Source of the DNA: Pontibacterium granulatum
Lineage (GTDB): Bacteria > Pseudomonadota > Gammaproteobacteria > Pseudomonadales > Balneatricaceae
Assembly (NCBI RefSeq): GCF_029961155.1
Contig: NZ_JASBRH010000012.1
Location: forward strand, 62,001-126,000
Direction of reading: 5' to 3'
Length of the DNA stretch: 64,000 nucleotides
Part shown: in pieces, positions 1-64,000 of the stretch
How the letters are laid out: each line of letters starts with the position of its first letter
How positions within the stretch are numbered: position 1 is the stretch's first letter
Notes under the pieces: model-generated
What the model was told of the DNA's origin: nothing
Database searches by the model: none
What the model saw: only the letters and a program-made list of their open reading frames with translations
Program-made: the position numbers and the translations under genes

Positions 1-1
1 G

Positions 2-1903
2 GAACACCAGCAGTTGCAGCACTGTTTCTACAGCCGTCAGGTGCCGGTGATCCTGGGCGATCACGTGACCACTGACGCCGGTACCGGTAACGTACACACC
101 GCACCGGGCCATGGTCAGGAAGACTTCCAGGTTGGTCAGAAATACAACTTGGGTGTGCTGAACCCGGTTGCTGACAACGGTGTTTTCGTGGAAGGCACCG
201 AGCTGTTTGAAGGCCAGCACGTGATGAAGGCCAACGACAACGTGATCGAGGTGCTGCAGGAACGCGGTACCCTGATGCATCACGACAAGCTGCACCACAG
301 CTACCCGCACTGCTGGCGTCACAAAACGCCGCTGATCTTCCGTGCGACGCCACAGTGGTTCGTGGCGATGGACGACAACGGCCTGCGTCAGCAGACCCTG
401 GACGCCGTGAAAGGCGTGCGCTGGGTACCAGAGTGGGGTCAGAACCGTATCGAAGCGATGTTGGAGCAGAGCCCGGACTGGTGTATCTCTCGTCAGCGTA
501 CCTGGGGTGTGCCGATCGCACTGTTTGTACACAGTGAAACCCAGGAGCTGCACCCACGTACTGCCGAGCTGATCGAGCAGGTGGCGCTGAAAGTGGAAGA
601 GCAGGGCATCGAAGCCTGGTTCGAGCTGGAAGCGGACGAGCTGCTCGGTGACGAAGCGGAGCTGTACAGCAAGGTGACCGACACCCTGGACGTATGGTTC
701 GACTCCGGTGTAACCCACCAGGGCGTGCTGGGTCGCCGCGAAGGTCACCGCTACCCTGCAGATCTGTATCTGGAAGGGTCCGACCAGCACCGAGGCTGGT
801 TCCAGTCCTCCCTGAAAACAGGTCTGGCGATCACCGGTCAGGCGCCTTACAAACAGGTGCTGACCCACGGCTTCACCGTAGACGGTCAGGGCCGCAAGAT
901 GTCCAAGTCGATCGGTAACGTCGTTGCGCCACAGGAAGTGATGAACAAGTACGGTGCAGATATCCTGCGTCTGTGGGTGGCGTCTACTGACTACCGCAAC
1001 GAGATGACCTGCTCCGACGACATCCTGAAGCGTGCAGCGGACGCCTACCGTCGTATCCGTAACACTGCTCGTTTCCTGCTGGCGAACCTGAACGGTTTTG
1101 ATCCGGCGAAGGACCTGGTGGCACCAGAAAACATGGTGGCGCTGGATCGCTGGGCGGTTGATCGTGCGGCGAAGCTGCAGAAAGAGCTGCTGAGCCACTA
1201 CGAGAACTATGAGTTCCTGAACGTGTACCAGAAAGTGTCTATCTTCTGTTCCCAGGAGATGGGTGGTTTCTACCTGGATATCATCAAGGACCGTCAGTAC
1301 ACCGCTGCCACTGACGGTGTGGCACGTCGCTCTTGTCAGACTGCGCTGTACCACATCGTGGAAGCACTGACCCGCTGGGTTGCGCCGATCCTCAGCTTCA
1401 CCGCTGACGAGATCCTGGAGCAGATTCCGGGCGAGCACGACGAATCCGTGCTGCTGGGTACCTGGTACGAAAACCTGGCGGAACTGCCGGAAGGCGAGGC
1501 ACTGGATGTCGAATTCTGGAATCAGGTGATGGCGGTTAAAACCGCAGTGAACAAGGAATTGGAGGCGCGCCGTAACGAAGGCCTGATCGGTTCCAGCCTG
1601 GAAGCGGAAGTGACCCTGTACTGCGACGACGCGTTGAAAGCACAGCTGGACAAGCTGGGTGACGAGCTGCGCTTTGTTCTGATTACCTCCAAGGCGGCCG
1701 TGGCTGCAGCAGCGGACGCATCCGATGCTCAGGCGACTGACGTGAATGGTCTGCAGGTGAGCGTAGCGAAAACCGAATACGCCAAGTGTGGTCGTTGCTG
1801 GCACCACCGTGAAGACGTGGGTGCAAACGCCGAGCACGAAGAGCTGTGTGGTCGCTGTGTAGACAACGTAGCAGGTGAAGGTGAAAGCCGCAGCTTCGCG
1901 TAA
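2..1903 (+). CDS. ileS: Isoleucyl-tRNA synthetase, C-terminal part (5' end outside window)
   Basis: Cytoplasmic class I aminoacyl-tRNA synthetase that charges tRNA-Ile. The frame is open from base 2, so the N-terminal part (HIGH motif) lies upstream of the window. Visible are the end of the editing (CP1) domain, the WGVPI segment, the KMSKS ATP-binding loop at about 896-910, the anticodon-binding region, and a C-terminal zinc finger with two CxxC pairs (CGRC near 1787 and CGRC near 1850). It ends with TAA. lspA follows 12 bp later, the usual ileS-lspA-fkpB order of gammaproteobacteria. The identity is certain; only the start is missing. Confidence 0.98.
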
Positions 1904-1915
1904 GGATCGTTGCTG

Positions 1916-2434
1916 ATGTTGTCCTCGTCCCGCACAGGTTCACTGGTCTGGTTATGGCTAAGCGCCGTCGTGGTGGCAGTGGATCTGTGGTCCAAGTTTG
2001 TCACCAGCAGCTCGCTGAAATACGGCGTGCCGGTGGAGGTGCTGCCGGTCTTTGATCTGCGCCTTTCCTATAACACCGGTGCCGCATTCAGCTTCCTGGC
2101 GGATGCGGGTGGCTTGCAGCGCTGGTTCTTTATGCTGATCGCCGTGGTGGTCAGCGTTGTGCTGCTGGTGTGGATGAAACGGACGCCGCGCTGGCAATGG
2201 TGGGTTGGGATCGCCCAGGCATTGGTGCTGGGGGGAGCATTGGGCAACCTCTACGACCGGGTCGTTCACGGCTACGTGATCGACTTTATCTCCCTGCACT
2301 ACGGCGAATATTACTTTGCGGTCTTCAATCTGGCGGACGTGGCAATCTCCCTCGGCGCGGCATTGTTGATCATTGATATGCTGTTTCTGGAAGGGAAGGT
2401 CCGGGACAAAAACGAAACTGAAGGTGAAGCATGA
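1916..2434 (+). CDS. lspA: Lipoprotein signal peptidase (signal peptidase II)
   Basis: Inner-membrane aspartyl protease that removes the signal peptide of diacylglyceryl-modified prolipoproteins. The family signatures are present: NTGAAFSF, GNLYDRVVHGYVIDF with the first catalytic Asp, and FNLADVAIS with the second. Four hydrophobic segments and about 172 residues fit the family. An in-frame TTG at 1910 is possible, but the AAGGA at 1902-1906 is spaced correctly for the ATG at 1916, so that start is preferred. It is transcribed with ileS, and its stop overlaps the fkpB start by 4 bp. A substrate encoded in this window is the BamD lipoprotein. Confidence 0.97.
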   Translation: MLSSSRTGSLVWLWLSAVVVAVDLWSKFVTSSSLKYGVPVEVLPVFDLRLSYNTGAAFSFLADAGGLQRWFFMLIAVVVSVVLLVWMKRTPRWQWWVGIAQALVLGGALGNLYDRVVHGYVIDFISLHYGEYYFAVFNLADVAISLGAALLIIDMLFLEGKVRDKNETEGEA

Positions 2435-2871
2435 GCGAACAGATCATTGGCCCGGGCAAAACTGTAACCCTGCACTTTGCAATCAAACTCAATGACGGTC
2501 AGGTAGTTGATTCCAACTTTGAAGGCAATCCGGCAACTTTTACCGTCGGGGATGGCAATCTGCCGGAAGGATTTGAACAGGCGCTGATGGGGCTGGCGCA
2601 GGGCGCGAAAGAGTCCCTGCGTATCATGCCTGAAAACGCATTTGGTATGCCTAATCCGAGCAACGTGCAGCGCTTCCCGCGTACCCAGTTTCAGGATATG
2701 CAGCTGGAGAAAGGTCTGGTGATCTCCTTCCAGGATCCGAACCAGGGGGAGTTGCCGGGTGTGGTGGATCGCTTTGATGAGCAGTCCGTACACATCGACT
2801 TTAACCATCCATTGGCCGGTCATGAGCTGGATTTTGAGGTGGCGATTCTGGATGTTGTCGACGCAGAGTAA
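2431..2871 (+). CDS. fkpB: FKBP-type peptidyl-prolyl cis-trans isomerase, SlpA/FkpB type
   Basis: Small cytoplasmic FKBP-fold prolyl isomerase and chaperone of 146 residues. The FKBP core begins around residue 8 (VTLHFAIKLNDGQVVDS) and contains the inserted IF domain typical of SlyD/SlpA proteins. The ATGA overlap with lspA indicates translational coupling, and a strong terminator follows at 2892-2924. In Pseudomonas ispH normally comes next; here it is absent and the pilus genes begin instead. The identity is well supported by sequence and by gene order. Confidence 0.95.
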   Translation: MSEQIIGPGKTVTLHFAIKLNDGQVVDSNFEGNPATFTVGDGNLPEGFEQALMGLAQGAKESLRIMPENAFGMPNPSNVQRFPRTQFQDMQLEKGLVISFQDPNQGELPGVVDRFDEQSVHIDFNHPLAGHELDFEVAILDVVDAE

Positions 2872-2891
2872 GTGCCCTGCGACTCTAAACC

Positions 2892-2924
2892 AAAAAAAAC
2901 CGGTGTATTGGCACCGGTTTTTTT
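2892..2924 (+). terminator. Rho-independent terminator after fkpB
   Basis: ACCGGTG (2899-2905) pairs with CACCGGT (2912-2918) across a 6-nt loop, with A-rich 5' and T-rich 3' flanks. It closes the ileS-lspA-fkpB operon. The 190 bp that follow, up to the first pilin gene, hold no recognised gene and presumably contain the pilus promoter. Confidence 0.9.
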
Positions 2925-3110
2925 ATGCCTGTGAGTTGGGCGGTGAGACCAAAAAGTCGCTAAAACGGGCGTTTTGATCATACTTTTGTTTGAATGGTTT
3001 TTGATCGGACGCAGAGGATGGTGCTTTTTTGCCTGAGCCTATGGCAGTTGCGGTACCGAGCGTCTAGACTGGGACTACGAAAAAAGTACTAGTTTGAGCT
3101 TTGTGCATCC

Positions 3111-3617
3111 ATGAAAAAGAGCGCAGGTTTTACCCTGATAGAATTGATGGTCGTGCTGTCGGTCATTGTGATTCTGACCACAGTGGTAACACCCAATTTT
3201 GGCCCCTTTGTGCAGCAGGGTCGGATGGATTCGATCCAGGGCCGACTGCTTACCAGTGTGTCGATGGCGCGTTCGGAAGCAATTCGCAGGGATGTACAGG
3301 TCACGGTGTGCGCACGCAACACCACTGAAAACATGGCCAATTACAGTTGTGGCAGCAACTGGGCAAATGGCTGGGTGGTTGTGGCCGGTACCGAAGTGGT
3401 GAGGGTGGAGGAGCCTCCCGCAGCGGTGATCACGTTAAGCGGCAGCAGTATTACTTTTGAAAGCTCTGGGTTGTTAAGTGGTGGCAGTGACGTGTGTTTC
3501 TCTGCCGATGATGGGGACAGCGACACGGATGTACGCTATCTGCAGGTGAACCAGTTCGGACGGATCCGGGCTTGGGACGGAGGTAGCGATGATACGGTGT
3601 GTGGCTCGGGGGCATGA
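3111..3617 (+). CDS. fimU: Type IV pilus minor pilin, FimU/GspH family (module 1)
   Basis: Prepilin-like protein of 168 residues. A short positively charged leader (MKKSAG) is followed by the PilD cleavage and N-methylation motif G|FTLIEL and a hydrophobic N-terminal helix, then a globular GspH-type domain ending with a Cys-containing C terminus. Minor pilins of this type form the priming tip complex of the pilus together with PilV, PilW, PilX and PilY1, all encoded directly downstream. The ATG at 3111 lacks a clear Shine-Dalgarno sequence. pilV begins inside its 3' end. A clear paralogue lies at 9651. Confidence 0.9.
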   Translation: MKKSAGFTLIELMVVLSVIVILTTVVTPNFGPFVQQGRMDSIQGRLLTSVSMARSEAIRRDVQVTVCARNTTENMANYSCGSNWANGWVVVAGTEVVRVEEPPAAVITLSGSSITFESSGLLSGGSDVCFSADDGDSDTDVRYLQVNQFGRIRAWDGGSDDTVCGSGA

Positions 3618-4113
3618 GCGTGGTTACACGCTGATCGAGGTGCTGGTCGCCCTGTTTATTATCTCGCTGGGACTGCTGGGCATGGCCGGTTTGCAGGTGA
3701 CGTCGCTCAAGCAGAACCAGAGTGCCTATATGCGCAGCCAGGCAACCATCCTCGCGTACGACATTATCGACCGCATGCGCGCCAACGTATCGGCCGTGGA
3801 CAACGGTAATTATTTTGTCAGCAGTGGATCCCTGACGGCAGGATGTGAAACCACCTCCGGCTGCACCGATACGCAGATGGCGTCCCACGATATCGCACGC
3901 TGGCAGGCGCGGTTGGCGGAAGAGCTCCCGTCAGGTGGTGGTCTGATATGCCGCGATACGGATACGGACGACAGCACTGGCGGCAACATAACCACACCGG
4001 TCTGTGGCACCAATACCGATACCGACCTGCCGGTGGTGGTGTATGTATGGTGGAATGACGAGCGTGCCAGTGATGCAGTGTCGACCCGGTTGGCAGTGAG
4101 TTTTAGTTTATGA
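3589..4113 (+). CDS. pilV: Type IV pilus minor pilin PilV (module 1)
   Basis: Prepilin of 174 residues with the cleavage motif RG|YTLIEVLVAL at residues 11-21 and the conserved stretch LKQNQSAYMRSQA, followed by DIIDRMRAN, characteristic of PilV. GGAGG at 3579-3583 fits the ATG at 3589, which places the start inside fimU (29-bp overlap). Its stop overlaps a pilW start (ATGA). It is a membrane-anchored component of the pilus initiation complex. The paralogue at 10138 keeps the same overlapping arrangement. Confidence 0.92.
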   Translation: MIRCVARGHERGYTLIEVLVALFIISLGLLGMAGLQVTSLKQNQSAYMRSQATILAYDIIDRMRANVSAVDNGNYFVSSGSLTAGCETTSGCTDTQMASHDIARWQARLAEELPSGGGLICRDTDTDDSTGGNITTPVCGTNTDTDLPVVVYVWWNDERASDAVSTRLAVSFSL

Positions 4114-5219
4114 CGATATGGAGATGCAGGATGCATAAGCGGCAGCAAGGCCTGTCGATGATCGAACTGATGGTGGCGTTGCTGATCGGCACCATCCTGA
4201 CAGCGTCCGTGGTGCAGATGTTTGTGGGTAGTCGCAGCACCTATACGATGCAAAGTGCCCTGGCGTCGATGCAGGAGAGTGCGCGCTTCGCGATCGAATT
4301 CCTCTCCCGTGACCTGCGCAAGGCGGGTTATGTGGGCTGTTCTACCAATACATCAATGGCCAATACCCTGCGCGATACCAGCAACAGCGATGAAATCTTC
4401 GCCCAGTTTGATATGTCTGAGCCGGTTGCGCTGGAAGACAACTATGTCGCTGCCAGCGGCACCAGTATTCCCCTGCCGACCGGTGCAACCCCAACCCCGG
4501 GTACCGATATCGTCAGTGTAAAGTTTGCTGATGGCGAGGGCAGCTGCACCGTAGAGAGCCACGTGGCCGCGTCCGCAACCATCCATTGTTACGCCAACCA
4601 CGATTACCAGAAAGGTCAGGTTCTGCTGATCTCCGACTGCTCCCACTCAGCGGTATTCCAGCAAAGTAACACGGTCAACACCGGCAGCCAGACCAAGCAG
4701 GTCAACCATAATACCGGGCAGGCCGTACCGGGTAACTGCACAAAAGGTCTGGGGCTTCCTGTTGACTGTGCCAGCACACAAGGAATCGCATACACGTTCC
4801 CAACCGGCGCCACGGTGCAGCTGTTCAAGAACTACACCTATTACATCGACGACAATGCGTTTGGTTCACCGGCCCTGTACCGTTCGACCATTGTGGTGGA
4901 ATCAGGTGAGGCAGGTTTTGAGGCGCAGGAGCTGGTGGAAGGTGTCGAGGATCTGCAGATTACCTACGGCGTGGACACCGATGACGATGGCGATGCGGAT
5001 TATTACGTTGCGGCCGATACCAACGGTGACGGTGTCGAAGATCTGGATGTGTCCGAAATCGTAGCGATCCGGGTCAGCCTGTTGATGCGCAGTATCGAAG
5101 ACAATGTGGTCAGCAGCGCGCAGACGTACAGCTATAACGGGGCGTCGGTGACGGCGAGCGACCGGCGCTTACGTAAAGTCTTTACGGCCACGATCACCCT
5201 GCGGAATAGGGTGATTTAG
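4110..5219 (+). CDS. pilW: Type IV pilus minor pilin PilW (module 1)
   Basis: Prepilin of up to 369 residues with the motif QG|LSMIELMVALLIG and the PilW signature MFVGSRSTYTMQSALA followed by the RDLRKAGY region. The ATG at 4110 overlaps the pilV stop; an internal ATG at 4131 has a better placed GGAG (4120-4123) and may be the true start. Near the C terminus are two acidic metal-loop-like motifs (DTDDDGDAD and DTNGDGVED), the second absent from the paralogue at 10707. It is followed immediately (TAG then ATG) by pilX. PilW is predicted to link major and tip pilins. Confidence 0.9.
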   Translation: MTIWRCRMHKRQQGLSMIELMVALLIGTILTASVVQMFVGSRSTYTMQSALASMQESARFAIEFLSRDLRKAGYVGCSTNTSMANTLRDTSNSDEIFAQFDMSEPVALEDNYVAASGTSIPLPTGATPTPGTDIVSVKFADGEGSCTVESHVAASATIHCYANHDYQKGQVLLISDCSHSAVFQQSNTVNTGSQTKQVNHNTGQAVPGNCTKGLGLPVDCASTQGIAYTFPTGATVQLFKNYTYYIDDNAFGSPALYRSTIVVESGEAGFEAQELVEGVEDLQITYGVDTDDDGDADYYVAADTNGDGVEDLDVSEIVAIRVSLLMRSIEDNVVSSAQTYSYNGASVTASDRRLRKVFTATITLRNRVI

Positions 5220-5741
5220 ATGCCGATGCGAAACAAACAGAAAGGGGCGGTACTGATTGTTGCCATGATCTTTATGGTGATCATGACCCTGATCGGCATG
5301 GCAGGCATCGAGGTAACCGGCCTGGAGGAGAAGATGGCGGCGCAGCTGCGTGACCGTCAGATGGCATTTGAAGCGGCGGAGGCTGCGCTGCTGGACGGCG
5401 AAGCCTATCTCGAATCGGTGGTGACCATGCCAGCGTTCAACGGTAGCAACGGGTTGTACACGCCGAAAACCGACGGCACCCAGCACTGGGAAGACTGGGC
5501 CGCGTTGGGCACCAATGTGCGTACCATGCGTTCGCAGATTGATGACAGCAGCAAGAAGGGATTTGGACAGCTCTCGTCCTACGCCACCTACATCATCGAA
5601 GAGCTGGCGGCGTCGGCACCGGATGACAGTAAAGAGGTGGGTAAGGCGATCGAGCAACGGCGTTACTACCGTATTACCGCACGTGCCGTTGGGCTGAGTT
5701 CCTCTTCAGAGGTGATACTCCAGGCCATCTATAAACGTTAA
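5220..5741 (+). CDS. pilX: Type IV pilus minor pilin PilX (module 1)
   Basis: Prepilin-like protein of 173 residues. QKG|AVLIVAMIFMVIMTLIG forms the cleavage site and hydrophobic helix, followed by GLEEKMAAQLRDRQMAFEAAEAAL, the PilX N-terminal signature. As in other PilX proteins the leader site lacks the canonical FTLIE. The ATG directly abuts the pilW stop, suggesting translational coupling; an ATG at 5226 is a possible alternative. The C-terminal half contains RRYYRITARAVG followed by SSSEVILQ, also typical. It is part of the PilY1-containing tip complex. Confidence 0.9.
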   Translation: MPMRNKQKGAVLIVAMIFMVIMTLIGMAGIEVTGLEEKMAAQLRDRQMAFEAAEAALLDGEAYLESVVTMPAFNGSNGLYTPKTDGTQHWEDWAALGTNVRTMRSQIDDSSKKGFGQLSSYATYIIEELAASAPDDSKEVGKAIEQRRYYRITARAVGLSSSSEVILQAIYKR

Positions 5742-5759
5742 ACAGCAGGAAGTGGGATC

Positions 5760-8700
5760 ATGTTCAGGATTAGCAGGACTCAATTGGCGCATTTTGCATT
5801 GCCGCTTGCGCTCATTGTGCCGGCCACGGCGTCGGCGGAGCTGTCACAAACACCTCTGTATCTGACCACATCCGTCAAACCCAATATCTTCTTCCTGGTG
5901 GACGACTCCGGCAGTATGGATTGGGAGGTACTGCGCTCATCCGGGGCTGAAGCCATTGATGACTACGCCAGCTTTCCCAACAGCGGTAACGTAGACATTA
6001 CCCCGACAATTACCGACCAGGACGAGATACTGGAGTCCTGTGTTGGTTACAACGTTCTGTTTTATGACCCGAGCAAAACCTATACGCCATGGGACGGCGT
6101 GGATGAAAATGGCAATGCCTATGCTGACCAGTCGATCACGTCCGCATTGATGGATCCCTATGATGCCAATGGATATACGACCAATTTAACCGTGGCTGAT
6201 GTCAATGGGCACCTGCCGGGCTATATGACCTGGAACGATGACGGCGACGGGGTGTTTGAGATCGGTGAATGTCCGGATCCGACGCGCAGTGGTTATGATT
6301 ATGCCAATCAGTTTGTGGCGACAACCACCGGATCCACCGCCAACACGTCGATGACCGCCGCGCAGCAAACCAACTTCGCCAACTGGTATAGCTATTACCG
6401 TAAGCGCGAATATGTCATGAAAGCAGCGTTGCTCAGTCTGGTGAACAACTCCTCTCAACGATTGGGGTTGGCGACGCTGCACCGTAACAACAGTGTGGGT
6501 TTCCCCGTGGCTGATGTGTCCAGTGGCACTAACCGGGCCGATCTGATGGACGAGATTTCCCAAATCGGTTCCAGTGGTGATACCCCTTTGCGCACTACCT
6601 TTGAGCATGTGGGCAAGTACTTTCAAAATGATGTAGCAACCTCATCGTCCACCGAGCTGTTTGGTTCTACCCAGGGAACGCCGATCCTGAGCGAGGCGTC
6701 AGGAGGCTCCTGTCAGCAGAACTTCTCGGTTGTGATGTCGGATGGGTACTGGAACGGCAGTGCACCCAGTGTGGGCAACGCGGACAGTGGTTCGACCTCC
6801 GATGGTGACCAACTCGATTCAGAATATGACGGCGGTGTTTACCACGATCAAAACGACAGTGTTTCCAATACCCTGGCCGATGTGGCGATGCATCTCTACG
6901 AGACCGATCTGAGTTCATTGGACAACAAGGTGCCGGGCACACCGGATGACAGCAACACACAACAGCACCTGGTGACCTATACCGTTGCCTTTGGTGTGAA
7001 CGGTACGCTGAGTGCCAACCCGGATGCCAATGAGACCAGCTTTGACTGGCCAACGCCGGTCAGTGACGAGAGTACAACCATCGATGATATGCGCCATGCC
7101 GCCTGGAACGGCCGAGGCGAGTTCCTGAGTGCAAACGACCCGCAAGCGTTGCTGAGTGCTTTCAGTTCCGCGATCACCAGCATTGAATCCCGGACCTCCA
7201 GTGCGGCGACCGTTGCGACCAACTCCACCCGCCTGGATGCAAACTCGAAGATCTACCAGGCCCGCTTTAACAGCGGCGAGTGGAGTGGCCAGTTCCGTGC
7301 GTATGCCCTGAACTCGGTCACCGGTGATGTCAGCACCCTGCAGTGGGATGCGGCGGACCTGATTCCGGCGACCAGCTCACGAAATATCTATACCAGCCAC
7401 AGCAATACGGGCTTCGCGTTTAATGACACCTCCTGGGACGATGGCCTGTTCAGTACGGCACAGATGAGTGCCCTGAATGCTGTGAATGGCACAACGGATA
7501 GTCGTGGACGGGACCGTATAAACTACCTGCGTGGTGACACTACCTATGAAGGTACCGATTTTCGCACTCGGGCCGGGCGGTTGGGTGATATCGTGCACTC
7601 CGACCCGATCTTCGCCTCGGATGAATCCTTTGAATACTACGGCGTAGCGCCCACCGTCAGTGTGGGGGGGGTAGCGATCGACAGTTACTACACCTATCTC
7701 ACCGACGCCACCGTGGCGACGAACAAGGCCGCACGAGAGCCGATGCTGTACGTGGGGGCCAACGACGGTATGCTGCATGCGATGCGGGCGGAAGGCACCA
7801 TCGGGACAACCGATGCGCCGTGTGATCCGGACATTGCCGCCTGTGAAGGGGAGGAGGTGTTTGCCTATATTCCCAAAGCGCTGTATTCCAAACTGAGCGA
7901 TCTGACCGACTCTGGATACAGCCACACCTATTATGTGGATGGCTCCATCCGTGTGGCCGATGCCTATATCGACTACAACGATGATGGCGTGTCTGATACC
8001 ACCCGTTGGGGGAGCGTGCTGGTGGGCCTGTTGGCGGCTGGTGGCAAGGGGGTGTATGCACTGGATATCTCGGATCCGTTTAACTTCGATGCGAAAGATG
8101 TGTTGTGGGATTTGGATGATAGTGACCTTACCGAGCTGGGCTACACCTTCGGTAACGCCTCCGTGGTGCAATTGCCGGATGGTACCTGGGCGGCGATCTT
8201 TGGCAACGGTTATGAGAGTGCCAACTACAAGGCAGGCCTGTATATCGTAAACATGGAAGACCCGACCGATGTGGTGTTTATAGATACCCAGGCGGATGGT
8301 TCCGCGTCGTCTCCTAACGGCCTGTCCTCACCGATTCCGGTGGATACCGATAATGACAAGATTGCCGATACGGTGTACGCCGGTGATCTCTACGGCAATC
8401 TGTGGAAGTTTGATCTGAGCAGCAGTAATCGAAATGGTTGGGCGGTTGCTTACAGCCAGGGAAGTACGCCTGCTCCGCTGTACCGTGCCTGCACCACGGA
8501 TGATTGCAGCAGCCCTCAGGCGATTACCTCCAGGCCGGAAGTGGTGGATAGTTCGGAGGGTGGTGTGATCGTGCTCTTTGGTACCGGTAGCTATATCACC
8601 ACCGATGATCCGACTTCGACCCAGATGCAGACCTTCTACGGCATTCGTGATGACGGCAGCATGGTGACAAATCGCAGTGACCTGCAGGCGCAGGATATCC

Positions 8701-9224
8701 TGGCCGAGTTCTACGTGGCGGCCAGTGACGCCGACTACCGTGTCACGACAGATACCGCAGTGGACTACACCGCGAAGGATGGCTGGTACCTGGATTTTGA
8801 TTCCAGTGATTACCCCGGCGAACGGGTTGTTTCCAACCCGATTGTGAGGGGAGGGCGTATTATTTTTCCAACCCTGGCCCCAAAAACTTCACCCTGTGAT
8901 TTCGGCGGTACCGGCTGGCTGATGGAGCTGGATGCGGAAAACGGATCCCGGTTGACGGTCTCCCCGTTTGACGTGAACAGCGATACGGCAATTAACGCGT
9001 CCGATTTTGTCTCTGTGGTGATCAGTGATGGTGTTGAGTCTGTGGAAGTTACGGTGCCTGTATCCGGTCGTAAATCCACAGTGGGGATTGTTAAAACACC
9101 GGCGGTTATCTCCACCGGTACCCAGGAACTGAAATACTTCTCCGGCTCCAGTGGCGCAGTGGAAACGGTACGTGAATCCAGTGGTGATAAGCTGGGCCGA
9201 CAGTCCTGGTTGCAACTGCATTAA
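5760..9224 (+). CDS. pilY1: Type IV pilus tip adhesin / biogenesis factor PilY1 (copy 1)
   Basis: Secreted protein of 1154 residues. A Sec signal peptide ends near ATASA (about residue 28). The N-terminal von Willebrand A-like domain carries a MIDAS-type DDSGSM at residues 48-53 and SDGYWNG. The C-terminal beta-propeller domain contains the calcium loop DTDNDKIAD at residues 862-870. An RGD tripeptide sits at residue 591. PilY1 caps the pilus tip, primes assembly with the minor pilins, and acts in adhesion and surface sensing in studied species. The start has AGGA about 9 bp upstream. A terminator follows at 9230. The paralogue at 12318 is very similar, especially in the propeller. Confidence 0.95.
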   Translation: MFRISRTQLAHFALPLALIVPATASAELSQTPLYLTTSVKPNIFFLVDDSGSMDWEVLRSSGAEAIDDYASFPNSGNVDITPTITDQDEILESCVGYNVLFYDPSKTYTPWDGVDENGNAYADQSITSALMDPYDANGYTTNLTVADVNGHLPGYMTWNDDGDGVFEIGECPDPTRSGYDYANQFVATTTGSTANTSMTAAQQTNFANWYSYYRKREYVMKAALLSLVNNSSQRLGLATLHRNNSVGFPVADVSSGTNRADLMDEISQIGSSGDTPLRTTFEHVGKYFQNDVATSSSTELFGSTQGTPILSEASGGSCQQNFSVVMSDGYWNGSAPSVGNADSGSTSDGDQLDSEYDGGVYHDQNDSVSNTLADVAMHLYETDLSSLDNKVPGTPDDSNTQQHLVTYTVAFGVNGTLSANPDANETSFDWPTPVSDESTTIDDMRHAAWNGRGEFLSANDPQALLSAFSSAITSIESRTSSAATVATNSTRLDANSKIYQARFNSGEWSGQFRAYALNSVTGDVSTLQWDAADLIPATSSRNIYTSHSNTGFAFNDTSWDDGLFSTAQMSALNAVNGTTDSRGRDRINYLRGDTTYEGTDFRTRAGRLGDIVHSDPIFASDESFEYYGVAPTVSVGGVAIDSYYTYLTDATVATNKAAREPMLYVGANDGMLHAMRAEGTIGTTDAPCDPDIAACEGEEVFAYIPKALYSKLSDLTDSGYSHTYYVDGSIRVADAYIDYNDDGVSDTTRWGSVLVGLLAAGGKGVYALDISDPFNFDAKDVLWDLDDSDLTELGYTFGNASVVQLPDGTWAAIFGNGYESANYKAGLYIVNMEDPTDVVFIDTQADGSASSPNGLSSPIPVDTDNDKIADTVYAGDLYGNLWKFDLSSSNRNGWAVAYSQGSTPAPLYRACTTDDCSSPQAITSRPEVVDSSEGGVIVLFGTGSYITTDDPTSTQMQTFYGIRDDGSMVTNRSDLQAQDILAEFYVAASDADYRVTTDTAVDYTAKDGWYLDFDSSDYPGERVVSNPIVRGGRIIFPTLAPKTSPCDFGGTGWLMELDAENGSRLTVSPFDVNSDTAINASDFVSVVISDGVESVEVTVPVSGRKSTVGIVKTPAVISTGTQELKYFSGSSGAVETVRESSGDKLGRQSWLQLH

Positions 9225-9229
9225 GTGTA

Positions 9230-9257
9230 AATGCCAGACGAAGTCTGGCATTTTTTT
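9230..9257 (+). terminator. Rho-independent terminator after pilY1 copy 1
   Basis: TGCCAGAC (9232-9239) pairs with GTCTGGCA (9243-9250) over a 3-nt loop and is followed by seven T. It separates the two pilin modules, which suggests that they are independent transcription units. Confidence 0.92.
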
Positions 9258-9452
9258 ATCGTAACCGTAGCCGGCTATGGTTTTTAATAGTATCCAAACC
9301 TTGTTCGAATCACGTTTAATTTTGCGCAGGATGCGATCGGGATTAAAGTGACTGCTTTTTGCCTTTGTATAAACAGACACGGATGTGTGTTTTTTGTCAG
9401 CAGTTTTCCCTCCATAGATCTATGTCATCCTGTCGGTCGGGAAGGCTCGCCA

Positions 9453-9608
9453 ATGCTGTTCTCTGTACGCAAAATTGTATTAAAATTGATCAGTTTCTTG
9501 TGGGGGCCTTGGGAGTATTGGGAACAAGTGTTTGAGTTATTCTCCGAGATAGGATCGCCGCCAGATATTGATAACGAAGCGACGGTAGATTATCTGCGGT
9601 TGTTTTAG
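9453..9608 (+). CDS. Possible small protein of 51 residues between the two pilin modules
   Basis: A short frame whose ATG at 9453 is preceded by GGAAGG with 7-8 bp spacing, a good ribosome binding site. The product has a hydrophobic, tryptophan-containing N-terminal half (KLISFLWGPWEYWEQVF) and an acidic C terminus. The same frame extends upstream to 9348 without an obvious binding site. I recognise no family. It sits alone in the roughly 430-bp gap between the terminator of module 1 and the first gene of module 2. The rest of that gap (9258-9452 and 9609-9650) shows nothing distinct. Confidence 0.35.
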   Translation: MLFSVRKIVLKLISFLWGPWEYWEQVFELFSEIGSPPDIDNEATVDYLRLF

Positions 9609-9650
9609 GTACCCACCGGTTATACAGGCCGAGCGAAGTGTCCTCTGATT

Positions 9651-10169
9651 ATGGACGTGAAAGCGGATATGAAAATGCTAAAGCATGGCGGCTTTACGCT
9701 GGTTGAATTAATGATCACGGTGGCAATCCTGGCGATTTTGGCGATGGTTGCTGTACCCAACTTTGGTCCGTTTGTGCAGGGCGGGCGTATGGATACGTTG
9801 CAGGATCGATTGGTGGCGAGTCTCTCGCTGGCAAGGTCGGAAGCGATCAGCAGCCGACGTTCAGTAACCCTTTGTCCCCGTAGCGATGATGTTGATAGTT
9901 GCGGTGATGACTGGGGGCTTGGTTGGTCCGTTATCCGTGACGGTACCGCAATTCATGTGGAGGAGCCGCCGGAAAGCGGCGTGAGCCTCAGTGCCGATCG
10001 GAGTATTACATTTGATACCGGTGGGCAAGTCAGTGCGGGTACAAGTTGCTTTACCGTTTCTGACGGTGATGCGACAACCGAAGATCGTTATGTGCAGGTA
10101 TTGGCGACCGGTCGCTTGAGATCATGGGATAGGGACAGTGAAGAAGACGCAGTTTGTGGTAACGGCTGA
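9651..10169 (+). CDS. fimU2: Type IV pilus minor pilin, FimU/GspH family (module 2)
   Basis: Paralogue of the protein at 3111, 172 residues as drawn. It has the prepilin motif GG|FTLVELMITVAIL and the same downstream landmarks (PNFGPFVQGGRMD, LARSEAIS, HVEEPP, SITFD). The start is uncertain: ATGs at 9651, 9669 and 9675 all precede the cleavage site and none has a strong ribosome binding site. The shorter leader starting at 9669 would be more usual. The end overlaps pilV of this module by 32 bp. The symbol with 2 is mine, to mark the second copy. Confidence 0.88.
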   Translation: MDVKADMKMLKHGGFTLVELMITVAILAILAMVAVPNFGPFVQGGRMDTLQDRLVASLSLARSEAISSRRSVTLCPRSDDVDSCGDDWGLGWSVIRDGTAIHVEEPPESGVSLSADRSITFDTGGQVSAGTSCFTVSDGDATTEDRYVQVLATGRLRSWDRDSEEDAVCGNG

Positions 10170-10710
10170 TAAAGGCTATACGCTGATAGAAGTGCTGGTG
10201 GCGCTGCTGGTGATCTCATTGGGGCTGCTGGGGATGGCCGCATTGCAGATTACTGCCCTGAAGCAGAATCAGAACGCCTATGTTCGTTCCCAGGCGGTCA
10301 TCGCGGCAAACGACATCATGGATCGAATGCGCGCCAATAGCACCGCGGTTGCCAACGGAAACTACTTTTCCGATAACGCGGGTTATGATGGCGACAGTGC
10401 GGATACGAGCTGTGAAGGCAGTGTATGCACTGTTACAGCCATGGCCTCCTACGATCTGAATAATTGGAAATACACTCTGCAGCAGGAGATGCCCTCCGGT
10501 GGTGGCTGTATTACCCGGATCAAGGAGGACCGGATTGGTTTTCAGGTGGAGGAAACCAGTGATCTGGAGGCGCTGTGTACCGAAGGCAACGACACCGATC
10601 TGCCGGTTGTTATCTACGTCTGGTGGAACGATGCCCGCTTTCAGAATGAGGTTCAGTCAGTCGAAACGGATGCTGATTGGCAGGTGATCACGTTGAGTGC
10701 CGATATATGA
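10138..10710 (+). CDS. pilV2: Type IV pilus minor pilin PilV (module 2)
   Basis: Paralogue of PilV at 3589, 190 residues, starting with GTG at 10138 inside the 3' end of the preceding gene. The prepilin site is KG|YTLIEVLVALLVISLG, followed by the conserved LKQNQNAYVRSQA and DIMDRMRAN. Its C-terminal half is longer than in copy 1, with an extra stretch around residues 120-145. It ends in DLPVVIYVWWND plus a divergent tail. The stop overlaps the pilW start (ATGA) exactly as in module 1. Confidence 0.9.
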   Translation: MKKTQFVVTADKGYTLIEVLVALLVISLGLLGMAALQITALKQNQNAYVRSQAVIAANDIMDRMRANSTAVANGNYFSDNAGYDGDSADTSCEGSVCTVTAMASYDLNNWKYTLQQEMPSGGGCITRIKEDRIGFQVEETSDLEALCTEGNDTDLPVVIYVWWNDARFQNEVQSVETDADWQVITLSADI

Positions 10711-11762
10711 TTCGCAGGATGCAAAGACAGCGCGGCCTGTCGCTGATCGAACTGATGGTCGCCCTGGTCATCGGATTGTTATTGACTGCCGCAATCGTAC
10801 AGATGTTTGTGGGAAGTCGCGTTACCTACACGATGCAGAGTGAGCTGGCTAAGCTGCAGGAGAATGCTCGGTTTGCCATCGACTTTATTAGTAAAGACCT
10901 GCGTATGGCAGGTTATACCGGCTGCAAGCGTTTCTCATCCGTCACCAATGTATTGGACAGCTCAAATGTATCGCCTTATAGCGGCGATGAGTGGAATGCA
11001 TCCATTGCCTTTACGGACGGTGGTGATGCTGAAAGCAGCTCCGAACTCCCGCCATCGGATCAAATCAACGTAAAGTACCTGGACCCGGATACGACCTGCT
11101 CGGTTGACGAATCCAGAAATGAGGCAGAGTACTTTTTTTGCGATGCAAACCACACCTTCACCCAGGGTGAGATCCTGGTCGTCTCTGATTGCAGCCATAT
11201 GGCTATCTTTCAGATGACCAACACCAATAACAATCTGAACATTGATCGCATTACCCATAATACGGGCGGTTCCACCGTGCCCGGAAACTGCACCAAAGGC
11301 TTGGCCCCGGATTCGGATTGCACCTCTACCAACGGGGTTGAGTATACAGATTGGGGAGACAATACCGTTATCCAGCGCTTTCTTGCATACACCTATCTCG
11401 TGAAGGATAACGATTTTGATCAGCCTGCCTTGTATCGGTCCTCTCTTGCGACCAGTTCGGATTCAATTGGTATGTCTGATCAGGAGTTGGTGGAGGGGGT
11501 CGAAAATATGCAGATGCTGCTGGGCTTTGATACGGATGAAGATGGCAGTGCCGACTGTTATAGCAATGCGGCACTCAGCTGCGGGTCTTCTATCGATGAG
11601 GTCGTCGCGATCAGGGTGAGTTTGTTGATGCGCAGTATCGAAGACAACATTACGCCTGACGCGCAATCTTATGTTTTTAATGGCAATACCTTCACCGCCA
11701 CCGATGGACGGCTGCGTAAGGTGTTTACTGCAACCATCACGTTCAGGAATCTTGTGTTATGA
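10707..11762 (+). CDS. pilW2: Type IV pilus minor pilin PilW (module 2)
   Basis: Paralogue of PilW at 4110, 351 residues from the ATG overlapping the pilV stop; an internal ATG at 10719 parallels the alternative start in copy 1. The prepilin motif is RG|LSLIELMVALVIG, then MFVGSRVTYTMQSELA and KDLRMAGYTGC. The N-terminal helix and the C-terminal IDEVVAIRVSLLMRSIEDN are conserved between copies, while the central domain has diverged and the second acidic metal-like loop is missing. The stop overlaps pilX by 4 bp. Confidence 0.9.
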   Translation: MIRRMQRQRGLSLIELMVALVIGLLLTAAIVQMFVGSRVTYTMQSELAKLQENARFAIDFISKDLRMAGYTGCKRFSSVTNVLDSSNVSPYSGDEWNASIAFTDGGDAESSSELPPSDQINVKYLDPDTTCSVDESRNEAEYFFCDANHTFTQGEILVVSDCSHMAIFQMTNTNNNLNIDRITHNTGGSTVPGNCTKGLAPDSDCTSTNGVEYTDWGDNTVIQRFLAYTYLVKDNDFDQPALYRSSLATSSDSIGMSDQELVEGVENMQMLLGFDTDEDGSADCYSNAALSCGSSIDEVVAIRVSLLMRSIEDNITPDAQSYVFNGNTFTATDGRLRKVFTATITFRNLVL

Positions 11763-12292
11763 CTTTTCTGAGGTGGAAACAGCAGGGAGGGGTATTGATC
11801 GTCGCAATGGTGATGCTGCTGATAATGAGCATAATCGGACTGGCGGGTATTGAAGTCACAGGTCTTGAAGAGAAGATGGTCTTTAATATGCGCGACCGAC
11901 AAAGTGCTTTTGAGGCGGCTGAAGCAGCGTTAAAAGATGGTGAAACATACTTAAGTACGACGGATACATTGCCCACCTTTAATGGTACGAACGGTTTATA
12001 CACACCTAAAAGTGACGGCACCAACCATTGGGATGACTGGGACGCTTTAGGTAGCAGTGTACGTACCATGCGTTCGCAAGTGAGTGATGCCAATAAAAAA
12101 GGGTTTTCACAGCTTGCCGAGTACGCTACCTACATTATCGAAGAACTGGATTCCGATACAGATAGCTCGGATTCTGATTCAATTGAGGCAGGTAAGGTCG
12201 TTGAAGAAAGAAGCTACTACCGGATTACCGCACGTGGGGTAGGTATTACGGGTTCCAGTGAAGTTATTTTGCAAACCGTATATAAACAATAA
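11759..12292 (+). CDS. pilX2: Type IV pilus minor pilin PilX (module 2)
   Basis: Paralogue of PilX at 5220, 177 residues. It shares GLAGIEVTGLEEKM followed by FEAAEAALKDGETYLS, the segment TFNGTNGLYTPKSDGT, and the C-terminal YYRITARGVGITGSSEVIL. An insertion rich in Ser and Asp (DSDTDSSDSDS, about residues 138-148) distinguishes it from copy 1. The ATG lies in the overlap with the pilW stop. pilY1 copy 2 follows after 25 bp. Confidence 0.9.
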   Translation: MTFLRWKQQGGVLIVAMVMLLIMSIIGLAGIEVTGLEEKMVFNMRDRQSAFEAAEAALKDGETYLSTTDTLPTFNGTNGLYTPKSDGTNHWDDWDALGSSVRTMRSQVSDANKKGFSQLAEYATYIIEELDSDTDSSDSDSIEAGKVVEERSYYRITARGVGITGSSEVILQTVYKQ

Positions 12293-12317
12293 TGAATGGG
12301 GCTGAGAGTAAAGAGGC

Positions 12318-15300
12318 ATGAAAAGGATTTATGCAAGTCACCTGGGGCAACTTTTACTTCCTCTTGCGCTGAGCTCCCCTGCTACGCTATATGCCGATGT
12401 TGCGCAAAGTCCGTTATATCTGACGACTTCGGTAAAGCCGAATATTCTTTTCCTTATCGACGACTCTACGAGTATGAAATGGGAGGTGGTGAAATCCACC
12501 GCCGCCGGAAATATATCGGACTACGACGGTTTTATCGGCGAGGGCGGGGTGCATGAAGATCCGGACCCTGATGACAGAGAACGTATTCTGGAAACCTGTG
12601 TCGGGTATAACACTCTCTACTATGATCCCTCCAAAACCTATGAGCCGTGGAACGGTTTTGATGAAAACGGAGATCCGTTCACGGATCAGTCGATAACCTC
12701 GGCGTTGGATGATCCGTACGATGCGAATGGCGACCGGGTAGATCTCTCAGATACATCGGGTGATGCGTACGGCTATATGCCGTGGAGCGATGACGGTGAC
12801 GGCGTTTTCGAGATTGGAGAGTGTCCGGATCCAGATCGGTCCGGCTACGATTACAACAACCAGTTTGTCGCTACTGCCGCAGGGGCGGGACCGGTGAATG
12901 TGATGAGTACCGATCAGCAAACAAATTTTGCCAACTGGTACACATATTACCGCAGCCGTGACCACGTGATGAAGGCGGCGCTTCTGCAAATAGCCAATGA
13001 GTCCGACCTGCGTCTGGGTTTGGCAACCCTGCACACGAATAACGACGTCAGCTTTCCTGTTGTGGATATGGAGGAAGGCAGTAATAAGTCGGATCTTATG
13101 GAGCAGATCACGCAGATACTGCCTGACGGCGGTACGCCACTGCGTTCCAAACTGGAGCAGGCGGGCGAGTACTTCAAAGGCACCACGTCATCCGCCCTGT
13201 TTGGGAGTACTCAGAGTTCACCTATTCTGGATGAGGATGCTGGCGGTGCCTGCCAGCAAAACTTCGTGGTCCTGATGTCTGACGGGTACTGGAAAGGTGA
13301 TGATCCAAGTGTAGGTAATGCCGATAGCGGCTCCAGTGGGGACGGTGACCAGAACGATACCGAATTTGATGGTGGCTCCTATGCGGACGATCACGCCAAC
13401 ACGCTGGCCGACGTGGCGATGCACTACTATGAAACGGATCTCAGCGGCCTGGATGATCGGGTACCCACCTCGTGGAACGACAGCAATACCCAGCAGCATC
13501 TGGTGACCTATACCGTCGCATTTGGTGTAGACGGTACCTTGAGTGCAGGACCCGATAGCGGGGATACCAGCTTTGACTGGCCAGAGCCTGAAGCAAAAAC
13601 AGACACCACAATCGATGATATGCGCCATGCCGCCTGGAACGGGCGGGGGGAATTTCTTGATGCCAATGCCCCCCAGGCGTTAGTGGATGCGTTTTCCGAC
13701 GCTCTCTCCAGTATCGGTACCCGAACGTCCAGTGCCGCCGCTTTGGCGACAAACTCCACCCGTCTGAATAGTGATTCAAAACTCTACCAGGCGCGTTTTG
13801 ATAGCGGAGAATGGGTGGGGCAGCTACTGGCCTATTCGTTGGACTCTGCCACCGGCAGTGTTGATACCCTTCTGTGGGATGCGGCAGACCTGTTGCCGCC
13901 TGCAGGCAGCAGAAACATCTACACCTACAATGGTGGCGGTATCTCATTCGATACAACCTCATGGGATGGCGGATTGTTCAGCTCCAGCCAGATGGCGGCG
14001 TTGAACGCGGTTGACGGTACAGCGGACAACCGTGGGCGGGATCGTGTGGACTATCTGCGCGGCGACTCGAGCTATGAGGGAAGCGATTTTCGAAGCCGTG
14101 TCAGTAGGCTGGGGGATATCGTCAATTCAGATCCCGTATATACGGAAAATGAACGTTTCAATTACTACGGCTTAGCGCCCGATACCGCTGTCGGGGGCGT
14201 AGACACAGACAGTTATTACCTCTACCTGACCGATGATAGTGTGGCAACCAACAAAGCCTCGCGGGATGCGATGATCTATGTCGGCGCCAATGACGGAATG
14301 CTGCATGGTTTTAGTGCCGAGGGGGAGATCGGAGAAAGTACCGACGCCCCTTGTGATGCTGCAACGGAGACCTGTGAAGGGGAAGAGGTGTTTGCCTACA
14401 TCCCGAAGGCTCTCTATTCCTCACTCAGTGATTTAACGGATATTGAATACAGCCATAAATACTTTGTAGATGGCTCTATTCGTGTTGCCGATGCATATAT
14501 TGATTTTAATGATGAGGGGGTATCCTCCGGCGAGCGCTGGGGGAGCGTATTGATTGGTATGCTGGGTGGGGGCGGTGCCGGTGTCTATGCACTGGATGTT
14601 TCTGATCCTCTAAACTTTGATGCATCCGATGTGTTGTGGGACCTGGACAGTACCGATCTGTCTGAACTGGGGTATACATTCGGCAGCGCTTCTGTTGTTA
14701 AATTGCCGGATGGTACCTGGGCCGCGATTTTTGGTAACGGGTACGAGAGCGCAAATCATAAGGCCGGGTTGTACATCGTTAATTTGGAAGACCCGACAGA
14801 CGTTGTATTTATTGATACCGAAGCCGATGGATCGTCTTCCAGCCCGAACGGGCTGTCTTCGCCGCTTCCTGTTGATTCGGACGGCGATGAGATCGCTGAT
14901 GCGGTATATGCCGGAGATCTCTACGGGAACTTGTGGAAATTTGACCTGAGCAGCAGCAATCGAAACGCTTGGGATGTGGCCTTCAAACAGGGCAGCACGC
15001 CAGAACCTCTTTTCAGGGCCTGTGAAAATGATGACTGCAATAATCCACAACCTATTACTGCGCGCCCTGAAGTGACAAAACACTCTTCCGGCGGCGTGAT
15101 GGTTTTCTTTGGTACAGGCAGGTATCTCTATGAGAGTGATACTTCCTCTACGCAAGAGCAGACTTTCTATGGCATCCGGGATTGGGGCAGTCAGGTGTCG
15201 GGGCGATCCAGCTTGCAGGCACAAGACATTCTCGTAGAGGCGTATTCTGATGCTGGCGAAACGGATTATCGGGTGACCAGTAACACGACCGTAGACTATA

Positions 15301-15755
15301 CCGCTAAAAGCGGCTGGTATCTCGACTTTGATTCTTCGGACTTCGTGGGAGAGCGTGTGGTATCAGATGCGCTGTCCAGAAACGGGCGGATTGCATTTGT
15401 GACATTGTCCCCTTCCGCTTCGCCCTGTGATTTTGGCGGGACCAGTTGGTTCATGGAGCTGGATGCGGAAAACGGTTCGCGACTGGGTTACTCGCCTTTT
15501 GATGTTAACGGCGATGGTGTTGCGGATAACAGTGACTACCTGACGGTGACACTGCCTGATGAACCAACCTCTGCGGGTGTTACTGTTGCGGTATCGGGTC
15601 GTAAGTCGACAGTTGGTGCAGTGAAAACACCGACGGTTGTTTCAACAAATGAAAAAACCGTTAACCTCTTTAGTGGTGATAGCACGAACATCGAAGGGTT
15701 TAACGGGCCAAATAGCGATGATAGTGGGCGACAGTCTTGGGCTCAGTTACAGTGA
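12318..15755 (+). CDS. pilY1-2: Type IV pilus tip adhesin / biogenesis factor PilY1 (copy 2)
   Basis: Paralogue of the protein at 5760, 1145 residues, with a signal peptide ending near YADV. The VWA-like domain has DDSTSM where copy 1 has DDSGSM, and SDGYWKG. The propeller keeps the calcium loop as DSDGDEIAD at residues 853-861; RGD occurs at residue 581. Long blocks such as GTWAAIFGNGYESAN and AGDLYGNLWKFDLSSSNRN are identical between copies, so PilY1 is far better conserved than the accompanying pilins. No hairpin terminator is evident after the stop, and pilE follows 121 bp later. Confidence 0.94.
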   Translation: MKRIYASHLGQLLLPLALSSPATLYADVAQSPLYLTTSVKPNILFLIDDSTSMKWEVVKSTAAGNISDYDGFIGEGGVHEDPDPDDRERILETCVGYNTLYYDPSKTYEPWNGFDENGDPFTDQSITSALDDPYDANGDRVDLSDTSGDAYGYMPWSDDGDGVFEIGECPDPDRSGYDYNNQFVATAAGAGPVNVMSTDQQTNFANWYTYYRSRDHVMKAALLQIANESDLRLGLATLHTNNDVSFPVVDMEEGSNKSDLMEQITQILPDGGTPLRSKLEQAGEYFKGTTSSALFGSTQSSPILDEDAGGACQQNFVVLMSDGYWKGDDPSVGNADSGSSGDGDQNDTEFDGGSYADDHANTLADVAMHYYETDLSGLDDRVPTSWNDSNTQQHLVTYTVAFGVDGTLSAGPDSGDTSFDWPEPEAKTDTTIDDMRHAAWNGRGEFLDANAPQALVDAFSDALSSIGTRTSSAAALATNSTRLNSDSKLYQARFDSGEWVGQLLAYSLDSATGSVDTLLWDAADLLPPAGSRNIYTYNGGGISFDTTSWDGGLFSSSQMAALNAVDGTADNRGRDRVDYLRGDSSYEGSDFRSRVSRLGDIVNSDPVYTENERFNYYGLAPDTAVGGVDTDSYYLYLTDDSVATNKASRDAMIYVGANDGMLHGFSAEGEIGESTDAPCDAATETCEGEEVFAYIPKALYSSLSDLTDIEYSHKYFVDGSIRVADAYIDFNDEGVSSGERWGSVLIGMLGGGGAGVYALDVSDPLNFDASDVLWDLDSTDLSELGYTFGSASVVKLPDGTWAAIFGNGYESANHKAGLYIVNLEDPTDVVFIDTEADGSSSSPNGLSSPLPVDSDGDEIADAVYAGDLYGNLWKFDLSSSNRNAWDVAFKQGSTPEPLFRACENDDCNNPQPITARPEVTKHSSGGVMVFFGTGRYLYESDTSSTQEQTFYGIRDWGSQVSGRSSLQAQDILVEAYSDAGETDYRVTSNTTVDYTAKSGWYLDFDSSDFVGERVVSDALSRNGRIAFVTLSPSASPCDFGGTSWFMELDAENGSRLGYSPFDVNGDGVADNSDYLTVTLPDEPTSAGVTVAVSGRKSTVGAVKTPTVVSTNEKTVNLFSGDSTNIEGFNGPNSDDSGRQSWAQLQ

Positions 15756-15876
15756 TGTTTATACAGCTTCCGATTGCCCATCATTCAGTATTGGGGTCTG
15801 AAAATAGCTGTTGGCACGCTGAGCAATTGGAAAGACAGTCACGACAATATTTACTCGGACGAGTTGGAGAGTGTGT

Positions 15877-16278
15877 GTGAAAAACAGGGGTTTCAGTTTA
15901 ATCGAGTTGATGATCACGGTGGCCATCCTCGGCATTATCGCCGCAGTGGCTTATCCCTCGTATGTCGATTATGTGCAGGACGCTCGGAGAGCCGACGGAC
16001 AGGGGGCGATGCTGGAGGCGGCGCAGTGGATGGAGCGTCAGTTCACCGTGGATGGCACGTATCTCGATGGTGATGGCAACAGTCGTGATGTTTCTGCGTA
16101 TAACACGGATTTTTATAACATTACGGTGTCAGCTTCGACCGCTTCTACGTTCACCGTTCAGGGAGCACCGACAGGGGCACAGGCGAGTGACGATTGTGGC
16201 ACCTTGTCGATCACCAATATAGGTGTTAAATCGGCAACCGACGGTGATGGTAATGCCGTTGCGGATTGCTGGGACTGA
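15877..16278 (+). CDS. pilE: Type IV pilin, PilE-like
   Basis: Type IV prepilin of 133 residues: leader MKNRG, cleavage motif G|FSLIELMITVAILGIIAAVAYPSYVDYV, then a segment (GAMLEAAQWMERQFTVDGTY) characteristic of the PilE family of minor pilins, and a C-terminal pair of Cys (DDCGT and ADCWD) that likely forms the D-loop disulfide. GGAG at 15865-15868 is spaced for the GTG at 15877; an in-frame GTG at 15871 is too close. Only one copy exists, downstream of both modules, where Pseudomonas has pilE at the end of its single cluster. Confidence 0.9.
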   Translation: MKNRGFSLIELMITVAILGIIAAVAYPSYVDYVQDARRADGQGAMLEAAQWMERQFTVDGTYLDGDGNSRDVSAYNTDFYNITVSASTASTFTVQGAPTGAQASDDCGTLSITNIGVKSATDGDGNAVADCWD

Positions 16279-16397
16279 ATAAGCCGTCATAACGCCCGGC
16301 TTCAGGAAGAAGCAAGGCGTTATGGCTGATCAGCCTGGCAGATGAGCGTGCAGGGGGCAGGCTCTTTAAACACTACAATGGACTGTAGGAACATAGC

Positions 16398-16991
16398 ATG
16401 CACAAGGACGTATGCCGCCCGGCAGGGCGCGGTGTGGCCAGCGTTTGGGGATTTTCCCTGATCGAACTGCTGGTTACCCTCTCTATTCTTATCATTCTTT
16501 TATCCGTTGCCGTACCCGGCTTTTCCGGGCTGGTTGTGGATGCACGGGTCTCCGAAACACAAAACCGGTTACGTGCTGCACTGGCATTGGCACGCAGTGA
16601 GGCGGTCCGACAGAACCAACGCATCACGCTGTGTGCGAGTCGGGACGCAACGAGCTGTGTTGGTGGTGCACGTACAGGCGGCTCAGTCTGGTCGCAGGCA
16701 CTGTTATTTGAAGATGCGGATGGCAATCGCCTTTATGATCCGGATATTGATTCACTTATCAAACTGGTCAATCTGGGAGAGGGCGGAAAGGTTGTATGGA
16801 ACCGGGGTGATTCCACTGTGTATGAAGGCGATGGCAGTTTGCTGGGGGGATCAAATGGTTCGTTTTATGTATTTGATGATGCGGATAAAAGCCTTGGTGT
16901 GAAACTGGTATTGCAGATGACCGGGCGAGTACGACAGGTTGAGTTCTCGGAGAGTGATGTCGCCAAGTTGGACCAGTACCTGGGTCAGTAA
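16398..16991 (+). CDS. fimT: GspH/FimT family minor pseudopilin
   Basis: Prepilin of 197 residues with a longer leader (about 18 residues) before G|FSLIELLVTLSILIILLSVAVPGFSGL. It has the GspH/FimT signature LRAALALARSEAVRQNQRITLC and an aspartate-rich loop FEDADGNRLYDPDID. AGGA at 16387 serves the ATG at 16398. In Pseudomonas fimT also sits at the thiO side of the cluster, so position supports the name. FimT has been linked to DNA binding during natural transformation in some species; nothing here proves that for this protein. Confidence 0.82.
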   Translation: MHKDVCRPAGRGVASVWGFSLIELLVTLSILIILLSVAVPGFSGLVVDARVSETQNRLRAALALARSEAVRQNQRITLCASRDATSCVGGARTGGSVWSQALLFEDADGNRLYDPDIDSLIKLVNLGEGGKVVWNRGDSTVYEGDGSLLGGSNGSFYVFDDADKSLGVKLVLQMTGRVRQVEFSESDVAKLDQYLGQ

Positions 16992-17078
16992 AGCGTGAAT
17001 TGGCTCTTGAGGGCCACCGGCATGTGTCATACCCTCGGTGGTCTGCTTTAGATATTGTTAGAAAAAACAGGAGGATGC

Positions 17079-18179
17079 ATGTCTGACTATCTGATCGTCG
17101 GTGGCGGCGTAATCGGAATGATGATGGCGCGCGAGCTGGCAATCGCCGGTGCAGATGTAACGCTGGTGGATCGTCTTGGCTGTGCCGAGGAATCCTCCTG
17201 GGCGGGAGGCGGTATCGTATCGCCATTGTACCCTTGGCGCTATAAAGATCCCGTAACGGCGTTGGCAACCTGGTCGCAGAGCAGTTACGTGCTGCTGGCA
17301 CAGGAGCTGATTGAAGAGACCGGTTGTGATCCCGAGCTGCGCCAGAAGGGGATGTTTATGGTGTCGGTTGAAGACGCCGACGATGCCCGTGCCTGGGCGG
17401 CGAAACATCACCGTCCGCTGACCACGGTTGATGCGGATTTCCTCTATCAGAAAGAGCCACACCTTAAGGAAGGTTTTGGCGAAGCACTGTGGATGCCGGA
17501 GGTGGGCAGTATCCGTAACCCACGTTTGGGTCGCGCTCTGCGCGAGAGTCTGATGGTGCGTGACAACGTCACCGTGCTGGAGCATCAGCCGCTGGAACGG
17601 CTGATCATCGAAGGTGAGCAGGTTAAAGGGATTGTCACCAACAAAGGTGAGTTACGTGCTGACAAGACCATCCTTGCGGCCGGTTCCTGGAGTGGCGAGC
17701 TGCTTAAGCCGCTGGGTCTGAATGTACCGGTGGCGCCGGTGCGTGGTCAGATGATGCTCTTCAAGGCCAAGCCGGGTTTGGTGAATCGCGTGGTGCTGAT
17801 GGACGGTCGTTATGTGATTCCGCGTAACGATGGTCGGGTATTGGTTGGTAGTACCCTGGAGTACACCGGCTTTGTGAAAGAGACCTCTCAGGAGGCGCGT
17901 GATTCGCTTTTTGAAACCGCGATCAACATCGTGCCTGAGCTGGCGGAATACCCGGTCGAGCACCACTGGGCGGGTTTGCGTCCGGGCTCACCGGAAGGTA
18001 TCCCGTACATCGGTGAAGTGCCAGGGTACGAGAACCTCTACCTGAACGCCGGTCATTTCCGTAACGGACTGGTTCTGGCACCGGCGTCCACCCGGCTGCT
18101 GACCGATCAGCTGCTGGGTCGCAAGCCGATCATCGATCCGCTTCCCTACGTGCTGGATGGCCGTGTTGAACCGCTGTAA
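17079..18179 (+). CDS. thiO: Glycine oxidase ThiO (FAD-dependent)
   Basis: FAD-dependent amine oxidase (DAO family) of 366 residues that oxidises glycine to iminoglycine for the thiazole moiety of thiamine. The N-terminal dinucleotide-binding motif VGGGVIGMMMARELAIAGADVTLVDR-type fold starts at residue 5; WAGGGIVSPLYPW, RGQMMLF and the C-terminal NAGHFRNGLVLAPAS are family hallmarks. AGGAGG just upstream fixes the ATG at 17079. Its position beside fimT matches Pseudomonas. No other thiamine genes are in the window. A hairpin in the preceding 87-bp gap (GCCACCG pairing with CGGTGG) may end the fimT transcript. Confidence 0.93.
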   Translation: MSDYLIVGGGVIGMMMARELAIAGADVTLVDRLGCAEESSWAGGGIVSPLYPWRYKDPVTALATWSQSSYVLLAQELIEETGCDPELRQKGMFMVSVEDADDARAWAAKHHRPLTTVDADFLYQKEPHLKEGFGEALWMPEVGSIRNPRLGRALRESLMVRDNVTVLEHQPLERLIIEGEQVKGIVTNKGELRADKTILAAGSWSGELLKPLGLNVPVAPVRGQMMLFKAKPGLVNRVVLMDGRYVIPRNDGRVLVGSTLEYTGFVKETSQEARDSLFETAINIVPELAEYPVEHHWAGLRPGSPEGIPYIGEVPGYENLYLNAGHFRNGLVLAPASTRLLTDQLLGRKPIIDPLPYVLDGRVEPL

Positions 18180-18193
18180 CGGATCTCAGGCAT

Positions 18194-18223
18194 AAAAAAG
18201 CCCGGCTTGTACCGGGCTTTTTT
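18194..18223. terminator. Bidirectional terminator between thiO and bamD
   Basis: A(6)GCCCGG at 18194-18205 pairs with CCGGGCT(6) at 18212-18223. A-tract and T-tract on either side make it suitable for both converging genes. Confidence 0.92.
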
Positions 18224-18240
18224 ATGCGGGTTTGGCAGAA

Positions 18241-19179
18241 TCACTTCTCAGTTTCTGCTTCCTCTTCGCCGTCGTCTCCGAGCAGACCAAAGCTCAGACG
18301 GTTCAGCCAGGAGCGCTCTCTCTGTACTTCGTCGTCAGACAGGGTGTTTACCTGTGGGGGCTCAACTTCCGGTGTGCCACGGAACAGGTCAAAGGTAGCA
18401 GCATCCAGCAGAGTCTTCTCAGGCTGTTTTACCGGTCGGTATTGATAGGTCGGGTAGTTGGCTTTAAGTACCGCCATCGCATCGTTAGCCAGTGCCGGTT
18501 CATTCAGCAGGGTGTAGGCTTCAACCATCGCCGCCAGAGCAGCCGGAACTGCCGGGGTTTCCTGCAGGTTTTCAATCACGTAACGACCACGGTTGGCGGC
18601 CGCCAGGTAGGCGCCACGCTGAATGTAGTAGTGAGCCACGTGTACTTCGTAGGTGGCCAGGCGGTTTTTCAGATGAATCATACGCTTACGGGCATCCGGC
18701 GCGTATTCACTGTTCGGGTACAGACGCAGCAGGGTACGGAAGCTTTCGAAGCCGTCCAGTGCGGCACCCGGATCACGCTTGCTCTCGTCGATTGGCAGAT
18801 ACTTCATGAAGAAGGCACGGTCCTGCTCAAACGCGGTCAGGCCCTTCAGGTAGTAGGCGTAGTCGATGTTATCGTGGTTCGGGTGCAGACGGATAAAGCG
18901 GTCGGCAGAGGCACGCGCTGCTTCCGGCTCATGGTTCTTGAAGTATGCGTAGGTCAGTTCCAACTGAGCCTGTTCTGAGTAACGACCAAACGGGTAACGG
19001 GCTTCCAGCAACTGCAGCTTCTCAATCGCAATCGCAAAGTTATCCAGCTCAAGCGCTTCCAGAGCCTCTTCATAAATCTCCTGCTCAGGTTTGTCAGTCA
19101 GTTCCTTCTCATCGTTGGAGGAACAAGCGGTAACCAGAACACAGAGGGCTGCGACTGCAAAAAACTTGGTGATACGCAT
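18241..19179 (-). CDS. bamD: Outer membrane assembly lipoprotein BamD (ComL)
   Basis: Essential lipoprotein of the BAM complex that folds beta-barrel proteins into the outer membrane. The 312-residue protein starts MRITKFF, with lipobox LVTAC (Cys near residue 19), followed by tetratricopeptide-like repeats ([33 protein letters not shown]-like helices, LYPNSEYA). It is somewhat longer than E. coli BamD owing to a C-terminal acidic extension (EEEAETEK end). It runs opposite to its neighbours, as comL does beside rluD in Pseudomonas. The lipobox makes it a predicted LspA substrate. Confidence 0.96.
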
Positions 19180-19323
19180 CCTGTTGAATCTCGATGTAGT
19201 CCTAAGCCGTAACCAGTTATACTGGGCGGATATGATTGAAATACGCGGCGGTTTTGCATCTTCAGGCTTTTTGAAGCCGAGTGTTTCGCCTGCGATTGAA
19301 TAACAGCCTATTTAAACACAACC

Positions 19324-19378
19324 CCTATCTAAGCCAAAGCCTGACAGGCATTTAAAGGTGATTTCCCTTATAGATAGG
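19324..19378 (+). repeat. Inverted repeat in the rluD 5' leader
   Basis: CCTATCTA (19324-19331) is exactly complementary to TAGATAGG (19371-19378); the 39-nt loop contains a smaller hairpin GCCTG-A-CAGGC. It lies 23 bp upstream of the rluD ATG and could fold in the mRNA leader. Function unknown. Confidence 0.45.
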
Positions 19379-19401
19379 CGGCACAACAGATTAAGGTTCC
19401 G

Positions 19402-20370
19402 ATGTCAGAACAGATTAACTTGCACGCACAGGTCTCCGATGAGCTGGTTGGAAAGCGTTTGGATCAGGCCGTCGCGCAATTGTTCCCGGATTATTCCCGC
19501 TCCCGTCTGCAAAACTGGATCAAAGACGGCTCCATCACCGTCGATGGCGAAGTAAAGCGTCCCCGCGACAAACTGATGGGGGGCGAAAGCGTTGAGCTGT
19601 CGGCACAGCTGGAAGTGATCGAGGAGCACGCAGCGCAGGATATTCCGCTGAATATCGTTTACGAAGATGACGATATCCTGGTGATCAATAAACCGGCAGG
19701 GCTGGTGGTTCACCCGGCGGCGGGCCATGCCGATGGCACGTTGTTGAATGCTCTGCTGCACCACTGCCCGGAGATCAACCAGGTGCCGCGTGCGGGTATC
19801 GTGCACCGTCTGGACATGGACACCACTGGCCTGATGGTGGTGGCAAAAACCATCCAGGCGCAGACCGATCTGGTGGATCAGTTGCAGGAACGCACCATGG
19901 GACGTGAGTATGAAGCGGTGGTAAACCGGGTCATGACCGGTGGTGGCACCGTGGATGAGCCGATGGGACGTCACTCCAAAAATCGTCAGAAGATGGCGGT
20001 GGTTGGCTTGGGCAAAGAGGCTGTGACCCACTACCGGGTACTGGAGAAATTCCGTGCCCACACTCATGTTCGTTTGAAACTGGAAACCGGACGTACCCAC
20101 CAGATTCGTGTGCATATGTCCTACATCAACTACCCGCTGATCGGCGACCAACTGTACGGTGGCCGTTTCCGTCTGCCAAAGGGGATCAGCGATGAGGTAC
20201 AGGCGTTGCTGCGTGGCTTTAAGCGCCAGGCGCTGCACGCCAAAAAGCTGGAACTGTGGCACCCACGTACCGGTGAACTGATGTCCTGGGAAGTGGATCT
20301 GCCTGAAGATATGCAGACGCTGATTGACGCCCTGAAGAAGGACGCCGTAAACAGCGACGTCGATCTTTAA
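19402..20370 (+). CDS. rluD: Ribosomal large subunit pseudouridine synthase D
   Basis: Converts U1911, U1915 and U1917 (E. coli numbering) in helix 69 of 23S rRNA to pseudouridine. The 322 residues comprise an N-terminal S4 RNA-binding domain (GKRLDQAVAQLFPDYSRSRL, residues 15-75) and an RluA-type catalytic domain with HRLDMDTTGLM; catalytic Asp138. AAGG precedes the ATG at 19402. pgeF follows after 21 bp, forming an rluD-pgeF operon, and bamD is divergent; this three-gene arrangement is conserved in gammaproteobacteria. Confidence 0.96.
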   Translation: MSEQINLHAQVSDELVGKRLDQAVAQLFPDYSRSRLQNWIKDGSITVDGEVKRPRDKLMGGESVELSAQLEVIEEHAAQDIPLNIVYEDDDILVINKPAGLVVHPAAGHADGTLLNALLHHCPEINQVPRAGIVHRLDMDTTGLMVVAKTIQAQTDLVDQLQERTMGREYEAVVNRVMTGGGTVDEPMGRHSKNRQKMAVVGLGKEAVTHYRVLEKFRAHTHVRLKLETGRTHQIRVHMSYINYPLIGDQLYGGRFRLPKGISDEVQALLRGFKRQALHAKKLELWHPRTGELMSWEVDLPEDMQTLIDALKKDAVNSDVDL

Positions 20371-20391
20371 CTTTCTACAGGAATTGCACCT

Positions 20392-21129
20392 ATGCAGCCG
20401 ATCATCGCCGACTGGGATGCCCCGAAGAATGTTCATGCCCTGACCTCCACCCGTTTGGGTGGGGTGAGTGAGGCTCCCTACGCGGGACTGAACCTGGGGG
20501 ATCACGTCAGCGATGATCCGGCGGCGGTGGGGCAGAACCGGCAGCAACTGATTGATGCGCTGGGACTGCAGCAATCCCCCCAGTGGCTGCAGCAGGTGCA
20601 CGGTATCACCGTGGTGAAAGCCGAGGCCGACGGCAGTGTACCGGAAGCGGATGCCTGCTGGAGCGACCGGCCCGGTCAGGCCTGTATTGTGATGACCGCC
20701 GACTGTTTGCCGGTGTTTTTTGCCGACAAACAGGGTAGCCGCGTGGCGGTAGCTCATGCGGGTTGGCGGGGACTCGCTGACGGCGTGTTGGAAGCCACCT
20801 TGAACTGCTTTGATGACCCCGCTCAGGTGGTCTGCTGGCTGGGGCCGGCGATCGGTCCGGAGGCATTTGAGGTGGGGGGCGAAGTGCGCGAACAGTTCTG
20901 CGCCCTCTTACCAGCATCCGAGCAGGCCTTTAAACCGGTTGCAGGTAAAGAATCAGACGATAAGTGGCTGGCCGATATCTACCAGCTGGCACGCCTGCGC
21001 CTCAATGCCGCCGGTGTCACCCGCGTCAGCGGAGGTGAACATTGCACCTTTAGTGATGCTGACCAGTTTTATTCCTACCGCCGGGATGGCGTCACCGGCC
21101 GTATGGCCAGCGTGATCTGGTTGGATTGA
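20392..21129 (+). CDS. pgeF: Peptidoglycan editing factor PgeF (YfiH/laccase-domain protein)
   Basis: Cytoplasmic YfiH-family protein, 245 residues, with the signatures SVPEAD, MTADCLPVFF, VAHAGWRGLADG and GPAIGPEAFEVG; the His and Cys metal ligands of the laccase-like fold (HAGWRG, ADCLP) are present. Family members have been described as multicopper polyphenol oxidases, purine nucleoside phosphorylases, and as an enzyme that removes mis-incorporated serine from peptidoglycan precursors. AGGAATTGCACCT precedes the ATG. It ends the conserved block; in Pseudomonas clpB would follow, but here 16.7 kb of other genes intervene. Confidence 0.93.
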   Translation: MQPIIADWDAPKNVHALTSTRLGGVSEAPYAGLNLGDHVSDDPAAVGQNRQQLIDALGLQQSPQWLQQVHGITVVKAEADGSVPEADACWSDRPGQACIVMTADCLPVFFADKQGSRVAVAHAGWRGLADGVLEATLNCFDDPAQVVCWLGPAIGPEAFEVGGEVREQFCALLPASEQAFKPVAGKESDDKWLADIYQLARLRLNAAGVTRVSGGEHCTFSDADQFYSYRRDGVTGRMASVIWLD

Positions 21130-21158
21130 TCCCACGCAGGTTCGCGTTCTCTCTATCT

Positions 21159-21184
21159 CGTTCCCATGCTCCCGCGTGGGAACG
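21159..21184. repeat. Palindromic repeat A (REP-like)
   Basis: CGTTCCCA (21159-21166) pairs with TGGGAACG (21177-21184). First of three palindromes in the pgeF-imuA gap. The left half recurs at 50931-50944 with similar upstream flank, so it belongs to a dispersed family. Confidence 0.75.
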
Positions 21185-21213
21185 CATATGCTCGCTTTAT
21201 TTCACCCTGTATG

Positions 21214-21239
21214 GGTTCCCACGGAAGACCGTGGGAACC
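21214..21239. repeat. Palindromic repeat B (REP-like)
   Basis: GGTTCCCACGG (21214-21224) and CCGTGGGAACC (21229-21239) form an 11-bp perfect stem with a 4-nt AAGA loop. Its TTCCCAC core resembles repeat A, so A and B may be diverged members of one family. There is no T-tract, which argues against an ordinary terminator. Confidence 0.75.
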
Positions 21240-21277
21240 ATCAATTTTTCTCTTTTCATCACGATTCTTCGTATACA

Positions 21278-21323
21278 TGTAGGGCAGCTTTTAAGCTGCC
21301 GGCAGGCTAAAGCCTGCCCTACA
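21278..21323. repeat. Composite palindromic repeat C
   Basis: A 46-bp element: outer arms TGTAGGGCAG (21278-21287) and CTGCCCTACA (21314-21323) enclose two back-to-back perfect hairpins, 21283-21300 (GGCAGCTT...AAGCTGCC) and 21301-21318 (GGCAGGCT...AGCCTGCC), giving a cruciform-like layout. The right end recurs at 50949-50958. Confidence 0.75.
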
Positions 21324-21367
21324 AGAGTCCGTCTTATTGCCACAGGGGATTTTTACGTCATAATATG

Positions 21368-21383
21368 CTGTATATATATACAG
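21368..21383. promoter_or_regulatory. LexA (SOS) operator upstream of imuA
   Basis: CTGTATATATATACAG is a perfect 16-bp palindrome matching the gammaproteobacterial LexA consensus CTGT-N8-ACAG. It ends 16 bp before the imuA ATG, so LexA bound here would block the cassette promoter until DNA damage. Confidence 0.93.
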
Positions 21384-21399
21384 TATCTATGCGTGTCTT

Positions 21400-22125
21400 A
21401 TGGCTACAAAATCCGGTTCTCTGCATTCATTGCTGCATAAAGGTGCGGTCTGGCGTGGACGACAGACTGCAGATCAACCCTGCCACCACAGCCTGAGCAG
21501 CGGTTATCCGCAGCTGGATGCACTGCTGCCTGGCCAGGGGTGGCAGGCGTCACAGCTGGTGGAACTGCTCTATCAGGAGGAGGGCAGCGGTGAGTTGGGT
21601 CTGGTGCTGCCGTTGCTGGCCGAGTTATCACAACAGGAGCGCTGGGTGCTCTGGGTAGATCCACCCCATATTCCCTATGCCCCGGCGTTGCTGGATGCCG
21701 GGGTAAACCTGGACCGGGTGCAGGTAGTACGCAGCAACAGTCGTCGCGACCGTCTCTGGTGTCTGGAACAGAGTATGAAAAGTGGCTGCTGCAGTGCAGT
21801 GTTGGGTTGGCTGCCTGCCGGGCAGGAGAAAGCGATCCGCCGCTTGCAGGTGGCTGCGGCCGAGGGCGAGTGCCGTGGCTTCCTGTTTCGGCACAGCCGC
21901 TGTCGCGAACAGCACTCCGCCGCGCCTTGCCGTCTGTTGCTGGAACCCCATCCGGAAGGCGTCACCGTGAGCACGTTGAAGCGCCGTGGTGGTTGGCCGC
22001 TACCGCCGCGGTTGGTGCCGGTGATGCCGTCTGCCTTAAGTAAGCCGCAGTCTGATAAGAACCGTCGTCCACAGCTAACACTGGTGGGTGGATCGGATGA
22101 GCATGCCTATCACCCCCGCCACTGA
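21400..22125 (+). CDS. imuA: SOS mutagenesis protein ImuA
   Basis: RecA-fold, SulA-like accessory protein of 241 residues, the first gene of the imuA-imuB-dnaE2 translesion cassette. Visible features: LSSGYPQLDALLPGQGWQASQLVELL, the segment GELGLVLPLLAELSQQ, and WVDPPHIPYAPAL, all typical of ImuA; the C-terminal tail is basic. There is no intact Walker A (GxxxxGK[ST]), as is usual for ImuA. The LexA box lies 16 bp upstream. imuB starts before its stop (29-bp overlap), indicating translational coupling. Confidence 0.9.
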   Translation: MATKSGSLHSLLHKGAVWRGRQTADQPCHHSLSSGYPQLDALLPGQGWQASQLVELLYQEEGSGELGLVLPLLAELSQQERWVLWVDPPHIPYAPALLDAGVNLDRVQVVRSNSRRDRLWCLEQSMKSGCCSAVLGWLPAGQEKAIRRLQVAAAEGECRGFLFRHSRCREQHSAAPCRLLLEPHPEGVTVSTLKRRGGWPLPPRLVPVMPSALSKPQSDKNRRPQLTLVGGSDEHAYHPRH

Positions 22126-23536
22126 GCACGATCCGCTCTGGCTCTACCTGCACTTTCCCCTACTGGCGCTGGAAGCCCAGCAGCTGGAAGCGGGCATCGC
22201 CGGGTTGCTGGATGATCGTGGTCAGAAGCTGGCGTTGTGCAGTTACGAAGCGGGGCAGGCGGGGCTGGAACCGGGCATGGCGATCGCCACCGCGTTCAGC
22301 ATCTGTCCCGAGCTTGAGCTGTTTCATCCCAACCCGGAGCGGGTACAGCAACAGCTGGAATCGCTGGCGCTTTGGGCAGGCAGTTTCAGTGCGCAGGTGG
22401 TGCTTTGCCCGCCGGAGGGATTGCTGCTGGAGATCGCGTCGATGCTGCATTATTTCGATGGTCTGAAAAGCCTCTGGCAGCAGATGCAGACCCGCCTGCG
22501 CACGCTGGGGTTCCATATCCGCTACGCCACCGGCCATACGCCGTTGGCCGCCCGGTTGTTGGCACGGGGCGGGCGTTCGCTCTGTATTGAGGGGTGTGAA
22601 GCCCATCTGCAGGTGCTGCAGCTGTTACCGATCAACCAACTGGAACTGCCCGCCAAGCAGCAGGATCAGCTGCGGGGGATGGGCTTGCTGCGGTTGGAGC
22701 AGCTGCAGGCTTTGCCACGGGAGGCGATCAGCAGTCGCTTCGGCCCCAAGTTGCTCGATTACCTGGATCGCATCAGCGGCCAGCGTCCCGATCCGCAGAC
22801 TTTCTTTGAACCGCCACCCCTGTTCCAGCAGTTCCACGAGTTCTCCCGTGAAGTGGAAAACAGCATGGCGCTACTTTTCCCGTTGCGCCGTATGCTGGAA
22901 TCCCTGGCAGGGTACCTGCGCCGCACGGAGTTACTGGCACAGCAGCTGGAGTTGGCATTGGTGGAGCGTGATGGCGCACACGAGCTGTACTCCATCGGTC
23001 ACGCCGCCGGTTCCGCCGATGCCGAAACCTGGCTGGGACTGTGCAAGCTGCGCCTGGAGCAGATCAAACTGCAGAAACCGGTGCTGGCACTGCAGTTGGA
23101 GGTGGAGCGGTTTAAGGGGCAGCAGCAACAGAGCTACGACCTGTTCGAGCGCAGGAAGCAGGCGGAAGACCCGATGGACCTGCTCAGCCGTTTACGGGTC
23201 CGCCTTGGCGAAAATGCCGTGCAGCCGGTGGCCCTCTGTGCCGACCACCGCCCCGAGCTCAGCTGGCAGTTCAGGGCGGACAAAAAGGAGAAAGGCGGTT
23301 CGGTTCTGCCACGTGGCCGCCCGGGTTGGTTATTGCAAAAACCACAGCAGATCGCCCGGCAGCAGCTGCCGCCCCATATCGAGCTGCTGGCCGGTCCCGA
23401 GCGGATCAGCAGTGGCTGGTGGGACACTCGTCAAGTGCGGCGGGATTACTACATCGGGCGCTGGGTCGATGGTCGTTATGGCTGGTTGTTCCGTGACGCG
23501 GGCGGTGACTGGTTCCTGCACGGCTGGTTTGGCTGA
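22097..23536 (+). CDS. imuB: ImuB, Y-family polymerase-like protein of the SOS mutasome
   Basis: DinB-related scaffold protein of about 479 residues. It follows the Y-family fold (finger, palm and little-finger-like segments), but the catalytic acidic residues of motif I and the SxDE motif are replaced (LHFPLLALE and IASMLHYFDG), consistent with the non-catalytic, adaptor role of ImuB between the beta clamp and DnaE2. The ATG at 22097 is chosen over the in-frame GTG at 22088 because GGTGGATCGG lies just before it. The overlap with imuA and 10-bp gap to dnaE2 support one operon. Confidence 0.9.
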   Translation: MSMPITPATEHDPLWLYLHFPLLALEAQQLEAGIAGLLDDRGQKLALCSYEAGQAGLEPGMAIATAFSICPELELFHPNPERVQQQLESLALWAGSFSAQVVLCPPEGLLLEIASMLHYFDGLKSLWQQMQTRLRTLGFHIRYATGHTPLAARLLARGGRSLCIEGCEAHLQVLQLLPINQLELPAKQQDQLRGMGLLRLEQLQALPREAISSRFGPKLLDYLDRISGQRPDPQTFFEPPPLFQQFHEFSREVENSMALLFPLRRMLESLAGYLRRTELLAQQLELALVERDGAHELYSIGHAAGSADAETWLGLCKLRLEQIKLQKPVLALQLEVERFKGQQQQSYDLFERRKQAEDPMDLLSRLRVRLGENAVQPVALCADHRPELSWQFRADKKEKGGSVLPRGRPGWLLQKPQQIARQQLPPHIELLAGPERISSGWWDTRQVRRDYYIGRWVDGRYGWLFRDAGGDWFLHGWFG

Positions 23537-23546
23537 GAGGTGAGTC

Positions 23547-26500
23547 ATGCAATACGCCGAGCTGCACTGCCTCAGTAACTTCAGCTTTCTGCGGGGCGCC
23601 TCCCGTCCGGACGAGCTGGTCCTGCGCGCCCATGAACTGGGCTACCAGGCGCTGGCGATCACCGACGAGTGTTCAGTGGCGGGTGTGGTGCGGGCCTGGG
23701 AAGCGTGCCGCGAGCTGTCGTTGAAGCTGATCGTGGGGGCGGAATTTCATCTGGATGGGCATTGTCTGGTGCTGCTGGCCCCGGACCGTCTGGCCTATGC
23801 CGCGCTTTGTGCACTGATCACCACCACTCGCCGCCGCTGCGAAAAGGGCAAATACCAACTTTACTGGGATGACCTCGCCGATGGGGTGGGCGGGTGCTTG
23901 CTGCTGTTCCGGCCTTCTGACGATGAACACGATGTGATGCACCGAGCCAAGCGTGTGAAGGCCTGGTTTCCCGAGCGCTGTTGGTGGTTGCTGGAGCGGT
24001 TGCTGGAGAACGGTGATGACAGTCGTTACCAGCAACAGCTACGTCAGGCCCGTGTACTGGGGATTCCACCGGTCTGTGGCAATGACGTACATATGCACCA
24101 CCCGGATCGCCAGCGTCTACAGGATGTACTGACCGCAATCCGTCTGCGTACCAGCGTACAGCGGGCGGGGTTTGCCCTGGCCGCCAACGCCGAACGCCAC
24201 CTGCGTTCATTCCGCAAACTACAACACCTCTATCCCGTTGAGTTGTTGCAGCAGACCGTTGCGATCGCCGAGCGTTGCCACTTCGATTTGGGGGAGTTGC
24301 GTTACGAGTATCCGGCGGAGCTGGTGCCCATGGGTAAAACCGCCGGACAACACCTGCTGGAGCTGGTCGATACAGGCAAACAGCTGCGTTATCCCCAGGG
24401 AGTGCCGGACAAGGTGCAGCAGCAGATCAACTACGAGCTGCAAGTGATCGCCGAGATGCAGTACGAGCACTACTTCCTCACCATCCACGACATCGTACGT
24501 TTTGCCCGCGAGCGCCAGATCCTCTGTCAGGGGCGGGGATCGGCAGCGAACTCGGTGGTGTGTTACTGCCTGCATATCACCGAAGTGGATCCGATGCAGG
24601 TCAACCTGCTGTTTGAACGTTTTATCTCCAAGGAGCGCAACGAGCCGCCCGATATCGATGTGGACTTCGAGCACGAGCGGCGCGAGGAAGTGATCCAGTA
24701 CATCTACCAGCGTTATGGCCGTGAGCGGGCAGGGCTGGCGGCTACCGTGATCAGCTACCGCGCCAAGAGCGCGATCCGCGACGTGGGTAAGGCACTGGGC
24801 ATGGACGAGAGTTACCTGAGCTGGCTGATCAGCCGCCTCGACCGGCGTGACCACAGCAATCCCTGGTTGCAGCAGCTGGCGGCGATGGGCGGGGATAATC
24901 CAGCGCCGATCTACCAGCAGTTTGTGGAACTGGTGGCGCAGATCCTCGACTTTCCCCGTCACCTCTCCCAACACGTGGGCGGCTTTGTGATCTCGGCCGG
25001 TCCCCTGTCCGAGTTGGTGCCGGTAGAGAATGCGGCGATGCAGGACCGTACCGTGATCCAGTGGAACAAGGATGATCTGGAAGCGTTGGGCCTGTTGAAG
25101 GTGGATGTGCTCTCGCTGGGCATGCTGACCGCGATCCGCAAAACCCTGGGCCTGCTCAGCGAACAGCAGGGCCAACCGATGCGGGTGCAGGACATTCCGC
25201 GTGAAGATCCGGCGGTGTACGCCATGCTCAGCAAGGGCGACAGTATCGGAGTGTTCCAGGTGGAATCCCGCGCCCAGATGAGCATGTTGCCGCGCCTCAG
25301 ACCACAAAAGTTCTACGACCTGGTGATCGAAGTGGCCATTGTGCGTCCCGGCCCGATCCAGGGGGATATGGTGCACCCGTTCCTGCGCCGTCGCGATGGG
25401 CTGGAGCCGGTGGATTATCCGAGTGAGGCGGTAAAAGAGGTGCTGGGACGCACCTTGGGTGTCCCTATCTTCCAGGAGCAGGTGATCAAGCTGGCGATGG
25501 TGGCGGCGGGTTTTACCGGCGGTGAAGCCGATCAACTACGCCGGGCAATGGCCGCCTGGCGGCGCACTGGTTATATCCGCAAGTACCAGCAGAAGCTGGT
25601 GGAGGGGATGCTGGCGCGGGGGTATGACCTTGAGTTCGCCCAGCGCATCTGCCGCCAGATCGAAGGTTTTGGTGAGTACGGTTTTCCCGAGTCCCACGCC
25701 GCCAGCTTTGCCCTGCTGGTGTATGTATCGGCCTGGCTCAAGCGCCACCATCCGGCAGCGTTCTGTTGTTCGCTGCTCAACAGCCAGCCGATGGGCTTCT
25801 ACTCCCCCGCGCAGTTGGTGCAGGATGTGCGCAGGCATGGGGTTATCGTGTTGCCAATCGACCTCAATGCTAGTGGTTGGGATCACACTCTCGAACCTCT
25901 TGTAGCAGCCGGCGTTTTATCGGCCGCAGGCGCTGACGGCGATGATGCACCGAAATTATCTGTAGCAGCGGGCTCCGACCGCGACAAGCCGCAAAGCATA
26001 AATATGTCGCCCTCAGAGCGGGCTGCTACAACAGATCGTTATGCGCTTCGCCTGGGCCTACGCCTGATCAAAGGCCTGTCAAAACAGGGCGCCGAAGCCC
26101 TGATCGCCGCCCGTCCGGCAGAGGGTTACCAATCCGTCTCTCAGGCCCGCCAGCGTTGCCGTTTATCCCGTGGCGACTGGGATGCCCTGGCCGCCGCCGG
26201 GGCGATGAACTCGATCTCCGAACACCGCTATCAGGCCCGTTGGGAGCTGCTTGCCGATACTCCCTGGCTGGAGATGGACCCGGAACCGTTGCATCAGATA
26301 TGTGACGATCCGATCCGGCTGGCGGCGCCGGATGAACAGTCCGACCTGGAGGAGGACTACCGCAACACCGGCCTCAGCCTGGGACGTCATCCGCTGGCGA
26401 TGATACGGGCGCAGGGCATCCTGCCACGCTGTCTGAGTGCGGCCCAACTGGAGGATTGTCGCCACGGCCAGCTAGTACATGTGGCCGGACTGGTGACCAA

Positions 26501-26750
26501 CCGACAGCGGCCGGGCACCGCCAGTGGGGTGACTTTTGTCACCCTGGAAGATGAAACCGGGCAGATCAATCTGGTGGTGTGGCAGGCCACCGCGAAGGCA
26601 CAACGGCGGGCACTGCTGGCGGCCAATATCCTGCAGGTGTCCGGTGTGTTGGAGCGGGAAGGGGACGTGATCCATGTGGTGGCGGGGCGGCTGCAGGACA
26701 TCAGCTTCCAGTGGGATGCGCTGAAGGTGAAGTCACGGGATTTCCGTTAA
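23547..26750 (+). CDS. dnaE2: Error-prone DNA polymerase DnaE2 (ImuC) with an in-frame repeat insertion
   Basis: C-family polymerase of 1067 residues for damage-tolerant synthesis. The N-terminal PHP domain starts ELHCLSNFSFLRGASRP; the polymerase active site contains PDIDVDF with Asp369 and Asp371; GFGEYGFPESHAASFALLVY is a family hallmark; a C-terminal OB domain (HVAGLVTNRQRPGT) follows. GAGAGGTGAG precedes the ATG. Residues about 785-828 are encoded by palindromic repeat DNA (25901-26030) that replaces the normally short linker before the RLGLRLIKGL segment without breaking the frame. Otherwise length and motifs look intact, so the enzyme is probably functional. Confidence 0.95.
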   Translation: MQYAELHCLSNFSFLRGASRPDELVLRAHELGYQALAITDECSVAGVVRAWEACRELSLKLIVGAEFHLDGHCLVLLAPDRLAYAALCALITTTRRRCEKGKYQLYWDDLADGVGGCLLLFRPSDDEHDVMHRAKRVKAWFPERCWWLLERLLENGDDSRYQQQLRQARVLGIPPVCGNDVHMHHPDRQRLQDVLTAIRLRTSVQRAGFALAANAERHLRSFRKLQHLYPVELLQQTVAIAERCHFDLGELRYEYPAELVPMGKTAGQHLLELVDTGKQLRYPQGVPDKVQQQINYELQVIAEMQYEHYFLTIHDIVRFARERQILCQGRGSAANSVVCYCLHITEVDPMQVNLLFERFISKERNEPPDIDVDFEHERREEVIQYIYQRYGRERAGLAATVISYRAKSAIRDVGKALGMDESYLSWLISRLDRRDHSNPWLQQLAAMGGDNPAPIYQQFVELVAQILDFPRHLSQHVGGFVISAGPLSELVPVENAAMQDRTVIQWNKDDLEALGLLKVDVLSLGMLTAIRKTLGLLSEQQGQPMRVQDIPREDPAVYAMLSKGDSIGVFQVESRAQMSMLPRLRPQKFYDLVIEVAIVRPGPIQGDMVHPFLRRRDGLEPVDYPSEAVKEVLGRTLGVPIFQEQVIKLAMVAAGFTGGEADQLRRAMAAWRRTGYIRKYQQKLVEGMLARGYDLEFAQRICRQIEGFGEYGFPESHAASFALLVYVSAWLKRHHPAAFCCSLLNSQPMGFYSPAQLVQDVRRHGVIVLPIDLNASGWDHTLEPLVAAGVLSAAGADGDDAPKLSVAAGSDRDKPQSINMSPSERAATTDRYALRLGLRLIKGLSKQGAEALIAARPAEGYQSVSQARQRCRLSRGDWDALAAAGAMNSISEHRYQARWELLADTPWLEMDPEPLHQICDDPIRLAAPDEQSDLEEDYRNTGLSLGRHPLAMIRAQGILPRCLSAAQLEDCRHGQLVHVAGLVTNRQRPGTASGVTFVTLEDETGQINLVVWQATAKAQRRALLAANILQVSGVLEREGDVIHVVAGRLQDISFQWDALKVKSRDFR
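25901..26030. repeat. Palindromic repeat element inserted in frame within dnaE2
   Basis: The 70-bp unit 25961-26030 is an imperfect palindrome: its first 26 bases (TGTAGCAGCGGGCTCC...) match the reverse complement of its last 26 with only a few mismatches. A further TGTAGCAGCC at 25901 followed by a CGGC...GCCG hairpin suggests a second, partial unit. The element reads through as protein without a stop. A relative is at 53134-53222: over about 28 bases of the arm the two differ at two positions. Confidence 0.85.
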
Positions 26751-26812
26751 CACCGTGACCAGAGAGCAGCAGTCTATGCTTTAGGTAATTAGATGAGGTG
26801 ATATCCGGAATT

Positions 26813-26875
26813 TCCAATATAGAGGAAATAAATCCATTACGCTGTTGAATATGTTGTTTTGTCCTGTATATTGGA
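26813..26875. promoter_or_regulatory. AT-rich gap with 9-bp inverted repeat upstream of kbl
   Basis: TCCAATATA (26813-26821) and TATATTGGA (26867-26875) are exact inverted copies separated by 45 bp in the AT-rich 170-bp space between dnaE2 and kbl. The second copy is followed by five T. It could be an operator for kbl-tdh or a weak end signal for dnaE2; the sequence does not decide. Confidence 0.35.
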
Positions 26876-26920
26876 TTTTTATCCTATTTGATAACGTATT
26901 GTCCCAGCAGGGTGGTAAAG

Positions 26921-28111
26921 ATGACGCGCGACGAATATCTACAGGGGTTGGCAGCACAGTGTGAACAGCTGAAAGATGACGGCTTGTACAAGACGGAACG
27001 GCAGATCGTGTCACCTCAGGCGACCGATATCCGCCTGCAGAACGGTCATCGGGTAGTGAACTTCTGTGCCAACAACTATCTGGGTCTGGCCAATCATCCG
27101 GACCTGATCCAGGCGGCGAAACAGGGCTTGGACGAGCACGGTTTCGGTATGGCCTCGGTGCGTTTTATCTGTGGCACCCAGGATATCCATAAACAGCTGG
27201 AGGCGCGGTTGAGCGCATTCCTCGGTACCGAAGACAGCATCCTCTATTCATCCTGTTTTGATGCCAACGGCGGGCTGTTCGAGACGTTGCTGGGGCCGGA
27301 AGACGCGGTGATCAGTGACGCCCTCAACCATGCCAGCATTATCGACGGCGTGCGCCTGAGCAAGGCCAAGCGCTTCCGTTATGCCAACAATGACATGGCC
27401 GAGCTGGAACACTGCCTGCAGCAGGCGCAGGATTGTCGGGTACGGCTGATCGCCACCGACGGTGTGTTCTCCATGGACGGGGTCATTGCCAACCTGCCGG
27501 GGATCTGCGGCCTGGCGGAAAAATACAATGCCCTGGTGATGGTGGATGACTCCCATGCGGTGGGTGCCATCGGTGCGCATGGACGCGGTAGCCATGAGTA
27601 CTGCGATGTGATGGCGCGGGTGGATATTCTCACCGGTACCTTCGGTAAGGCGTTGGGTGGTGCTTCCGGTGGTTATACTTCCGGCCGCAAGGAGATCGTT
27701 GACTGGTTGCGCCAGCGCTCGCGCCCCTACCTGTTCTCCAACTCCGTGGCGCCGGCGATTGTCCAGGCGACCCTGCAGGCGTTGGATCTGGTGGAGCAGG
27801 GCAGCGATCTACGCGACAAACTGCAGGACAACAGCCGTTACTTCCGTGAAGCGATGAGCCAGGCCGGGTTCACCCTCGGTGGTAAAGATCACGCCATCAT
27901 CCCGGTGATGATCGGCGATGCGGCCCTGGCGGCCGAGATGGCAGAGCGCCTGCTGGCCGAAGACATCTACGTGATCGGTTTCTCCTATCCGGTGGTACCG
28001 ATGGGCCAGGCACGGATCCGAACCCAGATGTCCGCAGGCCACACCCGCGAGCAGCTGGAGCGGGCGGTGGACGCCTTTAGCCGGATCGGGCGTGAGCTGG
28101 GGGTAATCTGA
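26921..28111 (+). CDS. kbl: 2-amino-3-ketobutyrate coenzyme A ligase (glycine C-acetyltransferase)
   Basis: PLP enzyme of the alpha-oxoamine synthase family, 396 residues, that splits 2-amino-3-ketobutyrate with CoA into glycine and acetyl-CoA, the second step of threonine catabolism. The PLP lysine is Lys243 in [27 protein letters not shown] and [10 protein letters not shown] are family signatures. GGTGG upstream selects the ATG at 26921 over an in-frame ATG at 26888. tdh starts one base after its stop, so both enzymes of the pathway are co-expressed. Confidence 0.97.
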
Positions 28112-28112
28112 A

Positions 28113-29138
28113 ATGCGCGCACTGGCAAAACTACACCCCGAAGAGGGGATCTGGCTGCATGTCACCCAACGGCCGAAACTCGGCCATAACGACTTGCTGA
28201 TCAAGATCCATAAGACCGCCATCTGCGGCACTGATATCCATATTTACAATTGGGACCATTGGGCACAGCAGACCATCCCCGTAGGGATGACAGTTGGCCA
28301 TGAGTATGTCGGTGAGGTGGCGGACATCGGCTGCGAGGTCGAGGGCTTCCAGATTGGTGACCGGGTCTCCGGTGAAGGTCATATCACCTGCGGCCATTGC
28401 CGCAACTGTCGGGCCGGGCGACGCCATCTGTGTCGTAATACAGTTGGTGTGGGGGTGAACCGTTCCGGTGCCTTTGCCGAATACCTGGTCATTCCGGCCA
28501 TCAACGCCTTCAAGATCCCGGACAATATCTCCGATGATCTGGCGTCGATCTTCGATCCCTTCGGCAACGCCCTGCATACCGCACTCTCTTTCGATCTGGT
28601 GGGGGAGGATGTGCTGATCACGGGGGCCGGCCCCATCGGGATTATGGCTGCAGCAATCGCCCGCCATGTCGGTGCGCGCCACGTGGTACTGACCGATGTG
28701 AATGACTACCGATTGGCGTTGGCCCGGAAGATGGGAATTCAGCATACCGTGAATGTGGCTAAACAGTCGCTCGATGCGGTGATGACCGAGCTGGAGATGA
28801 CGGAGGGATTCGATATCGGCCTGGAGATGTCCGGTGTGCCCCAGGCGTTCCGCGACATGCTCAGCGCCATGAACCACGGTGGCAAAATCGCCATGCTGGG
28901 GATCCCCGGTGATGAGATGGCGATCGACTGGAATCAGGTGATCTTCAAGGGATTGCTGATCAAGGGGATCTACGGTCGCGAGATGTTCGAGACCTGGTAC
29001 AAGATGGCGTCGGTGATCCAGTCCGGCCTGGACCTGACGCCGATCATCACCCACCATTTCCCGATTGGCGACTTCCAGCAGGGCTTCGACGTGATGCGCT
29101 CGGGTAACTCCGGCAAGGTGATCCTGGACTGGCGTTAG
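28113..29138 (+). CDS. tdh: L-threonine 3-dehydrogenase
   Basis: Zinc-dependent NAD+ medium-chain dehydrogenase of 341 residues oxidising L-threonine to 2-amino-3-ketobutyrate. The catalytic zinc ligand Cys38 lies in [13 protein letters not shown], followed by GHEYVGEV; the structural zinc site is [15 protein letters not shown]; the Rossmann glycines are [10 protein letters not shown]. The kbl-tdh pair converts threonine to glycine and acetyl-CoA. A 20-bp-stem hairpin directly follows the stop codon. Confidence 0.97.
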
Positions 29139-29191
29139 GGAAGGTGCGAGTAGGTCCTACAGAGCACTCACAGGACTTATTCGAACCTTCC
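29139..29191. terminator. Long hairpin between converging tdh and xre genes
   Basis: Bases 29139-29158 pair with 29172-29191 at 17 of 20 positions around a 13-nt loop. It fills the whole gap between the two stop codons. It lacks a T-tract, so it may be a dispersed palindrome doing the job of a terminator rather than a classical one. Confidence 0.6.
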
Positions 29192-29195
29192 TTAG

Positions 29196-29768
29196 CTACG
29201 CCGTTTTGTGCACCACCAGAAAGGCCCTGGCCACCTGCTCACCGGCATTGCGGATGCTGTGTTGTACATCCGCCCGGTAGCGCAGGGTATCTCCTGCGCT
29301 GGCTTGGGTGCTGACCTGGCCCTGGAGCGTGACCTCCAGTTGCCCCTCGCTTACTGACAGGTGCTCGCGGGTGCCACGGCTGTGCGCCTCCGAGACCAGG
29401 GCACTGCCCGGCTGAATGATCAGTTCGTACCACTCGAATTCTGAGGCGGTAGCAATCGGATTCAGCGCCCGCAGTTCACAGCCTTCATCATCGCTCAGCA
29501 TCCGTGGGGTGTTCTGTGCCGTCTGCTGCTCAATTTTCAGGTCGTCGCTTTCCACGCACAGGGCGGTGAGCTCATCAATGCTGAGTCCCAGAGCGCGGGT
29601 GATGTTCCACAGGCTGGTGAAGGTTGGATTGGTGTTGTCCCGTTCGATCTCCGACAGCATGGAGCGGGAGACACTGGACAGCTCCGCCAGCTGCGTCAGG
29701 TTGAGGCCAAGCTCTTTACGCCGTTGTTTAATGGCAGCACCCAAGTGCGGCGTGGTGGACTGTGACAT
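29196..29768 (-). CDS. XRE-family transcriptional regulator with cupin sensor domain
   Basis: A 190-residue regulator. The N-terminal helix-turn-helix (residues about 10-65, IKQRRKELGLNLTQLAELSSVSRSMLSEIE-type XRE signature) is joined to a C-terminal cupin (residues about 105-187, with RGTREHLSVSEGQLEVTLQG and GDTLRYRADVQHSIRN). Proteins of this design often control amino acid or polyamine metabolism through a small ligand bound in the cupin. It is divergent from the dipeptidase gene at 29885 (116-bp gap), which is the most likely target; convergence with tdh makes kbl-tdh a less likely one. Target and ligand are not known. Confidence 0.9.
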   Translation of the reverse strand: MSQSTTPHLGAAIKQRRKELGLNLTQLAELSSVSRSMLSEIERDNTNPTFTSLWNITRALGLSIDELTALCVESDDLKIEQQTAQNTPRMLSDDEGCELRALNPIATASEFEWYELIIQPGSALVSEAHSRGTREHLSVSEGQLEVTLQGQVSTQASAGDTLRYRADVQHSIRNAGEQVARAFLVVHKTA

Positions 29769-29884
29769 GAAAACTCTCTATCGGCAGCTTATAAATCGGG
29801 ACCATAATAACAGACCGTGCTGCTCTATGGCCTTTGCTGTCATCTGCGGCTAGAGTAACAGCACACTCTTCAGGAAATCATGCT

Positions 29885-30511
29885 GTGGATAAGTTGCAAC
29901 GCCCGGCTCCATTTGTCGACCTGCTGACGGTCGTCCCCACCCTCCGGCTCGACCTCAAATACCTCACCGGTGATAACTTCGTTGGTGACCGCATCGACGG
30001 TTACGACGCCGAGCTATGCCTGATTACCCGCCCGGCTGCGAGTGCTTTACTGCGTGTGCAGCAGGCTCTGGCCGAATTTGGTCTCGGACTGAAGGTATTC
30101 GACGCCTACCGGCCACAGCGTGCAGTGGACCATTTTCTGCGTTGGTCCCAGGATCACGCCGACGTACGTCACAAAGCCGACTACTACCCTTCACTACAGA
30201 AACCCGAGCTGTTCTCCAAGGGGTATCTGGTGCAGCACTCCAGCCACTCCCGTGGCAGTACTGTCGACCTGACCCTTATCGACCTGACAACGGATACCGA
30301 GTTGGAGATGGGGACCCGCTTCGATTTCTTCGGCCCCGAAAGCTGGATCAACTGCCAGACCATCTCGGCCCAGGCGCGGGCCAACCGAATGTTGCTACAA
30401 CATGTAATGGTGCAGCACGGATTTGTGCCGTTCCATCACGAATGGTGGCACTTCACCCTGCAGGACGAACTTTATCCGGATACCTGCTTCGACTTTCCGC
30501 TGATCAACTAA
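29885..30511 (+). CDS. ddpX: D-alanyl-D-alanine dipeptidase (VanX/DdpX family)
   Basis: Zinc dipeptidase of about 208 residues. The family metal motif SxHxxGxxxD appears as SSHSRGSTVDL, and the third ligand with the catalytic Glu as HEWWHF near the C terminus; the conserved Arg is in DAYRPQRAV. AGGA upstream supports the GTG start at 29885. No signal peptide is seen, so action is probably cytosolic. In Gram-negative bacteria such enzymes recycle D-Ala-D-Ala from peptidoglycan or allow its use as food; no vanH/vanA genes are nearby, so a resistance role is unlikely. The divergent cupin-XRE gene may regulate it. Confidence 0.9.
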   Translation: MDKLQRPAPFVDLLTVVPTLRLDLKYLTGDNFVGDRIDGYDAELCLITRPAASALLRVQQALAEFGLGLKVFDAYRPQRAVDHFLRWSQDHADVRHKADYYPSLQKPELFSKGYLVQHSSHSRGSTVDLTLIDLTTDTELEMGTRFDFFGPESWINCQTISAQARANRMLLQHVMVQHGFVPFHHEWWHFTLQDELYPDTCFDFPLIN

Positions 30512-30567
30512 TCGCGAAACAGTTGTAAATCTTGATGTTGGTCATGGGGCGTAGTGTAAGGGTATTG

Positions 30568-30586
30568 GATAATCATTCGCATTCTC
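30568..30586. promoter_or_regulatory. Fur box upstream of feoA
   Basis: The 19 bases GATAATCATTCGCATTCTC match the Fur consensus GATAATGATAATCATTATC at 14 of 19 positions. It lies 19 bp upstream of the feoA ATG, so iron-replete Fur is expected to repress the operon. Confidence 0.82.
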
Positions 30587-30604
30587 TTGTAGGGTGTTTT
30601 TTCC

Positions 30605-30835
30605 ATGACTCTGATCGACGTTGCAAAGAAACAAACCTGCCGCATTCTGGCGATCAAAGGCCCCGATAACCTGCGTCAGCGTCTGACTGCCCTGGGTGTC
30701 TTGCGGGGCCAGAAGGTACGGCTCAGTGCCAGTACCCTGTGGGGCGACCCGCGGACCTACGCGATCGGTCGTCAGCAGATCTGCCTGCGCAACGACGATG
30801 CCCGTATGGTGGAAGTGGAGTTGTGCAATGACTAG
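30605..30835 (+). CDS. feoA: Ferrous iron transport protein A
   Basis: Small cytosolic SH3-like protein, 76 residues, that supports FeoB. The segment LRQRLTALGVLRGQKVRL is the FeoA signature (turn plus beta strand), followed by GDPRTYAIGRQQICLRNDDA. It starts 19 bp after a Fur box. Its stop overlaps the feoB start region (ATG at 30828, 8-bp overlap), implying coupled translation. Confidence 0.94.
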   Translation: MTLIDVAKKQTCRILAIKGPDNLRQRLTALGVLRGQKVRLSASTLWGDPRTYAIGRQQICLRNDDARMVEVELCND

Positions 30836-32786
30836 TCAGGTCTTCACTGTGGCCCTGCTGGGCAATCCCAACTGCGGTAAAACCTCCCTGTTTAACCTGC
30901 TTACAGGTTCCCGCCAGCGTACCGGCAATATGGCCGGTGTCACTGTGACCAGAAGGGAAGGGGAGCGTGAATATCAGGGTGTGAGGCTGCGTTTTGTTGA
31001 CTTGCCGGGGATCTACTCGCTCAGTCACAACCGCGTTGAGGAACGTGTCGCGCGTGACTACCTGTTTGAGACTCCGCCCGATCTGGTGCTCAACGTGGTG
31101 GATGCGGGCAACCTGTCACGTAACCTGGCGCTCACCACCCAGTTGCTTGAGCAACAGCTGCCTACCGTGATCGCATTAAATATGCTGGACGAGGCGGAAA
31201 GCCAGGGGATTGCCCCTGACTGTGACAATCTGGCCCGGTTGCTGGATCTGCCGGTTTTGCCCAGTGACGGGCGTAAACCCCGTTACCTGGATCTGTTACT
31301 GGATACGCTGGTTGAGCAGCTGCGTAATCAACCGACCGCACCCGCGCTGGAGATCGCTTACGAGCAACATGTGGAGCAATCCGTTGGCCGCCTGACCGGG
31401 ACCGGCCTGAACCGTTGGCAGGCGGTACAGGCCCTGGAATCGGCCGGGGATGTGGCGTTTGTTCTGCACGACCATCAGCGTGACCTTTTGCAGCAAGAGG
31501 TCGCGCAGCTGGAGAGTTACCACGACGACAGCGCCGCACAGCTGATCGCCGAGGGGCGCTACGGGTATATCCATGGCCTGATGCACAATAGCGGCAGTGA
31601 CCACGACGAGATCTCCTTTGCCGAACACTGGCTGGATTCTGTGGTATTAAACCGTTGGCTCGGCCTGCCGGTCTTTGTAGGTTTGCTCTGGTTGATGTTT
31701 GAAACCACCTTTACCCTCGGCGCCTATCCGGCTGACTGGATCGACGCCGCTGTCACGCTGCTGGGGCAGTGGCTGGCAGCAGGGGTACCGGACGGTTTAT
31801 TGCGGGATGTACTGGTGGATGGGTTGGTTGCCGGGGTGGGTGGTGTATTGGTATTCCTGCCCAATGTGGTGTTGCTGTTCACCTTTATCGCGATCATGGA
31901 ACAGTCCGGTTATATGGCGCGGGCCGCGTTTCTTACCGACCGGTTGATGAGCCGGGTGGGGCTGCACGGTAAGGCCTTTGTGCCGTTAGTCATGGGCTTT
32001 GGCTGCAACGTGCCGGCGATTATGGCAACCCGCACCATTGAGGAGCCCCGTGCGCGCCTGATCACTATCCTGATTAATCCGTTTATGAGCTGTTCGGCGC
32101 GCCTGCCGGTGTATGTATTGCTGGCAGGGATCTTCTTTGCCGATCAGGCCGGTACAGTGCTGTTTGGTATCTACATGCTGGGTATCCTGATGGCATTTAC
32201 GGTGGCGGCGATCCTCTCCCGCAAAATCCCAGCGCAGCACGATGAGTCCTTTATCATGGAGCTTCCGCCGTGGCGCTGGCCATCCCTGCGATCACTGGCA
32301 TTGCATGTGTGGGACAAGGCTGGGGATTTCCTCTCCAAGATTGGCAGCGTGATTCTGGTTGGTTCCCTGCTGATATGGTTGCTGCAAACTTTTCCGCAAA
32401 ACGCGGATCAGTCGTTCCTGGAGCAGCTGGGTCACTTGCTGGCCCCACTCTTTGCGCCACTGGGTTTGGGCTGGCAGGAAACTGTAGCACTACTCTCCGG
32501 CTTTATTGCCAAGGAAGTGATCGCGGCGACATTGGCGGTGGTGTATCAGGCGGGTGAGCAGGATATGGCTGGATTACAGGCGGCTCTGTTGGCAGGTTTG
32601 GCACCAGCGGCGGGGCTGGCACTGATGGTGTTTACTCTGCTCTATATGCCGTGTCTGGCCACCATTGCGGTGATCCGTCGTGAAACCGGTAGCTGGCGAT
32701 GGGCGATGGTGTCGATCCTTCTGGGGCTGGTGCTCGCCTGGGGCGGGGCATTCCTGACCTACCAGATTGGCAGTCTTTTTTTCTAA
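30828..32786 (+). CDS. feoB: Ferrous iron transporter FeoB
   Basis: Inner-membrane Fe2+ transporter with an N-terminal G domain, 652 residues from the ATG at 30828. G1 is GNPNCGKTS (residues 12-20), G3 DLPGIYS, G4 NMLD. After a helical spacer the membrane part contains the two Gate motifs, including the conserved segment GFGCNVPAIMATRTIE and a Cys in NPFMSCSARLPVY. It is shorter than E. coli FeoB (about 770). The frame extends upstream to 30696, but the overlap with feoA makes the ATG at 30828 the sensible start. A small Cys-rich gene follows after 9 bp. Confidence 0.96.
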   Translation: MTSQVFTVALLGNPNCGKTSLFNLLTGSRQRTGNMAGVTVTRREGEREYQGVRLRFVDLPGIYSLSHNRVEERVARDYLFETPPDLVLNVVDAGNLSRNLALTTQLLEQQLPTVIALNMLDEAESQGIAPDCDNLARLLDLPVLPSDGRKPRYLDLLLDTLVEQLRNQPTAPALEIAYEQHVEQSVGRLTGTGLNRWQAVQALESAGDVAFVLHDHQRDLLQQEVAQLESYHDDSAAQLIAEGRYGYIHGLMHNSGSDHDEISFAEHWLDSVVLNRWLGLPVFVGLLWLMFETTFTLGAYPADWIDAAVTLLGQWLAAGVPDGLLRDVLVDGLVAGVGGVLVFLPNVVLLFTFIAIMEQSGYMARAAFLTDRLMSRVGLHGKAFVPLVMGFGCNVPAIMATRTIEEPRARLITILINPFMSCSARLPVYVLLAGIFFADQAGTVLFGIYMLGILMAFTVAAILSRKIPAQHDESFIMELPPWRWPSLRSLALHVWDKAGDFLSKIGSVILVGSLLIWLLQTFPQNADQSFLEQLGHLLAPLFAPLGLGWQETVALLSGFIAKEVIAATLAVVYQAGEQDMAGLQAALLAGLAPAAGLALMVFTLLYMPCLATIAVIRRETGSWRWAMVSILLGLVLAWGGAFLTYQIGSLFF

Positions 32787-32795
32787 GGGGGCAAG

Positions 32796-32966
32796 ATGGG
32801 TGATCTAAGTTGGCTTGACCTGATTGTGCTGGCCGTAGTGGTGTTGGTGATCCTGACCTGGTTCAGTCGTTTTATCCGCCGCAGCTTGAGCGCCGGGTGT
32901 GACAAGTCGTCTGGTTGTGCCGGGTGTTCAGGTTGCGATACGCCCGACAATCCCTCCAATTCCTGA
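32796..32966 (+). CDS. Small Cys-rich membrane protein at the end of the feo operon
   Basis: A 56-residue protein with one N-terminal transmembrane helix (residues about 9-23, LIVLAVVVLVILTWF), a basic cytosolic patch (RFIRRS) and a C-terminal cluster of four cysteines, Cys35, Cys41, Cys44 and Cys47 (spacing CX5CX2CX2C). AAGGGGGCAAG precedes the ATG. It resembles the FeoB-associated Cys-rich membrane proteins that occupy the place of FeoC in many marine bacteria. The cysteines could bind iron or an iron-sulfur cluster. Position 9 bp behind feoB supports a role in ferrous iron uptake. Confidence 0.85.
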   Translation: MGDLSWLDLIVLAVVVLVILTWFSRFIRRSLSAGCDKSSGCAGCSGCDTPDNPSNS

Positions 32967-33074
32967 TCCTTTTGCAACGTCGGGTAGCGGAATCTGCTAC
33001 CCCGGCGGAGAAAATTCCCTCCCTTCACACTCTAATCAATACTGCAAGCCACTACTTATTTGGGAGGCAGCGGT

Positions 33075-33665
33075 ATGACACGCAACACACAACTGGATCA
33101 GCTGGAAGCACAAGTCCGCGAAAATCTAAAAGAAGGCGATATCCTGTTTATCTCCATCAACGCGTTTCTCTATAAACAGGTGGCACGGGGCACCGGCAGC
33201 TGGTGTTCGCACGTGGGTTTTGTGGTGCGTGAACAGGGTGAATGGTACGTTCTGGAAAGTGCCGTACCGGTGGTGAAACGCAGCCCCCTGCGCAAGTATC
33301 TGGCAAGAACCTGCAACAACGAGGTGGCGATCCGTCGCCTGAAATCCGGTGTCAGTGCCGCACAGGTTGAGCTGCTGAAGGTGGAAGCGCAGAAACGGAT
33401 GGGCCGCTTCTACCACCTGGGGTTCCAGTTCGACTCCAAGCGCCAGTTCTGTTCCAAGTTTGTGCACGAATGTTTCCGTGATGCCCTGGGCATTGAGCTG
33501 GGTAAGGTGGAGACGCTGGAAGGGTTGCTGGAGCAGAACCCGCAGGCCTCCGTCGGCTTCTGGCGTGCCTGGTACTTCGGTTTTATCCCCTGGCAGCGCC
33601 GTACCCTGACTCCGGCCAGTCAGCTGGCAGACGACGCGTTGGAAACGGTATTCGCGACGATCTGA
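33075..33665 (+). CDS. YebB/YiiX-like permuted papain-fold hydrolase
   Basis: A 196-residue protein of the circularly permuted NlpC/P60 superfamily (YiiX, YebB, YaeF). The order His first, Cys second is visible: CSHVGFVV supplies the likely catalytic His and FCSKFVHECF the Cys. GDILFISINAFLYKQVARGTGSW is the typical N-terminal strand and loop. No signal peptide is evident. GGGAGG (33062-33067) supports the ATG at 33075. Substrates of this group (lipid-linked amides or peptidoglycan) are not settled. It stands alone, convergent with the exporter gene downstream. Confidence 0.8.
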   Translation: MTRNTQLDQLEAQVRENLKEGDILFISINAFLYKQVARGTGSWCSHVGFVVREQGEWYVLESAVPVVKRSPLRKYLARTCNNEVAIRRLKSGVSAAQVELLKVEAQKRMGRFYHLGFQFDSKRQFCSKFVHECFRDALGIELGKVETLEGLLEQNPQASVGFWRAWYFGFIPWQRRTLTPASQLADDALETVFATI

Positions 33666-33678
33666 TCTCAATTGCCAC

Positions 33679-34932
33679 TTAAAGCGGGCGCGATGCAACG
33701 GTCACTGTGCGCTTACGCCAGTGCTGCTGAACGAGCAGGGCAGTGCAGATCACGATCGAAAGTACTACCGCGTATAACATGGAGCTGCCCAGGCTATAGA
33801 CAAACAAACCACAGGCGGCCAGCCCAACCGCAATGGCTGGACGATGGCGACGAGACAGCAACTTCCAGGCAGCGAACATGGCGGCGCCATAGATCAATAC
33901 AAATACGCCGTTTACCCAGTGCGCCAGTACGGCAAAGTCCAGTTCTGCAAAGAAGCTCATGACGAGTATGAGTGCAGAGATCAGCATAAATGCCAGTAGG
34001 GCAGCTGCCGGAACCTGGTGTTTGTTGAGGGGCTTCAGCTGCGCCGGTAATACACCCTCGTGACTGAAACTCCAGGCCAAACGCGACAGACTGGCAAAGT
34101 ACACATTGATGGTAGCCAAGCCGCTGATCAGCCCCAGGGCACCAATAATCCAGCGACCACTCCCTCCCAGCAGCCGTTCAAACGCACCCACCATCGCCAG
34201 TTCATGGTTCGTTGCCAACAGCGACAGGTAGGTACAGCCGATAAAGATCAGACCAACCAGCGAAACCCCGCCCAGGGTGGCCGGGATAAAGTCCCGTTTC
34301 ACATCCTTGAACTCCGTAGCCAGATGGGTGATCGCCTCGATCCCCAGGAAACTCCAGATTGCTAATCCCATCGCGGTCAGTACTTCGTCAGACTTACCTG
34401 CTTTAACCTCTTCAGGGGCTGCGGAGGTTAAAAACGCTGCCCCCAGCATCACGACCACCACCGCGAGGATGATCAGCGTCAGGCCTAACTGGAGACGGCC
34501 GGATAATTTCAGGCCGCGCCGGTTGAGGAAAAACAGCGTCATAAACACCGTCAGTTCGATCCCGATCAGCTGCTGCGGGGTGAGTGAAATCAGTGGATCG
34601 AGAAACTTGAAGGTCATGATCAGCGCCGCTGCCGCACCCGGTGGTACGGCAAACAGAAACAGCAGTCCGATCACGCGTCCGGCGGTCACACCAAAGGCTT
34701 CCCCGACAAAATACGCTGGGCCCGCTGCATGGCTGTACTTACGGCCCAGTTCGGCAAATACGTAGGCTAACGGCAAGATCGCCACCAGTAGGATAATCCA
34801 GGCCCAGAAGGCCTGGTCACCAGCCTGCTGGATGGTCAGTTGTGGAATGATAAACACACCGGTACCCAGCAGGGTGGTGGCAATCAACCCCATCCCTTGC
34901 CAGCGTGTAATTGTTTGATTTAGCCTTGTCAT
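33679..34932 (-). CDS. yjeH: APC-family amino acid exporter, YjeH-like
   Basis: Inner-membrane APC-superfamily protein of 417 residues from the ATG at 34932, with about twelve hydrophobic segments and the N-terminal signature GMGLIATTLLGTGVFIIPQL. Length and the start (IGLISTSLLGTGVF-type) match E. coli YjeH, an exporter of L-methionine and branched-chain amino acids. The frame extends upstream to 35145 but that would run into the divergent regulator. It is divergent from an Lrp/AsnC-type gene, the classical arrangement for an amino-acid-induced exporter. Substrate is inferred. Confidence 0.87.
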   Translation of the reverse strand: MTRLNQTITRWQGMGLIATTLLGTGVFIIPQLTIQQAGDQAFWAWIILLVAILPLAYVFAELGRKYSHAAGPAYFVGEAFGVTAGRVIGLLFLFAVPPGAAAALIMTFKFLDPLISLTPQQLIGIELTVFMTLFFLNRRGLKLSGRLQLGLTLIILAVVVVMLGAAFLTSAAPEEVKAGKSDEVLTAMGLAIWSFLGIEAITHLATEFKDVKRDFIPATLGGVSLVGLIFIGCTYLSLLATNHELAMVGAFERLLGGSGRWIIGALGLISGLATINVYFASLSRLAWSFSHEGVLPAQLKPLNKHQVPAAALLAFMLISALILVMSFFAELDFAVLAHWVNGVFVLIYGAAMFAAWKLLSRRHRPAIAVGLAACGLFVYSLGSSMLYAVVLSIVICTALLVQQHWRKRTVTVASRPL

Positions 34933-35054
34933 CCCCAACGCTCCAGATCGAAAACACCAGTGTACGGATAAGCGCCGATTCAAGGTGCCGTAATGCGGTT
35001 GCGATTTGCAGCTTTTCCCGGTGAATTCCGACGTTTTGCAGGTCAGGTGATCAG

Positions 35055-35483
35055 ATGGATAGCTTTGATCAGAAAATAATCGCTGCGCTGCAGAAAAATG
35101 CGCGCCAGAGTGTATCCAGCATTGCCGAACAGGTGAGCCTGTCACGTACCGCCGTGTCCGAACGGATCAAACGGTTGGAGGCAACCGGCGAGATTCTGGG
35201 GTATCAGGTGCTGACCGCTTCACAAGCCGAGACCGGCGAGCGTTTGAAGGCATATTTCGAGATCAGCCACGGTGGCATGGAGTGCGCGCCTTTTGTGCAG
35301 GAGCTGATGAAGTTTCCCGAAGTAAAGCGTTGTCATGGCACCAGCGGTGACGTGGATCTTCTGGTGTATGTGGATGTGTCCAACATGCAGCGGTTGCACG
35401 ATCTGCTGTCGGCAGTGACAAAATTGAAGCCGCCAGGTGCCAGAATCCGGACCCATATGATCATGCGTGAATGGTACCGCTAG
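35055..35483 (+). CDS. Lrp/AsnC-family transcriptional regulator
   Basis: A 142-residue regulator with an N-terminal winged helix (DQKIIAALQKNARQSVSSIAEQVSLSRTAVSERIKRLE, cited here by its two ends) and a C-terminal RAM ligand-binding domain (residues about 65-142). Divergent transcription from the YjeH-like exporter (122-bp gap) suggests that it senses an amino acid and activates export. The ATG at 35055 has a GGTCAGGTGATCAG stretch upstream. A terminator follows. Confidence 0.92.
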   Translation: MDSFDQKIIAALQKNARQSVSSIAEQVSLSRTAVSERIKRLEATGEILGYQVLTASQAETGERLKAYFEISHGGMECAPFVQELMKFPEVKRCHGTSGDVDLLVYVDVSNMQRLHDLLSAVTKLKPPGARIRTHMIMREWYR

Positions 35484-35501
35484 ATCGTAGTTGTCATCAT
35501 G

Positions 35502-35530
35502 AAAAAAGGCGCCCGAAGGCGCCTTTTTGG
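35502..35530. terminator. Terminator between the Lrp-type gene and phoX
   Basis: Six A then GGCGCC (35508-35513), CGAA loop, GGCGCC (35518-35523) and five T. The arms suit both converging genes. Confidence 0.92.
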
Positions 35531-35547
35531 GTGGAGTTGAATTCGAC

Positions 35548-37464
35548 TTAGGCGCCGATGATGCCACCGTCGTTGCGACGTACCACCATGATGGTGGAAC
35601 GCGGCTTGCTGTTACCACCCGCCGGGAAGTGGGATGGCTTGTCTTTCTCACCCGGGTGCTGGATACCCACGAACATGGTGCGCTGGTCAGGGGAGAAGGT
35701 CAGGCCGGTGATTTCACAGGCCACCGGGCCGGTTGCGAAGCGACGGATCTCGCCAGTCTGAGGGTCAGCACACAACATCTGGTTGTTACCCATACCGGCG
35801 AAGTCTTTCGCGTTGGAGTAGTTGCCATCGGTCTGAATCCACAGACGGCCTGCCTGGTCGAAGCCGATACCGTCCGGGCTGTTGAACATGTTCTCTTCGC
35901 TGATGTTGGTGGAGCCCGCGTACAGGTTGCCGGAGTGAACCGTTGGGTTACCGGCGATGACCAGCAGATCCCAATCGAATTCAGCAGCGGTGTGGTCGCC
36001 GTTAGCGGGCCACCAACGCAGGATCTGACCGTACTTGTTTTCGATTCGAGGGTTAGGGCCACCCACCGGCTGACCTTCTTTCTTACCGCGGTGTTTGTTG
36101 TTGGTCAGCGTACAGCAAACCACTTTGTTGTTCGGATGTACTGCAACCCACTCGGGACGGTCCATGGTGGTCGCGCCTACCTGGGTCGCCGCTTCACGGG
36201 CAAAGATCATCACGGATGCCTGATCTTCGAACCCGTTGGCTTGGGTCAGACCGTTTTTGCCGTGTGTCAGTTCAACCCATTCACCTTTACCTTTCAACTC
36301 ACCTTCTTGCGCGTTGAAGCGCGCCACGAACAGGGTGCCCTCTTCCAGCAGGTTGCGGTTCGCTTTCATATCGTCAGCGTTGTATTTGCCTTTGGATACG
36401 AACTTGTACAGGTGCTCGCCACGCTCGTCGTCACCCAGGTAAACCACCACGTGACCGTTGTCGTCGATGGTAAGAGCCGCGTTTTCGTGTTTGAAGCGAC
36501 CCAGCGCGGTGCGCTTCTTCGGCGTGGAGTTCGGATCAAACGGATCGATCTCGACCACCCAACCGTGACGGTTCGCTTCCTGGGATTCTTTGGACAGGTC
36601 AAAACGCGCGTCAAAAGAGGACCACTGGTAGCCCTTGTCCTTCGCCTTGATACCGTAACGCTTCTGGTGAGCGTCCAGTTTCAGGTTTTCGTCAGTGGAG
36701 GAGAAGTAACCGTTGAAGTTCTCTTCACAGGTCAGGTAAGTGCCCCAAGGGGTCTGGCCGTTTGCGCAGTTGTTGAAGGTACCCAGGACTTTCTTGCCAG
36801 TTGGGTCCGCCTTGGTTTTCACCAGGTCGTGGCCAGCCGCAGGACCGGTCAGCTCCATATCGGTGTTCGCCGTGATACGGCGGTTGTAAGCGGAGTCTTT
36901 CAGGTAGCTCCAGCTGCCGTCAGCGTTCTGCTTGATTTCGAATACGGAAACACCGTGTGCTGCCTGAGCTTTTTTCACATCGTCGGCGGTCATCGCCTTG
37001 CCTTTGTGATCGAACAGCAGCGTGTAGTTGGTGTATTCGTTGTTTACGGCCAGCAGAGCCCGGTCTTCAGACAGTGGGAACAGGCTCATACCATCGGTGT
37101 TGTCACCGAACTGGCCAGCCTGTGCAGCAGCGTTCTGGGTGCCGGACTCGTCAAATGCTGGCGCGCCACGCAGAATTGGGTCGCCCCAGGAGATCAGTGG
37201 CTGAGCGTTGTAGCCTTCCGGTACAACAAAGGTATCAGCGGTGCTGGCTGGAATAGCAGAGAAGCCCAGCAGCTTGCTTGCAGCGGGCTTGGTTGCCGCA
37301 GCAACGGCCTGTGCCAGTGGGTTAGCAGCCAGGAACAGGCCCATTGCCGCAGCACCACCACGCAGGAAACCACGACGGCTTACTGCTTTGTCTACGATAG
37401 TTTCCAGATCGGAAGCGTTGTCCTGCAGGCGATCCGCATCACCCTGATATTGATCTTTCAGCAT
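35548..37464 (-). CDS. phoX: PhoX-type alkaline phosphatase family protein (Tat substrate)
   Basis: A 638-residue DUF839/PhoX-family protein. A twin-arginine signal SRRGFLRGG lies at about residues 29-37, followed by a hydrophobic stretch and an AQA-type cleavage region, so it is exported folded. PhoX enzymes are calcium- and iron-dependent phosphomonoesterases of a six-bladed propeller, common in marine bacteria. Landmarks include GTYLTCEENFNGYF, YKWVEID-like VVEIDPFDPN, and the C-terminal TFSPDQRTMFVGIQHPGE. AGGA precedes the ATG. I see no convincing Pho box upstream. The long reading frame on the other strand is a shadow. Confidence 0.88.
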   Translation of the reverse strand: MLKDQYQGDADRLQDNASDLETIVDKAVSRRGFLRGGAAAMGLFLAANPLAQAVAAATKPAASKLLGFSAIPASTADTFVVPEGYNAQPLISWGDPILRGAPAFDESGTQNAAAQAGQFGDNTDGMSLFPLSEDRALLAVNNEYTNYTLLFDHKGKAMTADDVKKAQAAHGVSVFEIKQNADGSWSYLKDSAYNRRITANTDMELTGPAAGHDLVKTKADPTGKKVLGTFNNCANGQTPWGTYLTCEENFNGYFSSTDENLKLDAHQKRYGIKAKDKGYQWSSFDARFDLSKESQEANRHGWVVEIDPFDPNSTPKKRTALGRFKHENAALTIDDNGHVVVYLGDDERGEHLYKFVSKGKYNADDMKANRNLLEEGTLFVARFNAQEGELKGKGEWVELTHGKNGLTQANGFEDQASVMIFAREAATQVGATTMDRPEWVAVHPNNKVVCCTLTNNKHRGKKEGQPVGGPNPRIENKYGQILRWWPANGDHTAAEFDWDLLVIAGNPTVHSGNLYAGSTNISEENMFNSPDGIGFDQAGRLWIQTDGNYSNAKDFAGMGNNQMLCADPQTGEIRRFATGPVACEITGLTFSPDQRTMFVGIQHPGEKDKPSHFPAGGNSKPRSTIMVVRRNDGGIIGA

Positions 37465-37825
37465 CTCACGTGTCCTGTTGAGGTTTAGTTATATGGGGCC
37501 AACGTTTTAGACGATTCGCATAACAGGCTGGTGAAGGTTTTATTGATGTTTTGTGTAAGCCTACAGGTTTTTTAAGGCGGCCATTAGATTTGCTCATGAT
37601 CAAACTTTATGTGGCTAATTCCTGATCTATCTTGAAACAACAACCCTCTGGCCCCATACATTAGGAAAGCATTAATTAAGTAAAACCCGCCGACAGTGTA
37701 TGTCGGAGTTGTTTCACCGCACTTGCCTGAGTAAAGGGAGTGCAGAGCGGCTGTTGCGGCTGACCCGGTGTCGGCGCAGGAGCACTCAAACCCACACAGG
37801 CCTGATGGCTGTGTAAGGAGACAAA
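37465..37825. other. 361-bp divergent gap between phoX and clpB
   Basis: Holds the sigma-32 type promoter of clpB (37631-37659) and a 160-nt clpB leader with one clear hairpin, CCGACA (37690-37695) and TGTCGG (37701-37706). The phoX side shows no recognised promoter or Pho box. No gene is seen. Confidence 0.6.
37631..37659 (+). promoter_or_regulatory. Sigma-32 (RpoH) type heat-shock promoter of clpB
   Basis: CTTGAAA (37631-37637) and CCCCATAC (37652-37659) are separated by 14 bp, close to the RpoH consensus CTTGAAA-N(13-15)-CCCCATNT. It would give a transcript starting near 37666 and a leader of about 160 nt. Confidence 0.88.
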
Positions 37826-40408
<2,583 letters not shown>

Positions 40409-40411
40409 ACA

Positions 40412-40445
40412 AAAAAACGGCCCGGAAACGGGCCGTAAGTTTTTG
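40412..40445 (+). terminator. Rho-independent terminator after clpB
   Basis: ACGGCCCG (40417-40424) pairs with CGGGCCGT (40429-40436) over a GAAA tetraloop, A-rich before and T-rich after. Confidence 0.9.
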
Positions 40446-40463
40446 GGGACAGCGCTCCCCACT

Positions 40464-40541
40464 CTGACATGGAAAGGGAGGTACCCGTGTCAGTGTATTG
40501 AGGGTGCACAAAACGCATTTGTCAGACTTCTGTGCACCCTC
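40464..40541. repeat. Two tandem hairpins downstream of dctM
   Basis: CTGACA (40464-40469) pairs with TGTCAG (40488-40493), and GAGGGTGCACA (40500-40510) pairs perfectly with TGTGCACCCTC (40531-40541). They lie between the clpB terminator and the dctM stop; without T-tracts they may serve as transcript-end or stability structures for the dct transcript. Confidence 0.5.
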
Positions 40542-40562
40542 AGCTATCGCCTTACGCCGCTC

Positions 40563-41843
40563 TTAGCGGAAGGCAATATCTCTCAGCAGCAGTGAGATCT
40601 GCGGGAACATCACCAGCAGCACCGTTGCGACCAGCAGGATCACCAGGAACGGTGGTACACCCCGGATCACATCCATAAACGGTCGACGGAACACGGCCAC
40701 GGCGGTGAAGATGTTGCAGCCGAACGGCGGAGTTGCCGCACCGATCGCCACCTGCAGGGTGATCAGAACACCCACCAGCACCGGATCCAGACCGGCTGCT
40801 TTCACCAGCGGCGCAAAGATCGGTACCAGGATCAGGATCACCACGATCGAATCCACAAACATACAGCCCACAAAGAAGGCGATATTGATGGCGACCAACG
40901 TCATGATTGGTCCCGCACCTTCCAGACCGATGGACGCGATGATCTGCTGTGGGATCTGTGCGAACGACAGTACCCAGGAGAAAGCTGCACCCGCGGCGAT
41001 CAGGATAAATACCACCGAGGTTATGGCACCGGTGGAGAGGGCGATGTCGATCACATCACGGAATTTGATGGAACGGAACACCAGGCCTTCCAGGATCAGT
41101 GCGTAAAGCACACAGATCGCGGCCGCTTCGGTTGGGCTGAATACACCACCGTAGATACCCCCCACGATGATAGCCGGGAAGCCCAGTGGCCAAAGGGCGC
41201 GGCGCAGCGCGACAAAACGTTCTTTCCAGGTGGCACGCGGCTCGACAGGGATGTTGTGCTTCTTCGCGTAGTAGATGCAGTACACGGAGAACAACACGAT
41301 GATCAGCAAGCCGGGGCCAAGACCGGCAATAAACAACTCGGAGATCGACGTGCCGGAGATCACGCCGTAGATGATCATGCCGATTGACGGCGGGATCAGG
41401 TAGGCGAGGTCGGCGGCGTTGATGATCAGGCCCATAGCAAACGAATCGTTATAACCCGCCTTCAGCATACGCGGACGCATCGCACCGCCCACCGCCACCA
41501 CGGTTGCCTGGGTGGAGCCACAGACAGCGCCAAACAGGGCGCAGGCCGCAGTCACGGAGACCGCCATGCCGCCACGGATATGGCCTACAAAGCGCATTAC
41601 CAGGTCCACCAGACGGTCGGCGGAGTGGCCGCGGGTGATGATGTCCGCCGCCAGGATAAACATTGGGATGGCGATCAGGGCCGCCGGTTTCACGCCGCCA
41701 ATCATCTGCTGGGCAACCAGCTGGATGTTCAGGTCCTGCATGAAGATAAAAAACGCCAGCAGGGTGGCCGCCAGCAGCGGCATCATCATTGGGAATCCCG
41801 CAATCAGCAGCAGGATCATCACGGTGATCATCATCCAAGTCAT
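40563..41843 (-). CDS. dctM: TRAP transporter large permease subunit (DctM)
   Basis: Membrane protein of 426 residues with about twelve hydrophobic helices; FGAVCGSTQATVVAVGGAM and the GCNIFTAVAVF-type C-terminal region are DctM family hallmarks. It forms the sodium-driven translocation channel for an organic anion delivered by DctP. The ATG overlaps the dctQ stop (ATGA), typical for translationally coupled TRAP genes. The order dctP-dctQ-dctM is on the reverse strand. Substrate unknown; the neighbouring ureohydrolase hints at a guanidino compound. Confidence 0.93.
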   Translation of the reverse strand: MTWMMITVMILLLIAGFPMMMPLLAATLLAFFIFMQDLNIQLVAQQMIGGVKPAALIAIPMFILAADIITRGHSADRLVDLVMRFVGHIRGGMAVSVTAACALFGAVCGSTQATVVAVGGAMRPRMLKAGYNDSFAMGLIINAADLAYLIPPSIGMIIYGVISGTSISELFIAGLGPGLLIIVLFSVYCIYYAKKHNIPVEPRATWKERFVALRRALWPLGFPAIIVGGIYGGVFSPTEAAAICVLYALILEGLVFRSIKFRDVIDIALSTGAITSVVFILIAAGAAFSWVLSFAQIPQQIIASIGLEGAGPIMTLVAINIAFFVGCMFVDSIVVILILVPIFAPLVKAAGLDPVLVGVLITLQVAIGAATPPFGCNIFTAVAVFRRPFMDVIRGVPPFLVILLVATVLLVMFPQISLLLRDIAFR

Positions 41844-42505
41844 GACTTAATCTCCTGTACCTGAGTTTGGATCCGGTCGGTGTGTGTCGGGGACTCGTCC
41901 GGCATCTCCAGTTCGTGGTCCTGTTTGTAGAGGTGCATCACTTCGCTGACTTCAGGGTCTTCATACTGATCGACGGTGGTATAAGAGATATAGACGTCCT
42001 CATCCGCCAGATTCAGGTTCTTCACCATCGTCAGTACATACTGAATGCCGGTGAGCGCAAAGCCGGCCACCACCCAGACATAGGTCATGTACAGTGGTAC
42101 CTGCAGGGCCGGAGTCACCCGGCCTCGGCGGGCGATCTTGGCCACATACTCGAAGGCGTACCAGGCGAGGATGAACATTACCACCGCCGTCAGGCTGGCG
42201 ATCAGAACCATCATCAGCTTCTTGGCGCGAGCCGGCAGCAGATCGTAGAAGGCCGACATACGGATATGGCGTCCTTTACGGGTGACATAACCCAGCCCCA
42301 TAAAGGTAATGATAATGATCAGGAACTCGTTCAGCTCCTCGGTGAAATAGATACTTTGTGAAAAGACGTAACGACCAAAGACGTTAGCGATGGTGTTGGT
42401 CGCCATGAGCATCACCCCCCAAGCGAGGATGAAGGCTTCAGCCCGATCGATCAGTGTGTCCAGGCTCGATAAAAGACGGTGTGGCGAATTAGCTTGTGAG
42501 ATCAT
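41840..42505 (-). CDS. dctQ: TRAP transporter small permease subunit (DctQ)
   Basis: A 221-residue membrane protein with four helices; FGRYVFSQSIYFTEELNEFLII and MGLGYVTRKGRHIRM match the DctQ family. The ATG at 42505 has GGTGGAAG upstream; an in-frame extension to 42574 is less likely. The C-terminal tail of about 55 residues after the last helix (DVYISYTTVDQYEDPEV onward) is unusually long and acidic for DctQ. dctP ends 148 bp upstream with a hairpin between. Confidence 0.9.
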   Translation of the reverse strand: MISQANSPHRLLSSLDTLIDRAEAFILAWGVMLMATNTIANVFGRYVFSQSIYFTEELNEFLIIIITFMGLGYVTRKGRHIRMSAFYDLLPARAKKLMMVLIASLTAVVMFILAWYAFEYVAKIARRGRVTPALQVPLYMTYVWVVAGFALTGIQYVLTMVKNLNLADEDVYISYTTVDQYEDPEVSEVMHLYKQDHELEMPDESPTHTDRIQTQVQEIKS

Positions 42506-42607
42506 TGCTTCCACCCTTGTTGTTTTTTTTATATTTAACGTTTTCCGGTGGATCAGAGCGGACAGGTCCTGCAAACGATCTGACGCAAGGTGACGCTACC
42601 GGGAGGG

Positions 42608-42638
42608 GGCTGTGCAGGTGTCCTTGATCTGCACAGCC
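42608..42638 (-). repeat. Hairpin between dctP and dctQ
   Basis: GGCTGTGCAG pairs with CTGCACAGCC around an 11-nt loop, in the dctP-dctQ gap. No T-tract follows in the direction of transcription, so it may stabilise the dctP message, giving more receptor than permease, instead of terminating. Confidence 0.55.
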
Positions 42639-42653
42639 GGAGTTGTACTCAGG

Positions 42654-43670
42654 TTATTGAATGCCGAGTTCGTCCAGAAGAGAGGACAGCAATTCCTCAC
42701 CCCGCTCGCCGGCAATCTTGGTGTAGGCACTGCGGGTTGCTGTACTGCGTTGCTGGAAGGCCTCACGCTCAGCTGCAGTCAGGCGCACCAGATTGAGCTC
42801 CGGCTTGGCCTCCTTGATCTTCTCCAGCTTCTCATTGTTGAAACGCTCAACCACCTCGTAGATGTATCCATTCAGCTCGGCCAGGGTTTCGCGAATCAGT
42901 TTCTGGCGTTCAGGAGACTGACTTTCATACCAGTCGGTACCTGAGATAACCGTCGACAGGTGCTGGTTTTCACCCGCCCAGATCAGGTAATCGGTCACCT
43001 CGTAGAACTTCATCTCCTCGATGGTGGCTGCCGGGTTTACCTGACCATCGACCTGTTTCAGCTGCAGGGCGCCATACACTTCACCAAAAGGCAGTGGGGT
43101 CGGGCTGGCACCCATATCTTCATACGCACGCAGCAGGATCGGCGATACCATCACGCGCATCTTGAAGTTGTTGAAGTCGTCTGGGTTGCGAACCAGTCGG
43201 TTGGTGGTCCATACCTGCTCACCTTCGGAGTACATAGTGTGCAGTTTAAGGCCTTTGCGCTCGAAGTCCTGCGCCATCTGGTTGTAGATGGTGGTGCTGG
43301 AGCTGAGGAAGTTGGAGGTGGCCTTGTTATCTCCCGGCAGGGTGTATGGCAGCATAAAGAGCTGGGATTCCGGCACGATGGTGCCCAGGTTGCCTACAGA
43401 GACGTTAGTAAACTGAACCACGCCGTCCGCGGCATGCTCGATTAGTTCAGTTGGAGTGCCCAGAGAACCGAGTGGGTAAATCTTAACGGTTACGTCACCG
43501 TTGGTTTTGCGTTCGATCTGTTTCTTAAATTCCTGCGCATAGGCATCCATGATGGAGCCGGGAATCTCCTCGATTGCAAATTTCCACTCTTCTGCCAGCG
43601 CCGCGCCGCTGCTCAGTATGAGGGAGGTAGATAAAGCGACGCCTGTCAGCGCTTTCTTCAGTGTTAGCAT
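42654..43670 (-). CDS. dctP: TRAP transporter substrate-binding protein (DctP)
   Basis: Periplasmic solute receptor of 338 residues with a Sec signal peptide (LILSSGAALA, cleavage near residue 26) and the DctP fold: VKIYPLGSLGTPTELIE, the conserved Arg region FNNFKMRVMVSPILLRAYEDMGASPTPLPFGEVYGAL (quoted in part for orientation), and DGQVNPAATI. The Arg in KMRVM normally contacts a carboxylate, suggesting an organic acid ligand. It is divergent from a LysR regulator across 228 bp. Confidence 0.93.
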   Translation of the reverse strand: MLTLKKALTGVALSTSLILSSGAALAEEWKFAIEEIPGSIMDAYAQEFKKQIERKTNGDVTVKIYPLGSLGTPTELIEHAADGVVQFTNVSVGNLGTIVPESQLFMLPYTLPGDNKATSNFLSSSTTIYNQMAQDFERKGLKLHTMYSEGEQVWTTNRLVRNPDDFNNFKMRVMVSPILLRAYEDMGASPTPLPFGEVYGALQLKQVDGQVNPAATIEEMKFYEVTDYLIWAGENQHLSTVISGTDWYESQSPERQKLIRETLAELNGYIYEVVERFNNEKLEKIKEAKPELNLVRLTAAEREAFQQRSTATRSAYTKIAGERGEELLSSLLDELGIQ

Positions 43671-43752
43671 GATGATTTACCCTTTGTAGTTATTTTAGGT
43701 TCAAGTCATGTCGGACTGATTCGAGTATTGCAAAGGGTGTTTCATTAAAAAA

Positions 43753-43774
43753 TATAAAAGTTGCTATGTTTATA
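43753..43774. promoter_or_regulatory. Candidate LysR operator between dctP and the LysR gene
   Basis: TATAAA (43753-43758) and TTTATA (43769-43774) form an AT-rich inverted repeat with 10-bp spacing in the divergent promoter region. The form is compatible with an LTTR site, but AT-rich repeats also arise by chance. Confidence 0.35.
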
Positions 43775-43898
43775 TTATGTAATGTAATGTTTGTGTCTGG
43801 TTAAAGTTTGAACAGTGCGCGGTGTCTGGGATACAGCTCAACAGGGATCTGTCACTGGCCTGTAGAAAACCGTTAAAAAAATAGGGTTATAGCGGCTT

Positions 43899-44795
43899 AT
43901 GCATTCCATAAAACATATGAAAACCTTCTGTACTGTCGTGGAATATGGGGGCTTTGTGGGCGCGCAGGCAGCATTAGGCATGAGCCAGCCGGCGATCAGT
44001 ACCCATATCCGCGACTTCGAGATCCGGCTGGGATTTCAGCTGTGTAACCGTGGCCGCAGTGGTTTCAGCCTGACGGAAAAAGGTGAGATCACCTACCGCA
44101 AGTGTCGTGAGATGCTGAACATGATCAACGATTTTGATGCGGACCTGGGTGAATTGCGTAACAAACTGACCGGTGTGCTGCGGGTCGGGCTGATTGACAA
44201 CACGGTGACTAATCGAGAATTCCCGATCCCCGAAGCGATCAACCGCTTCTACAGTCGGGACAATGATGTGTCATTGTCATTAACGGTGTTATCGCCGGAG
44301 GACCTGGAACGCGAGTTGCTTAGTGGTAATATCCACCTGGCGATTGGTATCTTTACCAACCGTCACAGTGCGATCCGTTACCGCCACCTGTATACCGAAG
44401 CGCATAAGTTCTACTGCGGTAAAGGGCATCCGTTGTTTGAGATGCCGGAAGAGGAGATCACGATGGAATCCCTGCGCAAGTATCCGATCTCCTCCCGCAC
44501 CTATCTGCAACAGACCGATCTGCAATATTTCCGCAAAAACCACAACACCGCATCGGTTTCCAATATGGAAGCGCAGGCAATACTGATCAGCAGTGGTAGC
44601 TTTATGGGCTTCCTGCCGGTGCACTATGCGAGGCAGTGGGTGGACCGTGGTGAGATGCGCGCACTGGAGCATCTTGGACTGAACTGGAGCTCTGACTTCC
44701 AGTTAGCGGTGCGATCCTCGCCCGAGCCCAAGAACATCACTCGCGTCTTTGTGGATGATATCGAAGCCTCAATCAGAGCCCTGAATAAGCGTTAA
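43899..44795 (+). CDS. LysR-family transcriptional regulator
   Basis: A 298-residue LTTR: N-terminal winged HTH (MKTFCTVVEYGGFVGAQAALGMSQPAISTHI, given by position residues 7-37), linker helix, and a periplasmic-binding-protein-like effector domain (residues about 90-295). Divergent from dctPQM and followed on the same strand by a ureohydrolase gene, so it probably controls uptake and breakdown of one substrate. Start ATG 43899; ATG 43917 (MKTF) is an alternative. Ligand unknown. Confidence 0.9.
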   Translation: MHSIKHMKTFCTVVEYGGFVGAQAALGMSQPAISTHIRDFEIRLGFQLCNRGRSGFSLTEKGEITYRKCREMLNMINDFDADLGELRNKLTGVLRVGLIDNTVTNREFPIPEAINRFYSRDNDVSLSLTVLSPEDLERELLSGNIHLAIGIFTNRHSAIRYRHLYTEAHKFYCGKGHPLFEMPEEEITMESLRKYPISSRTYLQQTDLQYFRKNHNTASVSNMEAQAILISSGSFMGFLPVHYARQWVDRGEMRALEHLGLNWSSDFQLAVRSSPEPKNITRVFVDDIEASIRALNKR

Positions 44796-44807
44796 TTTTC
44801 CGCCTGT

Positions 44808-44827
44808 GCCGCCCCCGTTTGGGCGGC
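44808..44827 (+). terminator. Weak hairpin after the LysR gene
   Basis: GCCGCCC (44808-44814) pairs with GGGCGGC (44821-44827) over 6 nt; a short T-run appears only after 12 more bases. The remaining 240 bp up to the ureohydrolase show no gene. Confidence 0.5.
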
Positions 44828-45067
44828 AGCTATCCCCTTGTTTTTCTATGGCTTTATGTGGTGTTAAGCGACCTGCCAGATGTTGTTTATATAGAATTTT
44901 GTGATGTGAACATTTCAAGTTTTATATTTTTGAAAGTAACCGCCTTTGCAATACTGATCTGGCTGTGAGCCAAAACAGATAGCCGTCTCAACGTTGGCGC
45001 ACAAGCGTTCCGTTAACACCCGGCCGGTGCTTATGCATCGGGCGACAAAGTAAGGTTGCAGAATAAT

Positions 45068-46039
45068 ATGAGTAATAACGCTTACGAAGAAGGCCGCTTG
45101 AACCTGCCATTTGTTGGCTTTTGTACTTTTGCCAAAAGCCGTACCTGTGAAGACTGGGATAATATCAAAGCCGACGTCGCCTTCATGGGGGCACCGTTCG
45201 ATTGCGGTACCCAGTGGCGCTCCGGTGCCCGCATGGGGCCGCGTGCTGTGCGTGAAGCATCTACCCTGTTCTCCTTTGGCCACAGTGGTGCCTACGATCA
45301 CGAAGATGACGTAATGTATCTGGAAGGCGTGGATATTGTGGATATCGGTGATGCCGACATGGTGCACACCAACACCGAAAAGAGCCACGCAAATATCGAG
45401 TACGGTGTACGCAAGATTCTGGAAGCGGGCGCGCTGCCGGTGGTTGTGGGTGGTGACCACTCCGTGAACGCACCGATCATCCGTGCCTTTGAAGAAAAGG
45501 GCCCGCTGCACATCATCCAGATCGATGCCCATCTGGACTTTGTGGATGAGCGTCACGGTGTGCGTTTTGGTCACGGCAACCCGATCCGCCGTGCCTCCGA
45601 GAAAGAGTTCGTAACCGGTATGACCCAGCTGGGTATCCGCAACGTTTCCTCCTCTAACCGTACCGACCACAAGGCTGCAGAAGATGCCGGTTCCACCGTG
45701 CTGTCTGTACGTGATGTGCGTCGTCTGGGTCCTGAAGGTGTGCTGGCGTTGATTCCGAAAGGAGTGAACTACTACATCACCATCGATATCGACGGTTTCG
45801 ATCCGTCCATCGCACCGGGCACCGGTACCCCAAGCCACGGTGGTTTCACCTACTACGAGGTGATGGAAGTGCTGCAGGGTGTCGCCAAGCAGGGTGAAGT
45901 TGTGGGTATCGACCTGTGTGAAGTAGCACCGGATTACGACCAGACCGGCTCCACCAGCATCCTGGCGGCGCAGGTCCTGATGAACCTGATCGGTTACGTT
46001 TTCCACGCCCGCGGCGAACGTGCGAAAGCGGAAGGCTGA
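45068..46039 (+). CDS. speB: Agmatinase-family ureohydrolase
   Basis: Binuclear-metal ureohydrolase of 323 residues hydrolysing a guanidino group to urea. The six metal ligands are visible: His131 (GGDHS), Asp153, His155, Asp157 (DAHLD) and Asp240, Asp242 (DIDGFDP). AAGG upstream and the ATG at 45068 define the start. HGVRFGHGNPIRRASE following the metal site resembles the agmatinase, guanidinobutyrase and guanidinopropionase branch rather than arginase. With a TRAP transporter and LysR gene next to it, the substrate may be an imported guanidino acid rather than agmatine; the symbol is provisional. Confidence 0.88.
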   Translation: MSNNAYEEGRLNLPFVGFCTFAKSRTCEDWDNIKADVAFMGAPFDCGTQWRSGARMGPRAVREASTLFSFGHSGAYDHEDDVMYLEGVDIVDIGDADMVHTNTEKSHANIEYGVRKILEAGALPVVVGGDHSVNAPIIRAFEEKGPLHIIQIDAHLDFVDERHGVRFGHGNPIRRASEKEFVTGMTQLGIRNVSSSNRTDHKAAEDAGSTVLSVRDVRRLGPEGVLALIPKGVNYYITIDIDGFDPSIAPGTGTPSHGGFTYYEVMEVLQGVAKQGEVVGIDLCEVAPDYDQTGSTSILAAQVLMNLIGYVFHARGERAKAEG

Positions 46040-46060
46040 TAGGTAACCTGAATCGTTATG

Positions 46061-46097
46061 AAGCCCCGGCGGGAGCCAATCCCACCGGGGCTTTTTT
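46061..46097 (+). terminator. Rho-independent terminator after the ureohydrolase gene
   Basis: AAGCCCCGG (46061-46069) pairs with CCGGGGCTT (46085-46093), with an inner GGG/CCC, followed by T-rich sequence. Confidence 0.9.
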
Positions 46098-46175
46098 ATG
46101 CTATATCGTCGCACCGATGGGCTTTTCGTTGTTGGGCGTCTTAGTGCTCGTCATTAACTTCCCCGCAATCACGGT

Positions 46176-46244
46176 GTTGGGCTTCGTTGCGCTCAGACCA
46201 ACCTACATCACACGTAGGTCGGCCATCGCGAAGCGATGCCCGAC
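46176..46244. repeat. Composite palindromic repeat upstream of the hydroxylase gene
   Basis: Two elements: 46176-46202 (GTTGG...CCAAC arms) and 46218-46244 (GTCGGCCATCGC, GAA loop, GCGATGCCCGAC; one mismatch in 12 bp), linked by ACCTAC and GTAGGT. Such GTTGGGCTTCG- and GTCGGGCATCGC-type palindromes are widespread dispersed repeats in Proteobacteria. Confidence 0.75.
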
Positions 46245-46320
46245 ATAGTGCCGGTTCTCATCCACCGGTTTCCGCGTTACAGTCGTAGAAGACAGACATC
46301 AGTAACACCGGACAGCCGCA

Positions 46321-47139
46321 ATGGACTTTGCCTCCTTTATTACCACCCACGAAACCTCCATTCGCCTGAGTTGTTTTTTGGGCATTCTCGTACTCGTGGC
46401 CGTGTGGGAGTTGTTGGCACCGCGTCGTGAGTTGCGGGTTCCCAGGCTGCTGCGCTGGAGCAATAACCTGGGATTGGTGTTTCTCAACAGCTTTATCCTG
46501 CGTCTGTTGTTCCCGGCTGCTGCGGTGGGTGTGGCGGTGTGGGGGCTGGATAAAGGCTGGGGCCTGTTCAACCTGATCGAGTTACCGCTGGCCGTTAGCC
46601 TGGTACTGAGCCTGCTGCTGATGGATCTGGCGATCTATGCCCAGCATGTTCTGTTTCACCATGTGCCGGTCCTCTGGCGTCTGCACCGGGTGCACCATGT
46701 GGATCTGGATTACGACGTGACTACCGGTGCCCGTTTCCACCCGATTGAAATCATCCTCTCCATGTTGATCAAGTTCATGCTGATCTGCGTACTGGGCATA
46801 GCTCCGCTGGCGGTGATCTTGTTTGAGGTGATCCTGAACGGCGCAGCGATGTTCAATCACGGCAATATCCGTTTGCCAGCCACGCTGGATCGTTATCTGC
46901 GACTGGTGCTGGTCACACCGGATATGCACCGGGTCCATCATTCACGTCAGTTGGATGAAACCGATAGCAACTTTGGGTTTAATCTGCCCTGGTGGGATCG
47001 CCTCTTTGGTACCTATAAGGCACAGCCGGACGCCGGTCAGCGGGGCATGAGAATTGGAGTGGAAGGGTTTGATGATCCGAAGGTAACCCAGTGGTTGCCG
47101 GGGCTTTTATGGCTGCCGTTCAGACGGCAAGGGAAGTAG
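46321..47139 (+). CDS. Sterol desaturase / fatty acid hydroxylase family membrane protein
   Basis: Integral membrane di-iron protein of 272 residues. The three histidine boxes of the fatty acid hydroxylase superfamily are present: HVLFHH near residue 105, HRVHH near residue 120 and HRVHH near residue 202, between hydrophobic helices. FNHGNIRLP and NFGFNLPWWDRLFGTY are hallmarks. It likely hydroxylates or desaturates a lipid acyl or alkyl chain; the true substrate cannot be told. It stands alone behind a palindromic repeat, with no operon partners. Confidence 0.88.
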   Translation: MDFASFITTHETSIRLSCFLGILVLVAVWELLAPRRELRVPRLLRWSNNLGLVFLNSFILRLLFPAAAVGVAVWGLDKGWGLFNLIELPLAVSLVLSLLLMDLAIYAQHVLFHHVPVLWRLHRVHHVDLDYDVTTGARFHPIEIILSMLIKFMLICVLGIAPLAVILFEVILNGAAMFNHGNIRLPATLDRYLRLVLVTPDMHRVHHSRQLDETDSNFGFNLPWWDRLFGTYKAQPDAGQRGMRIGVEGFDDPKVTQWLPGLLWLPFRRQGK

Positions 47140-47172
47140 CAGAGGCAGGACCGCCTCTGCTGAATGTACCAA

Positions 47173-47439
47173 TTAGTACAGCGCGGTTTCGTCGCGTACT
47201 ACGTCTTTCAGAACCTGCAGGAACAGCTTGTCTGCGTCACTGTGCTCTACCGGGATCTTCACGTTGGTAGTGGATGACAGCTCGTCTGCAATCAGGACAT
47301 CGGCGTTAGGTTCGCTGATGTGCTTGCGGGCAATCTCGATCGCTTTTTCACAAATCTCTGGTTCGGACAGGACTTTACGGATAAAGAGCATTAACTCGTT
47401 GATTACGCGTTCTTTATTCTTAATTTCTGAGACGCTCAT
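47173..47439 (-). CDS. Hypothetical protein, 88 residues
   Basis: I do not recognise this protein. It is acidic, without signal peptide or membrane segment, probably helical in its first half (NKERVINELMLFIRKVLSE, AIEIARKHI) and mixed in the second. AGGAG with 7-bp spacing before the ATG at 47439 supports translation. It converges with the hydroxylase gene and is divergent from ilvI across a 435-bp gap. Confidence 0.72.
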   Translation of the reverse strand: MSVSEIKNKERVINELMLFIRKVLSEPEICEKAIEIARKHISEPNADVLIADELSSTTNVKIPVEHSDADKLFLQVLKDVVRDETALY

Positions 47440-47874
47440 TGACGTGCTCCTAGGCTAAACTGATATAGATTCCCGCAATAAATTGCTGTGTAGGTATCGC
47501 CTGCGGGTTTTTCCTCACTATAACTCGAACCTGAACTCTCTGCATCTCCCTATTTTCGCTGGTTGCCGGTTGATCAACGTCTTTCTAAATGCGAGAATTG
47601 AGGCCAATTTTCTTCCGACCTTGGGTTATTAGGCCACCCCGAACGCCCCGGCGGAGTTAAGTATGCCGCTTAACTTCCTGAAGGTCTGCCGGCTGAGAGA
47701 TCCTCAGACTTGGCGAGCACCCGAACGTGAGCCGCTTGTGTCTCGTTTATCAGGAACGGTTATTTATAAGTTTACCTATAAAGACGTCACCATCGTCTGA
47801 TGGGCAGGCTACGTTCATTCGTTGCAGAAATTTAGTTTGTCGGATTGATTCCGACGCAGTGAGAGGGTGAAACA
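47440..47874. other. 435-bp structured region upstream of ilvI
   Basis: No recognised gene, but several short perfect hairpins on the plus strand: CCCGCA/TGCGGG followed by five T (47472-47512), GTTAAG/CTTAAC (47656-47674), CTGAG/CTCAG (47693-47707), and GTCGGA/TCCGAC (47839-47855) next to the ilvI ribosome binding site. The region probably holds the ilvIH promoter and a regulated leader. Lrp or attenuation control is possible but not shown. Confidence 0.5.
47663..47800 (+). CDS. Possible leader peptide (45 residues) upstream of ilvI
   Basis: ATG at 47663 follows GGAG with 6-7 bp spacing. The frame encodes 45 residues of which 12 are Leu, Ile or Val, ending ...KDVTIV. It ends 74 bp before ilvI. 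It lacks the dense run of branched-chain codons and the U-tract terminator of enteric ilv leaders, so it may be chance. Confidence 0.25.
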   Translation: MPLNFLKVCRLRDPQTWRAPEREPLVSRLSGTVIYKFTYKDVTIV

Positions 47875-49596
47875 GTGGAATTACTTTCAGGCGCAGAAAT
47901 GGTGGTACGCGCCCTTAAAGATGAGGGTGTTGAGTACATCTATGGCTATCCGGGTGGCTCCGTGCTGCACCTGTATGATGCCTTGTTCCAGCAGGAAGAT
48001 GTACAGCATGTACTGGTGCGTCATGAGCAAGCTGCAACTCATATGGCGGATGCTTATGCGCGTGCTACCGGCAAGGCCGGCGTCGCGCTGGTAACATCAG
48101 GCCCGGGTGCAACCAATGCTATTACCGGCATTGCAACCGCGTATACAGACTCTATTCCGATGGTGGTGATTACCGGTCAGGTAATGAGTCACCTGATTGG
48201 TGAGGACGCATTCCAGGAAACGGACATGCTGGGTATCTCCCGTCCGGTCGTTAAGCACAACTTCAGTGTTCAGCGTGCGGAAGATATTCCGACCATTATC
48301 CGTAAAGCGTTCCACATTGCGCAAACGGGTCGTCCGGGTCCGGTTGTTGTGGATATCCCTAAGGATATGACCACTCCGACTGATCGTTTCCCGTACGAGT
48401 ACCCGAAGAACGTCAAAATGCGTTCTTACAACCCGATCAACCGTGGTCACGCAGGTCAGATCAAGAAAGCGATGGACCTGTTCCTGAGCGCTAAGCGCCC
48501 GGTGATCCTGGCGGGTGGTGGTGTGGTTATCGGTCAGGCATCTGAAGAGCTGCGTGAGCTGATTAACCTGACCAACGTGCCGACGACCAACACGCTCATG
48601 GCGCTGGGTGCGCTGGCCGGTCGTGATAGGCACAACCTGGGTATGCTGGGGATGCACGGCTCTTATGAAGCCAACATGGCGATGCACCATGCGGATGTGA
48701 TCCTGAACATCGGTGCACGTTTTGATGACCGTGTAACCAACGGTACAGACAAGTTCTGTCCAACGGCGAAGATCATCCACGTGGACATCGATCCAGCATC
48801 CATCTCCAAGACGATTCGCGCAGACATTCCGATTGTAGGTCCTGCGAAGATCGTACTGGATGAGATGCTGAGCATCGTGAAAGCATCCACCAAGCAACTG
48901 GATGCGGAGTCACTGAAGTCCTGGTGGGAGCAGATCGAAGAGTGGCGTGGTCGCCATGGTGGTCGTTACCGTACTGATGACTCCGAGCTGATGAAGCCGC
49001 AGCAGGTTATCGAGATGCTGGATACCATCACCAACGGTGATGCGTACGTATGTTCCGATGTAGGTCAGCACCAGATGTACGCGGCGCAGTACTACAAGTT
49101 CAACCACCCGAACCGTTGGATCAACTCCGGTGGTCTGGGCACCATGGGCTTTGGTTTGCCAGCAGCAATGGGTGTGAAGATGAACTTCCCAGACGCCGAC
49201 GTTGCCTGTGTAACCGGCGAGGGAAGTATCCAGATGAACATCCAGGAGCTATCCACTTGTAGCCAGTACGATATTCCGGTGAAGATCATCTGCCTGAACA
49301 ACCAGTCTCTGGGCATGGTGCGTCAGTGGCAGGATATGAACTATGAGTCCCGTCACTCACAGTCCTACATGAAGTCTCTGCCGGACTTTGTGAAACTGGC
49401 TGAATCCTACGGTCACGTCGGAATGAAGGTGGATAAGTACGCTGATCTGGAAGGCGCAATGCGCGAAGCGTTTGCCATGAAAGATCGTCTGGTATTCATG
49501 GACATCGCGGTAGATCCGTTCGAGCACGTATACCCAATGCAGGTACCACGTGGTTCCATGCGTGATATGTGGTTGAGCAAAACGGAGAGAACTTAA
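47875..49596 (+). CDS. ilvI: Acetolactate synthase, large (catalytic) subunit
   Basis: ThDP-, FAD- and Mg-dependent enzyme, 573 residues, catalysing the first common step of valine, leucine and isoleucine synthesis. Catalytic Glu lies in [17 protein letters not shown] near residue 50; the ThDP-binding motif starts at [16 protein letters not shown] and continues to LNNQSLGMV. The GTG start at 47875 is preceded by GAGAGGG. The regulatory subunit gene ilvH begins 2 bp downstream. The 435-bp structured leader suggests regulated expression. Confidence 0.97.
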
Positions 49597-49598
49597 TC

Positions 49599-50093
49599 AT
49601 GCGCCATATTATTTCTGTACTTCTGGAAAACGAACCGGGCGCATTGTCCCGCGTAGTGGGCCTGTTCTCTCAGCGCAACTTCAACATTGAGTCCCTGACG
49701 GTAGCACCGACCGATGACGAGACGCTGTCCCGTCTGACCGTGACTACCATCGGCGATGATCGTGTAGTTGAGCAGATCACCAAGCAGCTGAACAAGCTGA
49801 TCGACGTAGTGAAGGTTGTGGACCTGACCGAAGGCGAACACATCGAGCGCGAGCTGATGATGATCAAACTGAAGGCTAACAACGGTACTGTGCGCGCCGA
49901 GATCAAACGCACTGCGGATATCTTCCGTGGTCAGATCATTGATGCGACTCAGAACACCTTCACCGTGCAGATGGTGGGTTCCAGCAGCAAACTGGACGCG
50001 TTTATCGAAGCGCTGTCCGGCGCCAGCATTCTTGAAGTGGTGCGTTCCGGTGTATCCGGTATTGCCCGCGGTGAGAAGGTGCTGAGCCTGTAA
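49599..50093 (+). CDS. ilvH: Acetolactate synthase, small (regulatory) subunit
   Basis: A 164-residue regulatory subunit mediating valine feedback inhibition. The N-terminal ACT domain (MRHIISVLLENEPGALSRVVGLFSQR, residues 1-26 onward) and the C-terminal extension (about 80-160, VEALSG-type FIEALSGASILEVVRSG) match IlvH. The ATG at 49599 follows the ilvI stop by 2 bp. It ends at a strong terminator, so ilvC is not cotranscribed from this promoter. Confidence 0.97.
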   Translation: MRHIISVLLENEPGALSRVVGLFSQRNFNIESLTVAPTDDETLSRLTVTTIGDDRVVEQITKQLNKLIDVVKVVDLTEGEHIERELMMIKLKANNGTVRAEIKRTADIFRGQIIDATQNTFTVQMVGSSSKLDAFIEALSGASILEVVRSGVSGIARGEKVLSL

Positions 50094-50112
50094 TCGGTTG
50101 CATATCCGTACA

Positions 50113-50141
50113 GAAAGCCGCTCTTTGAGCGGCTTTTTTTA
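50113..50141 (+). terminator. Rho-independent terminator after ilvH
   Basis: AAAGCCGCTC (50114-50123) pairs with GAGCGGCTTT over a TTT loop, followed by a T-run. Confidence 0.92.
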
Positions 50142-50286
50142 TGCCTGTGTCCCGTCCTGAAAAATGAATCCTGTTGCTGCATCAAGGTAACCACGTAAAG
50201 CCACTAGTTTTTCTCGCATGACAGCATTACTCTTGGAGTTACCTTAACTGTGTAAAAAGCGATCTGCTCGCACGAGAACCTGTTAC

Positions 50287-50871
50287 ATGAATGGAAAGCT
50301 ACTTTATCTGGTAGGCGCATCCGGCAGCGGTAAGGACAGCCTGCTGGAAGGCTGTCGCAAACGTTTACAGCCAAACCACGGTTGCTTTGTTGCCCATCGT
50401 TACATCACACGTGCCGCCAACGTCGGCGGTGAAAATCACATCCACCTGTCACCCGAAGAGTTTGATATGCGTGCCAACATGGGCATGTTTGCCATGCAAT
50501 GGTACTCCCACGGCTACAGCTATGGCATTGGCTCGGAAGTGGATGACTGGCTGAGCAAAGGCGTGAACGTGGTCATCAACGGCTCGCGTGAATATCTGCA
50601 GATCGCCATGGCCAGCTACCCGAACCTGATTCCGGTGCTGGTGGAAGTGGATCCGGACTCTCTTTACGAACGCCTGAGCCAGCGTGGTCGCGAGAGTGAA
50701 GAGGAGATCCGTCGTCGCCTGCAACGTCACCAACAGATCGTCGACAGCATGCCGGACAGCATCCAGCGCATTGATAACAATGGCGACCTGGAGCAGGGTA
50801 TCCACGAGCTGCTCAAGCTGATTGAAACCCTGGCGCCTAACCAGCTGAAGGCTGTCCGCGCTACACATTGA
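50287..50871 (+). CDS. phnN: Ribose 1,5-bisphosphate phosphokinase PhnN
   Basis: P-loop kinase of 194 residues of the guanylate-kinase-like PhnN family, which makes PRPP from ribose 1,5-bisphosphate in phosphonate degradation. Walker A GASGSGKDS is at residues 10-18, followed by RYITRAANVGGENH and RRRLQRH near the C terminus. No other phn (C-P lyase) genes are in the window, so this is an orphan copy; other phn genes may lie elsewhere, or it may serve PRPP supply. It lies between ilvH and a HAD gene. Confidence 0.85.
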   Translation: MNGKLLYLVGASGSGKDSLLEGCRKRLQPNHGCFVAHRYITRAANVGGENHIHLSPEEFDMRANMGMFAMQWYSHGYSYGIGSEVDDWLSKGVNVVINGSREYLQIAMASYPNLIPVLVEVDPDSLYERLSQRGRESEEEIRRRLQRHQQIVDSMPDSIQRIDNNGDLEQGIHELLKLIETLAPNQLKAVRATH

Positions 50872-50930
50872 ATTGGATGCGTATGTTGGGCGTCGTTGTA
50901 GGACAACCAACGTACAATTATCTATCTTCT

Positions 50931-50958
50931 CGTTCCCATGCTCCGAGACTGCCCTACA
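50931..50958. repeat. Truncated composite of palindromic repeats A and C
   Basis: CGTTCCCATGCTCC (50931-50944) equals the left half of repeat A at 21159-21172, and CTGCCCTACA (50949-50958) equals the right end of repeat C at 21314-21323; repeat B and the middle are missing. It lies between phnN and the HAD gene. Confidence 0.65.
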
Positions 50959-51004
50959 GGAGTGTTTCATTTCTACTTCTGAAACTGTTTCGGTGGAGAT
51001 ATCT

Positions 51005-51658
51005 ATGTCCCTCAAAGCCGTACTGTTTGACCACGACGGTACCCTGGTCGATTCCGAATCCACCCATATGGAGCTGTGGCGCCGGGCGGTGGAGCCTTAT
51101 GGCGGCTTTATCACCGACGACGAATACTGGCAGGGGCTGCTGGGCGTACCCTGTGAGCAGAATGCCGAGCTGATCATCCAGCTGCGTGGTCTGGATATAA
51201 GTGTGGATACATTGGTGGACGCCAAACTCAGACATACGGAGCTGTTTTTGGCATCCGGTTGTTTCCCGCAGATTGAAGGTGCGGACTTGGTGGTGCGCGA
51301 GCTGGCCGAAAACCTGCGTTTGGGTCTGGTTAGCGGCTCGCAGCGGGTGTGTGTGGAAGCGTCTCTCAAGGGGCACGGCTGGACTGACCTGTTTGAACAG
51401 GTTGTGACCGGCGACGATGTGATCGAAAACAAACCCAACCCGGCCAGTTATCTGGCGGCAATAGAGCTGATGGGGTTGCGTGCTGAAGAGTGTGTAGCGG
51501 TGGAAGACACCCAGGCGGGTGTGACTGCAGCCTCTGCTGCGGGGATCCGCACCGTGGCGATCCGCAACCCATTCTCCGCCAGTCATGATTTCTCCTCAGC
51601 TGCTGTGGAAGTACCGGATCTGGCTGCTGCCGGTCGCTGGATCAAGGCCCTTCTGTAA
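51005..51658 (+). CDS. HAD-superfamily phosphatase (beta-phosphoglucomutase-like)
   Basis: Cytoplasmic HAD subfamily IA protein of 217 residues. Motif I is DHDGTLVDS (nucleophile Asp9), motif II GLVSGS, motif III Lys in ENKPNPASY, motif IV VEDTQAG. The helical cap is inserted after motif I (residues about 18-85). GGAG before the ATG at 51005 defines the start; the longer frame to 50873 overlaps phnN. Substrate not predictable; sugar phosphates are usual for this group. Confidence 0.88.
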   Translation: MSLKAVLFDHDGTLVDSESTHMELWRRAVEPYGGFITDDEYWQGLLGVPCEQNAELIIQLRGLDISVDTLVDAKLRHTELFLASGCFPQIEGADLVVRELAENLRLGLVSGSQRVCVEASLKGHGWTDLFEQVVTGDDVIENKPNPASYLAAIELMGLRAEECVAVEDTQAGVTAASAAGIRTVAIRNPFSASHDFSSAAVEVPDLAAAGRWIKALL

Positions 51659-51819
51659 GTCTAAATCAGTGCAGGGCGATCTTGCTCTGCTAGCCTTACA
51701 GGCATGAATGATCTCACTTGATGCTCCGCTTTATTCTGGACTGCGTACGAGTGATCGTTCGTGCAACCCAGCACGTTCTCAGACCCTTAGAAGCACATCT
51801 GCCCCGAGGAGGATGCCCC

Positions 51820-52650
51820 ATGTGTGATCTGAAGTCCTGCAATGAACACAAATCCGACAAACCCCTGCCAAAAGTAGCTGATGACAAGCGCCGTGCCTTT
51901 CTGAAGGGGATGATCACCCTACCGCTGGCGGTGGTGTTGGCAGATCCGGTATTGGCCCAGTCCGCTGCTCATACACTGCAGATGGTGACGCTGGAACTGG
52001 AGAGCGGCAAAACCGCAGGTGCTTATCTGGCAATGCCGAAAAAAGTTAAAGAGAACCTGCCAACGGTTATCCTGATCCATGAATGGTGGGGGCTGAACGA
52101 CCAGATCAAGGCGGTGGCCAACGACCTCGCCCAGGCGGGTTTTATGGCACTGGCGGTGGATCTCTATAACGGCAAGGTGGCCTCTACCCGAGAAGACGCC
52201 AATGAATACCGTCAGGCGATGGATAGCACTTGGGCGACTGAAGCCTTGGCTGGCTGGGTCGACTGGTTGCGCAACCATAAACAAAGTAACGGAAAGGTAG
52301 GCACCCTGGGCTGGTGCTTTGGTGGAGGTTGGTCGCTGAATGCTTCTCTGGCCGCACCGGTCGATGCCACCATCATCTACTACGGCAGTGTGAAGCGCTC
52401 GGCGGAAGAACTGAAAGCCTTAAAAGGTCCGGTCATGGGGCACTTTGGTACGCTGGATAAACGGATCAACGCTGAAATGGTGGGGCAGTTCCAGCGGGAG
52501 ATGGAGAAAGCAGGTAAGGACGACCTCACCATCCACTGGTACACCGCCGATCATGCTTTTGCCAATCCAACCGGCTCACGCTACGACGAAGACGATGCCG
52601 CGCTGGCCTGGACACGCACACTGACGTTCCTGCACCAGCATCTGACCTGA
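51820..52650 (+). CDS. Dienelactone hydrolase family protein with Tat signal
   Basis: Alpha/beta hydrolase of 276 residues (PF01738-type). A twin-arginine motif KRRAFLKG at about residues 27-34 and a hydrophobic stretch ending VLAQ show export by Tat. The catalytic triad of dienelactone hydrolases is represented by Cys166 in GWCFGGG and His245 in DHAFAN, with an Asp in the LDK region (GTLDKRI). GAGGAGG just upstream fixes the ATG at 51820. It begins MCDLKSCNEH, an unusual Cys-containing start. Substrate unknown. Confidence 0.87.
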   Translation: MCDLKSCNEHKSDKPLPKVADDKRRAFLKGMITLPLAVVLADPVLAQSAAHTLQMVTLELESGKTAGAYLAMPKKVKENLPTVILIHEWWGLNDQIKAVANDLAQAGFMALAVDLYNGKVASTREDANEYRQAMDSTWATEALAGWVDWLRNHKQSNGKVGTLGWCFGGGWSLNASLAAPVDATIIYYGSVKRSAEELKALKGPVMGHFGTLDKRINAEMVGQFQREMEKAGKDDLTIHWYTADHAFANPTGSRYDEDDAALAWTRTLTFLHQHLT

Positions 52651-52731
52651 TGGCGTGGTCAGCCGATCGACATTGAGTTATCACAGGAGTCCTGTATCGT
52701 TGCCTGATTACTGAATTTAGAAGGCGAGATC

Positions 52732-53127
52732 ATGACTCCTTTCCGTATCGAGATGAAAGTTCGTGACTACGAACTGGATATGCAGGGCATCGTTAACAAC
52801 GGCGTCTACTTTAACTACCTGGAACACGCCCGTCATGAGTTCCTGCTGGAGAAGAACGTGGACTTTGCCGCACTGGCCGAGCAGGGCATCCACCTGGTCG
52901 TGATCCGCTCCGAGCTGGACTACAAAGCCTCCCTCAAAAGCGGCGATCGTTTTGTGGTGGAAGTAACGGTCGAGCGCCTGAGCAAGGTGAAGTTCGGCTT
53001 CCGCCAACGAGTGATCCGTCTGTCTGACGAAAAAGTGTGTGTGGAAGGTCTGGTGACCGGTACCGCCCTGAACGAGCGCGGTCGTCCGTATCTGTCGCCG
53101 GATTTGGAGTCGTTGTTCGAAGAATAA
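52732..53127 (+). CDS. Acyl-CoA thioesterase, 4HBT / YbgC-FadM family
   Basis: Hot-dog fold thioesterase of 131 residues. The signature MQGIVNNGVYFNYLEHARHEFL covers residues 17-38; Asp16 precedes it as in the 4-hydroxybenzoyl-CoA thioesterase family (DxxGxVxxxxY). No signal peptide. AGAAGGCGAGATC precedes the ATG. A palindromic repeat follows the stop at 53134. Likely hydrolyses acyl-CoA esters in the cytosol. Confidence 0.87.
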   Translation: MTPFRIEMKVRDYELDMQGIVNNGVYFNYLEHARHEFLLEKNVDFAALAEQGIHLVVIRSELDYKASLKSGDRFVVEVTVERLSKVKFGFRQRVIRLSDEKVCVEGLVTGTALNERGRPYLSPDLESLFEE

Positions 53128-53133
53128 AGCGTT

Positions 53134-53222
53134 TGTAGCAGCCCTCTCCGAGGGCGACATATGATAATCATCTGCGGGTTGTCGTGGTCGACCCTCAAAG
53201 GGCATAAAAGACCGCTGCTAAA
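53134..53222. repeat. Palindromic repeat of the dnaE2-insert family
   Basis: Begins TGTAGCAGCCCTCTCC, has an inner GTTGTCGTGG and ends near CCGCTGCTA. The left arm (53134-53161) matches the reverse complement of the right arm of the dnaE2 element (26003-26030) except for two bases. It lies between the thioesterase and ilvY stop codons and may act as the transcript end for both. Confidence 0.8.
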
Positions 53223-53230
53223 AGAGATGT

Positions 53231-54103
53231 TCAGCCTTTGAGCTGCTCCCAAAAGGCCCGTATCAGCGGGCTTTTTAGTTTCTTTTCCAGGGCAAACAGG
53301 CCCACTTCGTAGGGCTCCAATTCCGGTTGTACATCCAGTACCTGCACCTTGTTCGCCAGTGGGCTGTTGTCGAGCACGATGCGTGGCACCACGCCCACAC
53401 CAAATCCCAGACTCACCATCGATACGATCGCTTCGTTACCGGCCACCTGGGCATAGATAGTGGGTGTCAGGCTGCGTTCTTCATACCACTCGTCCACGCG
53501 TTTACGGCCCACGCCGCTCTCGGGAAGGATCATCGGGATCTGAGCCCAGTCTTCCTGTACCAGCAGGGGCTCCAGGTTGCCCTGTTCTGTGGGGGCTATA
53601 AACACCAACGGTGAGATGGCGATTGGCTTAAACGCGATACCTGCTGGTAGTGGATCGGGTTTGGCGGCGATGGTGATGTCTTCGCCGCCTGAGAGGATGT
53701 GGCCGATGGCGTGGTCCGGATCGCCGGTATGCAGCTTGATCTCGACACCCGGGTGGTTGAGGCGGAACTGGCTAAGAATGTCATAAAGGAAGCTGTAGCT
53801 GGCGGTAACGGAGCAGTACACGCTGATCTCGCCGTGCAGTTCTTCCGCTTCCTCCATCAGGGCATCGCGGATCACGTCCCACTGCAGCAGGGCTTCGCGG
53901 GCGTAGTCGCGGAACAGTTCACCTTCGTGGGTGAGGGTTACCGTACGGTTATTGCGCTCGAACAGGGCAACGCCAACCTCGTCTTCCAGCTGTTTGATGC
54001 TGCGGGAGAGTGCGGAAGGGCTGATGTGGTTCAGCTCGCTGGCACGGCCAAAATGCAGGGTGTCGGCAAGGCTGAGAAAGAGTTTTAGCAGGCGTGTATC
54101 CAT
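53231..54103 (-). CDS. ilvY: LysR-type activator of ilvC, IlvY
   Basis: A 290-residue LTTR that in E. coli activates ilvC when acetolactate or acetohydroxybutyrate is bound. Similarity to E. coli IlvY is visible along the chain: LADTLHFGRASELNHISPSALSRSI, ERNNRTVTLT, YCSVTASYSFL, VEIKLHTGDPDHAI, and GNEAIVSMVSLGFGVGVVPRIVL (segments quoted for orientation). The ATG at 54103 is chosen; one at 54121 is also possible, and neither has a clear ribosome binding site. It is divergent from ilvC, as in enterics. Confidence 0.92.
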   Translation of the reverse strand: MDTRLLKLFLSLADTLHFGRASELNHISPSALSRSIKQLEDEVGVALFERNNRTVTLTHEGELFRDYAREALLQWDVIRDALMEEAEELHGEISVYCSVTASYSFLYDILSQFRLNHPGVEIKLHTGDPDHAIGHILSGGEDITIAAKPDPLPAGIAFKPIAISPLVFIAPTEQGNLEPLLVQEDWAQIPMILPESGVGRKRVDEWYEERSLTPTIYAQVAGNEAIVSMVSLGFGVGVVPRIVLDNSPLANKVQVLDVQPELEPYEVGLFALEKKLKSPLIRAFWEQLKG

Positions 54104-54113
54104 AATGGATAAG

Positions 54114-54166
54114 TATTGCATAAATCGGCACGTAATATTGCATATATATCAGTTTACGCAATGCGA
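54114..54166. promoter_or_regulatory. Candidate IlvY operator in the ilvY-ilvC gap
   Basis: TATTGCAT occurs at 54114-54121 and again at 54136-54143, exactly 22 bp apart (two helical turns), and a partly inverted CGCAATGCG follows near 54157. In-phase repeated half-sites in a divergent LysR promoter are typical of LTTR binding. No other 150-bp content is recognised. Confidence 0.6.
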
Positions 54167-54265
54167 TTATTCGCCTAAAGTAGCCACATCGATTCGGGGC
54201 ATGCATGGATTTGCTGTGGTGCCGTTGTACCGGGTCCCCTAATTAACCCAAATATTTTCAGGTGA

Positions 54266-55288
<1,023 letters not shown>

Positions 55289-55311
55289 GCGTTTTCCAGT
55301 CTGATCTGAAG

Positions 55312-55345
55312 AAAGGCCGGCTTTATGCCGGCCTTTTCTGTTTTG
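55312..55345 (+). terminator. Rho-independent terminator after ilvC
   Basis: AAAGGCCGGC pairs with GCCGGCCTTTT around a TTTAT loop. Confidence 0.9.
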
Positions 55346-55445
55346 GGGCTACCTTCGGGGACTTTGCGCCCATTTGAGCTGAAGTTGTGGCTTGGATGCT
55401 TTAAAATTCGTCGCTCAAAACGCAGCTTGTACTAAGGGAGAAGCG

Positions 55446-56015
55446 ATGAGCGATATCGATTTCGCCGCACTGGCGGAGCATGGAAAGGGCTATGCGGGGT
55501 TTACCGCGGAAGATGAAGCGCTGTTACTTGCTGAAGGCGTAAAGTTGATTCCACATCTCGGCAAAGTAACCGATGGCTTTTATGCGGATCTCCAGAAAAT
55601 CCCGGCTGCGCTGAAATTCCTGGAGGGGCGTCTGGATAGCCTGAAGCGTACACATCAGGCGTGGCTCGAACGCATCTTCAGTGGCCCTTACGACACAGAC
55701 TTTGCTCAAGCCATGCACCACGTGGGTGAAGTGCACGTGCGTGTTAAGCTGCCGGTAGAGTTTATGTCCAGTGGTATCGTCCTGATCAACAACCATCTGT
55801 GTCCCGTGCTGGCAGAAGTGTACGCTGATGATCCGGTCACGATGGGACGTATGATGCGCGCGGTCAATGCGGTGACCGGTTACTCGCTTATCATCATGCA
55901 GGAGTCTTACCAGACCTCATTGCTGGCGGAAGAGCTGGAGCGTTTTCTGGCAATCACCGGTATGAGTCGTAAACTGTTCGACAACCTGGCAAACGCATAC
56001 CGCGAGTCCGACTGA
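55446..56015 (+). CDS. Protoglobin (single-domain globin sensor family)
   Basis: A 189-residue heme protein of the globin-coupled-sensor / protoglobin lineage, without an attached output domain. The family segment HVRVKLPVEFMSSGI contains the probable proximal His and the conserved Leu-Pro; the N-terminal extension (Z helix) before the globin fold is present. AGGGAG upstream fixes the ATG at 55446. Such proteins bind O2, NO or CO; role unknown. It sits between ilvC and pssA, which are adjacent in Pseudomonas. Confidence 0.82.
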   Translation: MSDIDFAALAEHGKGYAGFTAEDEALLLAEGVKLIPHLGKVTDGFYADLQKIPAALKFLEGRLDSLKRTHQAWLERIFSGPYDTDFAQAMHHVGEVHVRVKLPVEFMSSGIVLINNHLCPVLAEVYADDPVTMGRMMRAVNAVTGYSLIIMQESYQTSLLAEELERFLAITGMSRKLFDNLANAYRESD

Positions 56016-56132
56016 TCGATTGCGGGTCGCAGTCTGGCATTTTGCAGTATGCTGCCTTATGCGAAACTTCGTATACCATTAAGGCAGCCATGCTAAATTC
56101 ACGTTGCTAACACAGCCCCAAGGGGAGCGATC

Positions 56133-56870
56133 ATGGGTAAATCACGGCAGAACCTGAAAGTCTTGCTATTGCAGATCCGCGAAGGCGGGAAAGTGCGCGA
56201 AGAGGAGCATGCGAGCTTCGCAGCGTACAGTGGTTTGCAACCGCAGCAGATTGAGGTGCTGAATGTTTTCGATACCCCTGAATTTTCCGATACGGTAGCG
56301 GATGATTATGACGCGCTGTTTGTGGGCGGGGCTAGTGAAGCCAATGTTCTGAAGCCGGATGAGTTCCCGTTTGTCGAAGCCAGCCAGGCGTTGCTGCGTC
56401 GCTGTGCCGAGATCAACAAACCGGTGTTTGCGTCCTGCTTTGGTTTCCAGTTGGTGGTGTTGGCTTTGGGTGGGGAGATCCTGCACAAAGACGATGACTT
56501 CGAGATGGGCACGCTGCCGATTTTGCTGACTGATACTTCGCTGGATGATCCGTTGTTCAAGGATGTGGCAAACGGCTTTCACGCGGTGTCTGTGCACCGT
56601 CAGTACGCCAAAGATGTGCCGGATAGCTGCGAAGTAATTGCTTACACCAGTCAGTGCATCCACGTACTGCGTGTGAAAAACAAACCGTTCTGGGCGTTTC
56701 AGTTCCACCCTGAAGTGGATAAGCGCACCCTGGTCGAGCGTCTGACCCACTACAAGGCCCACTACACCGATGGCGATGGGCACCTGGATCGGGTGCTGAG
56801 CTCGGCGGTGGAAACCCCCGATTCCAATCAGTTGGTGGCGAAGTTCGTCGACCGCGTTCTGCTTGGTTGA
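56133..56870 (+). CDS. Class I glutamine amidotransferase-like protein
   Basis: A 245-residue GATase1 domain protein. The nucleophile is Cys102 in ASCFGFQ and the catalytic His192 is in FQFHPEVD, followed by the C-terminal extension. It resembles stand-alone GMP-synthase-like amidotransferases, including those that hydrolyse gamma-glutamyl compounds. AAGGGGAGCGATC precedes the ATG. No synthetase partner adjoins it, so the substrate is open. Confidence 0.86.
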   Translation: MGKSRQNLKVLLLQIREGGKVREEEHASFAAYSGLQPQQIEVLNVFDTPEFSDTVADDYDALFVGGASEANVLKPDEFPFVEASQALLRRCAEINKPVFASCFGFQLVVLALGGEILHKDDDFEMGTLPILLTDTSLDDPLFKDVANGFHAVSVHRQYAKDVPDSCEVIAYTSQCIHVLRVKNKPFWAFQFHPEVDKRTLVERLTHYKAHYTDGDGHLDRVLSSAVETPDSNQLVAKFVDRVLLG

Positions 56871-56956
56871 TTCTCATTTGAGCGGCTCTATTTGAGCTAT
56901 CGTAGGCGGGCACAGTAGAATGTCCGCTCTTCATGTATTTAGGAATAGAAAACAGA

Positions 56957-57718
56957 ATGACAGAGCAACCGGATAATCCAACCCCGGAGAGCAACGAGCC
57001 GGAATCTCCGAAGCCTCGTAGTCGGGGAATCTACCTGCTGCCAAACCTGTTTACCACAGGTGCACTGTTCTCAGGCTTCTATGCGGTTATCGCCAGCATG
57101 AACGGTCACTTCGAAAATGCAGCCATTGCGATCTTTGTTGCGATGGTGCTCGACGGCCTGGATGGTCGTGTGGCACGGATGACCAACACCTCCAGTGCGT
57201 TTGGTGCAGAATATGACTCCCTCTCCGATATGGTCTCCTTTGGTGTGGCGCCTTCACTGGTTGCCTTCAACTGGGTCCTGAGCGATATCGGCAAGCTGGG
57301 CTGGTTTGCGGCATTCATCTATGTAGCGGGTGCGGCGCTGCGACTGGCGCGCTTTAATACCCAGATCGGCTCTGTGGATAAACGTTACTTTATCGGCCTG
57401 CCAAGCCCGGCGGCGGCCGCGTCTGTTGCGGGTATGGTTTGGGCTGCGGTGGAGTACGATGTGGACGGTGGCCCGTATGCCTACCTGATTGCGCTCTTTG
57501 TTGCTGCGGTGGGTCTGTTGATGGTCAGCAACGTGCTGTACTACAGCTTCAAGGATGTGGACTTCAAAGGTAAGGTACCATTTATCATTCTGGCGGCGAT
57601 TGTGTTGGGTTTGGCGGTTATTTCCATCAGCCCACCTACGTTCCTGTGGCTGCTGTTGCTGGGGTATGCCCTGTCTGGCCCGATGCTGTGGGTACTACGC
57701 AAGCGCAAGAAGATCTGA
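56957..57718 (+). CDS. pssA: CDP-diacylglycerol-serine O-phosphatidyltransferase
   Basis: Membrane enzyme of 253 residues making phosphatidylserine, the precursor of phosphatidylethanolamine. The CDP-alcohol phosphatidyltransferase signature DGxDGRxAR...GxxxDxxxD appears as DGLDGRVARMTN then GAEYDSLSD. Six to eight hydrophobic helices follow. The ATG at 56957 (MTEQPDNP) is preferred to 56933. It is adjacent to msrPQ, as in Pseudomonas; a terminator follows. Confidence 0.95.
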   Translation: MTEQPDNPTPESNEPESPKPRSRGIYLLPNLFTTGALFSGFYAVIASMNGHFENAAIAIFVAMVLDGLDGRVARMTNTSSAFGAEYDSLSDMVSFGVAPSLVAFNWVLSDIGKLGWFAAFIYVAGAALRLARFNTQIGSVDKRYFIGLPSPAAAASVAGMVWAAVEYDVDGGPYAYLIALFVAAVGLLMVSNVLYYSFKDVDFKGKVPFIILAAIVLGLAVISISPPTFLWLLLLGYALSGPMLWVLRKRKKI

Positions 57719-57731
57719 TCTTAGCGTTCTC

Positions 57732-57761
57732 AAAAAAACCGGCCGTGTGCCGGTTTTTTTG
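57732..57761 (+). terminator. Rho-independent terminator after pssA
   Basis: ACCGGC (57738-57743) pairs with GCCGGT (57749-57754), flanked by A and T tracts. Confidence 0.92.
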
Positions 57762-57847
57762 TGTTTGAAGCCGGGAGGCTTTTCAGGATAGTTTCAGTTA
57801 GGCGGGGTAACCTGCAACCATTCATACATTCGACAGTGGATGCCGCC

Positions 57848-58855
57848 ATGCTGATAAAGAAGCCAGACTCGATCAAATCCTCGGAAATCACCTCTGAATC
57901 GGTGTACCTCAACCGCCGTCACTTTATGCGCGGGGCGCTAGGGACCGCTGCCTTGCTGGCAACCGGGGCGGCGAATGCGATTCCTGAATACGAGGCGGAG
58001 AAGGACTTGCCTATCTACCGAGGGCCTGACTGGCTGCAGCAGAAGATCCGTGAAAGTGTGCGTAACGGTCAGTATGTGACTGACGAGCAGCTGACGCCAT
58101 ACTTTCACGTGATGAGTTACAACAACTTCTATGAGTTCGGTACGGGTAAAAAAGATCCGGCGCGTCACGCACAGAACTTCAATACCGATCCCTGGAAGTT
58201 GGAGATCAGTGGTGAGGTGGGTAAGCCGGGTGTATATAACCTGGAAGACCTGGTGAAGCCACACTTGCTCGAAGAGCGTATCTACCGCCTGCGTTGTGTG
58301 GAGGCTTGGTCTATGGTGGTGCCGTGGGTGGGGCTATCACTGGGCGACCTGCTGAAAAAGTTTGAGCCAACCTCCAAGGCCAAATACGTGGAGTTCACCA
58401 CCCTGTACGACCCAGAGCAGATGCCGGGGCAGCGATCCCGTTTCAGTACGTTGGAGTGGCCCTACGTAGAGGGGTTGCGTATCGACGAGGCGATGCATCC
58501 GCTGACCATGCTGGCGGTGGGTGTGTACGGCAATGCACTGCCGCCGCAAAACGGTGCGCCGCTGCGCCTGGTGGTGCCATGGAAATACGGCTTCAAGAGT
58601 ATCAAGTCGATCGTGCGTATCCGCCTGACCGATAAGATGCCAAAAACCACCTGGAACCAGATGGCACCGCAGGAGTACGGGTTTTATTCCAACGTGAACC
58701 CGGCGGTGGCCCATCCACGCTGGAGTCAGGCGAGCGAGCGTCGTTTGCCGTCGTCGCTGTTTCATCCAAACCGCATCGATACCCTGCCGTTTAACGGTTA
58801 TGCCGAAGAGGTGGCCGAGCTGTATCGGGGTATGGACCTGAAGAAGTGGTACTGA
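57848..58855 (+). CDS. msrP: Periplasmic methionine sulfoxide reductase, molybdopterin subunit MsrP
   Basis: Catalytic subunit of the periplasmic MsrPQ system repairing oxidised methionines, 335 residues. A Tat signal (LNRRHFMRG at about 23-31) leads the sulfite-oxidase-fold domain; Cys150 in [16 protein letters not shown] is the probable molybdenum ligand. The ATG at 57848 lies inside a longer frame from 57761 that overlaps the terminator. msrQ follows after 15 bp, so the pair is an operon. Confidence 0.95.
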
Positions 58856-58870
58856 TCGGGTAGAGACGTT

Positions 58871-59506
58871 ATGGCAAAGGCTAAGACGAAATCCAGGTGG
58901 TTGAGGTACGCAGAGTGGTGGCTGGTTTTTCTGCTGCCGCTGGTGCCACTGGGACTGCTGACCTACAACGCCTGGATCTTTAATCTGGGGGCAGATCCGG
59001 CCCAGGAAATAGTGCACGAGACCGGTATCTGGGCGATCAACCTGCTGTGGATCACCCTGGCGATTACACCGTTGCGACGGATGTTCACGTTCAGCTGGCC
59101 GATGCGCTATCGCCGCATGCTGGGTCTCTACAGTCTGTTTTACGCCGTTGTGCACCTGCTCGCATTTGCTGCCTTCATCCTTGGCTGGCGCTGGGATCTG
59201 TTGTTGCAAGAGTTGGTCGAGCGACCTTACATTGTGGTGGGGGCCGCCGCATTGTTACTGCTGATTCCGCTGGGTGTGACCTCTACCCGGGGCATGCAGC
59301 GTCGCTTGGGGCGTAATTGGTTGCGCCTGCACAAACTGGTGTACCCGATTGCGCTGCTGGTGATGGTGCATATCATCTGGCAGATCCGCTCTGACTTTGG
59401 CGAGCAACTGCTGTACGGTGCCATCCTGACTGTACTGCTTGGCAGTCGTGTGTACTTCTATCTGCAGAAGAAAGTTCGGGTGATGCAGGCTGCACGTGCG
59501 GCTTAA
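58871..59506 (+). CDS. msrQ: Heme membrane subunit of the MsrPQ system, MsrQ
   Basis: Integral membrane cytochrome b of 211 residues passing electrons to MsrP. Six hydrophobic helices and several conserved His are visible (AVVHLLAFA, LRLHKLVYP, MVHIIWQ). The N terminus begins with a short basic tail (MAKAKTKSR). GGTAGAGACGTT precedes the ATG. Distance and orientation show cotranscription with msrP. Confidence 0.94.
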   Translation: MAKAKTKSRWLRYAEWWLVFLLPLVPLGLLTYNAWIFNLGADPAQEIVHETGIWAINLLWITLAITPLRRMFTFSWPMRYRRMLGLYSLFYAVVHLLAFAAFILGWRWDLLLQELVERPYIVVGAAALLLLIPLGVTSTRGMQRRLGRNWLRLHKLVYPIALLVMVHIIWQIRSDFGEQLLYGAILTVLLGSRVYFYLQKKVRVMQAARAA

Positions 59507-59553
59507 TCGCCGTTCTAAGCATCCCTGCAAATCTGTGCCAGACTGAGAGGAGA

Positions 59554-59634
59554 GACGTTACGTGATTATTCTGCTATCCGTTTTACTGTCTTGCTCTGCA
59601 ATGTAGGCCATTATAGTGCCCCTGACGTAACGTC
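59554..59634. repeat. Perfect 10-bp inverted repeat upstream of the DUF2970 gene
   Basis: GACGTTACGT (59554-59563) and ACGTAACGTC (59625-59634) are exact inverted copies 61 bp apart, flanking a T-rich segment with a possible -10 (ATTATAGT). It could be an operator pair; unproven. Confidence 0.4.
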
Positions 59635-59673
59635 CTGAAAAGACGGTCGATACCCAACTGTCAGGAGGTTCTT

Positions 59674-59877
59674 ATGTCAGAGAAGCCCACAATTTTTCAG
59701 ATGTTTCTAAGTGCCCTGGCCGCTATGTTCGGGGTGCAGTCCTCCCAAAATCACACGCGGGATTTCTCCGCCGGTCATACCTGGACCTGGATGCTGCTGG
59801 GTGTAGTGGTGATGGCCTTGTTTGTAGCCTTTGTGATCTTGCTGGTGACCTGGGCCTTATCGATGGCCGGAGCGTGA
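59674..59877 (+). CDS. DUF2970 small membrane protein
   Basis: A 67-residue protein with the DUF2970 pattern: N-terminal amphipathic FQMFLSALAAMFGVQSSQNHTRDF and a C-terminal transmembrane helix (residues about 38-62). CAGGAGG precedes the ATG. Function unknown; in related genomes such genes occur near terminal oxidase genes, as here. Confidence 0.82.
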   Translation: MSEKPTIFQMFLSALAAMFGVQSSQNHTRDFSAGHTWTWMLLGVVVMALFVAFVILLVTWALSMAGA

Positions 59878-59960
59878 AACCGACGCGTGTGATTACCTGA
59901 ATCTGAAAATCCAACTTGCGAAAAATTCAGGACTGCTATACTTCAAAAACCAAGCGGACT

Positions 59961-60016
59961 GGTAGGAATCTGGGACGGAGCTCAGGCAACAAGCGTAAGC
60001 CTGCCGTAATCCTACC
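59961..60016 (+). ncRNA. Candidate structured RNA in the coxB 5' leader
   Basis: Three nested stems: GGTAGGA (59961-59967) with TCCTACC (60010-60016), ACGG (59975-59978) with CCGT (60004-60007), and CAGGC (59983-59987) with GCCTG (59999-60003), with an 11-nt apical loop, an asymmetric internal loop and a bulge. A possible promoter (TTGCGA ... TATACT, -10 at 59937-59942) lies just upstream. It is not a riboswitch class I recognise. It lies 91 nt before the coxB start. Confidence 0.5.
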
Positions 60017-60107
60017 ACTACCGACGTTGAGATTGCTGTACAGCGCCATAGTGTGACTTTTAGGATTTCGACGGGCTTTTTTGCGTGGATGCAAGAGGGC
60101 CTGGAGC

Positions 60108-61220
60108 ATGACATTAATAGGAAGGGGACTTGCCCTACTGGGCTTAATCCTATCGCCATCGGCGTATGCCGAGTGGCAAGTCAATCTGATGCCGGGCGTC
60201 ACTGAGATCAGTCGCGCGGTTTATGATCTGCACATGACCATCTTCTGGATCTGTGTGGCAATCGGTGTGGTCGTGTTCGGCATCATGCTGTATTCGATCA
60301 TCAATCACCGAAAATCCCGCGGTGCCAAAGCGCACAATTTTCACGAAAACACCCTGGTCGAGATTATCTGGACCATCGTGCCGTTCTTTATCCTGATCGG
60401 TATGGCGGTGCCTGCCACAGCAACCCTGATCAAGATGTACGACAAGGGCGAGGCAGAGCTGGATATTCAGGTAACGGGGTTCCAGTGGAAGTGGCGCTAC
60501 CACTACTTGGGTGAGGACATCGATTTCTTTTCATCGCTCTCCACCCCGCGGGAGCAGATCGCCAATGAATCGGAAAAAGGCGAGCACTACCTGCTGGAAG
60601 TAGATAACCCGCTGGTCATTCCGGTCGGCAAAAAAGTGCGCTTGCTGCTGACCTCAAACGATGTGATCCACTCCTGGTGGGTGCCGGGTCTGGCGGTGAA
60701 AAAAGATGCGATCCCCGGATTCATCAATGAAGCCTGGACCGTCGTGACTGAGCCTGGCATCTACCGTGGCCAGTGTGCAGAGCTGTGCGGTAAGGACCAC
60801 GGCTTCATGCCCATCGTGGTAGATGTGCGCAGCGAGGAGGACTACAAGCTCTGGCTGGCGGAGATGAAACAGGCCAAAGCCCAGGCCAGTGACGCAGCGA
60901 CCCAGGACTGGACGCTGGCAGATCTGATGGAGAAAGGGGAGGAGGTCTACAACCGGACCTGTGCTGCTTGCCATCAGGTGACCGGCGAAGGTATCCCGGG
61001 TGCGTTCCCTGCACTGAAGAACAATCCGATCATGGTGGCCGAACCCTCAGCGCATATAGATGTAGTGCTCAACGGCAAGGCCGGTACGGCGATGCAGGCA
61101 TTTCGTGATCAGCTTGACGCGGTTGAGCTGGCAGCGGTCATTACCTATGAGCGTAATGCCTGGGGTAACAACTCGGGTGATCTGGTCACACCTGCCCAGA
61201 TCAGCAAGCTGAAACAGTAG
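60108..61220 (+). CDS. coxB: Cytochrome c oxidase subunit II with C-terminal cytochrome c domain
   Basis: Subunit II of an aa3-type oxidase, 370 residues. Signal peptide, two membrane helices, then the CuA domain with ligands His188, Cys223, Glu225, Cys227, His231 and Met234, and a fused C-terminal cytochrome c domain with CAACH at 285-289, making this a caa3-like subunit II. GGAGC just upstream supports the ATG at 60108. Cotranscribed with coxA (18-bp gap). Confidence 0.96.
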   Translation: MTLIGRGLALLGLILSPSAYAEWQVNLMPGVTEISRAVYDLHMTIFWICVAIGVVVFGIMLYSIINHRKSRGAKAHNFHENTLVEIIWTIVPFFILIGMAVPATATLIKMYDKGEAELDIQVTGFQWKWRYHYLGEDIDFFSSLSTPREQIANESEKGEHYLLEVDNPLVIPVGKKVRLLLTSNDVIHSWWVPGLAVKKDAIPGFINEAWTVVTEPGIYRGQCAELCGKDHGFMPIVVDVRSEEDYKLWLAEMKQAKAQASDAATQDWTLADLMEKGEEVYNRTCAACHQVTGEGIPGAFPALKNNPIMVAEPSAHIDVVLNGKAGTAMQAFRDQLDAVELAAVITYERNAWGNNSGDLVTPAQISKLKQ

Positions 61221-61238
61221 AGCGACAGGAGCGTGCAG

Positions 61239-62822
61239 ATGGGTACTCTGGAGCAAACTGTTGAGACCGAAGAACATCACGGTCCGGCCCGCGGTATAAC
61301 CCGCTGGTTATACACCACCAACCACAAAGACATCGGTACGATGTATCTCTGGTTCAGTCTGATCATGTTCCTGTTGGGCGGCTGTATGGCACTCAGTATC
61401 CGGGCAGAGCTGTTCCAGCCGGGACTGCAGTTGATGGCCCCGAACTTCTTTAACCAGATGACTACCATGCACGGTCTGATCATGGTGTTTGGTGCCGTCA
61501 TGCCCGCTTTTGTGGGGTTGGCCAACTGGATGGTGCCGCTGATGATAGGCGCGCCGGATATGGCGTTGCCGCGCATGAATAACTGGAGCTTCTGGATCCT
61601 GCCGTTTGCCTTCAGCATGATGGTCTCCACGCTGTTTATGGAGGGCGGTGCGCCCAACTTCGGCTGGACCTTTTATGCGCCGCTGTCCACGACCTATGCA
61701 CCGCCGAGTGTGACCTTCTTCATCTTCGCCGTGCATATGATGGGGATCAGTTCAATCATGGGGGCGATCAACATCATCGCCACCATTCTTAACCTGCGTG
61801 CACCCGGCATGACCATGATGAAACTGCCGCTGTTCGTGTGGACCTGGTTGATTACGGCATTCCTGCTGATTGCCGTGATGCCGGTCTTGGCGGGCGTGGT
61901 GACCATGATGTTGATGGATATCCACTTCGGTACCAGCTTCTTTAACGCTGCCGGTGGCGGTGACCCGGTACTATTCCAGCATGTGTTCTGGTTCTTCGGG
62001 CATCCTGAGGTGTACATCATGATCCTGCCGGCGTTTGGGATCGTCAGCCAAATCATCCCAACCTTCGCCCGTAAGAAACTGTTTGGTTACGCCTCCATGG
62101 TGTATGCAACCGCATCCATCGCCTTCCTCTCATTTATCGTGTGGGCGCATCATATGTTCACCGTGGGTATGCCGCTGGCCGGGGAGTTGTTCTTTATGTT
62201 CTCCACCATGCTGATTGCGGTACCGACCGGGGTGAAGGTGTTCAACTGGGTGGCCACCATGTTCCGTGGTTCGATGACGTTTGAAACCCCGATGCTGTTT
62301 GCGCTCGCCTTTGTGGTGCTGTTTACCATCGGTGGTTTCTCCGGTCTGATGCTGGCGATCGCGCCGGCTGACTTCCAGTACCACGATACCTACTTTGTGG
62401 TGGCGCATTTTCACTATGTGCTGGTGCCGGGGGCTGTGTTCTCCATTATGGCGGGGGTGTATTACTGGCTGCCGAAGTGGACCGGTAACATGTACCACGA
62501 AGGGATGGGCAAGCTGCATTTCTGGCTCAGCTTTATTGGTGTGAATATTACCTTCTTCCCGATGCACTTTGTGGGTCTGGCCGGGATGCCGCGCCGTATT
62601 CCGGATTACGCCCTGCAGTTTGCCGACTTTAACGCGGTTGCCTCTGTGGGGGCCTTTATCTTTGGTTTGTCCCAGTTACTGCTGGTGTACAACGTGATCC
62701 AGTGTATTCGAGTCAAACGGCACACCACTGCGCAGGTATGGGAGGGGGCCGAAGGTCTGGAATGGACGGTGCCGTCACCTGCGCCGTACCACACCTTTGC
62801 GCAGCCACCCTTGGTGAAATAG
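61239..62822 (+). CDS. coxA: Cytochrome c oxidase subunit I
   Basis: Catalytic heme-copper oxidase subunit, 527 residues, twelve helices. Heme a and heme a3-CuB ligands are visible: [25 protein letters not shown] and [19 protein letters not shown] at 61227-61231 is spaced for the ATG at 61239 rather than the GTG at 61233. It reduces O2 to water and pumps protons; electrons arrive through the CuA and cytochrome c domains of CoxB. Confidence 0.97.
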
Positions 62823-62853
62823 ACAGGTGAAATAAAGAGAGGGGAGGTGCTGT

Positions 62854-63432
62854 ATGGCACAACTCCAGAACGAAAATATAAAACTGGTGCGTAAGCTGGT
62901 ACTGGGCTCCATGCTGATGTTTGGCTTTGGTTTTGCCCTGGTGCCGCTTTACGACGTGTTCTGCGATATCACCGGCCTCAACGGCAAGGTGACCCGCACA
63001 GGAGCGGCCGAGCCAATGCAGGTGGATCGCAGCCGGGAGATCAACCTGCAGCTGATCGCGGTAAACAATGAAGCGATGCCGTGGCAGTTTGAGCCGATCA
63101 CCGCCGCCATGACCATCCATCCCGGACTGACCGGGCAAACCGCGTTCCTGGCTTACAACCCTACCGGGCAGAACATGGTCGCCCAGGCAGTACCGTCGGT
63201 GGCACCGGCGGAAGCTGCAGAGTATCTGCAGAAGATCAACTGCTTCTGCTTCGAACGTCAGACACTGGAGCCGGGGCAATCCAGGGAGATGCCGTTGCTG
63301 TTTGTGATCGATCCGGAGCTGCCGGAGCACATCACTACCATTACGCTTTCCTACACTTTGTTTGATATCACACCGCAGCTGCAGGCGAGCTATCGCAACG
63401 GGCAGCCATCGATGCGGAGGTTCATGCTATGA
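62854..63432 (+). CDS. ctaG: Cytochrome c oxidase assembly protein CtaG (Cox11)
   Basis: Copper chaperone inserting CuB into CoxA, 192 residues with one N-terminal membrane helix (residues about 13-32) and a periplasmic Ig-like domain. The copper-binding CFCF motif is at residues 130-133; VPLYDVFCDITGLNGK is conserved. Gene order coxB-coxA-ctaG-coxC is usual. The stop overlaps the coxC start (ATGA). Confidence 0.95.
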   Translation: MAQLQNENIKLVRKLVLGSMLMFGFGFALVPLYDVFCDITGLNGKVTRTGAAEPMQVDRSREINLQLIAVNNEAMPWQFEPITAAMTIHPGLTGQTAFLAYNPTGQNMVAQAVPSVAPAEAAEYLQKINCFCFERQTLEPGQSREMPLLFVIDPELPEHITTITLSYTLFDITPQLQASYRNGQPSMRRFML

Positions 63433-64000
63433 GCACGCAAAGCTACTACGTTCCCCACCAGAGCCGCTGGCCAATCCTGGCGTCCTTGTCGCTGTTCCTG
63501 ATGGCGATTGGTGCCGGTGGATATATCAACAGTCTTGGGAAAGAGGAGGTTTCTGGCTTTTCGGGATTCTCATTGTTGATCGGGGCGCTGTTTTTGGCGG
63601 CGATTCTGGTCGGTTGGTTCCGCAATGTGATCAAGGAGAGTATGGCGGGCATGTACAGCGATCAGATGGACAAGTCTTTTCGTTGGGGTATGAGCTGGTT
63701 CATCTTCTCTGAAGTGATGTTCTTTGCGGCGTTTTTTGGCGCACTGTTTTATGTCCGTAACCTCGCCGTGCCCTGGTTGGGTGGTGAAGGTGAGAAGGGA
63801 ATCAGCAATATGCTTTGGCAGGGTTTTGAAGCGCAGTGGCCGCTGATGTCTACGCCGGACATGGAGACGTTTCCAGGGCCAAAAGAGATCATCGATCCCT
63901 GGCACATCCCATTGCTGAATACGGTATTGCTGCTCAGCTCCAGCGTGACCGTTACCCTGGCGCATCATGCGCTGAGAAAGAATAAACGTGATGCCATCGT
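63429..64000 (+). CDS. coxC: Cytochrome c oxidase subunit III (3' end outside window)
   Basis: The ATG at 63429 overlaps the ctaG stop; the frame stays open to the window end (190 codons). N-terminal MSTQSYYVPHQSRWPI, helices at LASLSLFLMAIGAGGYI and LLIGALFLAAILVGWF, then MDKSFRWGMSWFIFSEVMFF and the PWHIPLLNTVLLLSSSVTVT segment with the conserved LLSSS pattern are typical of subunit III. It stabilises subunit I. Truncated by the window, so total length is unknown. Confidence 0.95.
   Translation, partial: MSTQSYYVPHQSRWPILASLSLFLMAIGAGGYINSLGKEEVSGFSGFSLLIGALFLAAILVGWFRNVIKESMAGMYSDQMDKSFRWGMSWFIFSEVMFFAAFFGALFYVRNLAVPWLGGEGEKGISNMLWQGFEAQWPLMSTPDMETFPGPKEIIDPWHIPLLNTVLLLSSSVTVTLAHHALRKNKRDAI

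Follow-up and report, generated by a model that had tools for sequence, protein, structure and literature searches.

A REPIN read in frame within dnaE2 of Pontibacterium granulatum, and unrelated palindromic repeats in the same DnaE2 loop of other genomes

Results

dnaE2 comes third in an imuA-imuB-dnaE2-like cassette

We analyzed a stretch of 64,000 nucleotides from Pontibacterium granulatum (contig NZ_JASBRH010000012.1, positions 62,001 to 126,000; referred to as the window and numbered from its first base). It contains a cassette in the order imuA-imuB-dnaE2-like, of which dnaE2 is the third gene:

21368..21383, plus strand: LexA-box-like site CTGT-N8-ACAG, a consensus match 16 nt 5' of the imuA start
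21400..22125, plus strand: imuA-like gene (NCBIfam NF033429 ImuA_translesion, 210.4 bits, cut-off 150)
22088..23536, plus strand: imuB-like gene, upstream of dnaE2 in the cassette (Pfam IMS, E 3.1e-10)
23547..26750, plus strand: dnaE2, error-prone DNA polymerase III alpha-like, 1067 aa (NCBIfam NF004225 'error-prone DNA polymerase', 1409.5 bits, cut-off 939)

The score of the third product lies above the cut-off of the NF004225 profile and places it in the DnaE2 family. Among the NCBIfam profiles, the imuB-like product matched those of DNA polymerase IV alone, all far under their cut-offs, and the name ImuB rests on the position of the gene between imuA and dnaE2. The palindrome immediately 5' of the cassette, CTGTATATATATACAG, may be a LexA box, an assignment based on its position and on the LexA-box consensus; the window has three matches to CTGT-N8-ACAG versus 1.07 expected by chance.

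Nei-Gojobori estimates of dN/dS for dnaE2, with synonymous sites near saturation, were 0.062/0.93 against the relative L032 and 0.085/1.43 against the relative L031; on the branch of the window gene, values derived from these pairs were about 0.02/0.47. Residues D369, D371 and D520, which we take to be the catalytic aspartates, are invariant in the DnaE2 alignment. The gene is under purifying selection and appears functional.

A complete REPIN is translated within dnaE2

The 3' part of dnaE2 carries the following elements:

25901..25960, plus strand: 60-nt segment starting TGTAGCAGCCGGC, also absent in relatives, a probable decayed REP (13-base start; 9/13 pattern positions)
25961..26030, plus strand: REPIN, a head-to-head REP dimer of 70 nt translated in frame in dnaE2 (inverted repeat; fold z -3.5; family with 97 genomic pattern matches)
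25962..25985, plus strand: left REP arm, GCGG/CCGC stem type, 0 mismatches to the family pattern
26006..26029, minus strand: right REP arm, GCCC/GGGC stem type, 0 mismatches to the family pattern

The stretch 25961-26030 is a complete REPIN, in which a spacer separates two inverted GTAG-tagged REP arms. The two halves of the palindrome (25961-25986 and 26005-26030) are 81% complementary, and the strand from 25955 to 26036 folds into a hairpin of -31.9 kcal/mol that none of 200 shuffles equaled. As proposed in an initial annotation of this DNA, which was made from the sequence alone, the inverted repeat lies in frame inside a single open frame. The insertion looks recent because both arms are perfect.

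With its 70 nt, the REPIN is not a multiple of three, so that the frame can have been preserved only jointly with other bases gained or lost in the inserted stretch. Of 23 head-to-head dimers in 19 examined loci, 18 can be read through in the frame that dnaE2 uses and 22 in one or more frames of either orientation; nine have a length divisible by three. An in-frame REPIN is less improbable than it seems, and the event, which the initial annotation regarded as unusual, is not new either, since REPs in DnaE2, uvrA, recB and further genes were reported in 2013 (PMC3733652).

The 60-nt segment directly upstream had been suspected to hold a second partial unit. Of its first 13 bases, 12 are shared with the beginning of the REPIN, which supports this suspicion in part, while the rest of the 60 nt has no other genomic copy: a donor search of the genome with the 60 nt gave a best E of 0.28, and no second copy was found after the first 13 bases. 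One of the 15 other matches to the segment is a 15-nt piece of a REP arm. Against the first 17 positions of the REP pattern, the segment agrees at 9 of 13 specified bases, a score shared by four other loops. We read this unit as a probable decayed REP, more on account of its 13-base start and its adjacency to the REPIN than of the 9/13 score.

The REPIN belongs to a dispersed family that flanks a transposase gene

A search of the genome returned 61 REPIN-like sequences at E up to 10. We derived the family pattern GTAGCAGCNNNCTCNGANNNCGNC from the genome's own copies and used the reversed pattern as a control; at up to two mismatches, the former matched 97 times versus three for the latter, in line with the proposal that the palindrome is a REP-like repeat with genomic copies. 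The unit has the layout GTAG-CA-GCNN-loop-NNGC. An unpaired terminal GTAG is followed by a short imperfect palindrome, and the many copies are dispersed and mostly extragenic, features that place the family in the GTAG REP super-family. In the strict-form arms (the outer GC being fixed by the pattern), the two free stem positions are paired in 64 of 67 cases, representing six stem types, a result to be expected if each arm depends on its hairpin.

The 97 matches group into 50 clusters, and an open frame of 60 aa or more runs across 18 of them. The dnaE2 cluster is the only one among the 50 with gene-like codon use on both sides (scores 0.07 and 0.19, compared with a mean of 0.20 for 51 training genes). 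A match with two mismatches at C6:55638 lies in a frame that scored 0.16 and -0.02 on its two sides; this match may be due to chance, given the three control matches. A further copy lies within the window:

53134..53222, plus strand: intergenic, partly degenerate copy of the dnaE2 REPIN family (exact arm 53135-53158 and a degenerate partner)

This copy sits between convergent open frames ending at 53127 and 53231, and the initial annotation had correctly described it as an intergenic relative. At a separate locus (L192, G000:C13:20128-20613), four REP units GTAGCGGCGGTCTC... lie on the same strand at a spacing of 152-157 nt, unlike the usual inverted dimers.

The genome also encodes a REP-associated tyrosine transposase (RAYT) that is flanked by copies of the REP:

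C33:66191-66658: REP-associated tyrosine transposase gene (NF047646 REP_Tyr_transpos, 134.8 bits, cut-off 80)

The flanking REP pairs are located at C33:66097-66164, about 25 nt before the gene, and at 66670-66729, 11 nt after it, and a position between two inverted REPs has been described as the rule for RAYT genes (PMC2817692). To judge from this proximity, the family was most likely spread by the transposase, although the genome has two further Y1_Tnp genes.

The insert is missing from the closest relatives and is predicted to form a floppy loop

Between ASGWDH and LRLG, the DnaE2 of the window has 53 residues, versus 13 in L032 and 18 in both L031 and L037. The insert, i.e., the REPIN together with the upstream 60 nt, is missing from these closest relatives, as had been expected. 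An insert is also apparent from the match to Pfam HHH_6, in which 89 positions of the profile are spanned by 132 residues, an excess of 43; the net gain over the nearest relatives is 35-40 residues, slightly less than the 44 or so that had been estimated. Neither of the observations that would have spoken against an inserted repeat was made: the nearest relatives lack the residues, and the genome contains copies of the palindrome. In a DnaE2 tree of 30 sequences, which omitted L037 and for which the loop was masked, the window protein has L032 as its sister (support 0.965), and the two form a clade with L031 (support 1.0). Judged from these comparisons, the insert is lineage-specific.

We modeled the window DnaE2 with AlphaFold2 using 41 aligned sequences (mean pLDDT 83.3, pTM 0.79). 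The best PDB matches of the model are Pol III alpha; the local sequence alignment to Thermus 2HPI stops at query residue 782 (chain residue 882), a few residues short of the insert. Residues 791-827 have a pLDDT below 50 and are flanked by strands at 781-784 and 832-835, with a helix drawn at 822-831 that is itself partly of low confidence. The model gives the insert no confident structure, which agrees with the notion that it loops out, and this low confidence suggests a floppy loop.

The same DnaE2 loop holds unrelated repeats in other genomes

Among 81 rows of the DnaE2 alignment, one of which (L037) is partial, insertions of at least 15 aa occur at only two places, after residue 785 (five rows) and after residue 125 (two rows, L048 and L072). 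The two inserts after residue 125 showed no significant hairpin (z -0.9 and -1.5), and two of the five after residue 785 are shown to be repeats. By this alignment, DnaE2 varies in length mainly at the loop after residue 785. An earlier study describes the conserved core of DnaE2 as shorter than that of DnaE1 and less uniform in length (PMC3919608).

We compared the loop across 177 loci (160 distinct rows), with placement by alignment and not by individual checking of each row. Its median length is 8 residues, and 17 rows have at least 24. Four of these 17 long loops are dispersed repeats according to genome searches, a number that is a lower bound because the fold z score is an insensitive test for repeats; the insert of Marinobacterium arenosum, a repeat by genome search, has a z of only -0.9. 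The other 13 long loops gave z scores from -2.2 to 1.2, and searches for two of them in 400 kb of their own genomes were negative. The order-level sample is biased: of 390 genomes searched, 214 had a match and 55 were fetched, namely the 30 best-scoring ones and 25 that were chosen, without taking all such cases, for a weak, long, doubled or loop-broken match.

Besides the window genome, three genomes carry a dispersed repeat in this loop. In M. arenosum (L033; genome G001 and, by its identical DnaE2 loop, G036), the 50-residue loop holds a different GTAG-ended palindrome, TGTAGGGC...GCCCTACA, which is adjoined by a piece of a further REP type and has 49 matches in its own genome at E up to 10. 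The 57-residue loop of G459 holds a CGTC-type REP dimer (22 own-genome matches at E up to 0.01; fold z -4.5), and the 34-residue loop of G166 holds the palindrome AAAATGGGGTCAGAGTC (19 own-genome matches at E up to 0.01, at about eight places other than dnaE2; fold z -9.9); all three counts include the dnaE2 copy. The DnaE2 loop thus contains two GTAG-ended families, one CGTC REP dimer and one GGGGTCAGAGTC palindrome in four genomes, G459 and G166 being from the same order. Elsewhere in G166 (L300, G166:C4), the GGGGTCAGAGTC palindrome forms the end of one open frame and is closely followed by another that looks galU-like.

The short loop of L037 carries GTAGCAGTGGCCTCTGA, which agrees with the pattern at 12 of 13 specified positions, a score that was reached by none of 14,300 shuffles of 143 loops. 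This sequence may be the trace of an older insertion. Near matches to the pattern can mislead, however, because the loop of L273 (genome G157) agrees at 11 of 13 positions and yet is not repeated in the 400 kb of its genome that were searched; we did not count it as a repeat. The long loop of L276 (genome G193), which contains a REP-like string, was not counted either, since a search of 400 kb of that genome gave no repeated copies.

At up to one mismatch, the pattern GTAGCAGC matched 644 times in G036 and 86 times in the window genome, with 0-86 matches across the 115 genomes other than G036; 16 of the 116 genomes of the family have any match. A clear DnaE2 (first matches at E up to 1e-100) is present in 38 of the 116, and among these 38 only the window genome and G036, both of which carry a repeat in the loop, exceed 11 matches. 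G037 (57 matches) and G039 (30 matches) have no clear DnaE2. In G036, where the family is strongly expanded, several tandem arrays of GTAGCAGC REPs have a period of roughly 83-110 nt. Of 15 REP clusters in G036, three close to sequence ends were set aside, and none of the other 12 showed gene-like codon use on both sides. A frame of 1,410 nt that spans a REP pair of M. arenosum (L315) is probably not a gene; its codon score was not positive on both sides, and the translation looks spurious.

Discussion

REPs are usually described as extragenic. The REPIN in dnaE2 is a real event of a known kind, and its recurrence at one site was not found in print; open-access literature, screened by title and the start of the abstract, held no further report of REPs in DnaE2 or of a common site there.

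We consider it probable that a mobile REPIN, likely spread by a RAYT, inserted beside a decayed REP in a tolerant turn of DnaE2, and that unrelated repeats did likewise elsewhere. According to this working model, a REPIN copy would have inserted fairly recently next to the decayed remains of an older REP, in the turn that connects two strands where the HHH_6 region begins. The 35-40 extra residues would form a floppy loop that is tolerated, and unrelated palindromic repeats would have entered the same turn in at least three other lineages, likewise by tolerance. The model would not require a function of the insert. The initial annotation spoke of a domesticated sequence, which is not supported; there is no sign that the peptide has a function, and a tolerated insertion is enough. 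Tolerance is the simplest reason for repeats in the loop because the loop is where DnaE2 mainly varies in length. It accounts for most of the recurrence, although four unrelated repeat families in one loop are more than we expected from tolerance alone.

That targeting or selection, beyond tolerance alone, made the DnaE2 turn a recurrent landing place for unrelated mobile palindromes is in our view rather unlikely. We give somewhat less credence still to a true hot spot, in which the DNA at the turn is a preferred target of REP-type transposases or similar elements. The four families in one loop and the possible fifth trace in L037 argue for it, whereas length variation that is not due to repeats gathers at the loop as well (five of seven insertions of at least 15 aa, two of the five being shown to be repeats; 13 other loops of at least 24 aa, with fold z from -2.2 to 1.2), as tolerance predicts, and L273 combines a near match with a lack of copies in 400 kb. 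The insert might instead alter DnaE2 activity, as a mutator or regulatory loop, and be retained by selection. The authors of the 2013 survey, in which REP-decorated genes often serve DNA synthesis or repair, suspect changed activity (PMC3733652), and dnaE2 belongs to an SOS-type cassette, where a change in fidelity could matter. We regard this as improbable in view of the absence of the insert from the nearest relatives, its low AlphaFold2 confidence and the four inserts, which by eye look unrelated as peptides.

The stable hairpin (z -3.5) could also mean that the element works as RNA and modulates translation or decay of the dnaE2 mRNA; about 2.4 kb of coding sequence precede it, so that translating ribosomes would presumably open it, and such a role seems very unlikely to us. 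Equally hard to sustain is descent of the inserts in the window genome and in M. arenosum from one ancestral insertion. Both directly follow the same LE residues, and both genomes are rich in the GTAGCAGC family, but the main palindromes belong to different families. L031, L032 and L034, which fall in the same clade of five members (support 0.997), carry loops that measure 15, 10 and 16 residues versus 50, and several losses plus a replacement would be needed. Least credible of all is an assembly or sequencing artefact or a dying pseudogene: the genome is a 75-contig draft, but the 70-nt repeat lies about 43 kb inside a contig of 130.8 kb, and the intact frame, the low dN/dS and the invariant aspartates speak against decay of the gene. 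We therefore retain tolerated insertion of a mobile REPIN as the preferred explanation.

The occurrence of four repeat families in one polymerase loop of four genomes provides natural replicates for studying how protein sequence arises from selfish repeats. If targeting or selection did contribute, selfish repeats would repeatedly remodel an enzyme that makes new mutations. The recurrence also offers one defined site at which to test the proposal, made in 2013, that inserted REPs may alter repair enzymes.

The REPINs of Pseudomonas fluorescens were described by Bertels and Rainey in 2011. There, inverted REP doublets form the mobile unit, are associated with RAYTs and are mostly extragenic, with 14 of 1,067 of the commonest 16-mers overlapping genes (PMC3116915). 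Our family resembles them in these respects and differs in REP sequence, in host and in having one coding copy. The closest parallels come from the survey of Di Nocera, De Gregorio and Rocco (2013), which describes REPs inside genes, many of them for replication or repair, and names DnaE2 (PMC3733652). Its authors find insertions in repair genes hard to regard as fortuitous, and the GTAG-tagged REPs and REP dimers that it reports as translated in repair genes, including DnaE2, are like the case described here (PMC3733652). In some of its species such a gene is the only REP-bearing coding sequence (PMC3733652), as dnaE2 seems to be in the window genome. In the portion of the survey considered here, a common site is given for recB only, in two Xanthomonas species, with insertions at different sites in the other genes of this category; we find one DnaE2 loop with four repeat families (PMC3733652). 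The Rickettsia palindromic elements are an older precedent; of about 150 bp and with about half of 44 copies in open frames, they are likewise palindromic repeats in frame in genes (review PMC10969869). They occur in unrelated genes, whereas the REPIN is shorter, occupies one gene and belongs to another host, so that host and size set the two apart (PMC10969869).
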